A DNA stretch of 36,894 nt from a virus. Made by a program: the position numbers and the translations under genes. This document shows positions 1-36,894 of the stretch, piece by piece; the stretch's first letter is position 1; each line of letters opens with the position of its first letter. The stretch is from IMG/VR virus record IMGVR_UViG_3300015261_000166, positions 1 through 36,894 of that record. The stretch is one strand, 5' to 3'. The notes under the pieces are model-generated. The model searched no databases. It worked only from the letters and a program-made list of their open reading frames with translations, and was not told the origin of the DNA.

Positions 1-711
1 ATGCTTTACAAATTTCTCGGCGATAGTGCCGAGCATGATAGAGATTTTGAGACATTAAAATGTGAAAATTTTTTTGCTTCTTCTTATGAAAGCCTGAATG
101 ATCCATGGGACGCTCCAAGAAATTTTATAGACCATGATTCCATAAAATATCTACCGACTTCACTCTCTCGTAAATTAGCTAGTGAAATCCTTGAAAAAAT
201 TGATGGTTTTGGAGTTTACTGCCTGAGCACTGAAAACACATCCCCATTAATGTGGGCACACTATGCAAGCAATTGGCGCGGACTGTGTATTGAATATGCC
301 TACGACAAAAAAGAATTTTTTGAAGAGCTGCGAAAAACTTATCCGCAAGATATATTTATCGCGGCACTACCAATGAAATATCCAGCCACAACCACACATA
401 TTAATGCGATTGATCTCGTAAAAATAAACCCTCTTGTTGCAGCAACGCACTTATTTGGACAAAAAAAAATAGACTGGGGGTATGAAAAAGAGTTCCGTCT
501 CATTTTCAATAAATCTGGCTTGCTTCATATGCCGCCCTCAATGATATCTAAGGTGTATCTTGGACACGCAATGGAACCGAAACAAAAAAATAAATATCTA
601 ACATTATTTTCAGGTAAAGGGATACCTGTTTTCGAGGCACGCCCAAGTATAACTAGCAATAATAGTACTGTAAGTTTAAATTTCAAACTTATTGATTCCG
701 CGATTCCATAA
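1..711 (+). CDS. DUF2971 family protein
   Basis: 236 residues. The N-terminal lYkF start, the FFASSYESLNDPWDA segment (residues about 24-38) and the LMWAHYASNWRGLCIEY segment (about 83-99) are hallmark blocks of the DUF2971 family, and the length is normal. The family has no settled biochemical role; members are frequent in accessory and defence-rich regions of bacterial genomes. Codon use is AT-rich (many AAA and TTT codons) and unlike the GC-rich phage genes starting at 2.5 kb, which indicates horizontal acquisition. The ATG is the first base of the window, so its ribosome binding site cannot be seen; a longer upstream start cannot be excluded, but the family usually begins at this motif. 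Confidence 0.8.
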   Translation: MLYKFLGDSAEHDRDFETLKCENFFASSYESLNDPWDAPRNFIDHDSIKYLPTSLSRKLASEILEKIDGFGVYCLSTENTSPLMWAHYASNWRGLCIEYAYDKKEFFEELRKTYPQDIFIAALPMKYPATTTHINAIDLVKINPLVAATHLFGQKKIDWGYEKEFRLIFNKSGLLHMPPSMISKVYLGHAMEPKQKNKYLTLFSGKGIPVFEARPSITSNNSTVSLNFKLIDSAIP

Positions 712-784
712 GTAATTCCTTTTCAGGGGGCGTAGGGGCACTATTGCTACGAAGATGGGCGGAGATTGACACTCCCCCCCCCCC

Positions 785-970
785 GCTTTCCCCCGAAACA
801 CCCAAGAAAATCATTCATAATATAACAAGCACTTCCAAAAAAAATTCTTTTTAAGGGGGGGAGGGGGCCCTTTTTCTCCAAAAAGGGGGGAAATTTACCC
901 CCCCCCCCCCCCCCCTGCTTTCCCCTGAAACACCCAAGAAAATCATTGATAATATGACAGGCACTTCCAA
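785..970. repeat. Two 54-bp direct repeats behind poly-C runs
   Basis: Copies at 785-838 and 917-970 agree at 50 of 54 positions and both start GCTTTCCCC and end GCACTTCCAA. Each is preceded by a C homopolymer (10 C at 775-784; 18 C at 898-915). The spacer between them holds runs of G (855-861 and 884-890). No coding sequence is visible between 712 and 1036, so this stretch is this repeat pair plus homopolymers. The runs are long enough that their exact length is doubtful in any assembly. No copy was seen near the right end of the phage, so this is not an obvious attachment-site pair. Confidence 0.75.
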
Positions 971-1036
971 GATCAGAACCGTAAAAAAATTATCAAACGC
1001 CTAGCCCACTTGGCACCCAAGCACCAAGTCTCGCGT

Positions 1037-1675
1037 TCATTTTTTCCCACGCGACGGAAGCGGATCAGCTACAGCTACGAGGCGTTCTGCTGGATACTGC
1101 TGGAACAAATCTTCTTCGGTGACAAGCGAACCATCGAGCCAGCCGTGATACTGGTCCGGGTCGAGGATCATCACCATCCGTTTTTCATCATCCGGCTTGT
1201 GGAAACGCTGCATGAGCGGATGTCCGTCGGCGTTTATCGTCAGCATCGAGAACGACAACAGCAAATCTTGCGGCCGGAATTCCCATATTCCGGCGATGGC
1301 GGCCGGTATCCCATCGGCGCGCTCGATGCGCCAGCGAACAGGCTTTCCAGTCTCATAGCAAGGTTCAAAGAAATTATCCGCCGGAATAAGGCAGAACTGT
1401 TTGCGCTTCCAGGCATTGCGGAAGGATGGCTTCTGCGCCACGGTTTCGGTGCGAGCGTTATAGGTCTGGCGCGCCAGCTTCATATCGGCCCAATGCGGCA
1501 CCATCCCGAAACATGCCGGCGCGACTTCCAGCTCACCGGGCACGTCGTGCGAGGCCCGAATAATCGGCGCCATGTAGCCGGGCCAAGCTTCAGGCGGCAA
1601 ATCAAATTGAGGGGAACGGACAGCGAAATGCTGTTCGATTTGATCGCTACGGCTGGGGGTATAGTCGGCGCACAT
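1037..1675 (-). CDS. yedK: SOS response-associated peptidase (HMCES/YedK family)
   Basis: 212 residues. The family forms a protective thiazolidine crosslink between its N-terminal cysteine and abasic sites in single-stranded DNA. The start is set by this chemistry: the ATG at 1675 gives M-C-A-D-Y, so Cys2 is exposed after methionine removal. Further conserved residues are visible: the Asn in YNARTETV, the Glu in IPADNFFEP, and the His in MQRFHKP, where the usual His-x-Arg-Met-Pro block is shortened. It lies 10 bp behind the small gene ending at 1686, so both are probably one transcript read from the LexA box at 2043-2062. It could be a host gene or phage cargo; its place between the left flank and the cos-like site does not decide this. 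Confidence 0.9.
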   Translation of the reverse strand: MCADYTPSRSDQIEQHFAVRSPQFDLPPEAWPGYMAPIIRASHDVPGELEVAPACFGMVPHWADMKLARQTYNARTETVAQKPSFRNAWKRKQFCLIPADNFFEPCYETGKPVRWRIERADGIPAAIAGIWEFRPQDLLLSFSMLTINADGHPLMQRFHKPDDEKRMVMILDPDQYHGWLDGSLVTEEDLFQQYPAERLVAVADPLPSRGKK

Positions 1676-1685
1676 GCAAATTATT

Positions 1686-2024
1686 CTACCTGCCTTCCGG
1701 CATTGGCGGCGGCTCCGTCCCAACAAAACACAGCCAGGACTGCGCATAGTCGCAAAATTGCATATCTTTTTTGCTGCGCTCAAACCCTGACAACACCATG
1801 CGCCCATCCCGATACCAGAGCAAATTCACGTCGAACAGTGTGTCAACGTAGTTTCCGCTCTCTCCGTACGTGAAGCGCGCCAGCTTTACCAGACGATGCA
1901 AGCCCTGGTCTGTCGTTTCAACGACTTCCAGCTTGCCGGGCCGTGCCGAGTTGTAGCGATCATGCAGCCGGCGCTTGGGCACCTCCACCCCAGCAAGGCG
2001 CATCTTTAACATTTTAACAATCAT
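1686..2024 (-). CDS. Small conserved-looking protein in SOS operon with yedK
   Basis: 112 residues, not recognised. The start at 2024 is chosen because AGGTG stands at the right distance upstream; two more Met codons follow within eight residues. The sequence is basic at the N-terminus (MIVKMLKMRLAGV, then VPKRR) and later shows aromatic-rich segments (LLWYRDGRMVLSGFER, CDYAQSWLCFVG), suggesting a compact beta-rich domain. No signal peptide or membrane segment is seen. It begins 18 bp after the LexA box and is followed after 10 bp by the YedK-like gene, so joint SOS induction is likely. A role in damage repair or tolerance is inference from this pairing only. Confidence 0.75.
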   Translation of the reverse strand: MIVKMLKMRLAGVEVPKRRLHDRYNSARPGKLEVVETTDQGLHRLVKLARFTYGESGNYVDTLFDVNLLWYRDGRMVLSGFERSKKDMQFCDYAQSWLCFVGTEPPPMPEGR

Positions 2025-2042
2025 CTTTACACCTGAATAAAA

Positions 2043-2062
2043 TACTGTATATACATACAGTA
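2043..2062 (-). promoter_or_regulatory. LexA (SOS) box
   Basis: CTGTATATACATACAG (2045-2060) fits the LexA consensus CTGT-N8-ACAG exactly, with matching TA/TA flanks. It lies 18 bp upstream of the start at 2024, close enough to cover a promoter. This makes the 112-residue gene and the YedK-like gene an SOS-controlled operon. Confidence 0.85.
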
Positions 2063-2344
2063 TATCAAGAGTTCTTGAGGCCGCAATACCCGGCGATGAC
2101 GCGAGGGCGTGAAGATGAATAATGCTCACAACAGGGATACCAGTACCTGGGCCAGAAGCGCGCCAGGACGCGGCGCAGCGCGAAAACAACACCGTTCCCA
2201 CCTCGCAATACCACCCGCACGAAAAACCGCTCAAAGTGCGTCAAAATGCGTCAAATCGCATGCCCCCTCTTCCCCCCGCCGCGCCAGTCCTCATGCGCCT
2301 TCGGCCATGGCGCAAATTTGAGTCAAAAGAGCCCTATATAGCGG

Positions 2345-2370
2345 GCAGGTGTGGAGGGGGGACAACTGCG
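2345..2370. other. Putative cos site (phage cohesive end)
   Basis: The stretch around 2347-2374 (AGGTGTGGAGGGGGGACAAC followed by TGCGCGC) resembles the P2 cos region, where a G-rich cohesive end is followed by CACTGCGCGC; this comparison is from memory. It lies left of the end of the portal arm, where P2 has cos. The rest of 2063-2430 has no convincing gene. Exact nick positions cannot be read from sequence alone. Confidence 0.5.
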
Positions 2371-2431
2371 CGCGCCGGGCCGAAACTGACCTTTTTCTTG
2401 TTTCTGGTGCAACATCAATCGTCGGGACGTG

Positions 2432-2454
2432 AAAAAGCCGCCTCGTGGGCGGCT
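2432..2454 (-). terminator. Rho-independent terminator of the portal/terminase arm
   Basis: An AAGCCGCC / GGCGGCTT stem with a 5-nt loop is followed by a T tract on the minus strand (AAAAA at 2432-2436 on the plus strand). It stands 75 bp after the stop of the last leftward gene (2529), as expected for the end of the P-Q transcript. Confidence 0.8.
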
Positions 2455-2528
2455 TGTGCGGCGGCTGGGGCGCTCTGGCGCGGCTGGGCTGTCGCGGCCC
2501 GGCCCCGCCGGCTATCGCGGCGTGGCGG

Positions 2529-2744
2529 TCATCCTGGGCGGCCGGCGCGGATCATCGCCGCCTGCTCCTTATCGTAGTCGTCGCGGCAATCCACATCGCA
2601 GAACAGCAGCGCGGGCGCCAGCGGCTCGTCGCAGTAGTGGCAGCAGCCATGCGGCGCCAAGGCGGGCCGGCGCCGCACGGCGGCCAGCCCACGCGCCACC
2701 TCGGCAAAGATGATCTTGTCCGTGTTGTCGATGTGATCGCTCAT
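2529..2744 (-). CDS. Small zinc-ribbon protein downstream of portal
   Basis: 71 residues with two closely spaced cysteine pairs, CHYC (about residues 35-38) and FCDVDC (48-53), followed by RDDYDKEQAA. This is a treble-clef/zinc-ribbon pattern similar to DksA/TraR or DUF2116-type small zinc proteins. The ATG overlaps the portal stop (ATGA), so it is translationally coupled to gpQ and is the last gene of the leftward packaging operon. A similarly placed small zinc protein occurs in other P2-like prophages of betaproteobacteria as far as I recall. Its role is not known; nucleic-acid binding is inference from the metal-site pattern. Confidence 0.75.
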   Translation of the reverse strand: MSDHIDNTDKIIFAEVARGLAAVRRRPALAPHGCCHYCDEPLAPALLFCDVDCRDDYDKEQAAMIRAGRPG

Positions 2745-3802
2745 GCCGCGCCCTCCCCGCCTGTGGCCAGGTCATACGGGGCGAAGCGCACCACTTCCAC
2801 GCCGGCCCATTCGTTGATCGCTTCGAACTGCGCCTGCAGCGGCACCAGCTCGTTGCGCGCGAAGACACGCGCGGCCGGCTCCACGGCGCCGAAGCCGCCG
2901 GCATTGTTCGGCAGGATGCCCATCAGCTGGGGCGGCACGCGGTGCGCGGCCAGCTGGTCGTCGCGCGTGACGCTCTTGATGTTGAAAAACTCGTCTTTCG
3001 CGGCCACGTCCGACACCGGCAGAATCTGGATGCCGTCCTTCTTGCCGTTCGGCGCGTACATGAACAGGTTGCGGAAGTTGCCCGGCCCCTTGCTGTCGCG
3101 CATAGCCTGGCGCAGGTTGTCCACGTCCTGGGTGTTGGCGGCGGCGTCCGTCATGTAGAAGACGAAGCCCGCATGCGAGCCGTTCTTGTAATACTTGCGG
3201 CGGAACAAGGTGGCCGCCTCGTTGAGCCAGGCCGACTGCAGCGCGCTCAGGTACTGCGGCACGCCGTACAGCTCCTGATTCACGTCCGGCTCCATCAGGT
3301 GGAACACGCGGCCCTTGTCGAATTCATGCACGGCCTGGTAGCCATTCACAAAGAAATACGTGTCCAAATCGACGCCGCGCCGCATGTACTTGGCCAGGGC
3401 ATGCTGGTACGCCAGCGCCTTGCCGCTGCGGCTGGGCCGGTCTTCCAGGTAGGCATTGCCGAACGTCAGGAAGTCCAGGGCCATGCGTTTGAAGGCGTCG
3501 CGCGACAGGTACTTGCTGGGAATCAGGGTGGACGCCAGCACGTTGGCTTTGAAGTGGATCGCGCTGCTGTGGTGCACGCCGGCGTTGAAGGACTTAGCCA
3601 GGCCGGCCAGATTAACGGGCGGTTCATACCAATGGCCGTTCTTCCAGCATTCGAAGCAATCGAGAATATCGGCGTGCTCGAGCACGGGCGTGGGGTCGCC
3701 GAAGGAAAACGCCTCGATGCCGGCCGTGGCCGTGGCCGTGGCCGCTGGTGGTGCGCTCTCGGCCTGGCGGCCGCGCGCGCGCAAGTGTCGTGCTTTGCTC
3801 AA
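2741..3802 (-). CDS. Q: Portal protein (P2 gpQ family)
   Basis: 353 residues, close to P2 gpQ (344). It forms the dodecameric portal ring at one capsid vertex through which DNA enters. The start is taken as TTG at 3802: it overlaps the terminase stop (TTGA), has GGAG 9 nt upstream, and gives the L/M-S-K-A-R-x-x-R-A-R beginning typical of the family. The longer open frame upstream of it has no support. Conserved portal blocks include YLEDRPSRSGK, VFHLMEPDVNQELYGVPQYL, RRKYYKNGSHAGF and VPPQLMGI. It is co-transcribed with terminase gpP and diverges from the capsid operon. Confidence 0.93.
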   Translation of the reverse strand: MSKARHLRARGRQAESAPPAATATATAGIEAFSFGDPTPVLEHADILDCFECWKNGHWYEPPVNLAGLAKSFNAGVHHSSAIHFKANVLASTLIPSKYLSRDAFKRMALDFLTFGNAYLEDRPSRSGKALAYQHALAKYMRRGVDLDTYFFVNGYQAVHEFDKGRVFHLMEPDVNQELYGVPQYLSALQSAWLNEAATLFRRKYYKNGSHAGFVFYMTDAAANTQDVDNLRQAMRDSKGPGNFRNLFMYAPNGKKDGIQILPVSDVAAKDEFFNIKSVTRDDQLAAHRVPPQLMGILPNNAGGFGAVEPAARVFARNELVPLQAQFEAINEWAGVEVVRFAPYDLATGGEGAA

Positions 3803-5598
3803 GAATAAATCTCCATGAAAGAGTGGTGGTTGTCGGTGGTACCTTCGAAGGGCTCGTGATCGAGGGCGTGCATGCAGGCCCACGCCAAATCAGCGTGGCC
3901 GGTTTCATCGCTGCGACCGGCGACATAGGTGACGTGCCGGCCGCTGGGGGTGAGGGTCTTGTGGATGGCCATGAAGGACTGCGCGATGTCGGTCCAGCCG
4001 GCGTCAAACTCCAGCCGACCCTTGCTGATGATGTTTTTGGCCTTCAAGACCATGCGGGTTTTGACTTCGGGCGAGTAATTCAGCGCCGTGACGGCCGGGA
4101 AAAAGCCGCGTACGATGGGAAACACGCCGATGCCCATGCCGGTCGTGTCGATGCCGATGTACTCGACGTTGTAGCGCTGCGTCATCTGGCGGATGGCTTC
4201 CGCGTGGTCCTCGAAGCTCTGCCCGCGCCACTGGTGGCGCTCAAGAATGCGGAACTTGCCGCCGGCCGTCATGGGCGGGGCCAGCACCACGCAGCCGGCG
4301 CTGTCGCCGTTCAAGGCCGGGTCGTAGCCGATCCATACGGGCCGGTTGCCGAACGGGCGCAGGCCCAGCAAGGGCTTGTAGTCGTCCCACTCCACCCAGG
4401 AATCGACCATGCAGCGCTGCAGCTCGGCCAGCGGGAAGACCGAGGCGGAGTCGTCAATAAAGTTGCACATCAACAAATTGTCGAACTGGTCCGGGCTGTA
4501 TTCGAAGTTGCGCAGCTCGTCGATGTCGAACAGGTTGCAGCCGCCGCGCTCGGCGTCGAGGATGGTGACGATCTGGCGCCAGATCTTGTCCTCGCCCGTG
4601 AAGCCCGACGACAGGCGGGCATGGCTCACGTCGATGTTCACTTGGTCGGCCTTGGCGCGGCGCTTGTTGAACAGCTCGCCCGTCCAGAACGGATAGGCCT
4701 GGTGCGTGGTCGAGGATGGCGTGGAAAAATAGGTCTTGCGCCATTTCTTGTGAATGGCCATGCCCGAGGCCACCTTGTTGAGTTCCTGGAAATTCTGCGT
4801 CCAAAAGAATTCATCGAAGTAGAAATTACCGTGATAGCCCTGCGCCGTGCGCGCATTGGTGCCCAGGAAGTACAGATGGGCGCCGTTCGGCAGCACGATG
4901 GGGTCGCCCGTCAGCTCGATGCCGGCCGCCTCGCGCGCGAATTGCACGATGTATTGCTTGAAGACGTGCGCCTGGCTTTTTGACGCGGACAGGAAGATCT
5001 GATTGCGCCCGGTCTTCATCGCATCGGCCAGCGCCTCGCGCGCGAAGTACCAGGTGGCGCCGATCTGGCGGGACTTGAGGATAGCGCGCGTGCGCTGGTC
5101 GCCATTGCGATACCAGACCTTCTGATAGTCGAACAGCGAATCCTGGAAGGCGTCGAGCAGCTGGATTTTCTGTTCTTCGCTGAAATCGTTGCGGGTCGGC
5201 TTCTTCTTCGGGCCGGCGTTGCGGTTCGCCAGCTTGGGGTTGAGATCGACCTCGTTGCCGCCCGGTTGCTCATAGCGGCGCACGCGCGCCATCTGCACGA
5301 TGGTGCGGGCCAGCAGGTCGATTTCCTTGTAATCGCTGCCGCTCTTGACCTCTTTTTCGATCAGTTTCACCAGGCGCAGCTCGGCCGACGCTTCGACGTG
5401 CTCGATGGCCTGCGCCTTGTCCCACTCGTCGCGCGCCTTCCAGCTATTGATCGTGCTGCGCTTTATCCCTAAGTGTCGGGCGATGGACGAAATGCGCCAG
5501 CCCTTCCAGTACAGAGCGCGCGCAGCACGGCGCGGCTCGGATTCGGGCACGGCCAGTTCGGCGATTATTTCTTCGGGTTTTTTTTCAATGACTAGCAT
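3799..5598 (-). CDS. P: Terminase large (ATPase/nuclease) subunit, P2 gpP family
   Basis: 599 residues against 590 in P2. It cuts cos and drives DNA into the prohead with gpM. An N-terminal helix-turn-helix (about residues 31-59, WRISSIARHLGIKRSTINSW) is followed by the ATPase Walker A-like block SRQIGAT (about 176-182), Walker B YFDEFF (about 260-265), and a C-terminal RNase H-like nuclease beginning WIGYDPALNGDSAG. The start at 5598 (MLVIEKKPEE) gives the family length; the open frame upstream to 5703 is low-complexity and unlike the family. It has only a weak ribosome site (GGCGG). It overlaps portal by 4 nt. Confidence 0.94.
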   Translation of the reverse strand: MLVIEKKPEEIIAELAVPESEPRRAARALYWKGWRISSIARHLGIKRSTINSWKARDEWDKAQAIEHVEASAELRLVKLIEKEVKSGSDYKEIDLLARTIVQMARVRRYEQPGGNEVDLNPKLANRNAGPKKKPTRNDFSEEQKIQLLDAFQDSLFDYQKVWYRNGDQRTRAILKSRQIGATWYFAREALADAMKTGRNQIFLSASKSQAHVFKQYIVQFAREAAGIELTGDPIVLPNGAHLYFLGTNARTAQGYHGNFYFDEFFWTQNFQELNKVASGMAIHKKWRKTYFSTPSSTTHQAYPFWTGELFNKRRAKADQVNIDVSHARLSSGFTGEDKIWRQIVTILDAERGGCNLFDIDELRNFEYSPDQFDNLLMCNFIDDSASVFPLAELQRCMVDSWVEWDDYKPLLGLRPFGNRPVWIGYDPALNGDSAGCVVLAPPMTAGGKFRILERHQWRGQSFEDHAEAIRQMTQRYNVEYIGIDTTGMGIGVFPIVRGFFPAVTALNYSPEVKTRMVLKAKNIISKGRLEFDAGWTDIAQSFMAIHKTLTPSGRHVTYVAGRSDETGHADLAWACMHALDHEPFEGTTDNHHSFMEIYS

Positions 5599-5735
5599 GC
5601 CGCCAGCGTAGGCCGCGCGCGCGCGGAGCGGGGGAAGGCAAAAGTCGCTATAGCCCATAGCAACCCGCCCCGCATTGAATCGCAGCGCCAAGACGTTGAC
5701 CATGGCGTTATCCGATCAACCGAGACCCCATCACC
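5599..5735. promoter_or_regulatory. Divergent late promoter region between P and O
   Basis: This 137-bp gap separates the leftward P-Q operon from the rightward O-N-M-L operon and must contain start points for both. In P2 these are Ogr-activated late promoters. I did not find a clear TGT-N12-ACA Ogr box here, so this phage's Ogr-like protein may use a different site. The call rests on position only. Confidence 0.45.
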
Positions 5736-6524
5736 ATGGCTAAATCCCAATTCTTCCGCGTCGCCACCGAAGGCGCCACCACGGACGGCCGCAACATCGA
5801 CCGCGCCACCATCGAGCAGCTTGCCGCCATCTACAACCCGAAAACCTACGGCGCGCGCATCTGGCTCGAGCACATCCGGGGCATCCTGCCCGACAGCCAG
5901 TTCAAGGCCTACGGCGACGTGATCGCGGTGAAAGCCGAGGAAGTGGACACGGACAGCGGCAAGCGCCTGGCCCTGTTCGCGCAGATCGAACCGACGCCGG
6001 AACTGGTCGCCATCAACAAGGCGAAACAGAAGCTGTACACCAGCCTGGAAATTCAGCCTAACTTTGCCGATACGGCGCAGCCCTATCTGGTCGGCCTGGG
6101 CATCACCGACAGCCCCGCCAGCCTGGGCACCGAGGCGCTGAAATTCTCCGCCAGCCGCAAGCAACAAAGCGCCAACCTGTTCACGTCCGCCGTTGAGGTG
6201 ACGCTGGAATTTGACGAGCCGCAAGGCACCAAGCTGGCCGATGCCGTGAAAAACCTGCTGTCGCGCTTTTCGAACAAATCCGGCACCGACGCGGCGCAGT
6301 TCGCCGACATCAGCGAAGCCGTGGAGGCGCTGGCCGGCCACGTCGTCACCGCCAACGACAACTATGCGGGCGCCATGGTCCGCCTGGAGAAAGCCGAAAC
6401 GGCCTTGAAGGCCACGCAGGACGAGCTGGCCGCCTTCAAGGCGCAAATGGACGAGGCGCCCGGCAACGGCCCGCGCCGCCCGGCCGCCACCGGCAACGAC
6501 GGCGCCGTGCAGACCGAGTTTTAA
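5736..6524 (+). CDS. O: Capsid scaffolding protein / prohead protease (P2 gpO family)
   Basis: 262 residues (P2 gpO: 284). The N-terminal half is a serine protease that trims capsid and scaffold; the C-terminal half is a helical scaffold. Candidate catalytic residues by family position are Asp17 (TTDGR), His46 (WLEHIRG) and Ser103 (KLYTSLEI). The C-terminal half contains long heptad-like helices (about residues 190-250, with MVRLEKAETALKATQDEL). It is the first gene of the rightward head operon and ends 47 bp before the capsid gene. The ribosome site upstream is poor. Confidence 0.93.
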   Translation: MAKSQFFRVATEGATTDGRNIDRATIEQLAAIYNPKTYGARIWLEHIRGILPDSQFKAYGDVIAVKAEEVDTDSGKRLALFAQIEPTPELVAINKAKQKLYTSLEIQPNFADTAQPYLVGLGITDSPASLGTEALKFSASRKQQSANLFTSAVEVTLEFDEPQGTKLADAVKNLLSRFSNKSGTDAAQFADISEAVEALAGHVVTANDNYAGAMVRLEKAETALKATQDELAAFKAQMDEAPGNGPRRPAATGNDGAVQTEF

Positions 6525-6571
6525 GCACCCTCGCCATCCACCTACCCCATTCAACAACGGAGCACTGATTT

Positions 6572-7591
6572 ATGAAAAAGCAAACGCGCCAGGTCTTTGG
6601 CCAATACGAAACCCGCCTGGGCCAACTGAACGACACGGACAACGTGGCCAAGACGTTCAGCGTCACGCCCAGCGTGCAGCAAAAGCTGGAAACGAAGATG
6701 CAGGAATCGAGCGAATTCCTGTCGAAAGTGAACATCATCGGCGTGACCGAGCAGGAAGGCGAAAAGCTGGGCCTGGGCGTATCCGGCCCGATTGCCGGCC
6801 GCACCAACACCAAGGACAAGGAACGCAAGACGCGCGACCTGTCCACCCTGGACGGCACCAAGTACCGCTGCGAGCAAACCAACTTCGATACGCATTTGAA
6901 CTATGCCAAGCTCGACGCCTGGGCCAAGTTCCCCGATTTTCAATCGCGCGTGGCCAATGCCATCCTGACGCGCCAGGCGCTCGACCGCATCGTCATCGGT
7001 TTTAACGGCGTCAAGGCCATGGCCGACACCGATCTGGACGCCAATCCGCTGCTGCAGGACGTGAATAAAGGCTGGCTGCAGCACCTGCGCGAGCTGGCGC
7101 CCGAGCGCGTGCTGGGCCTGGTGGCCAACGGCATGCCGGGCAAGGTCATCATCGGCGACGTGGACGGCGCCGACTATGCCAATCTGGACGCGGCCGTCAC
7201 GGATGCCGTCAACCTGCTGGACCCGTGGTATCAGGAAGACACCAACCTGGTGGCCATCGTCGGGCGCAAGCTGTTGAACGACAAGTATTTCCCGCTGGTC
7301 AACACCAAGCAGGCGCCCACGGAAACCCTGGCGGCGGACATCATCATCAGCCAGAAACGCATCGGCGGCTTGCCGGCCGCACGCGTGCCCTTCTTCCCGG
7401 ACAACGCCATCCTGATTACGCGCTTCGACAATCTGTCGATCTACTTCCAGGAAGGCGCGCGCCGCCGCCGCGTCGAGGACGTGCCCAAGCGCGACCGCAT
7501 CGAAAACTACGAGTCGTCCAACGACGCCTACGTGATCGAAGACCTGGGCCTGGCCGCGCTGGTGGAAAACATCGAGCTGAAAGACAAGTGA
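6572..7591 (+). CDS. N: Major capsid protein (P2 gpN family)
   Basis: 339 residues (P2 gpN: 357). It is the HK97-fold shell protein of the icosahedral head. Recognised by the N-terminal KQTRQVFGQYETRLGQLN block, the LDAWAKFPDFQSRVANAILTRQALDRIVIGFNG stretch, and the C-terminal YFQEGARRRRVEDVPKRDRIENYES block, all typical of P2-type capsids. GGAG stands 12 bases upstream of the ATG. The stop overlaps the start of the small terminase gene (TGATG). The N-terminus is expected to be processed by gpO. Confidence 0.95.
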   Translation: MKKQTRQVFGQYETRLGQLNDTDNVAKTFSVTPSVQQKLETKMQESSEFLSKVNIIGVTEQEGEKLGLGVSGPIAGRTNTKDKERKTRDLSTLDGTKYRCEQTNFDTHLNYAKLDAWAKFPDFQSRVANAILTRQALDRIVIGFNGVKAMADTDLDANPLLQDVNKGWLQHLRELAPERVLGLVANGMPGKVIIGDVDGADYANLDAAVTDAVNLLDPWYQEDTNLVAIVGRKLLNDKYFPLVNTKQAPTETLAADIIISQKRIGGLPAARVPFFPDNAILITRFDNLSIYFQEGARRRRVEDVPKRDRIENYESSNDAYVIEDLGLAALVENIELKDK

Positions 7592-8307
7592 TGAGCAACC
7601 AGTCCCCCGCCCTGCGCCACCGCGCGCGCATGCTGGCCGAGCGCACGGCCGGCGCCGCCGCGCCGCAAGGCGTGACCACCGGCACGGCCTACGAGCTGAT
7701 GCTTTATAAATTGTCCGACGACCGCCGGCGCCTGAAAGCCATTCAGTCCGTCGAGCGCAAGATCGAGGTCAAGGCCACCTTGCTGCCCGACTATGCGCAA
7801 TGGATCGATGGCGTGCTGGCGGGCGGCAAGGGCGCCCAGGATGACGTCTTTGCCACCTTGCTGGTGTGGCACATCGACACGGGCGAGTACGAGCGCGCCC
7901 TGGTCATGGCCGAATACGCGCTGGCGCACAAGTTCACCCTGCCCGATACCTATAGCCGCGACATCGCCACGTTGATGCTGGACGAGTTCGCCGAAGGCTA
8001 TTTGCACGGCAAGCTGGCCAGCGATCCGCAGCACGCGGCGCAGGTGCTGGGCACCGTCGAGCAGTTGACGGCCGCCAGCGACGCGCCCGACCAGGCGCGC
8101 GCCAAGCTGCACAAGGCGATTGGCCTGGCCATGATCGCCGTGCTCGATCAGGCCGACGACACGGACATCGCCCCGGCGCTGGTGGCGCAGGCGGAAACGG
8201 CCATGGCCCAGCTGAAACGCGCGCGTGCCCTGTCGGAGTCGTGCGGCGTCAAGAAAGATATGGAACGGCTGGAACGGCGCCTCAAGCGCGCGGCCGGTTC
8301 CACGTAA
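7591..8307 (+). CDS. M: Terminase small (endonuclease-associated) subunit, P2 gpM family
   Basis: 238 residues (P2 gpM: 247). It binds cos DNA and works with gpP in packaging. The start at 7591 is fixed by the one-base overlap with the capsid stop and gives MSNQSPALRHRARMLAER, the family N-terminus. The KVKATLLPDYAQWIDGVL-like segment (about residues 63-75) and VWHIDTGEYERALVMAEYAL (about 93-112) are characteristic. An open frame extends upstream into the capsid gene but is a shadow of it. Confidence 0.93.
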   Translation: MSNQSPALRHRARMLAERTAGAAAPQGVTTGTAYELMLYKLSDDRRRLKAIQSVERKIEVKATLLPDYAQWIDGVLAGGKGAQDDVFATLLVWHIDTGEYERALVMAEYALAHKFTLPDTYSRDIATLMLDEFAEGYLHGKLASDPQHAAQVLGTVEQLTAASDAPDQARAKLHKAIGLAMIAVLDQADDTDIAPALVAQAETAMAQLKRARALSESCGVKKDMERLERRLKRAAGST

Positions 8308-8312
8308 AGAGC

Positions 8313-8342
8313 ATCCCCCGCAGCACGGCGGCACGGGGGGAT
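8313..8342 (+). other. Hairpin between M and L
   Basis: ATCCCCCG (8313-8320) pairs with CGGGGGGAT (8334-8342, with one extra G). No T tract follows, so it is not a standard terminator; it may damp or protect the transcript between the small terminase and head-completion genes. Confidence 0.4.
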
Positions 8343-8414
8343 TCTGGCCAACGCATTGGCAACAATCTCGGCCTGATGAACCCTGTCCACCGCCCCCTTT
8401 TGAAAGCGTCCCGT

Positions 8415-8918
8415 ATGTCCTTCATGGCCCTGCCCCCGTCCATCCCTCCCGGCACCACCCCGGTGCTGCCGACGCCTGCCCCCGGCATCATCGAGAACGA
8501 CGGCTGGTTTCCCGATATTGCCCTCACCGACATGCGCGACGCCATGCGCCTGGACGGCACCGTTACCGACGCGCGCCTGGTGCAAGCCGTGGTGGACGCC
8601 ATCCTGCACGTCAACCGCGAACTGGCCGACTGGCAGGGCAAGCAGGCGGCTACCGGCATCACCGCCCTTGTGGAGGTGCCGGCCACGCGCATCAACCGCG
8701 AATCGCGCTTGCTGGCGCAGTACCGGCGCGCCGTCTACAGCACGGCGAAAGCCGATCTGATCGAGCGTTACCGCGACTACGACAGCACGGCCACGTCCGT
8801 CAGCGACAAGAAAAGCATGGAATGGCTGGACGAGGCGCCCGGCGCGCAGCGGCGCAATGCGCAATGGGCCATCGCCGATATGGTCGGACGCACGCACCTC
8901 ACCGTGGAGCTGATCTGA
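8415..8918 (+). CDS. L: Head completion/stabilisation protein (P2 gpL family)
   Basis: 167 residues (P2 gpL: 169). It binds the filled head at the portal connector before tail joining. The ATG at 8415 gives the family length; earlier Met codons at 8241 and 8376 lie in sequence that looks non-coding. Characteristic blocks are IENDGWFPDIALTDMRDAMRLDGTVT and the C-terminal MEWLDEAPGAQRRNAQWAIADMVGR, which match the gpL pattern of an aspartate-rich start and a conserved RRxxxWAIxD end. The stop overlaps the gpX start (TGATG inside CTGATG). Confidence 0.92.
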   Translation: MSFMALPPSIPPGTTPVLPTPAPGIIENDGWFPDIALTDMRDAMRLDGTVTDARLVQAVVDAILHVNRELADWQGKQAATGITALVEVPATRINRESRLLAQYRRAVYSTAKADLIERYRDYDSTATSVSDKKSMEWLDEAPGAQRRNAQWAIADMVGRTHLTVELI

Positions 8919-9127
8919 TGCAGGTACGCACGCAGCAGCACGACACGGTGGACGCCCTGGTGTGGCGCTACCTAGGCGACGGCGCGGGATATGTCGAGCA
9001 AACCCTGGAAATCAATCCGGCGCTGGCGCGCCACGGCGCCGTGCTGCCTGCAGGCCTTGTCGTCACCCTGCCCGAGCCGGCGCCCAGCACGGGCCAGCTT
9101 GCTGACATCGTGCAGCTATGGGACTGA
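8918..9127 (+). CDS. X: Tail protein X (P2 gpX family)
   Basis: 69 residues (P2 gpX: 67). A small tail protein with a LysM-like fold that is needed for tail assembly. Typical blocks are QHDTVDALVWRYLG and EINPALARHGAVLPAGLVVTLPE, followed by the terminal VQLWD. The ATG overlaps the gpL stop by one base. The 3' end runs 10 bases past an in-track ATG at 9118, which is not taken as the holin start because a better start lies at 9193. Confidence 0.93.
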   Translation: MQVRTQQHDTVDALVWRYLGDGAGYVEQTLEINPALARHGAVLPAGLVVTLPEPAPSTGQLADIVQLWD

Positions 9128-9192
9128 TCCTGGCATTCACCCTTTTATTCATCATGAAAAATCTATCACCCCTCTCACCGGAGAATCAAGCA

Positions 9193-9564
9193 ATGTCCGC
9201 AGAATCGTTTGGTGGTTTCGCCACCCTGGTCAAACTGTACGGCTTCAAGGCGGCGCTGGGCATGGTCGGCGCCGCCATGCTGTACATCGTGCTGCCGCCG
9301 CTGAATGCCGACGGCACCTTCAACAAGGGCGAATTCGTCGCGCGCCTGGCCTGCGCAGGCGTGTTCTCGTGCCTGCTGGGCGGCACCGTCTACCAGCTGT
9401 TATGCGCCCAGCTCCCTGCCATCGGCGCCATGGTCAACGCCAGCGCCATCGACTTGATCGTCGGCGCGCCCGGCTGGTGGGTATCGCGCGCCGTGGCCCT
9501 GTGGTTCCAGCGCCGCAGCGACAAGGACATCGCCGAGCTGGTCAAAGACGCAAAGGAACACTGA
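9193..9564 (+). CDS. Putative holin
   Basis: 123 residues. It has two or three hydrophobic segments: about residues 15-36 (AALGMVGAAMLYIVLPPL), 46-72 (RLACAGVFSCLLGG through AIGAM) and a shorter one near 80-98 (LIVGAPGWWVSRAVALWF), ending in a charged tail (RRSDKDIAELVKDAKEH). This is a holin-like layout and the gene sits directly before the endolysin. The ATG at 9193 is chosen for GGAGA 8 nt upstream; upstream starts at 9118 and 9154 would add a further hydrophobic stretch (LILAFTLLFIM). It is unlike P2 gpY in sequence and is called from topology and position. Confidence 0.75.
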   Translation: MSAESFGGFATLVKLYGFKAALGMVGAAMLYIVLPPLNADGTFNKGEFVARLACAGVFSCLLGGTVYQLLCAQLPAIGAMVNASAIDLIVGAPGWWVSRAVALWFQRRSDKDIAELVKDAKEH

Positions 9565-10124
9565 TGGCAACCACCGCCAATCCACTGATCGAGCGCACCA
9601 TCGACGCCATCCTGCGCGCCGAAGGCGGCTACGTGAACGACCCGGCCGACAAAGGCGGCGAAACCAATTTCGGCATCACCGTGGCCGTGGCGCGCGCCAA
9701 CGGCTACACGGGGCCGATGCGCGAGCTGCCCGTGGCTGTAGCGCGCGCCATCTACACGGCGCGCTACATCACGGAACCGAAATTCGACCAGGTGCTGGCC
9801 ATCCATGCCGGCATCGGCGCCGAAGTGATCGACACGGGCGTGAACATGGGGCCGCACCGCGCGGCCGAGTTCCTGCAGCGCTGGCTGAACGGTTTTAATG
9901 ACACGGGCGCGCGCTATCCGGCCCTGTTCGTCGACGGCCGCCTGGGCGCGCAGTCGCTGGGCGCCCTTAGTACCTTCCTGACATGGCGCGGCCAGGATGG
10001 CGCCACGGTGCTGCTGCGCGCCCTGAACGGCCTGCAGGCGGCGCGCTACCTGGAAATCACCGAAGCCAACAAGACCCAGCGCCGTTTTCTGTTCGGCTGG
10101 ATCAAGGAACGGGTGGCCATGTGA
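9564..10124 (+). CDS. Endolysin, glycoside hydrolase family 108 muramidase
   Basis: 186 residues. It cleaves the glycan strand of peptidoglycan. The block EGGYVNDPADKGGETNFGIT (residues 20-39) is the GH108 signature, with Glu20 as the expected catalytic acid. The central VIDTGVNMGPHRAAEFLQRWLN matches the peptidoglycan-binding C-terminal half of the family. There is no signal peptide, so export must depend on the holin upstream. Starts within the holin stop (TGATG) with GGA upstream. It replaces the unrelated P2 gpK. Confidence 0.92.
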   Translation: MATTANPLIERTIDAILRAEGGYVNDPADKGGETNFGITVAVARANGYTGPMRELPVAVARAIYTARYITEPKFDQVLAIHAGIGAEVIDTGVNMGPHRAAEFLQRWLNGFNDTGARYPALFVDGRLGAQSLGALSTFLTWRGQDGATVLLRALNGLQAARYLEITEANKTQRRFLFGWIKERVAM

Positions 10125-10633
10125 CAACTAACACCTGGCGCCCGCTGGCCGCTGTTCTCCTGTGCGGCGCCGTCGTCGGCTGGACGGCGCAAGGCTGGCG
10201 CAAGGACGCCAGCATCGCCGAACTGCAGCGGGCGGCCGCTATCCAAACATTCACCGCCGCCAGCGCGCTGGCCCAAGCCACCGCCCGCGTGCTCACCCTG
10301 GAGCGCGCGGCCGGCGCCGCCCTGGCGCAGCGCGCCGACCACCTCACCCAGGAGCAAACCCGTGCGAAAACTGAACGTGACCGTTTCAGCCTTGATGTGC
10401 GCAGCGGCGCTGTGCGCCTGTCAATCCCCGTCGCCAGCGGCCAGTGCGCCGCAATTGCAGATACCGCCACTGCCGCAGGCAATCGGAGCCAAGCGCGCGC
10501 CGAACTTGACCCAGCGACTGCGGCAGCTCTTGACGCCATTGCCGGCGACGGCGACGACGCCACCCGCCAGCTGAACGCCTGCATCGATGCCTACAACCTA
10601 GTACGAGACACCTACCATGTACAAACCGAATAG
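10121..10633 (+). CDS. Rz-like inner-membrane spanin (i-spanin)
   Basis: 170 residues from GTG at 10121, which overlaps the endolysin stop (GTGA). An N-terminal membrane anchor (about residues 7-24, LAAVLLCGAVVGWTAQGW) is followed by a long helical periplasmic part rich in Ala, Gln and Arg (about 30-95), as in Rz/LysB proteins. Together with the nested Rz1 it is expected to fuse inner and outer membranes in the last step of lysis. The 3' end overlaps the start of gpR by 17 bases. Assigned by topology and by the nested lipoprotein gene rather than by clear sequence motifs. Confidence 0.85.
   Translation: MTTNTWRPLAAVLLCGAVVGWTAQGWRKDASIAELQRAAAIQTFTAASALAQATARVLTLERAAGAALAQRADHLTQEQTRAKTERDRFSLDVRSGAVRLSIPVASGQCAAIADTATAAGNRSQARAELDPATAAALDAIAGDGDDATRQLNACIDAYNLVRDTYHVQTE
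10362..10574 (+). CDS. Rz1-like outer-membrane lipoprotein spanin (o-spanin), nested in Rz
   Basis: 70 residues in the +1 frame wholly inside the Rz-like gene. Starts at GTG 10362 with GGAG 8 nt upstream. It has a short signal peptide ending in a lipobox (ALCAC, acylated Cys20) and a proline-rich mature part (IPPLP, TPLPATATTPP), the standard o-spanin form. The nested arrangement is the one known from lambda Rz/Rz1 and P2 lysB/lysC. Confidence 0.88.
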   Translation: MRKLNVTVSALMCAAALCACQSPSPAASAPQLQIPPLPQAIGAKRAPNLTQRLRQLLTPLPATATTPPAS

Positions 10634-11105
10634 CCTGCGCCAGCACCTGGCCGCCGCCATCCCCGACCTGCAGCGCGATCCCGACCGCCTGCTGGTCTTC
10701 GCCGACGAGGGCAATGTGGTGGCGTCGGCCACCGCCTCCCTCTCCTTCGAATACCGCTTCAAGCTCAACCTGATCGTGACCGATTACGCGGGCGACGCCG
10801 ACGCCATCATGGTGGCCCTGATCGCCTGGCTGAAAGTGCACCAGCTCGACCTGATGGCCAACGAGGAAATGCGCAAACACGGCATCGCCTTCGAAGTCGA
10901 TTTTAATAACCATGAAACGGTCGATATCTCGATCAAGCTCGACCTGACCGAACGCGTGGCAGTCAAGACAGGCGAAGCGGGCCGTCTGGACATCAAGCAC
11001 CTGGCCGAGATACAGCACATGCCGGCCTACGCGAACGAGTTCTGGAAGCTGTACGCCGGCGACACCCTGCTGGCCGAATGGCGCACGCCCGAGGCCACGC
11101 CATGA
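10617..11105 (+). CDS. R: Tail completion protein (P2 gpR family)
   Basis: 162 residues (P2 gpR: 155). A tail-completion protein acting at the head-proximal end. MYKPNSLRQHLAAAIPDLQRDPDRLLVF, then FEYRFKLNLIVTDYAGD and HQLDLMANEEMRKHGIAFEVDFNN, are the recognised family blocks. It overlaps the Rz-like gene at its start and gpS (ATGA) at its end. Confidence 0.93.
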   Translation: MYKPNSLRQHLAAAIPDLQRDPDRLLVFADEGNVVASATASLSFEYRFKLNLIVTDYAGDADAIMVALIAWLKVHQLDLMANEEMRKHGIAFEVDFNNHETVDISIKLDLTERVAVKTGEAGRLDIKHLAEIQHMPAYANEFWKLYAGDTLLAEWRTPEATP

Positions 11106-11569
11106 GCGACGACCTGCACGCTTTGGCAACCTGGGCCGGCGCCCTGCTGGCCAAGCTGCAGCCGGCCCAGCGCCGCGCCATCAACCACAAGGTGGCCATC
11201 GACCTGCGCCGTAGCCAGGCGCAGCGCATCAAAGCGCAGCAGGGGCCGGATGGCGCGGCCTACCCGGCGCGCAAGCGACGCAAGGAATTCAAGAGGAAGA
11301 ATGGGCGGATCAAGCGGCAGAAAGCGGCCATGTTCGCCAAAATTCGTACGACTAAGTACCTTAAAATGAAGGTAGCAGCTAACCAAATTGAGGTTGGCTT
11401 TTTTGGTCGAGTGGCACGCATAGCTCACATACATCAGTTTGGAAAGCAAGAACGTATATCCCAAAAAGGACCAATATATAATTATCCTGAAAGACGATTA
11501 ATTGGCTTAAACGAGGAAACTAAAACTTTGATACGCGAATCTTTTTTGCAACACATACAAAGAAAATAG
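11102..11569 (+). CDS. S: Tail completion protein (P2 gpS family), mosaic gene
   Basis: 155 residues (P2 gpS: 150). The N-terminal MSDDLHALATWAGALLAKLQPAQRR and the RSQAQRIKAQQGPDGAAYPARK block identify gpS. The first two thirds are GC-rich like the neighbours; from about 11340 the coding sequence becomes AT-rich (AAAATTCGTACGACTAAG and on) although the family pattern continues (GFFGRVARIAHIHQFG; then P-E-R-x-L-I-G-L). The reading frame is intact, so the 3' third was probably replaced by recombination together with the AT-rich gene behind it. Start overlaps the gpR stop. Confidence 0.92.
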   Translation: MSDDLHALATWAGALLAKLQPAQRRAINHKVAIDLRRSQAQRIKAQQGPDGAAYPARKRRKEFKRKNGRIKRQKAAMFAKIRTTKYLKMKVAANQIEVGFFGRVARIAHIHQFGKQERISQKGPIYNYPERRLIGLNEETKTLIRESFLQHIQRK

Positions 11570-11651
11570 TTTTTTGCACACACTTATTTTTATTGCTTAA
11601 ATTTATATTAAATAACACATCATTCACACATAAATTATAAAAGGCATCCCC

Positions 11652-12635
11652 ATGACAACTATCCATAAAACCTTAAACATACTTCCAAATAAAGACGCTT
11701 CGTACTACGTTTGCACTTGCAATTTGGATGGGCAAATCGCAAAGAGTGTATGGGTAGTCGAAGAAGACAATGCTTTTAGACTGGGTATTGAAGGTGCAAA
11801 AAGCGGTCGATACTTCAACTGCAAAATAAAAGACGATGAAAGTATATTTGATGCGATATCAGAAAAACACATATTTGAAAATAAAATTCCAAAATGCAGT
11901 TTTCATCTAATCAAACAAAAACCCGGAGAATACTTTCCAAGGATGGCTCGGCCAACAAATTTTGATATTGATTCTTCAAAGAGTTACAATCCAGAAAGCA
12001 CAACAAAAAAGGATCTAATTTCTATTGGATTAAGTCAATTAAATATTCTAACCAGACAATTGTCAGATATTTGCCAAACAGTACATCCTAATGATTCGAC
12101 ATTCGATACGTACGGGCACTCAATTCGCAATCTTTTAATCCTTACATGCACCGAGATTGAATCTCATTGGAAAGGGATACTTTGCGAAAATAATTATCAA
12201 TCAAAGCGAAAAAACTATACCACCGAGGACTATATTATATTACGAGATGCGATGAGATTAAATGAATACCAAGTTAGCTATATAAAATTTCCTTGGCTAA
12301 ATACAATGTCTCCATTTGAAAATTGGAAAGAGCCTGAGACGACAAAAACATTGTCGTGGTATGCGGCGTATAACGCAGTGAAACATGATCGGGAAAATGA
12401 ATTTTCCAAAGCAACTTTAAGACATGCATTTGAAGCAATAACAGCTTGTGCGATCATGATGAAAGCACAGTTTGGGGAAAAATTTGACGAATGGAAATTT
12501 TCAGAAGCTGCACGTTTTTTTTCCTTCATTAAATATCCCAGCTGGCCTGAGACTGATATTTACATAGATCCATTCACATCTGCAAGCGATAAAAAAGTTG
12601 GTGAAATGTGGCATCCGGTTCACCACAATAAATAA
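11652..12635 (+). CDS. AT-rich accessory (moron) gene, HEPN-like helical protein of unknown function
   Basis: 327 residues, not recognised as a named family. AAGGC stands 8 bases before the ATG. Residues 1-110 look beta-rich; from about 125 the protein is helical, with GHSIRNLLILTCTEIESHWKGI (about 155-175) and WYAAYNAVKHDRENEFSKATLRHAFEAI (about 237-264). The NAVKHDR segment resembles motifs in HEPN-type and related helical proteins of defence systems, but no strict R-x4-6-H catalytic motif is evident. It stands alone between the tail genes S and V, in the same direction, with very different base composition, the hallmark of a moron. A role in superinfection exclusion or defence is inference from position. 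Confidence 0.8.
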   Translation: MTTIHKTLNILPNKDASYYVCTCNLDGQIAKSVWVVEEDNAFRLGIEGAKSGRYFNCKIKDDESIFDAISEKHIFENKIPKCSFHLIKQKPGEYFPRMARPTNFDIDSSKSYNPESTTKKDLISIGLSQLNILTRQLSDICQTVHPNDSTFDTYGHSIRNLLILTCTEIESHWKGILCENNYQSKRKNYTTEDYIILRDAMRLNEYQVSYIKFPWLNTMSPFENWKEPETTKTLSWYAAYNAVKHDRENEFSKATLRHAFEAITACAIMMKAQFGEKFDEWKFSEAARFFSFIKYPSWPETDIYIDPFTSASDKKVGEMWHPVHHNK

Positions 12636-12705
12636 AAATATTTACAACAACCCGAAAAGTTCTATTCGGCCTATCAAAGTCATTAAGCGCCATATCAACC
12701 CGCCC

Positions 12706-12725
12706 CCGCGTGCATCCGCACGCGG
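12706..12725 (+). other. Stem-loop between the accessory gene and V
   Basis: CCGCGTGC and GCACGCGG form a perfect 8-bp stem with a 4-nt loop. No T tract follows. It marks the return to GC-rich phage sequence 70 bp after the accessory gene and may act as an attenuator or boundary element. Confidence 0.5.
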
Positions 12726-12745
12726 ACTTCGGCAACATGCACTGC

Positions 12746-13405
12746 ATGAACGCCGACCTGTCCGACCTCCTCCGCTTGCTGCAAAACCTGATCCGCCTGG
12801 GCACCATTGCCGAGGTCAAAGGGGCCAAGGCGCGCGTGCGGCTCGGGCCTACACTCACCACTGAATGGCTGAAATGGGCCACGCCGCGCGCCGGCAGCAC
12901 GCGCACCTGGTCGGCACCCACGGTCGGCGAACAAGTGATCGTCTTTTCCCCTGGCGGCGACCTGACGCGCGGCATCATCCTGCCGGCGCTGTACTCGCAG
13001 GCGTTTGACGCGCCAGAATCGAGCGACAGCATCCACACTACGCATTACCCGGACGGCGCCGTGGTGCAGTACGACCATGCGGCCCATGCCCTGACGGCCC
13101 TACTGCCCAGCGGCACGGCCACCATCACCGCCGACAAGGTCATATCGGACGCACCCAGCACCATCTGCACGGGCGACCTGACCGTCATGAAAAATCTGAT
13201 TGTCATGCAATCGACCACTGTGGAAGGCGCCACCGCCCTGAACGGCGGCGTGAACGCCAAGGCCGGCACCGCTGGCGGCGTGGCCATGGCCGTGCAAGGA
13301 ACCGTCAAGGCCAGCGAGGACGTGCTGGCCGGCGCCATCAGCTTGCTCAAGCATCCACACGGCGGCGTCAAGCAAGGTGAAGACCAGTCGGGCGGGCCGC
13401 TGTGA
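12746..13405 (+). CDS. V: Baseplate spike protein (P2 gpV family)
   Basis: 219 residues (P2 gpV: 211). It is the membrane-piercing central spike. The N-terminal half is an OB-fold-like domain (IRLGTIAEVKGAKARVRLGP and later WSAPTVGEQVIVFSPGGDL); the C-terminal half is a repetitive beta-helix-like part with a final LKHPHGGV, whose His-x-His is the iron-binding tip of this family. The start at 12746 (MNADLSD) is preferred by family pattern; GTG 12710 and ATG 12737 are in-frame alternatives. No clear ribosome site is visible. Confidence 0.92.
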   Translation: MNADLSDLLRLLQNLIRLGTIAEVKGAKARVRLGPTLTTEWLKWATPRAGSTRTWSAPTVGEQVIVFSPGGDLTRGIILPALYSQAFDAPESSDSIHTTHYPDGAVVQYDHAAHALTALLPSGTATITADKVISDAPSTICTGDLTVMKNLIVMQSTTVEGATALNGGVNAKAGTAGGVAMAVQGTVKASEDVLAGAISLLKHPHGGVKQGEDQSGGPL

Positions 13406-13749
13406 TGCTGGGCATGCACGCCGCCACTGGCCGCCCCCTGTCCGGGCTGGCGCATATCCGCCAGTCCGTCAGCGATATCCTGACCACGCCCACTGGCTCG
13501 CGCCTGATGCGCCGCCGCTATGGCTCCGAAGTGCCGGAGCTGATCGACCAGCCCCTGAACAGCGCCACCGTGCTGCGGATCTATGCCGCCACCGCCTACG
13601 CCATCCGCTTGTGGGAACCGCGCCTCAACCTGACCGGCCTGCAGTTCGAAGCTGGCGCAGCCGGCGCGGCATCCCTGATCCTCGATGGCATGGCCGATGG
13701 CCAATCTGTCCAGCTCGCGGTCGGCATTGGCCAGGACGGCACGCGATGA
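13405..13749 (+). CDS. W: Baseplate wedge protein (P2 gpW, gp25-like)
   Basis: 114 residues (P2 gpW: 115). gp25/lysozyme-like baseplate wedge component. The pattern HIRQSVSDILTTPTGSRLMRRRYGSEVPELIDQP is the family signature. Starts at ATG 13405, overlapping the gpV stop by one base; GTG at 13402 is an in-frame alternative. Overlaps gpJ (ATGA) at its end. Confidence 0.94.
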   Translation: MLGMHAATGRPLSGLAHIRQSVSDILTTPTGSRLMRRRYGSEVPELIDQPLNSATVLRIYAATAYAIRLWEPRLNLTGLQFEAGAAGAASLILDGMADGQSVQLAVGIGQDGTR

Positions 13750-14648
13750 GCACCATCGACCTGTCCCTGTTGCCCGCACCCAGCATCGTGGAGGTGCTGA
13801 GCTTTGAAGCCATCTATGCCGAGCGCAAGGCTGCACTCGTCGCGCACTTCCCAGTAAGCCAGCAGGAAGCCATTGCCCGTGCGCTGGAGATCGAGTCGGA
13901 GCCGATGGCAAAGATTCTGCAGGAAAACGCCTACCGCGAACTGGTATGGCGCCAGCGCGTCAACGATGGCGCGCGCGCCCTGATGCTGGCCTTTGCCAGC
14001 GGCACCGATCTGGACCAGCTGGCCGCCAACGTCAATCTGACGCGACTGGTCAAGGTGCAGCAACTCGACGCGGATACCACCGTCACCACCGTGGAAACGG
14101 ACGCTCTGCTGCGCGAACGCATCCAGTTGGCTTTTGAGGGCTTGTCAGTGGCCGGCCCGCGCAATGCCTACGTCAAGCACGCCAGGGATGCCGACGCCCG
14201 CGTGGCCGACATCAGCGCCATTTCCCCGGAGCCGTGCGAGGTCGTCGTCACGGTGCTGTCCGCCATCGGTGACGGCACCGCCAGCGACGACCTGCTGGTC
14301 GTGGTGCATGCTGCCTTGAGCGACGAGGACGTGCGCCCCCTGGGCGACCGCCTGCGCGTGCAATCGGCCGAGATCGTGCATTACGCGATCCGCGCCACGA
14401 TTTACCTTGACCCGCACCCGGAAGCCGAACCGATCCTGCAGGCGGCCGGCGAGCGCGCCGCCGCCTATGCCAACGAGCGCCGCCGCCTGGGCCGCGACGT
14501 GAACCGTTCCGCCATCATCGCCGCCCTGCATGCCGAAGGCGTCAAGAAGGTGGTACTGCACGAGCCGGCCGACGATATCGCCGTGGCCGATGTGCAAGCG
14601 GCATTCTGCAACGGCATCGACGTGATCAACGGGGGCGCCCGTGGCTGA
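13746..14648 (+). CDS. J: Baseplate assembly protein (P2 gpJ family)
   Basis: 300 residues (P2 gpJ: 302). It is the baseplate wedge protein that forms the ring around the spike. MSTIDLSLLPAPSIVEVLSFEAIYAER is the family start; LAFASGTDLDQLAANVNLTRL and GLSVAGPRNAYVKHARDADARV are further conserved blocks. Coupled to gpW by a 4-nt overlap and to gpI by an 8-nt overlap. Confidence 0.95.
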   Translation: MSTIDLSLLPAPSIVEVLSFEAIYAERKAALVAHFPVSQQEAIARALEIESEPMAKILQENAYRELVWRQRVNDGARALMLAFASGTDLDQLAANVNLTRLVKVQQLDADTTVTTVETDALLRERIQLAFEGLSVAGPRNAYVKHARDADARVADISAISPEPCEVVVTVLSAIGDGTASDDLLVVVHAALSDEDVRPLGDRLRVQSAEIVHYAIRATIYLDPHPEAEPILQAAGERAAAYANERRRLGRDVNRSAIIAALHAEGVKKVVLHEPADDIAVADVQAAFCNGIDVINGGARG

Positions 14649-15360
14649 TCTGCTGCCGCCCAACGCCACAAAGCTGGAGCGCAACCTCGCCCGCGCCGGC
14701 GCCCTGATCGAGCGCGTGCCCGTGCCGCTGCGCGACCTGGTCAACCCTGCCGCCTGCCCCGTATCGGCCCTGCCCTTCCTGGCCGCCTCGTTTTCGGTCG
14801 ACCATTGGGAACCCACCTGGTGCGTCAGCACCAAGCGCGCCGTGATCCAGTCGGCGTTTGCCGTGCACAAGCAAAAGGGCACCATCAGCGCCCTGCGCCA
14901 CGCACTGGCGCCCATCAGCGCCGGCATCCGCGTGCGCGAATGGTGGCAAACCACCCCGCCCGGCCCGCGCGGCACCTTCCAGCTCGACTTCGATGTGCTC
15001 GATAGCGGCGTGACCAGTGGCATGCACCAGGAAATTGAACGGCTGGTGGACGAGGCCAAGCCGGTCACGCGGCACATGACCGGACTGGCCATCAACCTGG
15101 GCGTACGCGGCGCGGCGCAAGTGGGCGCCGTGGTGCACCAGGGCGACGAACTGACGATCTACGCGCGCACGCCCATCGAGGTGCGCGCTGCCGGGCTGTG
15201 TGGCACCAGCGGCATGGCGCACACCATCGACACCATGACGATTCACAGCCAGCCGCCGATTGACATCCGCGTGCGCGGCGCGGCGCAGGTATCGGCCGGC
15301 ATCCACCAGTGCGATGCACTGACCATCTATCCCGGGCGGCCTAAAGCTGCGCCGGCCTGA
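14641..15360 (+). CDS. I: Tail protein I (P2 gpI family) with C-terminal repeats
   Basis: 239 residues from GTG 14641; P2 gpI has only 176. Residues 1-150 match gpI (LLPPNATKLERNLA, VDHWEPTWCVSTKRAVIQSAFAVHKQKGT). The extra C-terminal part consists of about three 28-residue units: VRGAAQVGAVVHQGDELTIY (from about residue 154), a diverged unit AAGLCGTSGMAHTIDTMTIH (about 182), and VRGAAQVSAGIHQCDALTIY (about 210). Such a repeat tail is absent from P2 gpI. It may be an adaptor to the tail fibre gpH that follows 48 bp downstream. Confidence 0.92.
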   Translation: MADLLPPNATKLERNLARAGALIERVPVPLRDLVNPAACPVSALPFLAASFSVDHWEPTWCVSTKRAVIQSAFAVHKQKGTISALRHALAPISAGIRVREWWQTTPPGPRGTFQLDFDVLDSGVTSGMHQEIERLVDEAKPVTRHMTGLAINLGVRGAAQVGAVVHQGDELTIYARTPIEVRAAGLCGTSGMAHTIDTMTIHSQPPIDIRVRGAAQVSAGIHQCDALTIYPGRPKAAPA

Positions 15361-15408
15361 CGCGCCATACCACCCGCACCACCCTTTCATTCTTTTTTTG
15401 AGGCCCGC

Positions 15409-17670
15409 ATGTCACAGGAATCACCGGAATATTTCGCCATACTCACCGCCATCGGCGAGGCCAAGGATGCCGACGCCAAGGCCGGAGGCGCGCCGCTCAA
15501 GCTCACGCACATGGTCGTCGGCGATGGCGCCGGCGCCACGCCCAGCCCCGAACTGGCGCAAACGCAGCTGGTGCGCGAGGTCTACCGCGCCCCGCTCAAC
15601 CAGTTGAGCCTCGACCCGATCAACACCAGCCAGGTGATCGCCGAATGCGTCATCCCGGAAAAAAGCGGCGGCTGGTGGATTCGTGAAGTCGGCTTGCTCG
15701 ATGCCGATGGCGACCTGGTGGCCGTGGCCAACTGCCCGCCCAGCTACAAGCCGCAGATGCCCGAAGGTTCGGCGCGCACCCAGGTCATCCGCATGGTGCT
15801 GATCGTGTCGAGTGCCGAAACGGTGCAACTGTCGATTGATCCCGGCATCGTCATGGCCACGCGCCAGTATGCGGAAGACACGGTATTGCAAAAATTCTCC
15901 GACCTGGCCACGCCGTCAGGCGCGACCATGACGGGCTTTCAGCAGGCGGGCAGCGACGCGCAGGCACGCAACACCGAGGACAAGCTGCGCGAACTGGTCA
16001 GCATTACCGACTTCAAGGGCGCCGACGCGAGCGGCGCCCTGTCATCGGGCGCGGCGATCAACAGCGCCTGCAATGCCTCGCCGGTCGCGTATGTCCCTGA
16101 TGGAAAGTTTCGCGCCGAGAATGGCCAGCGCATCAACGGCCTGTGGGGGCCGGGTGAATTGTCCGTGGCCGGGCGCCGCGTGCGCCTGCCCTTCCAGCCG
16201 CGCCGTGAAAACCTCATTTCGGCCGTGCTGGCCAAGCTGGCGCGCTGCGCCTGGACGTCGGGCACCATGACGCTGGTGGGCGACAGTATCAGCGAAGGCT
16301 ATGCGACCACCGACATACAGCACACCTGGTTCAACCTGCTGGAAAAAATGCTGACGGTGAATGTCAGCAGCGGCCCGGGCAGCGAACCCGAAACCACGAA
16401 CCTGGGCGATCCTGCACGCTATGGCCTGACCTACACCGGGAGCTATGCCATCGGCAGCGCTGGGCCCGTGCAAAACTCGCTGATTTTGCAGGATGGCGCG
16501 TCTGTCATCTTCCAGGGCAGTTATCAATACGTCGATATCGTCTACCAGCAAGCCCCCGGCAACGGCACGCTGACGATGGATTGCAACGGCACGCCCTTCC
16601 GCACCGTCCATACCAGCGGCGCGCCGGCGAATGACCTGTGCTCCTTCTCTTCCCAGGTGCGCGGCCAGGTCTACGACGGCGACACCTACACCCTCAAGGC
16701 GTCCGGCGGACCCGTCGAGCTGACAGGCATCTGGCGCCTGGCCGACACGATCAAGCCTTCGATCTTTGCTTCGCGCTGCGCACGCTCGGCGAAATCGACG
16801 CAACTGTTTTCGACGGACGCGTCGATTGATTCCGTGATCCGGCATTCGCGCTCGCTCATTGGCGAGCATGGCACGCCGATTATCTTTGTCGCCCTGGGCA
16901 TCAACAATGCCAACACGGAAGTGCCTGATGCGGGCACCACGCCGGCCGAATACGAACAGCAACTCGGCAAGATGTTTGCCCGCTACATCAACAGCGGCGC
17001 CTATGTCATTGCCATCGGCACCATCCGGCCGGCTCCCAACTGGGGCGTGGTGGGTCAGAACTATCCAGGCATCGCTGCGACGCAAAAACTGGTCTGTGAG
17101 CAGTACGGCGTGCCTTTGATCGCCATGGATGCCTATGACTGGGCTGGCGACGGCACCGTGCTGGCGGATGGCTTGCATCCGAACGACAAGGGCAATGAGC
17201 TGATTCTCGACTTGGTGCTGGACTTCCTGGCGTCGCCCGGCTTCGATATCGCTGGCAATACCCAGCGTAACCGCCTGAGCCGCTACACCCCGCGCCTGTC
17301 CTGGCTCAACTCGGGCGAGACCGCTGCCACGGTCGGCACGGCCAACGTGCGCTATTACCGCACCGGGCCGGTCTGCCGCGTCATCGGCAACCTGAGCCAC
17401 ATCAACCCGACCGGCACCGCCATGGGCGGCCCGCTGGCCATCAGCCTGCCATTTCCATCGAATTCCATGATGCGCAGCAGCGGCGTGGTCGGCGCGGCGC
17501 ATGGCTTCACCGTACCGGGCAATGCCTGGTCATTGCAAACGCCAGGTGGCGGCATGGACGTCGCCTTGCTGCGCACGCTCGATGCGGAGACGGGCAAATA
17601 TGAAGATGTGCGGGCGGTGACGGCTGACGGCCTGCTGGACTTCGATATCACTTACGTCATTCAAGACTGA
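15409..17670 (+). CDS. H: Tail fibre (P2 gpH-like N-terminus) with SGNH/GDSL hydrolase domain
   Basis: 753 residues. Residues 1-160 are the baseplate-attaching gpH N-terminus (EYFAILTAIGEAKDADA, GGWWIREVGLLDADGDLVAVANCPPSYKP). Residues about 285-610 form an SGNH hydrolase: block I LVGDSISEGY with Ser293, block III GINN with Asn500, block V DGLH with Asp587 and His590. A beta-rich insertion separates blocks I and III. Residues about 620-753 look like a C-terminal binding domain. It likely deacylates a host surface polysaccharide during adsorption (inference). GAGG precedes the ATG. No gpG fibre chaperone follows, unlike P2. Confidence 0.92.
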   Translation: MSQESPEYFAILTAIGEAKDADAKAGGAPLKLTHMVVGDGAGATPSPELAQTQLVREVYRAPLNQLSLDPINTSQVIAECVIPEKSGGWWIREVGLLDADGDLVAVANCPPSYKPQMPEGSARTQVIRMVLIVSSAETVQLSIDPGIVMATRQYAEDTVLQKFSDLATPSGATMTGFQQAGSDAQARNTEDKLRELVSITDFKGADASGALSSGAAINSACNASPVAYVPDGKFRAENGQRINGLWGPGELSVAGRRVRLPFQPRRENLISAVLAKLARCAWTSGTMTLVGDSISEGYATTDIQHTWFNLLEKMLTVNVSSGPGSEPETTNLGDPARYGLTYTGSYAIGSAGPVQNSLILQDGASVIFQGSYQYVDIVYQQAPGNGTLTMDCNGTPFRTVHTSGAPANDLCSFSSQVRGQVYDGDTYTLKASGGPVELTGIWRLADTIKPSIFASRCARSAKSTQLFSTDASIDSVIRHSRSLIGEHGTPIIFVALGINNANTEVPDAGTTPAEYEQQLGKMFARYINSGAYVIAIGTIRPAPNWGVVGQNYPGIAATQKLVCEQYGVPLIAMDAYDWAGDGTVLADGLHPNDKGNELILDLVLDFLASPGFDIAGNTQRNRLSRYTPRLSWLNSGETAATVGTANVRYYRTGPVCRVIGNLSHINPTGTAMGGPLAISLPFPSNSMMRSSGVVGAAHGFTVPGNAWSLQTPGGGMDVALLRTLDAETGKYEDVRAVTADGLLDFDITYVIQD

Positions 17671-17691
17671 ACCACAAAGAAAGGAACTGTT

Positions 17692-18867
17692 ATGGCCACC
17701 GACTACCACCATGGCGTGCGCGTCATCGAAATCAACGAGGGTTCGCGCCCGATCCGTACTGTCTCCACGGCCGTGCTGGGCCTGATCGCCACGGCAGACG
17801 ATGCCGACCCTGCCGCTTTCCCGCTCGACACGCCCGTGCTCGTCACCAACGTGCTGGCCGCCATGGGCAAGGCCGGCAAGACGGGCACCTTGTACCGCAG
17901 CCTACAGGCCATCGCCGCCCAGACCAAGCCCCTGACCATCGTGGTGCGCGTGGCCGAAGGCGAAACGGAAGCGGAAACCACCACCAATGTGGTGGGCGGC
18001 GTATCGCCTGACGGCAAGTACCTGGGCGCCAAGGCGCTGCTGGCTGCGCAAAGCAAGCTCGGCGTGAAGCCGCGCATCCTGGGCGCGCCTGGCCTGGATA
18101 CCCAGGCAGTCACCAATGCCCTGGCCAGCGTGGCACAGCGCCTGCGCGCCTTCGTGTATGCCTCCGCCTATGGCTGCAGCAACGTGGTGGCCGCCACCAC
18201 TTACCGCGGCCAGTTCGGCCAGCGCGAAGTGATGGTGATCTGGCCGGACTTCGTGAACTGGAACACCGCCATCGACGCCGAAGCCAGTATCTCGGCCGTG
18301 GCTTACGCCATGGGCCTGCGCGCCAAGATCGATGAGGAAACCGGCTGGCACAAGACGCTGTCCAACGTGGTCGTGAATGGTCCGACCGGCATCAGCAAGG
18401 ACGTGTTTTTCGACCTGCAAGACCCGGCCACCGATGCCGGCGTGCTCAACGCCAAGGAAGTGACGACCCTGATTAACATGGGCGGCTACCGCTTCTGGGG
18501 TTCGCGTACCTGCGAGGCGCCGGGCGGCTTCTTCTATTTCGAAAGCTACACGCGCACGGCCCAGGTGCTGGCCGACACCATCGCCGAAGCGCATTTCGCC
18601 TTTGTCGATCTGCCCCTGCATCCGTCCCTGGTGCGCGATCTGCTGGAAAGCATCAACGCCAAGTTCCGCGACCTGAAATTGCAGGGCTACATCATCGACG
18701 GCCACGCCTGGTATGACGAGCAATTCAACGACAAGGACACGCTCAAGGCCGGCAAGCTGGCCATCGATTACGACTACACGCCCGTGCCGCCGCTGGAAAA
18801 CCTGAAATTCCAGCAGCGCATTACCGACCGCTACCTGGCCGACTTCGCCTCACGCATCACTGCCTAA
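17692..18867 (+). CDS. FI: Contractile tail sheath protein (P2 gpFI family)
   Basis: 391 residues (P2 gpFI: 396). Forms the contractile sheath. The start MATDYHHGVRVIEINEGSRPIRTVSTAVLGLIATADDAD is diagnostic, as are the middle ILGAPGLDTQAVTNAL block and the C-terminal YTPVPPLENLKFQQRITDRYL. AAAGGAA stands at normal distance upstream. First gene of the FI-FII-E-T-U-D block. Confidence 0.96.
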   Translation: MATDYHHGVRVIEINEGSRPIRTVSTAVLGLIATADDADPAAFPLDTPVLVTNVLAAMGKAGKTGTLYRSLQAIAAQTKPLTIVVRVAEGETEAETTTNVVGGVSPDGKYLGAKALLAAQSKLGVKPRILGAPGLDTQAVTNALASVAQRLRAFVYASAYGCSNVVAATTYRGQFGQREVMVIWPDFVNWNTAIDAEASISAVAYAMGLRAKIDEETGWHKTLSNVVVNGPTGISKDVFFDLQDPATDAGVLNAKEVTTLINMGGYRFWGSRTCEAPGGFFYFESYTRTAQVLADTIAEAHFAFVDLPLHPSLVRDLLESINAKFRDLKLQGYIIDGHAWYDEQFNDKDTLKAGKLAIDYDYTPVPPLENLKFQQRITDRYLADFASRITA

Positions 18868-18884
18868 GCGCCACCACCCTGCCC

Positions 18885-18900
18885 GCGCCCGCGCGGGCGC
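18885..18900 (+). other. GC-rich palindrome between FI and FII
   Basis: GCGCCCGCGCGGGCGC is a perfect palindrome in the 53-bp gap between sheath and tube genes. No T tract follows. In the transcript it could form a hairpin that sets the sheath-to-tube mRNA ratio; this is inference. Confidence 0.4.
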
Positions 18901-18920
18901 ATTGAAATACTGGAGAAATT

Positions 18921-19430
18921 ATGGGCCTGCCCCGCAAACTGAAAAATTTTAACTTGTTCCAGAACGGCGTCTCCTTCATGGGCATGGTGCCCGAAGTCAC
19001 CTTGCCGAAACTGAGCCGCAAGATGGAAGAGTACCGCGCCGGCGGCATGAGCGGCCCCGTGTCCGTGGACTTCGGCAACGAGGCGCTGTCGCTGGAATGG
19101 AGCGCCGGCGGCCTGATCGCCGAAGCCCTGAAACAGTACGGCGCGCACACACACGGCGCCGTGCAACTGCGCTTTGCGGGCGCCTATCAGGAAGATGATG
19201 ACGGCACGGTCGCCGCTGTCGAGGTCGTCGTGCGCGGCCGTTACAAGGAAATCGACATGGGCACGGCCAAGATGGGCGACGACACCACCCACAAATACAC
19301 GATGGCTTGCAGCTATTACAAGCTGCTGATCGACGGCGCCACCGTCATCGAACTGGACTTCATGAGCGGCACCGAGAACTTCGGCGGCGGCGACACCAAT
19401 GCGGCCATCCGCAAGGCCATCGGCCTGTAA
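18921..19430 (+). CDS. FII: Tail tube protein (P2 gpFII family)
   Basis: 169 residues (P2 gpFII: 172). Builds the inner tube of the contractile tail. GLPRKLKNFNLFQNGVSFMGMVPEVTLPKLSRKMEEYRAGGM and GSGTENFGGGDTNAAIRKAIGL-like ends are family signatures (here MSGTENFGGGDTNAAIRKAIGL at the C-terminus). GGAG lies 7 bases before the ATG. Confidence 0.96.
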   Translation: MGLPRKLKNFNLFQNGVSFMGMVPEVTLPKLSRKMEEYRAGGMSGPVSVDFGNEALSLEWSAGGLIAEALKQYGAHTHGAVQLRFAGAYQEDDDGTVAAVEVVVRGRYKEIDMGTAKMGDDTTHKYTMACSYYKLLIDGATVIELDFMSGTENFGGGDTNAAIRKAIGL

Positions 19431-19470
19431 TCCCCTTTTTTACTGACCACTACACCACAAGGACAACACC

Positions 19471-19779
19471 ATGCACAACGATACCCAAAACAGCGCCGTC
19501 ATCGAACTGGACGACCCGATCAAACGCGGCGACACCCTCATCGCCTCGCTGACCGTGCGCAAACCCAAGGCGGGTGCCCTGCGCGGTATTTCCCTGATCG
19601 AGCTGGCCAACCTGAACGTGTCGGCCCTGCAGATCGTGCTGCCGCGCATCACCGAGCCGACCTTGACCGCGCACGACATCGCCAACATGGACCCGGCCGA
19701 CCTGCTGGCCGTGGGCGTCGAGGTTGCCAGTTTTTTGGCGAGCAAAGTAGATCGCCTTTCGGTATCCCCGGCGAAGTAG
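19471..19779 (+). CDS. E: Tail assembly protein gpE
   Basis: 102 residues (P2 gpE: 91). Zero-frame product of the E/E' pair, which chaperones the tape measure during tail assembly. The block VRKPKAGALRGISLIELANLNVSALQIVLPRI is typical. The heptamer TTTTTTG at 19731-19737 is in the correct phase near its end, so a minority of ribosomes will shift into E'. Confidence 0.93.
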   Translation: MHNDTQNSAVIELDDPIKRGDTLIASLTVRKPKAGALRGISLIELANLNVSALQIVLPRITEPTLTAHDIANMDPADLLAVGVEVASFLASKVDRLSVSPAK

Positions 19780-19901
19780 AAGACGCCATGGCCGACATTG
19801 CCGGCGTCTTTCACTGGACGCCGGCAGCGATGGACGATTTTACGATTGATGAACTGATGGCCTGGCGCGAGCGCGCCCGGCAGCGAAGCGGAGCGGAATA
19901 G
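19471..19901 (+). CDS. E': gpE+E' frameshift fusion product
   Basis: Joining gpE codons 1-89 to the -1 frame from 19737 gives a product of about 143 residues; P2 gpE+E' has 142. The E' part contains MADIAGVFHWTPAAMDDFTI followed by DELMAWRERARQRSGAE, the recognised GpE-type C-terminus with its Leu-Met-x-Trp-Arg-Glu-Arg-Ala motif. The stop TAG (19899-19901) directly touches the tape measure ATG at 19902. An internal ATG at 19788 could also be annotated as a separate 37-residue protein, but the frameshift form is expected. Confidence 0.9.
19731..19737 (+). promoter_or_regulatory. -1 ribosomal frameshift site (T TTT TTG)
   Basis: The zero-frame codons are AGT-TTT-TTG, so the heptamer T TTT TTG is an ideal X XXY YYZ slippery site. 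P2 uses the same T6G type sequence for gpE+E'. After slipping, translation continues with GGC-GAG-CAA and stays open to 19901. Confidence 0.92.
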
Positions 19902-22772
19902 ATGGCTGGTCGGGATTTGAAGTTACAGGTAGTGTTTGCAGCGCTGGACAAGATCACCGGCCCGCTGAAAAAGATCATGGGCGGTTCCAGCGACACGGCC
20001 AAGGCCTTGAAGGCCACCAGTGACCGCTTGCGCGACTTGAACGCCCAGCAAAAGAACATCAGCAAATTCCGCGAGCTGCACGGCGGCCTGGACGCCACCC
20101 GCGCCAAGCTTGAAGCGGCGCAGCAGAAAGTGGCCAGCCTGGCTACCAAGATGAAACAGGCGGAAGCCCCCACGCGCGCCATGACGCGCGAGTTTAACGC
20201 CGCAGTCAAGGCGGCCGGCGCCTTGAAGACCGCCGGCCAGCAGCAGGCGCAGCAATTGCAGGTCATGCGCGAGCGCCTGGCGGGCGCAGGCATCGGCACC
20301 AAAGACCTGGCCAACCACGAGCGCACCTTGCGCCGCGAAATCGAAGCCACCAACAAAACCATGACCTTGCAGCAGCAGAAGCTGGCCAACGCCGCCGCCA
20401 AGCAACAGCGCGTGACCAACGCCACCCAGCACGCCGACAAGCTGCGCAACAAAGCGGGCAATCTGGCCATGGCCGGCGCCGGCGCGACCGCCACGGGCGC
20501 CGTGCTCGGCGCGCCCGTCGTCAAGGGGCTGAACGAGGCCAAGCACTATCAAACGGAAGTGGGACGCGTCAACGCGCTGGGCCTGGGCGACAAGGTGTCG
20601 GCCGAGGCCGTCGCCTTCGCGCGCAACATGAAGACCTACGGCACCAGTCAGCTCGACAACCTGCAGTTGATGCGCGACGGTATGAGCGCCTTTGCCGACG
20701 TGCATCACGCGGAAATGGTCGCCCCTACCCTGGCCAAGATGAAGTTTGCCAACCACGCCTTTTTTGGCGAGGCCGAGGGGGCCGACAACGAACGCAAGTT
20801 CATGGACATGCTCAAGGTCATCGAGCTGCGCGGCGGCCTGGAGAGCAAGGAAAAGTTTGAAGCCCAGGCCAATATCGTGCAGCAGGTCATCACCGCCACG
20901 GGCGGGCGCGTCGGCCCGAATGAATGGCTGAACATGATCAAGACGGGCGGCATCGCGGCCAAGGGATTGAAGGATGACGCCTTTTACTACCAGATGGAAC
21001 CACTGGTGCAGGAAATGAGCGGCAACCGCGTCGGCACGTCCCTGATGAGCGCCTACCAAAACTTGTACCAAGGCCGCACCACGAAGCGCTCGGCCAAGAA
21101 ACTGGAAGAATTTGGCCTGATCGGCGACAAAAGCAAGGTCACGCATGATAAAGCGGGACAACTTTCCTTCCTCAATCCTGGCGCGCTGCTGGGTTCCGAG
21201 CTGTTCCGCGAAAACCAGTTCGAATGGATGGAAAAGGTGCTGTTGCCGCAATTGGCCAAGAAAGGCATCACGGAAAAGAAGCAGGTGCTTGATGCCATCG
21301 GCAGCATCTTTTCGAACCGCACCGCGTCGAACCTGTATTCGCAGATGTATTTGCAGCGCGGGCAGATACACAAGAACGAAAAGCTCAACCGTGGCGCCGC
21401 CGATATCGGCCGGCTGGAAAAGCTGGGCCGCGACTCGGCCGCCGGCAAGGAACTGGAGGCGCAGTCGAAGCTGGCCAACTTGAAACTGACCATGGGCGAA
21501 AAAATCCTGCCGCTGTATGCGCAAGGGCTGGAACTGGCCATCAGCGCAGTGCAGCGCCTGAATGGCTTCATGGAGCGTAACCCGACCGTGGCCAAGGTCA
21601 TGATTACCGCCTTTGCCGTGCTGGCCGGCCTGCTGCTGGTGCTGGGGCCGCTGATGCTGGGCATCGCCGCCCTGATCGGCCCGTATGCCATGCTGCACGT
21701 CATGTTCGCCAAGATGGGCGTGACGGGCGGCGTGCTCACGCCCATCTTGCGCAACCTGGGCGCTGCATTCATGTGGGCCGGCCGCGCCGTGCTGTGGCTG
21801 GGCCGCGCTCTTCTGATGAACCCGATTGGCATTGCCATCACGGTCATTGCCGGCGCCGCCTTCCTGATCTACAAATACTGGGAGCCGATCAAGGCGTTTT
21901 TCACCGGCATCTGGTCGCACATCAAGACGGCCTTTGCGGGCGGCATTGGCGGCGTCAGTGCCCTGATCGCCAACTGGTCACCGCTGGGCCTGTTCTATCG
22001 CGCCTTCGCGGGCGTGCTGGGCTGGTTCGGCATCGCGCTGCCGGCCAAGTTCACCGACTTCGGCGCCAGCATCCTGCAGCGCATTACCGCATCCTGGCAA
22101 CCTATCGGCGCCTTCTTCGCCGATATCTGGTCGCGCCTGCGCACCGTTTGCGCGGGCGGCATGGGCAGCATCACCGCCCTGATTATCAACTGGTCGCCGG
22201 TCGGCGTGTTTTACCAGGCGTTCACGGGCGTCATGAGCTGGTTCGGCATCGAGCTGCCGGCCAAGTTCACCGACTTCGGCGCCAATATCCTGCGCGGCCT
22301 GGTCAACGGCATCACCGGTTCCATGGGCGCCGTCAAGGACGCCATCAGCAATGCCGGTTCCAGCACCATTGCCTGGTTCAAGGAAAAGCTGGGCATCCAT
22401 AGCCCCAGCCGCGTCTTTGCCCAGCTGGGCGACTACACCATGCAGGGCCTGGCCGTGGGCCTGGACCGCAGCGAGAGCGCGCCGATTGCCAAGGTATCGG
22501 GCCTGGCGCAGCGCCTCACGCAACTGGGCGCCGGCATCGCCATCGGCACGGCCACCTCCCTGCCGGCCAGCGCCTTCGACACGCGCGCACCGCTGCCCGT
22601 GGGCGGTTTCGGCGCCGGCACGACGATTCAGGGCGACAAGATCGAAATCACCTTCCACGTGCAGGCCGGCACCGATCCCCAGGCCATCGCCCGCGCCGTG
22701 AGCGTAGCGCTCAATCAGCGCGACCGCGAAAAAGCGGCACGCATCCGCTCGTCCCTGCGCGACCACGATTAA
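19902..22772 (+). CDS. T: Tail tape measure protein (P2 gpT family)
   Basis: 956 residues (P2 gpT: 815). Length is expected to set tail length. The N-terminal 170 residues are a coiled coil rich in Lys, Gln and Ala; hydrophobic membrane-like segments lie at about 565-590 and 630-655. A block of about 62 residues is duplicated: from residue 666 (FFTGIWSHIKTAFAGGIGGV) and again from 738 (FFADIWSRLRTVCAGGMGSI), both ending in FGI-x-LPAKFTDFGA-x-IL. The C-terminus carries the GIHSPSRVFAQLGDYTMQGLAVGL block common to tape measures. The start is fixed by the E' stop. Confidence 0.95.
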   Translation: MAGRDLKLQVVFAALDKITGPLKKIMGGSSDTAKALKATSDRLRDLNAQQKNISKFRELHGGLDATRAKLEAAQQKVASLATKMKQAEAPTRAMTREFNAAVKAAGALKTAGQQQAQQLQVMRERLAGAGIGTKDLANHERTLRREIEATNKTMTLQQQKLANAAAKQQRVTNATQHADKLRNKAGNLAMAGAGATATGAVLGAPVVKGLNEAKHYQTEVGRVNALGLGDKVSAEAVAFARNMKTYGTSQLDNLQLMRDGMSAFADVHHAEMVAPTLAKMKFANHAFFGEAEGADNERKFMDMLKVIELRGGLESKEKFEAQANIVQQVITATGGRVGPNEWLNMIKTGGIAAKGLKDDAFYYQMEPLVQEMSGNRVGTSLMSAYQNLYQGRTTKRSAKKLEEFGLIGDKSKVTHDKAGQLSFLNPGALLGSELFRENQFEWMEKVLLPQLAKKGITEKKQVLDAIGSIFSNRTASNLYSQMYLQRGQIHKNEKLNRGAADIGRLEKLGRDSAAGKELEAQSKLANLKLTMGEKILPLYAQGLELAISAVQRLNGFMERNPTVAKVMITAFAVLAGLLLVLGPLMLGIAALIGPYAMLHVMFAKMGVTGGVLTPILRNLGAAFMWAGRAVLWLGRALLMNPIGIAITVIAGAAFLIYKYWEPIKAFFTGIWSHIKTAFAGGIGGVSALIANWSPLGLFYRAFAGVLGWFGIALPAKFTDFGASILQRITASWQPIGAFFADIWSRLRTVCAGGMGSITALIINWSPVGVFYQAFTGVMSWFGIELPAKFTDFGANILRGLVNGITGSMGAVKDAISNAGSSTIAWFKEKLGIHSPSRVFAQLGDYTMQGLAVGLDRSESAPIAKVSGLAQRLTQLGAGIAIGTATSLPASAFDTRAPLPVGGFGAGTTIQGDKIEITFHVQAGTDPQAIARAVSVALNQRDREKAARIRSSLRDHD

Positions 22773-22787
22773 AGAAAGAAGCACACC

Positions 22788-23396
22788 ATGATGATGATTT
22801 TAGGAATGTTCGTGTTTAGCCTGCCGACGCTGGCGTATCACGAGCTGCAGCGGCAAACGGACTGGAAGCACGCCAGCACGGCCCGCGTGGGCCTGCGCGA
22901 CGCGCACCAGTACGTGGGGCCAGGTGACGACACCATCACCCTGTCCGGCTGGGTGGCGCCGGAACTGACCGGCTCCCTGTATTCGCTCGATGCCCTGCGC
23001 ATGATGGCCGACACGGGTAAATCGTGGATTCTGATCCAGGGCACGGGCCGCATTCTCGGCTCCTACCGCATCACCAGCATGACCGAGGGCCGCACCATTC
23101 TGGACGGCAGCGGCGGCGCGCGGCGCGTCGAGTTTTCGATTGCGCTCAAGCGCGACGACGACGGCGTGCTGGCCATGGTCGGCCTGGGCGACATCGGCGA
23201 CCTGAAAAACATGCTCAGTATCGACGGCATGACCAGCAGCATCGCCGGCGCGGCCAAGAATGCCGTGGGCAGCGTGGTGGGCAATGTGGTCGGCGGCATC
23301 ACATCGAAATACGGCGGCGTGGTCAGCGAGATGAAAGACAAGATCGGCGGCAGCATCAGCGGCGCCATCGGCAGCGCGGCGGACAAATTCAAATGA
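22788..23396 (+). CDS. U: Tail protein U (P2 gpU family)
   Basis: 202 residues (P2 gpU: 159). Tail terminator/completion protein in the T-U-D block. MFVFSLPTLAYHELQRQTDWKHAST and ALRMMADTGKSWILIQGTGRILGSYRI are family blocks. The additional 45 residues at the C-terminus are low-complexity Gly/Ala/Ser (AKNAVGSVVGNVVGGITSK, then SISGAIGSAADKFK). Three ATGs in a row (22788, 22791, 22794) are possible starts. Overlaps gpD (ATGA). Confidence 0.93.
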   Translation: MMMILGMFVFSLPTLAYHELQRQTDWKHASTARVGLRDAHQYVGPGDDTITLSGWVAPELTGSLYSLDALRMMADTGKSWILIQGTGRILGSYRITSMTEGRTILDGSGGARRVEFSIALKRDDDGVLAMVGLGDIGDLKNMLSIDGMTSSIAGAAKNAVGSVVGNVVGGITSKYGGVVSEMKDKIGGSISGAIGSAADKFK

Positions 23397-24664
23397 GCGA
23401 GCATATCCCCGCCTTCAAGGTCAGCATCGAGGACAAGGATTTGACCGCCATCGTCTCGCCGCGGCTGATCAATTTGACGTTGACCTTGTGCCGTGGCGAC
23501 GAGAGCGACCAGCTCGATATCTCGCTCGATGACAGCGACGGCAAGCTGGCCATGCCGCCGCGCGGCGCGCAGATCGCCCTGGCGCTGGGCTGGCAAGCGT
23601 CCGGCCTGGTGGATATGGGCAAGTTCACCGTCGACGAGGTGGAGCACAGCGGCGCGCCCGACACCATCACCCTGCGCGCCAGGTCGGCCAACCTGATCGA
23701 CACGTTTAAACAGCAGCAGGAACACAGCTTTCACAAGACCACCCTGGGCGCCATCATCGAGGCGATTGCCTTCCGCAACGAGCTGGCGTCGGGCGTGTCG
23801 GCGCGCCTGCGCGACACGGCAATCGAGCACATCGACCAGACCCACGAGAGCGATGCCGCTTTCCTGCGCCGACTGGGCAGGAAATACGACGCCGTGGCCA
23901 CCGTCAAGAATGACACCCTGCTATTCATCCCCATCAACCAGAGCCGCACCGCCAGCGGCAAGGCGCTGCCCGTCACTCCCATCACGCGCGCCCTGGGCGA
24001 TGGCCACCGCTACCACAGCGCCGAAAGCGACGCCTACACGGGCGTGCGCGCCTTCTGGCACGACGAGCGCTACGCGCGCCGCCGCAGCGTCGTGGCCGGC
24101 GTGCCCGGCAACAGCAAGCGCCTGCGCACCACCTTCGCCAATGAAACGGACGCGCGCGCGGCGGCCGTGGCCGAATGGCAGCGCATCTTGCGTGGCCTGG
24201 CCAGCTTTGAAATGAGCCTGGCCCTGGGCAACCCGGCCGTGTTCCCGCAATCACCCGTCACGGTGCAAGGGTTCAAGCCCGAGATTGACGCCACCGAGTG
24301 GCTATCGGTCAAGGTCACGCACAGCCTGGGCGGCAATGGATTTACCACGCGCGTGGAATTTGAAACGAAAACGGAAGCGGTCGAGGCCGAGCGCGAGGAC
24401 GAGAAAGACCCGGACGAAGGCATCACGGGCGTGGTGGCCAAGTGGAAGGATGTGGCAAGGAAAAAGAAACAGACAGGACAGGAAATGGCAGGATCAGTGG
24501 GTAATCTCAAAACGTTGGAGCACCTCTATACGACCAAGCAGAATGCAGAAAGCGCCGTCAAAAAGGCATGGAACCGCATTATGGAAGTACGCGATATCAT
24601 CCGTGAAAACAGTGAGGAACCTTGGACACCTGCTCAAGCAGCAGCCGCAGCAGAAGCAACATGA
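23393..24664 (+). CDS. D: Tail protein D (P2 gpD family), extended C-terminus
   Basis: 423 residues (P2 gpD: 387). gp27-like hub of the baseplate. The family start (PAFKVSIEDKDLTAIVSPRLINLTLTLCRGDESDQLDISLDD) and the AFLRRLGRKYDAVATVKNDTLLFIP block are clear. The last ~75 residues (from about KKKQTGQEMAGSVGN) are a helical tail in less GC-biased codons and look added or replaced. Unlike P2, no ogr gene follows; an Ogr-like gene lies instead in the early region at 30148. Confidence 0.93.
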   Translation: MSEHIPAFKVSIEDKDLTAIVSPRLINLTLTLCRGDESDQLDISLDDSDGKLAMPPRGAQIALALGWQASGLVDMGKFTVDEVEHSGAPDTITLRARSANLIDTFKQQQEHSFHKTTLGAIIEAIAFRNELASGVSARLRDTAIEHIDQTHESDAAFLRRLGRKYDAVATVKNDTLLFIPINQSRTASGKALPVTPITRALGDGHRYHSAESDAYTGVRAFWHDERYARRRSVVAGVPGNSKRLRTTFANETDARAAAVAEWQRILRGLASFEMSLALGNPAVFPQSPVTVQGFKPEIDATEWLSVKVTHSLGGNGFTTRVEFETKTEAVEAEREDEKDPDEGITGVVAKWKDVARKKKQTGQEMAGSVGNLKTLEHLYTTKQNAESAVKKAWNRIMEVRDIIRENSEEPWTPAQAAAAAEAT

Positions 24665-24688
24665 ACGTGCGCCATTTACGTTCGATCA

Positions 24689-24716
24689 ACGGTTGCTTTC
24701 GTCCCACAGCAACCGT
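24689..24716 (+). other. Hairpin downstream of gpD
   Basis: ACGGTTGC (24689-24696) pairs perfectly with GCAACCGT (24709-24716). It lies 25 bp after the last late gene and before the convergent gene ending at 24763. No strong T tract follows, so a terminator role is possible but not shown. Confidence 0.5.
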
Positions 24717-24762
24717 CAGGCTTTCAAAAGTGAGCGGAATATGATCGCGCGAGATTCGACAG

Positions 24763-25728
24763 CTAATATCGTCGTATATCGAGCTCACCTTTCCGATTGT
24801 TGAGAGCGTAGTGAACTTCGCAGCTCACTCGGTAGTGCGAGAAGAACTTATTAAAGGATTTGTGCAAATCATTTGCCCATGCAAGTCGATTCGCATCTCT
24901 ATCGAAAAAATTACGAATCTCTGCGGAGTTTTCACGGAGATGAAATACACTGTTTCTGAATTTCCTAATTGAATCAGAATGAGATTTAATAATTTTTCCC
25001 AGCTCATTAGACAGTGGAAGTATTTCTTTGAAACGATCTGGACGATCGTTCATTAGTATATTTCGCACATTTAAACTTTTAGTGAAAGCCTCACAAATGA
25101 CGCCTAAGTATCCGAGCCATGAGAAAAAATAGATCCGAATCTGAACTTCATCGTTACGACTTAATTTACCGAACTTATCCCATTTTCGGTCAAGCTTTTG
25201 ATAATTTTTTAACATCAAATCAGCTGCAAGAAAATAATGGGTGTATAGCGTCAGAACTTGATCTGCATTTGCGCTTGGCAGCTTATCTCCTGGCAGCCTG
25301 GAATCAATATCCAAAGCCAGTTGACGCGTGCCTCTTGCCAAATAATAGAGCCCTCTATCCAATTGAATGAACTCTCCAGACACCGCGGCAGCATTGAATA
25401 CTTGTTCGATTGCGTCTGATGTTTTAAGCTCATAGTCTATGCACCCGTCCGCTGCAAACTGAGTTAGCTTCCAGAGATCGAAGCCATCGATTTCACCCTT
25501 TTCTCCAAAATCGAAGTCGACCGGACTAGTCTTGAACAAAACTTTACAGCCAGCTCCATGCTTGTAGTAGGGAACGCCATCATTGAGAATCCCCCTGCTC
25601 GGAATATCTGTTTGAATCCATTCAAATGCACTATGCGGCATTTTAATTCCCGAGCGGTACATTAAAATCACTGCACACCTGACAGTCGCTTGATAGTCGA
25701 CAATTATGCGCCGAAGTTCTTTATCCAT
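24763..25728 (-). CDS. DUF6896-like plus HEPN-like two-domain protein
   Basis: 321 residues from ATG 25728; a TTG at 25764 would add 12. Residues about 5-95 resemble DUF6896 (DGVPYYKHGAGCKV, VDFDFGEKGEIDGFDLWKL). Residues about 120-300 are all helical and contain RKFRNSVFH, in which Arg258-x4-His263 matches the R-x4-6-H motif of HEPN ribonucleases, within a typical long-helix context. AT-rich, convergent with gpD, and in the position behind the late operon where P2-like phages carry variable cargo. A toxin or defence RNase role is inference; the DUF6896 assignment is from memory of the family. Confidence 0.75.
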   Translation of the reverse strand: MDKELRRIIVDYQATVRCAVILMYRSGIKMPHSAFEWIQTDIPSRGILNDGVPYYKHGAGCKVLFKTSPVDFDFGEKGEIDGFDLWKLTQFAADGCIDYELKTSDAIEQVFNAAAVSGEFIQLDRGLYYLARGTRQLALDIDSRLPGDKLPSANADQVLTLYTHYFLAADLMLKNYQKLDRKWDKFGKLSRNDEVQIRIYFFSWLGYLGVICEAFTKSLNVRNILMNDRPDRFKEILPLSNELGKIIKSHSDSIRKFRNSVFHLRENSAEIRNFFDRDANRLAWANDLHKSFNKFFSHYRVSCEVHYALNNRKGELDIRRY

Positions 25729-25891
25729 TAATTTACGATATTTAAAACTGTCGCTGCAGTACAAAAAAGTAGTTTTGGCCGCTTGATTGAACGAAATTCG
25801 TATCTACTGCCAACCAAGTCCCATCAATATTCGTAAATGGAAAACATACGATTTTACGAATGAACCAAGCAAGATTAATGATTTTCTCTTT

Positions 25892-25923
25892 CAACGGTTG
25901 AGGGTCACAACGGTTGAGGGTCA
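25892..25923. repeat. 16-bp tandem duplication
   Basis: CAACGGTTGAGGGTCA occurs twice head to tail (25892-25907 and 25908-25923). The second copy runs into the left inverted end of the element at 25918, so this may be a scar of its insertion or a duplicated end. Confidence 0.8.
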
Positions 25924-26104
25924 GGTCTGCCATTCCGACACAGGCCCAGCTGTGCGCCCCCAAGCTGAAGTCGCTGCGTAAACTGGGCGTCAATACGCAT
26001 AAGCAGCATAGTTAATCGAGCCGTATTGACAATTAATGCATCACCATTTTCTGTGGGTCTAGACGCCAAGGCTGCAGATCGTGTCCGAATGGCAGACCTG
26101 ACCC
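25918..26104. mobile_element. MITE-like element, copy A
   Basis: About 187 bp with 23-bp inverted ends: 25919-25941 and the reverse complement of 26081-26103 agree at 22 of 23 bases, beginning GGTCAGGTCTGCCATTC. It contains no gene. A near full-length copy (C) lies at 27925-28112 in the same orientation and a partial copy (B) follows directly. Inverted ends, constant length and repeated occurrence fit a non-autonomous element moved by a transposase elsewhere. No clear target duplication is seen. Confidence 0.75.
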
Positions 26105-26112
26105 CGCCACCG

Positions 26113-26202
26113 TAATTAGTCGAGCCATATTGACAATTAATGCAACATTGTTTCCTTTAAGTATAGACGCTAAGGTCAGAGATCGTGTCTGAATGGCAGA
26201 CC
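26113..26202. mobile_element. MITE-like element, partial copy B
   Basis: Corresponds to the right half of copy A: the segment TATTGACAATTAATGCA recurs (with one A/G change before it), followed by a diverged middle and GATCGTGTCTGAATGGCAGACC. The left half is missing, so this is a truncated tandem copy. The remaining bases to 26265 are AT-rich with no evident gene. Confidence 0.7.
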
Positions 26203-26265
26203 GTGTGCGCACAATTAAATTTAAAACATATCTTCAACGATGAGCTATGAATTCATTTCCATATC

Positions 26266-27255
26266 TTATCTAAATAGCTCTTGCACTTTCCCGGTTGCAG
26301 CATAATCAGCAAGTCCCTTAAGTCGCCGATAGTAGGCTAGCATAATCTTCACGGCCCCAAGTGGATCGGCGCTCGCCAGATCAAGAATATCATTCGAGCG
26401 ACTAGCCAAACCAAGAACCGAACAAAGCTTCTCTAACTTAACGGTCAAGTCTTTATTATCCTGAGTAGTTAAACGCAAATCTGCCTGTGCCTTACTAAGC
26501 CAAGTTTTATCGCGCAACCACTTATACACTTCATCGTAAATTATCGTGGCAGGTGAGTCAGCCTTATTTATCTCATCAACTATTTTCCCGATAGAGCTTG
26601 CAACCGATTTATTCATTCCAAATTCGATAACACCTGGGGACGCATACTGTATCCGACGAATCTCGACTCTATCTGCACTTGGTATTTTCAAGTATAAATC
26701 ATCGAAAAAATTAACAGAACTAAAGCCACCGCGCCATGGATAGCGTTGAAATAAGCTACCTATCCGTTGCCTTACTGACGAAGTTCCCTTTCCCGATAAC
26801 GCGTACATAATTGCATAACTATCCTGCACCAAATCCGAGAATTTTCGCATATCTTCGATGCCCCAACGACCGTCAATATGCACTGCATTGATATTATTAT
26901 CTTTGTTTATAGATATCGGTTTCTCGACAGGAATAAACATACCGGGTTTTGGTAAAATTCTCTCATCAACACTATCTTTAGATTGAGTCTTTACTGCATT
27001 ACCCACCTCACCCCAAAATTCTGCAAACTCAAACTTCCCTTGTGCTCTATGTGTAATCAGATAACGCACATCGACTTTTGCCTGAGACAATTTCTCTAAA
27101 TCGTCTTCCTTTACCCTGGCAAAGTAAAAAAGATACGAATCCTCTCCATCCTCATAATTAACGCCAATGTAATGTCTTTTACGCCCATCAATTGCAATAA
27201 CAACAAGAGGGACCTCGTATGCCAATAAAACCTTAGAAACTGTTAGATTTGCCAT
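26266..27255 (-). CDS. Unknown protein, second gene of MITE-flanked operon (DUF6575-like N-terminus)
   Basis: 329 residues. Residues about 5-75 (VLLAYEVPLVVIAIDG, YLFYFARVKEDDLEKLSQAKVDVRYLIT) resemble the DUF6575 family pattern as I remember it; confidence in that name is low. A middle domain (about 125-225) and a helical C-terminus (about 225-329, DLRLTTQDNKDLTVKLEKLC then MLAYYRRLKGLADYA) follow. No catalytic motif was recognised. Start overlaps the stop of the 128-residue gene (TAATG), so the two are translationally coupled. AT-rich codons mark it as foreign to the phage backbone. Confidence 0.7.
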   Translation of the reverse strand: MANLTVSKVLLAYEVPLVVIAIDGRKRHYIGVNYEDGEDSYLFYFARVKEDDLEKLSQAKVDVRYLITHRAQGKFEFAEFWGEVGNAVKTQSKDSVDERILPKPGMFIPVEKPISINKDNNINAVHIDGRWGIEDMRKFSDLVQDSYAIMYALSGKGTSSVRQRIGSLFQRYPWRGGFSSVNFFDDLYLKIPSADRVEIRRIQYASPGVIEFGMNKSVASSIGKIVDEINKADSPATIIYDEVYKWLRDKTWLSKAQADLRLTTQDNKDLTVKLEKLCSVLGLASRSNDILDLASADPLGAVKIMLAYYRRLKGLADYAATGKVQELFR

Positions 27256-27641
27256 TAAAGTTTCGCCGCTTGACCGACCACAACATTTAACGGATCGCTG
27301 GCTTTATAAGGCCACCAATGAACATGGGTTGGTTTATCCTTGTGCCAAACTCCCGTAGTAGGATCATGCAAAACCTGAACAGCATGGGTAAATTTTGGCA
27401 TACGCGGTGATTTCACTAATGCGCGACATACTTCAAGAGACGTGGTAAGCGATACTGAACGAGCACCACACTGATCATAAAAATTCCTAGTTGGCTGTTT
27501 CTTATATTGCGAATCAAAATCATCATCTTTTACCGTATTGGAAAATAACAATCGCCACAGAATCGGCTCATCAGGGACATTAGGATCTATTGGCGGACAA
27601 CTAGTAGGCAGGGATTCTCTATAGGTCATTTTTTTAATCAT
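27255..27641 (-). CDS. Unknown small protein, first gene of MITE-flanked operon
   Basis: 128 residues from ATG 27641 (ATG 27629 is an alternative); neither has a strong ribosome site. Visible features are a proline-rich start (PTSCPPIDPNVPDEPILWRLLFSN) and conserved-looking polar segments (QPTRNFYDQCGARSVSLTTSLEVC; then FTHAVQVLHDP and HVHWWPYKASDPLNVV). It is not recognised. The order small protein then larger partner, with one-base coupling, is reminiscent of two-component toxin-antitoxin or defence modules, but that is inference. The promoter must lie in the 280-bp AT-rich gap up to 27924, where no gene is convincing. Confidence 0.7.
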   Translation of the reverse strand: MIKKMTYRESLPTSCPPIDPNVPDEPILWRLLFSNTVKDDDFDSQYKKQPTRNFYDQCGARSVSLTTSLEVCRALVKSPRMPKFTHAVQVLHDPTTGVWHKDKPTHVHWWPYKASDPLNVVVGQAAKL

Positions 27642-27924
27642 TTTATTGAATTAAAATCCATTAACGAATTTCGCCATGGACACTCATAATTTCCCGCTTG
27701 AGAGTAACAAATTATCGAATGAGAAAATTCACACATTGTCACAACTGCGTAGATATTAATTTAAAATGAAAAGGTAATTGAAGATTCTATGTAGCATTTG
27801 GCAACATCAGTGATTAGCACAGACGTAGCTGAATTTTAGGTCAACCGCACCGTGACCCAGATCGCAGTAGCATTGCTGGACGGTGAACATTCATACCTAA
27901 TCCCTGGCGCTGTTTCGGGTTTGA

Positions 27925-28112
27925 GGGTCAGGTCTGCCATTCCGACACAGGCCCAGCTATGTGAATCCCCAATCTGAACTCTCAGCGTAAGCTCAGCATC
28001 AATACGCATTCGCAGCATAGTGATTCGTTCCGTATTGACAATTGGTACCTCTCAATTTGCTGTGAGTCTAAACGCCAAGGTTGAGATCGTGTCTGAATAG
28101 CAGACCTGCCCC
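27925..28112. mobile_element. MITE-like element, copy C
   Basis: About 188 bp, same orientation and length as copy A. The left end GGGTCAGGTCTGCCATTC is identical; the right end ATCGTGTCTGAATAGCAG then ACCTGCCCCC has two changes from A. The interior shares TATTGACAATT and the AAACGCCAAGGTTGAGATC stretch. It ends 9 bp from the stop of the WYL-BRCT gene. Copies A/B and C bracket the two-gene unknown operon. Confidence 0.75.
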
Positions 28113-28121
28113 CGCCATCGA

Positions 28122-28976
28122 TCAGCTTTCCGCAATTCGTTTTATAAAATCAGACTCCGAAATAACATCAATCCCCATCGATTCTGCTTTGCTCAGTTGC
28201 ACGCTCCCAGCGAGCGGGCCAGCGATCAAAACATCCAGGGAAACGCTAAACCCTCCGCGTACCTGCCAACCGGCCGCCCTCGCCATTGACTCCAATCCAC
28301 AGCGCTTAGTATCACGAAAACCTACAAAATATGCCGCAGTCTGCCACTGCTTTTGATTGGCCCTGCCCACTGGGTAGACATTGATGCCTACTGGACGATG
28401 GGAGGCCCCATCAGTAACGATTCTGTTGTTGGGAAGGAGGCGCATCGCACTCGCCCACTTCCCGAGACGTTGAACCTCTCCTGTCCTGAGCGAAGTCACC
28501 TTGCCACGAATACGCCGCAAAGAAAAAGTTCGTTTTCCTTGCCTTGCATGGCAATAACCTTCCAGATAATCCGCATCAACTGCCCACACTGAGACTTGCC
28601 GAGTTACATAGCCCAAACCGTCTCGCATCGGATACGAAAATTGAATTTCGTCGACATCTCCTGCTTCGCCTCGTGGCCCTCTCTTCGACTTTCTCTTTGC
28701 GCGTGATAGAACTTGAACAGGTTGCACCTCAACTGCGACTTGCTTGAGTTGTGGAATATTCTCACTCGCCGAAGGAACTTTTGGCGGAGCTGCAATTCGC
28801 TCGGTTAGACATGGAGGCTTTCTCACCTTTACGTTTGATATGCATAGTTGAATATGTCGCCAAAGCGAGGCACCCGGCTCGCCAGCGTCAATCGCTCGCT
28901 TCCGAGGATTCCAGCTGCTGAAAATTATGCAGAGCAAACAAGCAGCAATTACAATAAGCATAAGAAGGTGAATCAT
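28122..28976 (-). CDS. Membrane-anchored WYL-BRCT protein
   Basis: 284 residues from ATG 28976. One N-terminal membrane segment (about residues 3-21, LLMLIVIAACLLCIIF) is followed by a basic linker (RAKRKSKRGPRG, about 92-103). A WYL-like domain lies at about 110-180 (IQFSYPMRDGLGYVTRQVSVW, YLEGYCHARQGKRTFSLRRI), then a BRCT domain at about 214-284 (YFVGFRDTKRCGLESMARAAGW, LIAGPLAGSVQLSKAESMGI). WYL domains sense nucleotides or nucleic-acid ligands and BRCT domains bind phosphopeptides or DNA ends. The gene starts 7 bp behind the repressor stop, so it is probably expressed in the lysogen. Function unknown; DNA-damage sensing or defence is inference. Confidence 0.8.
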   Translation of the reverse strand: MIHLLMLIVIAACLLCIIFSSWNPRKRAIDAGEPGASLWRHIQLCISNVKVRKPPCLTERIAAPPKVPSASENIPQLKQVAVEVQPVQVLSRAKRKSKRGPRGEAGDVDEIQFSYPMRDGLGYVTRQVSVWAVDADYLEGYCHARQGKRTFSLRRIRGKVTSLRTGEVQRLGKWASAMRLLPNNRIVTDGASHRPVGINVYPVGRANQKQWQTAAYFVGFRDTKRCGLESMARAAGWQVRGGFSVSLDVLIAGPLAGSVQLSKAESMGIDVISESDFIKRIAES

Positions 28977-28983
28977 TTGCAGA

Positions 28984-29427
28984 CTATTTTTCCTTTTTTC
29001 GTCCGCTGCCGGCCACATTAAAAGTCTGTGGCCCAATGATATTCCCCACGAAATTTTGCCCAATCTTGCCGTGGGTTTCAACGTGTGGTGCATTCCCTGC
29101 TTGGAATGCCGGGGGTGCTGGCGAGCGCATGCCGCTAATCATGCCAAGTACTCCTGCCTTCCCGCGAACGTCCATACTTCGATAGCCAGTCAATAGTTCA
29201 TGCTCGTCCGCAGGCAACGCAGACAGCGCATGTTCTCCTGTCAGCAAATACAACACATCTACTCCAGCCGCAGCAACGGCCGCCAAATAGTCAGAATCTG
29301 GCGTACGGGAGCCGTTTTCATAGTTGAACTGGGCTCCCTTTTTTACCCCACCAAGGGCAGCAAACTCGTCCTGATTGAGGCCGAGGCGCTTCCGTTCTTC
29401 CTTGAGACGATCAAAAAAATACTTCAT
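28984..29427 (-). CDS. Phage repressor, XRE-type helix-turn-helix
   Basis: 147 residues from ATG 29427; GTG 29454 would add nine. The N-terminal helix-turn-helix (FFDRLKEERKRLGLNQDEFAALGGVKKGAQFNYENGSRTPDSDYLAAVAAAGVDVLYLLTG, in pieces across residues 4-67) is XRE/CI-like. The C-terminal part (VGNIIGPQTFNVAGSGRKKEK) is glycine-rich and lacks a LexA-type Ser-Lys protease, so induction by RecA self-cleavage is unlikely. Divergent from the early genes across a palindromic operator, it is the probable lysogeny switch. Confidence 0.88.
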   Translation of the reverse strand: MKYFFDRLKEERKRLGLNQDEFAALGGVKKGAQFNYENGSRTPDSDYLAAVAAAGVDVLYLLTGEHALSALPADEHELLTGYRSMDVRGKAGVLGMISGMRSPAPPAFQAGNAPHVETHGKIGQNFVGNIIGPQTFNVAGSGRKKEK

Positions 29428-29449
29428 TTGAGTACAAATACCTTTCCAA

Positions 29450-29467
29450 ATCACTCAAATGAGTGAT
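29450..29467. promoter_or_regulatory. Operator palindrome between repressor and early genes
   Basis: ATCACTCA-AA-TGAGTGAT is a perfect inverted repeat with a 2-bp centre, placed 23 bp upstream of the repressor start and 41 bp upstream of the first early gene. A related TTGAGTACAA motif at 29429-29438 may be a second weaker site. Both are likely targets of the repressor. Confidence 0.75.
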
Positions 29468-29507
29468 ATATTTACGCCATTCCGTAGCGATTACAGATCA
29501 TAACATT

Positions 29508-29711
29508 ATGAATAATTTGTCAAAAGTCGGACGTACTGCCAAAGGCGTCACGTCACGCCCCCTTGGCGTCCGCCTAACCCCTGCCGAGGTGGATGAGGTC
29601 GAAGGCTATGCAGAGAAACTTGAACGCTCCCGTGCCTGGTTCCTCCGCTTCCTGATCCTGCGCGGCCTTGCCGACTACAAGCGCGAACTCGCATCCAAAC
29701 CCACCCACTAA
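29508..29711 (+). CDS. Small ribbon-helix-helix-like protein (Cox/apl position)
   Basis: 67 residues. GVRLTPAEVDEVEGYAEKLERSRAWFLRFLILRGLADYK has the strand-helix-helix form of Arc/CopG DNA-binding proteins. First gene rightward of the operator, the place of the P2 cox regulator/excisionase, but it is not a Cox homologue by sequence. ATG 29508 is chosen because upstream sequence lies in the operator; the ribosome site is weak. A role in early regulation or excision is inference from position. Confidence 0.72.
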   Translation: MNNLSKVGRTAKGVTSRPLGVRLTPAEVDEVEGYAEKLERSRAWFLRFLILRGLADYKRELASKPTH

Positions 29712-29721
29712 GGACAACGTC

Positions 29722-29925
29722 ATGTACCCCGATGCAAAACGTATCCGCAGCCACCGCGTCATGCTGCGCCTGGACGATTACGAGCACCAGCTCGTTTCCT
29801 CGATCGCCAATTACCAGGGCGAAGAGCTTGCGGTGCTGGTGCGCCAGATCGTGATGCGTGAAGCCCTGGCCGTGATCGCCTTGGATGACGCCACCATCGA
29901 CAGCGTACAGCGTCGCAGCGCTTAA
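29722..29925 (+). CDS. Small ribbon-helix-helix-like protein
   Basis: 67 residues. AAGGA stands at the right distance before ATG 29722. RSHRVMLRLDDYEHQLVSSIANYQGEELAVLVRQIVMREALAVI follows the strand (RVMLRLDD) plus two-helix pattern of Arc-type repressors. It follows the previous gene after 10 bp and is of the same size, so the pair may be paralogous DNA-binding proteins or partners. No function assigned. Confidence 0.7.
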   Translation: MYPDAKRIRSHRVMLRLDDYEHQLVSSIANYQGEELAVLVRQIVMREALAVIALDDATIDSVQRRSA

Positions 29926-29962
29926 ACCGAGTCACTTTTGAGCAACTCTAAAGTTACAGAAA

Positions 29963-30151
29963 ATGCCAGATCATCAAATTAACCTCAATGACGAAGAGCG
30001 CGCGGTGCTGGAACTCGTGCGCCAGCGCCAGGGGCTGGCAAGTATCGATCAGGCGGCTGAATGGCTCGTCAAGTCGCGCTTACGCATACAGTCGAAAAAC
30101 ATGACAGGTCGCGGTCGCGCCCTGTACCAAGTGGAAAGAAAGCTGAAATGA
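29963..30151 (+). CDS. Small DNA-binding-like protein
   Basis: 62 residues. INLNDEERAVLELVRQRQGLASIDQAAEWLVKSRLRI is a third strand-helix-helix type sequence in a row, followed by a basic tail (NMTGRGRALYQVERKLK). Its stop overlaps the start of the Ogr-like gene (ATGA), so the two are co-translated. Role unknown; a helper of late or early regulation is possible. Confidence 0.7.
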   Translation: MPDHQINLNDEERAVLELVRQRQGLASIDQAAEWLVKSRLRIQSKNMTGRGRALYQVERKLK

Positions 30152-30411
30152 GAGTCATCGGCCTGCCCTGCCCGCATTGCGAATACACCGTCCGCGCCGT
30201 CAAAAGCCGCACGATGTCAGCCATGTTCAAGGAAATCACCTACATGTGCCAGAACCCTGACTGCGGGCACTCTTTCGTGGCAGGCCTGGAAGTGCTGCGC
30301 ACCCTCTCGCTGTCCGCCATGCCGAAGGCCGATATCCGCATCCCGATGTCCCAGCATGCGCGCACGGCAGCCACCAGCCAGCTGGCCCTGGACCTGACTG
30401 CGGGCTGCTGA
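30148..30411 (+). CDS. ogr: Ogr/Delta-type zinc-finger late-gene activator
   Basis: 87 residues. The spacing C-x2-C (CPHC, residues 8-11), 22 residues, then C-x4-C (CQNPDC) is the Ogr/Delta zinc finger. In P2 and P4 such proteins recruit RNA polymerase to late promoters through its alpha subunit. The position in the early region, not behind gpD as in P2, is the arrangement known for Ralstonia/Burkholderia P2-like phages as I recall. It likely switches on the O-to-D and P-Q operons. Confidence 0.9.
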   Translation: MRVIGLPCPHCEYTVRAVKSRTMSAMFKEITYMCQNPDCGHSFVAGLEVLRTLSLSAMPKADIRIPMSQHARTAATSQLALDLTAGC

Positions 30412-30531
30412 TGACTATCCCAATCCTCGCGCCGCCGTAACCCGGCCACTGTAACTCCCCTCTTTTGCTGTGCCCTGCAGCGCTCTCTTTTGAGCGTGCG
30501 GGATTCGTTCAACCTGAAATAAGGAAAACCG

Positions 30532-30912
30532 ATGGAAAACACGCTGCACGCCACCAGTCATGCCAACCATTCCCCTGCGCTGGCCACACCTCGCCCAGCC
30601 CTGCAACAATGCCTCGTGCCTGTGGCGCCGACCTGCTTCCTGCTGCATGCCAGCGCTGGCGCCAGCATCAGCGAGCTGTCCACCTACATCCATGAGATTA
30701 CCAAGACCTACCAAGCCTATGGCGCGGCCAATCTCACCTTCATCATCAGCGATGCGCAAGCGCTGCAGCTTGGCGGCTTTTTCACATCGGAAAATCAACG
30801 CGCACTGGTCGGCAACCTGCCCTTGGAAATGCGTTATCTGTTTGCCAGCGAAGAGGGAACAACTGCGCTTTCCTACTGGGGCGAAGGTATGGCCAAGGCA
30901 GGGGCACGCTGA
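30532..30912 (+). CDS. Hypothetical early phage protein
   Basis: 126 residues with AAGGAAA before the ATG. The N-terminal 30 residues are Ala/Pro/His-rich and look disordered; residues about 40-120 look like a compact alpha/beta domain (ISELSTYIHEITKTYQAYGAANLTFIISDAQALQLGGFF). Not recognised. Its stop overlaps the next start (TGATG). The 120 bp before it hold no gene. Confidence 0.7.
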   Translation: MENTLHATSHANHSPALATPRPALQQCLVPVAPTCFLLHASAGASISELSTYIHEITKTYQAYGAANLTFIISDAQALQLGGFFTSENQRALVGNLPLEMRYLFASEEGTTALSYWGEGMAKAGAR

Positions 30913-31010
30913 TGCTACGCCTGGCCAAGACCTGCGGCATCTGGCTGCTGTCGCTCCTGATCGTCATTACCCCTGACGTGCTGCGGGCCATTGGCTTCAT
31001 CAAGGACTAA
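30912..31010 (+). CDS. Very small single-membrane-span protein
   Basis: 32 residues (MLRLAKTCGIWLLSLLIVIT and on). One hydrophobic segment spans residues about 8-22. Start overlaps the stop of the previous gene by one base and the next gene follows after 3 bp, which supports it as a real coupled gene although it is short. Function unknown. Confidence 0.55.
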   Translation: MLRLAKTCGIWLLSLLIVITPDVLRAIGFIKD

Positions 31011-31013
31011 ACC

Positions 31014-31367
31014 ATGCCGGCGTCCCTTATCGACAATCACCTGTCCTTCCAGCCTGCCGCCGAAATCCTGGCCGCACGCGACAAGGACATGCCGACGCCA
31101 CCAGGCGCCGGGCATGCGCTGGCCGCCATCGCCGAAGCCAAGGCCCAGCTACGCAGCATCAAGCCGCGCAACCTGGCGCCATTCATGGCCCAGGCCTGGG
31201 GATTGTCGCCGCGTGGCGCCCGCCGCTCCGTGCTGATCGCCGCCGGCATGGACGCCGACCGCTGGGAATCACCCATCCACTCATTTACCGAAGAAGAGCG
31301 CATCGAGTTGCGCGCCGCCACCTCTGCCGCCATCCGTGTGTACGAAAGACTGTTGAATGCAATCTAA
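31014..31367 (+). CDS. Hypothetical early phage protein upstream of gpA
   Basis: 117 residues, mostly helical: LAAIAEAKAQLRSIKPRNLAPFMAQAWGLSPRGARRSVLIAAGM, then SFTEEERIELRAATSAAIRVYERLLNAI. Not recognised. It overlaps the replication gene by 11 bp, so a link to replication is plausible by position only, comparable to the small genes before A in P2. Confidence 0.75.
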   Translation: MPASLIDNHLSFQPAAEILAARDKDMPTPPGAGHALAAIAEAKAQLRSIKPRNLAPFMAQAWGLSPRGARRSVLIAAGMDADRWESPIHSFTEEERIELRAATSAAIRVYERLLNAI

Positions 31368-33195
31368 ACAAATCCTGCTGCCTGACGCCCAGCGTCACGA
31401 AGCCTTCTTGCGATCCGCCCAGTTCGCGCCCGAGCTGGCCCGCATCCCATTCAAGTGGCGCAACCGCGTCATCAACGCGGCCATGGCCAAGATGGCCTGG
31501 TCGTCCTGGTACAAAGTCTACGAGTCCGTCGCCACCAGCTTTGTGCGCGAGTTTGCCGACCTATACGTGCCGGCCGGCGTCGACCTGTCGCAAAGCGACG
31601 CCGACATCGTGGCCACCGCCGAGCGCGCGGCGGCCGGCGTCACCAAAATGCTGTGGATGGCAGTGTCCGACACGCACGCCCTGCAGATCATGGAAGACGA
31701 ATGCGCCTCGTATGGCATCGAGCTGCCCGAGTTCGACGCGCTGGCCGACACCATCGCCCGCCTGGTGGATGCGCGCTGGTGGCGCCGCCAATTGCGCAAG
31801 CGCGTCAAGCGCGCCTTCGAGGCGGGCAATATCCGCCTGGGCTATGTGAACTATCGCGGCGAACCGTACGCCAGCAACGACGCCGTGCTGTCGCGCCTGG
31901 CGCAAAACCGCCGTAACGCGGCGGCGCTGGCCGCAACCCTGGTGCAGAACGAAAACGGCCAGCAATTCAGCATCGCCGAACTGGCCGAGAAAACCACCGC
32001 GAATAAAGCCATCCGGCGCGGCGAACTGATGCTGCGCATCAACGGCTTTGAACAGATCGCCCGCGAGTGCGGCGACCAGGGCATTTTCATTACCTGGACG
32101 TGCCCGTCGCGCTTTCACGCCATGCAGCACAGCGGCAAGCCGAACGACAAATTCGACGGCTCCACGCCGCGCGAGGCAAATGCCTACTTGGGCAAGATGA
32201 CATCGCTGTGCCGCTCCGCCCTGGCGCGCCGGGGCATCGGCCTGTACGGCTTTCGGATCGCCGAGCCGCATCACGACGGCTGCCCGCACTGGCATCTGCT
32301 GCTGTTCGTGCGCCCCACCGCGAAATACAAGACGGCCCACCTGCAGGACGTGGCTGGCCGCGCCATCCGCATCATGAAGCGCTACGCCTGGCGCGTGGAC
32401 CGTGGAGAACCGGGCGCTTTCGCGCGCCGCTTGGACGTCAAACGCATCGACTGGGCCAAGGGCAGCGCCGCCGGCTATATCGCCAAGTACGTGGCCAAGA
32501 ACATCGACGGCGTGGCCGAACACAAGACGAAAGAGGGTTATGTCGTCACGGCCGACACCGAAGGCGATGTCGAACTGACGCCATCGGCGCGCGTCGAGTC
32601 CTGGGCCGCGTGCTGGGGCATCCGCCAATTCCAGCAATGGGGCGGCGCGCCCGTCACCGTGTGGCGCGAGCTGCGCCGCATCGAGGAAAACATGCTCAAC
32701 GAGGCGCCGGCCGCCATGCGCCGCGCCTGGGACGCCGTGCAGAAGATCGACGGCGAAAAGCGCGCCTGCTGGGCTGAGTACCTGCGCGCCCAGGGCGGCG
32801 CCCTGGTGCCGCGCAAGGAACTGGTCGTCACGCTGGCCAAGGACGAAAAGACCGTCATTGGCCGCTACGGCGAAACGCTGCGCACCACGCCCTACGGCGT
32901 GCGCTGCAGCGACCTCATTGGCGTGGTCTTCAAGTCCGTGCGCCATACGTGGACGCCGGTACAGGCCACAGGCGCTCGCGCGGTGGCTGTTGGGGTTGCC
33001 GTTCCTCGGACTCGTGTAAATAACTGTACGCACCCCGACCGCCCTGCCCCGGCCACACCGCCGGCGGCGGCCGCGCAAAACCTGCCCGACGAGGCCAAAA
33101 CCGCACTGATTGCCGCCTGGGCGGCCGTCAACGCCTGCCCGTATCCCCGGCTGATCGTCCCCGAGAACCCACCCCATGAAGGTAATGGCACATGA
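31357..33195 (+). CDS. A: Rolling-circle replication initiator (P2 gpA family)
   Basis: 612 residues. Cuts one strand at its own origin and stays covalently bound through a tyrosine, starting modified rolling-circle replication. The HUH metal motif is visible at His311-Trp-His313 (CPHWHLLLFV), and the two catalytic tyrosines in GYIAKYVAKN at Tyr374 and Tyr378 (Y-x3-Y). In P2 the origin lies inside gene A itself; the nick site was not located here. From about residue 540 the C-terminus is less conserved and Ala/Pro-rich. Confidence 0.94.
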   Translation: MQSKQILLPDAQRHEAFLRSAQFAPELARIPFKWRNRVINAAMAKMAWSSWYKVYESVATSFVREFADLYVPAGVDLSQSDADIVATAERAAAGVTKMLWMAVSDTHALQIMEDECASYGIELPEFDALADTIARLVDARWWRRQLRKRVKRAFEAGNIRLGYVNYRGEPYASNDAVLSRLAQNRRNAAALAATLVQNENGQQFSIAELAEKTTANKAIRRGELMLRINGFEQIARECGDQGIFITWTCPSRFHAMQHSGKPNDKFDGSTPREANAYLGKMTSLCRSALARRGIGLYGFRIAEPHHDGCPHWHLLLFVRPTAKYKTAHLQDVAGRAIRIMKRYAWRVDRGEPGAFARRLDVKRIDWAKGSAAGYIAKYVAKNIDGVAEHKTKEGYVVTADTEGDVELTPSARVESWAACWGIRQFQQWGGAPVTVWRELRRIEENMLNEAPAAMRRAWDAVQKIDGEKRACWAEYLRAQGGALVPRKELVVTLAKDEKTVIGRYGETLRTTPYGVRCSDLIGVVFKSVRHTWTPVQATGARAVAVGVAVPRTRVNNCTHPDRPAPATPPAAAAQNLPDEAKTALIAAWAAVNACPYPRLIVPENPPHEGNGT

Positions 33196-33344
33196 GCACC
33201 TTTGCCGTGATCGTTCGCACACAAACCGAACGCTTTGAATATGCCGCGATTGCCGCTTCCAGCGGCGACGTGATCCAGGCCGCCATCGACCGCTTCGGCG
33301 TGTGCGGCGTTACCGCAAAACTGAAAGGAGCACCGCAATGCTGA
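33192..33344 (+). CDS. Small hypothetical protein after gpA
   Basis: 50 residues (MSTFAVIVRTQTERFEYAAI and on), with a VIVRTQTERFEYAAIAAS strand-like part and a helix ending in GVTAKLKGAPQC. ATG overlaps the gpA stop (ATGA) and its own end overlaps the next gene by 7 bp, so it is tightly coupled. Resembles short proteins found after gpA in related prophages by position; not recognised by sequence. Confidence 0.65.
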   Translation: MSTFAVIVRTQTERFEYAAIAASSGDVIQAAIDRFGVCGVTAKLKGAPQC

Positions 33345-33577
33345 ACACCCTGACCAATTCGCCGCGGCAAATCGCCCTGGGCGACCGCGTGACATTCGAT
33401 ACCGACGAAGGCTACCAGGCCGGCACCGTCAACGACCTGCGCCGGGACGTGGGCAATGGCGAGCTGCATGCGTGGGTGGAGCTGGACCACCAGTGGCCGG
33501 GCATGTTCCGGGCCGTGCCGCTGGGCGCCATCGAGGCGGTCAAGAAGGCAACCGCGCCCGTCGGGTATCAAGCATGA
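33338..33577 (+). CDS. Small hypothetical protein
   Basis: 79 residues with AAGGAG before ATG 33338. IALGDRVTFDTDEGYQAGTVNDLRRDVGNGELHAWVELDHQWPGMFRAVPLGAI is beta-rich and resembles small SH3-like barrels. Function unknown. Its stop overlaps the start of the PP-loop gene (ATGA). Confidence 0.72.
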   Translation: MLNTLTNSPRQIALGDRVTFDTDEGYQAGTVNDLRRDVGNGELHAWVELDHQWPGMFRAVPLGAIEAVKKATAPVGYQA

Positions 33578-34440
33578 CAGTTAGCCGCATGACTAGCCCA
33601 TTCCTGTTCGATGGCCCTGGCGTCATTTCGTTCAGCGGCGGCCGCACCAGCGGCATGATGCTGTGGATGACGATTCAGGCCTACGGCGGCACGCTGCCGG
33701 CTGACGTGGTGGTGTGCTTCGCCAACACCGGGAAGGAGGAGGAAGCAACCCTTGAATTCGTGCGCGACTGCGGCGACCGCTGGGGCGTTCCCATCATCTG
33801 GATAGAAAACCGTCCTCGCAATGAAGCGCGCGGTAAGGAATTTGCCATCGTGGACTTTGCAACGGCAAGCCGCAACGGCGAACCATTCGCCAATCTGCAC
33901 GACGAAAAGAAATTCCTCCCGAACCCTGTCGCGCGCTTTTGCACGGCGGAACTCAAGGTGCGCCCGATGCAGCGGTACTTGAAGTCGATAGGCCTGGTCG
34001 AGTGGACCACGTTTATCGGCATGCGCGCAGACGAACCTATGCGCGTGGCGCGGCTGACCAATCAGGACTATGGCAAGCACGAAGTGAAAGAGGCACCCTT
34101 GGCGGCGGCCGGGCTGACCGTGGCCGACGTCAGCGCGTTTTGGGCGGAACAAGGTTTTGACCTGGGCTTGCCGAACATGAGCGGCAAGACGATGCACGGC
34201 AACTGCGATCTTTGCTTCCTGAAAGGCGGCAACCAGGTGCTATCCCTGATCCGCGAAAAGCCCAGCCGGGCGCTGTGGTGGATACAGCAGGAAAAGAACA
34301 CCCAAGCGGCCGGATCGGGTGCTGGCGGCTGGTTCCGCAAGGACAGGCCCAGCTATCAGGCGATGTATGACATGGCGATGAATCACGGTGAATTGTTCCC
34401 GTTCGATGATGCGCTGACCGATTGCGGATGCACGGACTAG
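33574..34440 (+). CDS. PP-loop phosphoadenosine phosphosulfate reductase-like protein
   Basis: 288 residues from ATG 33574 (ATG 33589 also possible). The SFSGGRTSGMML block (about residues 19-30) is the ATP-binding PP-loop. A later cysteine pair in NCDLCFLKGG (about 208-219) and the terminal DCGCTD suggest a metal site. Relatives include PAPS reductases, DndC and tRNA-thiolation enzymes. The usual PAPS partner genes are absent, so it is more likely a nucleotide- or DNA-modification enzyme than a sulfate assimilation enzyme; this is inference. Such genes recur in phage early regions. Confidence 0.85.
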   Translation: MTVSRMTSPFLFDGPGVISFSGGRTSGMMLWMTIQAYGGTLPADVVVCFANTGKEEEATLEFVRDCGDRWGVPIIWIENRPRNEARGKEFAIVDFATASRNGEPFANLHDEKKFLPNPVARFCTAELKVRPMQRYLKSIGLVEWTTFIGMRADEPMRVARLTNQDYGKHEVKEAPLAAAGLTVADVSAFWAEQGFDLGLPNMSGKTMHGNCDLCFLKGGNQVLSLIREKPSRALWWIQQEKNTQAAGSGAGGWFRKDRPSYQAMYDMAMNHGELFPFDDALTDCGCTD

Positions 34441-34454
34441 AAGGGACATAAAAA

Positions 34455-34607
34455 ATGGATCAGTACAAAGAATTCTGCAGACTGCGTGACTACCGCAAGC
34501 CTGGCGCCGAAGTCCCTCAATACACGGAGGCGGAAGCGTTCGCCTTGGCCACGAACAAGTGCCAAGCATGCAGCCCGGCCACAAAGAAAGCGGCATCCAA
34601 TGAATAA
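34455..34607 (+). CDS. Small hypothetical protein
   Basis: 50 residues (MDQYKEFCRLRDYRKPGAEV and on) with GGGA before the ATG. Polar, with one CxxC pair (CQAC, residues 36-39) and a Lys-rich end. The stop overlaps the next start by 8 bp. Not recognised. Confidence 0.6.
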   Translation: MDQYKEFCRLRDYRKPGAEVPQYTEAEAFALATNKCQACSPATKKAASNE

Positions 34608-34851
34608 CCTTTTTGACAATTCGATCCAGTCCGAAACCCTGACTGCGGAAGAGCTGGAAACCATTTCAGGCTGCTGCCGGAAAGTGGATCAGATCAAATG
34701 GCTGCAGCAAAACGGCTGGACCTTCATCAAAAACCGGGCCGGCGCGCCGATCATCGGGCGCCTTTACGCCAGGCTGCGCTTGAGTGGTATTAATCCTGCC
34801 AGCTTGGTGAGCACGCCGGCCTGGGCGCCGGATTTGTCCAAAGTACGTTAA
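34600..34851 (+). CDS. DUF4224 family protein next to integrase
   Basis: 83 residues. LTAEELETISGCCRKVDQIKWLQQNGWTFIKNRAGAPIIGR is the DUF4224 pattern: an L-T-x-E-E-L start, G-C, Q-x-x-W-L-x-x-N-G-W and a G-x-P-I-I core. Members sit directly before phage integrases in many beta- and gammaproteobacterial prophages and are thought to be small DNA-binding or excision-related proteins. Here it ends 13 bp before the integrase. Confidence 0.85.
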   Translation: MNNLFDNSIQSETLTAEELETISGCCRKVDQIKWLQQNGWTFIKNRAGAPIIGRLYARLRLSGINPASLVSTPAWAPDLSKVR

Positions 34852-34864
34852 AAGATAGAAAACT

Positions 34865-35923
34865 ATGCGACCTAAGAGCACTGGCTACAAACTGCCGCCG
34901 CGCATGCTGCGGCGCGTGCGCAAGCTTAAATCCGGCGATACTTGGACCGGCTACTACTACAACGGCCGCGACGAGGCCGGCAACAGGAAGGAATATCCAC
35001 TTGGCACGGACCTGATCGAAGCAAAGCGTTTGTGGGCGGAATATGAGTGCAAGCCTGTTCCAACCGATGCCACACTGATGGAATATGTGTTTGCGCAGTA
35101 CATTCGGGACGTCCTGCCGGGAAAAGGGGCAGGCACGCAGAAAGAGAACGCCAGTTCGCTAAGCCAGCTGCGCCCGGTATTCGACAGCGCCCCTATCGAT
35201 GCCATCACACCACAGGACATTGCCCGCTACCGCGACGCACGCACCGCCAAGGTACGCGCCAACCGCGAAATTTCGCTGCTGTCGCATGTGTTCAATATGG
35301 CCAGGGAATGGGGCTACACCAAGCGCGAAAACCCATGCCGTGGAGTGCGCAAAAACAAGGAAGTACCGCGCGATTTCTACGCCGACAAGGCCGTGTGGGA
35401 CGCTGTGCGCAATGCTGGCTGTGAAGAGCTGCAGGATGCCATGGACCTGAACTACCTGACCGGTCAGCGGCCTGCCGACGTACTCAAGATGCGCGACAGT
35501 GATTTGAAAGATGGCGCCCTGCAGGTGCGACAGAACAAGGGCAACAAGCTGCTGCGGATCGTCCTTGAACATGATGGCGTCCCGTCCGAGCTGGCCAAGG
35601 TCATCGAGCGTATCCACGCACGCCCTGACCGGCCGCGTACAGCCTTCATCGTTTCGCTGCCGAATGGTTCCCAGGTCAAGAAGTGGCATTTGCGCCTTCG
35701 CTTCGACAACGCCCGAAAGGCTGCGGCAGAACTGGCGCTAAAGGCAGAGGACGAAGCGCTGGCCGGCCGCATCAAGGCGTTTCAGTTCCGTGATATCCGG
35801 GCGCGGTCGGCAAGCGACATTGTTGACTTGAGCGCTGCAAGCTCCCTGCTGGGGCATAGTGAAAAAGTTATCACTGAAAAAGTCTATAGGAGGATAGGCC
35901 AAGCTGTTCGCCCTACCCGCTGA
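34865..35923 (+). CDS. int: Tyrosine-recombinase integrase
   Basis: 352 residues. Integrates and excises the prophage. An N-terminal arm-binding part (about 10-65), a core-binding domain (about 70-155) and a catalytic domain follow in order. Catalytic residues: Arg202 (LTGQRPADVL), Arg309 and Arg312 in FRDIRARSA (the usual His-x-x-Arg, with Arg in place of His), Gly330-His331 (LLGHSEKVI) and the nucleophile Tyr341 (VYRRIG). It lies after the replication genes, at the opposite end from the repressor, unlike P2 where int adjoins the repressor. Confidence 0.92.
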   Translation: MRPKSTGYKLPPRMLRRVRKLKSGDTWTGYYYNGRDEAGNRKEYPLGTDLIEAKRLWAEYECKPVPTDATLMEYVFAQYIRDVLPGKGAGTQKENASSLSQLRPVFDSAPIDAITPQDIARYRDARTAKVRANREISLLSHVFNMAREWGYTKRENPCRGVRKNKEVPRDFYADKAVWDAVRNAGCEELQDAMDLNYLTGQRPADVLKMRDSDLKDGALQVRQNKGNKLLRIVLEHDGVPSELAKVIERIHARPDRPRTAFIVSLPNGSQVKKWHLRLRFDNARKAAAELALKAEDEALAGRIKAFQFRDIRARSASDIVDLSAASSLLGHSEKVITEKVYRRIGQAVRPTR

Positions 35924-35958
35924 AAACTTCACCAGCATTTACTGGTATCTCAATAACA

Positions 35959-36894
35959 TTAAGCACTATGCGGAATACGAACTACGCTTCGATCAAGAAG
36001 CGTAGCTTTCCCCTTTTCCGTGATGAACCAGAAAAGACCATTACTACCATTTGTAGCAGGTAGAAAATTAACACTAACCAAGCCCAGCATAATAAACTGC
36101 GCCTTAATTGATTGAAATGCTCGATGATTTATGGAAAATTGAGGCGTTGGAGAATCCATATAATCTTTTAAAATATATTCCATTCGAGTCCTTACTGATG
36201 ACTCAGGAGCATTCACCTCTAGCAATGAAGAAATACCCAAAAATATATCCCCAAATGATATCGAAATTACATCATCCAATTTTTCGCCAAATCGCGACGA
36301 TATGATGGTCACACCAATGCCAAAAATATGATCCAGACCTGCAACATTTTCAATATCAATTTTTGATATCGCACTACTTACTTGCGCAGGAATTTGTGCA
36401 CGCAAGTCTTCGTTCTCCTTGCGAAGTTCGTTTATTTCCTCCAGCAATTTGTTAGATGCCGGTGCGTCCCCTCTAACCCACCCAATCGCTGGATACATTT
36501 TAATAGTTTTTGATAGACTTAAAGAAACCAGTCCTGGCAATTCAGGTGCATCCTTCCAATACCTTACAAGCCGGTTAGTCTGCGCCTTCTCCCTGAACTT
36601 CATAAGCCTTTTCGTCAAATCGTCATTTTTATCAGTTTTACTTACGGGAATAGTATCAGGGGCATTGTGCAAGAAAGCTAAAACCTTTAAGCCTTTAGAA
36701 ACCGCATAGTCATACTCTTTTTCAGTATAGCTAACACCCTCATCAGATACTGATCCGTAACGGCCACCGATAATTAACAAGTAATAGTCACAGTCATCTA
36801 TTACTTTCTTAATAAATTCGAACTGATCTTCGTCCATAGCTGGGAATAGTTCCATCCCAGATGGTATGCAGTCCATCTCCATAAGAGTTTGCAT
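35959..36894 (-). CDS. DUF4062 domain protein, N-terminus beyond the window
   Basis: 311 residues visible. [36 protein letters not shown] and [20 protein letters not shown] are the DUF4062 signature. The family normally begins about 20-25 residues earlier with a VFVSSTY-type strand that is absent here, so the gene most likely continues past the edge and the Met at 36894 is internal. A middle coiled coil (about 147-175, [19 protein letters not shown]) and a C-terminal domain follow. AT-rich, unlike the phage backbone. DUF4062 proteins are related to TIR-like folds and occur in defence systems. Confidence 0.85.
35982..36005. other. Perfect 9-bp inverted repeat downstream of integrase
   Basis: CTACGCTTC and GAAGCGTAG flank a 6-bp loop (GATCAA), followed on the plus strand by CTTTCCCCTTTT. 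It lies 58 bp after int and within the 3' coding end of the DUF4062 gene. It could terminate int transcription; a strong T tract is lacking. Confidence 0.45.

Follow-up and report, generated by a model that had tools for sequence, protein, structure and literature searches.

The locus considered here, two genes bracketed by copies of a short repeat in a virus genome, raises the questions of what the genes encode, where the repeats came from, and whether the repeats carried the genes to their present position. The window, by which we mean the whole stretch of DNA analysed, is a single virus record of 36,894 nt (IMGVR_UViG_3300015261_000166). The original prediction saw in it a composite cassette, in which a non-autonomous element with inverted ends had moved an uncharacterised module, plausibly of a defence or toxin-antitoxin kind, into a phage accessory site. 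The explanation that we consider the best, and hold to be probable, differs from this in part; a P2-like Janthinobacterium prophage would carry a divergent PD-T4-10 abortive-infection operon in a defence hotspot between the gpD and repressor genes, flanked by independent insertions of a Y1/RAYT-derived miniature element (MITE) mobilised in trans.

The layout of the repeats was as first described. Copies A (25918..26104, plus strand, 187 bp, or about 200 bp with its conserved edges) and C (27925..28112, plus strand, 188 bp) are both full length and 83% identical (BLAST E 3.5e-50, against 1e-95 for A with itself), whilst the truncated copy B (26113..26202, plus strand), which consists only of the right half of the element (positions 92-181), starts 8 bp past the end of A; all three share one orientation around the two-gene operon. 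The inverted ends are 24 nt long, with complementarity of 96% in copy A and 88% in copy C, and since the similarity between copies continues for approximately 6-8 bp outside each of them (TTTGAG on the left, CGCCA on the right), the unit is taken to be about 200 bp. Copies A and C are short, with terminal inverted repeats and no transposase gene, as is characteristic of a MITE. A perfect 16-bp tandem duplication, CAACGGTTGAGGGTCA, is found at the left edge of copy A (25892-25923), and a CGTTTGA motif is likewise repeated at the left element edges in two other loci (L134 and L135); such repeats may have originated from the target or through slippage.

Between the copies lies exactly one operon, AT-rich as anticipated (41% GC vs 61% in the structural genes), in which the upstream gene (27255..27641, minus strand, 128 aa) and the second gene (26266..27255, minus strand, 329 aa) share one base at TAATG; their order and overlap are directly established, as are the families to which they belong. 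The 329-aa product matches the PADLOC model for PD-T4-10_B, the toxin, over its full length (PDLC04024, E 4.9e-43, residues 3-324; alignment A1). The corresponding PADLOC model for the antitoxin, PDLC04023, gave no match to the window A gene, the assignment of which therefore rests on an HMM that we built from six A-like genes preceding B-type genes (L090, L094, L095, L096, L097 and L098; alignment A2). When run against 636 open stretches, this HMM recovered the window gene at E 1.1e-21, with the runner-up at 0.47, and the A gene of L094 itself matches PDLC04023 at 7e-4. In five of these loci (L090, L094, L095, L096 and L097) the full-length B gene is directly preceded by a small gene; no such partner was seen beside the B relative in L086 or beside the short B relatives. 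In L098 (1-2258, minus strand) the sixth A-like gene is followed by a longer protein that is B-like at its N-terminus, suggesting that A pairs with differing effectors. This longer protein, which resembles PD-T4-10_B over profile positions 20-116, also bears by eye a HEIGH motif of the kind found in ImmA/IrrE-type peptidases.

The aligned B proteins are only 21-29% identical to that of the window, with invariant columns at Y147, W174, G177, S206-P207-G208 and R310-R311; those of A are C15, P16, R30, S44, C58, S64, P79 and H106. Peptide-pattern searches of the virus and genome collections returned no close B relatives, nor was another prophage with the same operon found in them, and a sequence search of solved structures gave no significant match. 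AlphaFold models of A and B made without alignments had a mean pLDDT of 34 and 42, respectively, and were unusable. Judged by their sequences, the two genes are relatives of PD-T4-10 that form a divergent branch. The module can therefore no longer be called uncharacterised, whilst the suggestion of a toxin-antitoxin or defence function has gained a family-level basis, and the known range of this toxin-antitoxin defence family now includes a divergent branch from a betaproteobacterial prophage.

PD-T4-10 was described (Vassallo et al., 2022; PMC9519451) as two genes with overlapping ORFs, a toxic B and an A that neutralises it, which together give E. coli protection from T-even phages. The window pair is alike in its overlap and in the order of A then B, with the toxin second; its B is homologous over the full length and its A is of the same family. 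However, the window A is not captured by the A model of PADLOC, and the comparison was made through the PADLOC models and not the original E. coli proteins. By analogy, B would be toxic, A would neutralise it, and this divergent member would act against phages. In the resting lysogen the antitoxin would keep the toxin in check; infection by a competing phage would disturb A or the A-B complex, and the B so freed would arrest cell growth before that phage could spread.

The operon lies, as had been proposed, in an accessory site. On the left this is bordered by a P2 gpD-like late gene (23393..24661, plus strand), conserved in related prophages and named from its position after a Pfam gpU gene, and on the right by an HTH phage repressor gene (28984..29454, minus strand; HTH_3, phage repressor families). 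Within these borders there is also a cargo gene with a DUF6896 domain (24763..25764, minus strand; Pfam PF21837, E 4.9e-27) and, on the right side, a gene with weak BRCT/WYL similarity (28122..29093, minus strand), the stop codon of which adjoins element C. The latter gene served as the query by which 13 viral contigs and eight genome loci were collected, so that the sampling was mostly independent of the element; one further locus (L132) was added through the element itself. As two of the loci are identical (L107 and L123), there are, with the window, 22 distinct hotspots.

In all 22 of these related P2-like prophages the hotspot is framed by gpD and the repressor, and hardly ever is any cargo common to two of them. 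The cargo includes Septu (PtuA/PtuB), a CBASS-like SMODS/S_4TM set, SEFIR and TIR domains, and AbiC-like genes. The site of the operon is a hypervariable defence hotspot in which the turnover of cargo is directly observed, and which is here described for the P2-like phages of Janthinobacterium. It resembles the defence hotspots known from P2-like phages (PMC9122126; PMC9519451) in being a P2-like prophage locus with a high turnover of defence genes, but differs in its position between gpD and the repressor and in belonging to a lineage of Janthinobacterium phages. In hotspot 1 of PMC9519451 the flanking genes are those for the replication endonuclease and the portal. The MITE is present in nine of the 22 hotspots, where its 13 copies all point the same way with respect to the phage, whilst the other 13 hotspots have varied cargo and no element.

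The distribution of the element was followed in 40 Janthinobacterium genomes, which yielded seven near-full-length copies (167-188 bp; 0-2 full-length copies per genome) together with many end fragments. Two of the seven (G001:C107 and G003:C22) lie in the hotspot, a proportion far above what the hotspot's share of a 6 Mb genome would lead one to expect; solitary copies are present in other genomes too. In one chromosomal case the homologous intergenic region of another genome (G027) is without the MITE, although its junction was not alignable base by base. The element was not found in the phage and plasmid records searched. The resemblance to an integron attC-like cassette, considered by eye, was dropped once the ends had been traced to a Y1 transposase element.

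Some of the end fragments flank elements of about 1 kb that contain a Y1_Tnp transposase (L076, L077 and L080), which answers the search for a copy with a transposase and agrees with the earlier view of the repeat as MITE-like and non-autonomous. In L076 an intact 289-aa transposase ORF lies between a left end, aligned over 33-36 bp, and a right end of about 105 bp that takes in the final transposase codons; the left-end alignment in L077 extends to 86 bp. The left 86 bp or so and the right 105 bp or so of the MITE are thus the two ends of a Janthinobacterium Y1 (RAYT/IS200-like) element of about 1 kb, and this derivation is seen directly. The MITE would therefore be the two ends minus approximately 0.8 kb of gene, a loss estimated from the lengths, and is best regarded as a Y1/RAYT-like transposase element reduced by internal deletion, which is presumably moved in trans by that family. 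An origin can thereby be given to a repeat that recurs in the gpD-repressor hotspot. The L077 locus (G012:C1:4574800-4578900) also contains, beside the Y1 transposase gene, a dense cluster of element ends in both orientations, similar to a REP/BIME cluster.

The closest known parallel is the REPIN, which is mobilised by a RAYT (REP-associated tyrosine transposase; PMC3116915) and shares with the window element its small size, its lack of a transposase of its own and its inverted REP-like ends, a doublet that can fold as one hairpin; the window element is, moreover, related to a Y1 transposase element. However, at about 200 bp and 0-2 full copies per genome it lacks the high copy number of REPINs, it is clearly made up of both ends of a single transposase element, and no GTAG tag was seen beside those ends. 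The partner transposase has RAYT as its closest model (NCBIfam NF047646), but its score of 70.8 bits is under the curated cut-off of 80.

A long single hairpin was predicted for both window copies, better than all 200 shuffles (DNA z-scores -4.8 and -4.0). This, together with an orientation that is constant between cassettes, might suggest a functional part of the phage, such as a terminator, small RNA or regulatory hairpin, and not a mobile remnant. We regard such a role as highly improbable, as most sister prophages do without the element, it also occurs outside prophages, searches of Rfam and for tRNAs gave no match, and each of its halves can be traced to an end of a transposase element.

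It remains to consider how the repeats came to surround the operon. Had a Y1-type enzyme worked on A's left end together with C's right end, the operon could have moved as a unit, and the shared orientation of the copies, their complete outer ends and the presence of exactly one operon between them would fit, as would a gene bracketed by element copies in another locus (L103). A prophage on the same contig as L008 argues otherwise. This locus, L102, has a single element orthologous to C, at the same place and by the same gene, but with unrelated genes to its left, and the homology with the window (1514 bp at 94%) reaches precisely to C's left edge and no further. As the identity profile between the two revealed no clear donor switch within the element, C was inherited, and the leftward cargo differs. 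Copy A is closer to the copies in L109 and L111 (87%) than it is to C, and A and C represent different branches of the element family. In addition, 16 loci with matches to the PD-T4-10_B model or by tblastn, most of them clear, had no element within 3-11 kb per locus, a second A-operon-C unit bounded by the outer ends was not found, and most sister hotspots exchange their cargo without the element. The occurrence of such genes away from the element is one of the outcomes that the original prediction had itself named as refuting it. We therefore consider the composite cassette of the original prediction very unlikely. Most likely two or three copies of the MITE inserted independently of one another, in a hotspot where cassettes are exchanged in any case; as no precise empty site for A or C was found, we infer this independent insertion.

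The exact coincidence of the end of homology with the left edge of C leaves one novel, if doubtful, role for Y1-derived MITEs, namely as portable, orientation-constrained anchors for the exchange of defence cassettes at the gpD-repressor hotspot, in which copies in the same orientation provide short blocks of homology between co-resident P2-like prophages. The element is the main sequence to recur amid otherwise unrelated cargo, with its uniform orientation across nine hotspots, and in L106 homology also breaks near its right side. However, varied cargo in the 13 hotspots without the element, and the profile of C and L102 noted above, speak against such a role; copies that are 70-90% identical over 190 bp are poor substrates for homologous recombination, and the constant orientation could instead stem from shared ancestry or from a preference of Y1 insertion for one strand. 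If true, it would provide a mechanism for the turnover of hotspot defence genes, for which only speculation was offered previously (PMC9122126).

Some further observations concern accessory positions in general. A short PD-T4-10_B relative (213 aa; L089:4986-5627) comes directly after ogrK where a P2-like prophage ends in a Salmonella record, a P2-like accessory position as in the window. A chromosomal MITE copy (L135:8088-10453) has, by eye, a RelA/SpoT-like gene on one side and a predicted membrane protein on the other, so that here too possible defence genes are nearby. Elsewhere in the window, a PAPS-reductase-like gene with similarity to SspD (33472-34440) and a DUF4062 gene beyond the integrase (35959-36894) are possible further accessory genes.

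What the first reader, a model, noticed from the sequence alone, without database searches (positions are those of the whole stretch)
28122..28976. Membrane-anchored WYL-BRCT protein behind the phage repressor
Seen: one N-terminal hydrophobic segment, a basic linker, a WYL-like block and a BRCT-like block, starting 7 bp after the repressor gene. Known: WYL domains sense ligands and control defence genes; BRCT domains bind phosphopeptides or DNA ends. Combination with a membrane anchor in a lysogeny operon is unusual. Inference: it may couple DNA damage or invading DNA to the lysogen state or protect the lysogen.
Basis: partly seen in the sequence, partly recalled or inferred. Interest (0 to 1): 0.7.

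Follow-up and report, generated by a model that had tools for sequence, protein, structure and literature searches.

The report
Membrane-anchored WYL-BRCT prophage gene
Directly behind its repressor, a P2-like prophage carries a gene for a membrane-tethered protein with two DNA-binding-type domains, in a slot that related phages fill with other envelope or anti-phage genes, so it most likely helps the prophage keep other phages out of its host cell.

Summary
The gene lies on the minus strand (28976-28122, 284 aa), 7 bp behind the repressor (29454-28984). AlphaFold and Foldseek support an N-terminal hydrophobic helix (residues 2-30), a disordered basic linker, a WYL barrel (about 108-172; PafBC- and BrxR-like) and a BRCT domain (about 212-284; RFC1/LigA-like). 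The protein belongs to a phage family in which WYL is constant, transmembrane segments vary (0-4) and BRCT is optional. In 29 of 38 loci examined (several near-identical) it directly follows a phage repressor, and those repressors belong to several classes. In phages with a similar repressor it is only one of many alternative cargos. The others include PtuA, CBASS 4TM effector and bSEFIR-like genes and, in this window, PD-T4-10 downstream. Genes directly behind related repressors are strongly enriched for membrane or secreted proteins. Five of six PafB residues needed for single-stranded DNA binding are conserved, but the BRCT phosphate-pocket Thr and Lys are lost in this clade. Best reading: a prophage-expressed, membrane-tethered nucleic-acid-binding exclusion/defence protein (about 0.5). 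Damage-to-lysogeny coupling is not supported. WYL-BRCT fusions were already noted in 2014; the anchored, repressor-adjacent family is a new variant. No function was tested.

The parts
28122..28976 (-). membrane-anchored WYL-BRCT protein gene, 284 aa (28976 start to 28122 stop)
28887..28973 (-). N-terminal hydrophobic helix, residues 2-30, overlapping NPRKR (predicted C-terminus in cytoplasm by the positive-inside rule; inference)
   Evidence: kept in L001, L002, L003/L004, L026, L028
28662..28829 (-). disordered basic linker, residues 50-105
   Evidence: pLDDT < 50
28461..28655 (-). WYL (Sm-like barrel) domain, about residues 108-172; R126, Y137, R145, R149, R155 correspond to PafB R181, Y196, R204, R208, R214
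28125..28343 (-). BRCT domain, about residues 212-284; pocket Thr and Lys replaced by V218 and Q260
28984..29454 (-). phage repressor (HTH_3), 156 aa, directly upstream
26266..27255 (-). cargo behind the WYL-BRCT gene: PD-T4-10 B-like defence protein
   Evidence: PADLOC 3.4e-43
27255..27641 (-). 128-aa gene overlapping PD-T4-10_B by one base, possible A partner (inference from position; no family hit)

Best explanation
An accessory exclusion/defence gene of a P2-like prophage. It sits in the variable slot directly behind the repressor and is probably made from the repressor transcript in the lysogen (inferred from the 7-bp spacing on the same strand). The protein is tethered by one N-terminal helix to the inner membrane with WYL and BRCT facing the cytoplasm (inferred). 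The WYL domain binds single-stranded or other nucleic acid through a conserved Arg/Tyr set known to bind ssDNA in PafB (residues shown, binding inferred). With no HTH, nuclease or other catalytic domain it must act by binding: it likely captures or blocks DNA of a superinfecting phage at or just after membrane passage, or keeps it from circularising or replicating (inferred). The BRCT domain is an accessory second grip; in this clade it has lost the canonical phosphate pocket and probably binds DNA backbone or a partner instead (inferred).
For: Fold and domains. WYL ssDNA residues conserved (PafB mutagenesis in PMC11804915). Slot nature: in relatives the same slot carries PtuA in place of WYL-BRCT, or a CBASS 4TM effector, PD-T4-10 or PDC-S67 behind it, and bSEFIR, NsnA/GmrSD-like, PD-T4-6-like kinase, PDC-S49 or TIR-like genes. 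Genes directly behind related repressors, WYL excluded, are membrane or secreted far more often than other ORFs there: 13/17 against 42/165 (Fisher p 5e-5) and 10/13 against 88/268 (p 2e-3), including signal-peptide proteins with an SNase-like motif and lipoprotein-like ones. 29 of 38 loci have the gene directly behind a repressor, and repressor classes differ, so it need not work through one repressor type. Precedents: defence hotspot between cI and integrase of K139-like P2 phages (PMC9122126); SieA, an inner-membrane protein blocking DNA injection (PMC10883804). Purifying selection on both domains.
Against: No function, expression or localisation was tested. The window's own BRCT pocket has lost Thr and Lys and the PafB R211 equivalent is Ser152. 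Relatives without transmembrane segments exist (PV94, Cartapus, L017, L021, L227), so the membrane is not essential to the family. The envelope-enrichment control includes spurious ORFs and rests on a crude hydropathy test. PADLOC gives only generic WYL matches and a partial BRCT-level match (PDC-S48, 8.7e-6).
Confidence: 0.5

Rival explanations
1. Lysogeny or induction modulator: the WYL domain senses ssDNA made by DNA damage or replication, and the protein then sequesters, destabilises or frees the repressor, giving an induction route where the repressor has no S24 peptidase domain.
For: Usually close to a repressor; WYL domains sense ssDNA in PafBC and DriD (PMC11804915); in L014 and L030 an HTH-less copy of the repressor C-terminal region follows the WYL-BRCT gene; the window's repressor has no S24 hit.
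Against: Family also follows S24-type CI repressors (3 of 25); the WYL-BRCT allele does not track the repressor allele (L028 has the window's repressor but L026-like WYL-BRCT); 26 of 31 viral contigs with a related repressor lack it and one is cut off, so it is not a fixed part of the switch.
Confidence: 0.2
2. Signal-responsive abortive defence: WYL binds a nucleotide or RNA signal made during infection and the protein triggers or regulates an effector, here perhaps the PD-T4-10 pair behind it.
For: WYL domains are predicted ligand sensors in defence loci (PMC4012209); PD-T4-10_B lies in the next cluster downstream; PADLOC WYL models match 26 of 29 members.
Against: No HTH or effector domain in the protein; downstream cargo differs in the relatives, PtuA or the 819-aa gene stand without an intact copy (L015, L003), and many members have integrase or late genes next.
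Confidence: 0.15
3. Replication or repair helper for the phage's own DNA, as the database label 'DNA ligase' for phrog_2561 suggests, with no role in exclusion.
For: All 29 members match phrog_2561, annotated DNA ligase; BRCT is LigA/RFC1-like.
Against: No adenylation, OB, zinc or HhH domain is matched; the LigA match is only to BRCT (positions 606-663); many members lack BRCT; the gene sits behind the repressor, not with replication genes.
Confidence: 0.07

Closest known systems
WYL-domain regulators PafBC, DriD, BrxR/CapW
   Same: WYL Sm-like barrel with the conserved Arg/Tyr groove (PafBC and BrxR tested, the others by name only)
   Different: no HTH; membrane-anchored and joined to BRCT
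WYL-BRCT and WYL-TerB fusions listed by Makarova et al. 2014 (PMC4012209)
   Same: WYL joined to BRCT in one protein
   Different: the passages read give no membrane anchor, no repressor-adjacent phage setting and no WYL-only anchored relatives
PHROG 2561 ('DNA ligase')
   Same: the window protein and all 28 aligned relatives match it
   Different: the functional label does not fit these proteins: no ligase domains
P22 SieA and other prophage inner-membrane exclusion proteins (PMC10883804)
   Same: prophage-encoded inner-membrane protein (here predicted)
   Different: no sequence relation claimed; works-like comparison only
Defence hotspot between cI and integrase of K139-like P2 phages (PMC9122126)
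   Same: slot behind the repressor in a P2-type phage, variable defence content
   Different: different phage group; here the slot lies between repressor and late gene D, and WYL proteins are not mentioned in that paper's main text
Lambda RexA-RexB (from general knowledge)
   Same: works-like comparison only: lysogen-expressed DNA sensor plus membrane part behind the repressor
   Different: two proteins with an ion channel; here the TM part varies from 0 to 4 segments, which argues for a tether and not a pore

Membership tests
WYL domain (PF13280) | sequence profile above curated score | tested here: inconclusive
   window protein 19.3 bits against cut-off 21.8; 26 of 29 members match at E <= 0.01
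WYL domain (PF13280) | Sm-like barrel fold similar to solved WYL domains | tested here: met
   AlphaFold strands 109-170 at pLDDT about 91-95; Foldseek PafBC 4.7e-4, BrxR 9e-3, probability 1.00
WYL domain (PF13280) | conserved basic/aromatic ligand groove | tested here: met
   R126, Y137, R145, R149, R155 match PafB R181, Y196, R204, R208, R214; R211 is S152 (PMC11804915)
WYL transcription factors | N-terminal HTH DNA-binding domain | tested here: not met
   N-terminus is a hydrophobic helix and disordered linker; no HTH hit
BRCT domain (PF00533) | fold and sequence profile | tested here: met
   VIA Z 11.5, rmsd 1.9 over 74 residues; Foldseek RFC1 1.7e-4; Pfam 20.8 bits against 21.3, just short
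BRCT phosphate-binding class (RFC1/LigA/BRCA1 type) | Ser/Thr-Gly in the first loop and Lys at the start of helix 2 | tested here: not met
   V218-G219 and Q260 in the window; V or A and Q in all 5 of its clade; T and K in all 9 other BRCT members
NAD-dependent DNA ligase | adenylation, OB, zinc-finger, HhH domains | tested here: not met
   only the BRCT segment of LigA is matched
prophage superinfection-exclusion protein | blocks infection of a lysogen | not testable with these tools
   needs plating assays
prophage superinfection-exclusion protein | expressed in the lysogen, membrane or envelope located | tested here: inconclusive
   repressor-adjacent same-strand position and predicted TM helix; expression and location not measured
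known PADLOC defence systems | match to a named single-system model | tested here: not met
   only generic WYL, RTasWYL and PDC-S48 partial hits

The most novel reading that the evidence does not exclude
A family of membrane-tethered WYL proteins (with or without BRCT) is a distinct class of prophage exclusion factor in which a single-stranded-DNA-sensing domain, freed from transcription control, acts directly on incoming phage DNA at the inner membrane, in a dedicated envelope-protein slot directly behind the repressor.
Probability: 0.3. Interest if true: 0.75.

Novelty: new variant of a known kind. Interest (0 to 1): 0.5.

Why it matters
It would extend WYL domains from transcription factors and helicases to stand-alone membrane-tethered DNA binders. 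It would also correct a misleading 'DNA ligase' label, and it points to the position directly behind P2-type repressors as a place where envelope-acting exclusion genes can be found systematically and tested.

Tried and rejected
Direct tblastn with the window protein against phage and plasmid records found nothing; a divergent relative (P0004) was needed. 'DNA ligase' reading rejected (only BRCT). Channel or pore effector judged unlikely: TM number runs from 0 to 4 with no shared sequence. Pseudogene rejected: dN/dS well below 1 and intact frames, although truncated remnants exist in L003/L004, L015 and L084. Damage-to-lysogeny switch rejected as main reading (see rival 1). A class-wide genome scan with the profile mostly returned long frames matched only at the BRCT part, probably LigA, and was of little use. 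PADLOC PDC-S48 has no paper in the library. The VIA list contained only BRCT matches, so it does not test the WYL part; Foldseek does. Promoter and terminator pattern matches were at about chance level. The K139 glo precedent rests on a secondary paper that calls it a periplasmic protein and immunity gene (PMC4870250); the primary 1999 paper was not read. The NMR paper on the RFC p140 BRCT-DNA complex is not held.

Full report
WHAT IS THERE. The gene is on the minus strand, 28976 to 28122, 284 codons, intact; the plus strand is not open. It begins 7 bp after the stop of a 156-aa HTH_3 repressor (29454-28984), with AAGGA before its ATG. The window is a virus record of 36,894 bases with a P2-type gene set: portal, terminase, scaffold, sheath, tape measure, baseplate hub D, Ogr-like activator, replication nickase and integrase. 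Known phage records share only about 70% identity over the sheath region. The closest relatives of the gene are in IMG/VR contigs, and its N-terminal part recurs in a Duganella genome.

DOMAINS. Pfam sees BRCT (216-278) and WYL (135-157) just below its curated cut-offs. phrog_2561, labelled DNA ligase, covers 126-279 at 3e-15. AlphaFold with 22 aligned sequences gives a confident N-terminal helix (2-30), a disordered linker, a WYL barrel (109-170) and a BRCT fold (213-283). Foldseek finds RFC1 and DnlJ BRCT domains and PafBC/BrxR WYL domains; VIA gives BRCT Z up to 11.5 with rmsd 1.9 over 74 residues. A profile of the family reaches RFC1 BRCT at 5e-9 and PafBC at 2e-5 among PDB sequences, and a WYL-only profile reaches PafBC at 4e-8. 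The short N-terminus and NPRKR at the end of the hydrophobic stretch suggest a cytoplasmic C-terminal part (inference from the positive-inside rule).

KEY RESIDUES. In mycobacterial PafB, R181, Y196, R204, R208, R211 and R214 were mutated, singly or in sets, with loss of ssDNA binding (PMC11804915). By alignment these are R126, Y137, R145, R149, S152 and R155 here, so five of six are kept. Across 29 members the R126, R149 and R155 equivalents are nearly invariant. In the BRCT domain, the phosphate-binding Thr (FTG) and Lys (NAGPSK) are present in all nine members outside the window's clade and replaced by Val/Ala and Gln in all five within it. RFC1's BRCT prefers 5'-phosphate DNA ends (PMC9293009) and phospho-binding BRCTs use Ser/Thr-Gly and Lys (PMC10386641), so canonical end or phosphopeptide binding is doubtful for this protein. 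The gene is under purifying selection (dN/dS 0.23-0.38 overall; WYL 0.13-0.28).

THE FAMILY. Searching with an alignment of divergent members and with annotated phages shows a modular family. Forms are: TM+WYL+BRCT (window, L001, L002, L014, L026, L028-L030, L033, L043); TM+WYL without BRCT (L031, L032, L034-L042, L044, L045, L047, L050-L053, Yersinia phage 201.16); WYL+BRCT without TM (Vibrio PV94, Escherichia Cartapus and 500465-1, L017, L021, L227, L236, L285); BRCT before a WYL-like block (Enterobacter pENTAS02); and, by eye, three TMs, a coiled coil, a TerB-like part and WYL (L295). The number and sequence of TM segments vary, so the TM part is better read as a tether than as a channel. 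All 29 aligned members match phrog_2561, whose 'DNA ligase' label reflects only the BRCT similarity.

POSITION. In 29 of 38 loci examined (several near-identical) the gene directly follows a phage repressor; in five more a repressor or repressor fragment lies a short distance or one or two small genes away. Upstream genes match HTH_3 (18 of 25), Phage_CI_repr (8) and S24 peptidase (3) models, families that overlap. Enterobacterial copies often precede the integrase. The gene is an insertion and not a fixed part: of 80 loci with a repressor related to that of Yersinia phage 201.16, 76 lack it and most run straight into the integrase. In the window's own repressor group 4 of 31 viral contigs carry it, and truncated anchors remain in others.

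THE SLOT. Cargo behind or in place of it includes PtuA (L015), a CBASS 4TM effector (L028), PDC-S67 (L002) and PD-T4-10 (window), and bSEFIR, NsnA-like, PD-T4-6-like kinase, PDC-S49 and TIR-like genes behind related repressors. Genes directly behind the repressor (within 150 bp), WYL excluded, are membrane or secreted in 13 of 17 and 10 of 13 distinct cases, against 42 of 165 and 88 of 268 control ORFs. They include lipoprotein-like proteins and signal-peptide proteins with an SNase-like motif (recognised by eye). This fits an exclusion slot. Rousset et al. described a defence hotspot between cI and integrase in K139-like P2 phages (PMC9122126), and K139's glo, a periplasmic protein, is called an immunity gene (PMC4870250).

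MECHANISM. Shown: architecture, conserved WYL groove, position, selection, cargo exchange. Inferred: expression in the lysogen, inner-membrane location, nucleic-acid binding, and action against incoming phage DNA. With no HTH or catalytic domain, action by binding is the simplest reading. The repressor-modulator reading is weakened because WYL-BRCT alleles do not track repressor alleles (L028 shares the window's repressor but has an L026-like WYL-BRCT), because the family follows different repressor classes, and because most related phages lack it.

NOVELTY. WYL-BRCT fusions were listed in 2014 (PMC4012209). Literature searches for WYL with BRCT returned only that paper. The membrane-anchored, repressor-adjacent family appears undescribed in the searched library, which is not the whole literature. 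I rate it a new variant of a known kind.

Noticed in passing
window 26266-27641 (-): PD-T4-10 B-like defence protein (PADLOC 3.4e-43) with an overlapping 128-aa upstream gene, about 480 bp behind the WYL-BRCT gene.
   Followed up: partly
L097, L100, L101, L105-L108, L110; repressor tails of L084-L113: Oxalobacteraceae-type repressors often end in a motif like GxVGQxVxGDIxxPQTFN, and a gene just behind often encodes a protein of about 225 aa with one TM whose N-terminus carries a similar motif; it might link repressor and membrane protein. Unexplained.
   Followed up: no
L014 1118-1420 (-), L030 6492-6866 (+): HTH-less copies of the repressor C-terminal region encoded just behind the WYL-BRCT gene.
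   Followed up: no
L263, L264, L269, L272, L275 (behind the repressor): Signal-peptide proteins with an SNase-like motif (DGDTLTLL...IRLAEIDTPE) in the slot otherwise used by TM-WYL genes; candidate periplasmic exclusion nucleases.
   Followed up: partly
L295 4474-5652 (+); L067 1051-1785 (+): Further WYL architectures: three TMs, coiled coil, TerB-like part, WYL directly behind a repressor; and a WYL protein with a SWIM-like N-terminus. TerB and SWIM recognised by eye only.
   Followed up: no
phrog_2561: Labelled 'DNA ligase' but the phage proteins that match it here are WYL(-BRCT) proteins with no ligase domains.
   Followed up: yes
L023 3352-4864 (+), Enterobacter plasmid pENTAS02: BRCT followed by a WYL-like block in swapped order, behind a separate gene for a protein with a C-terminal TM, between repressor and integrase.
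   Followed up: partly
L003 8339-10798 (+): 819-aa SEC-C protein that stands in place of the WYL-BRCT part behind a kept anchor remnant.
   Followed up: no
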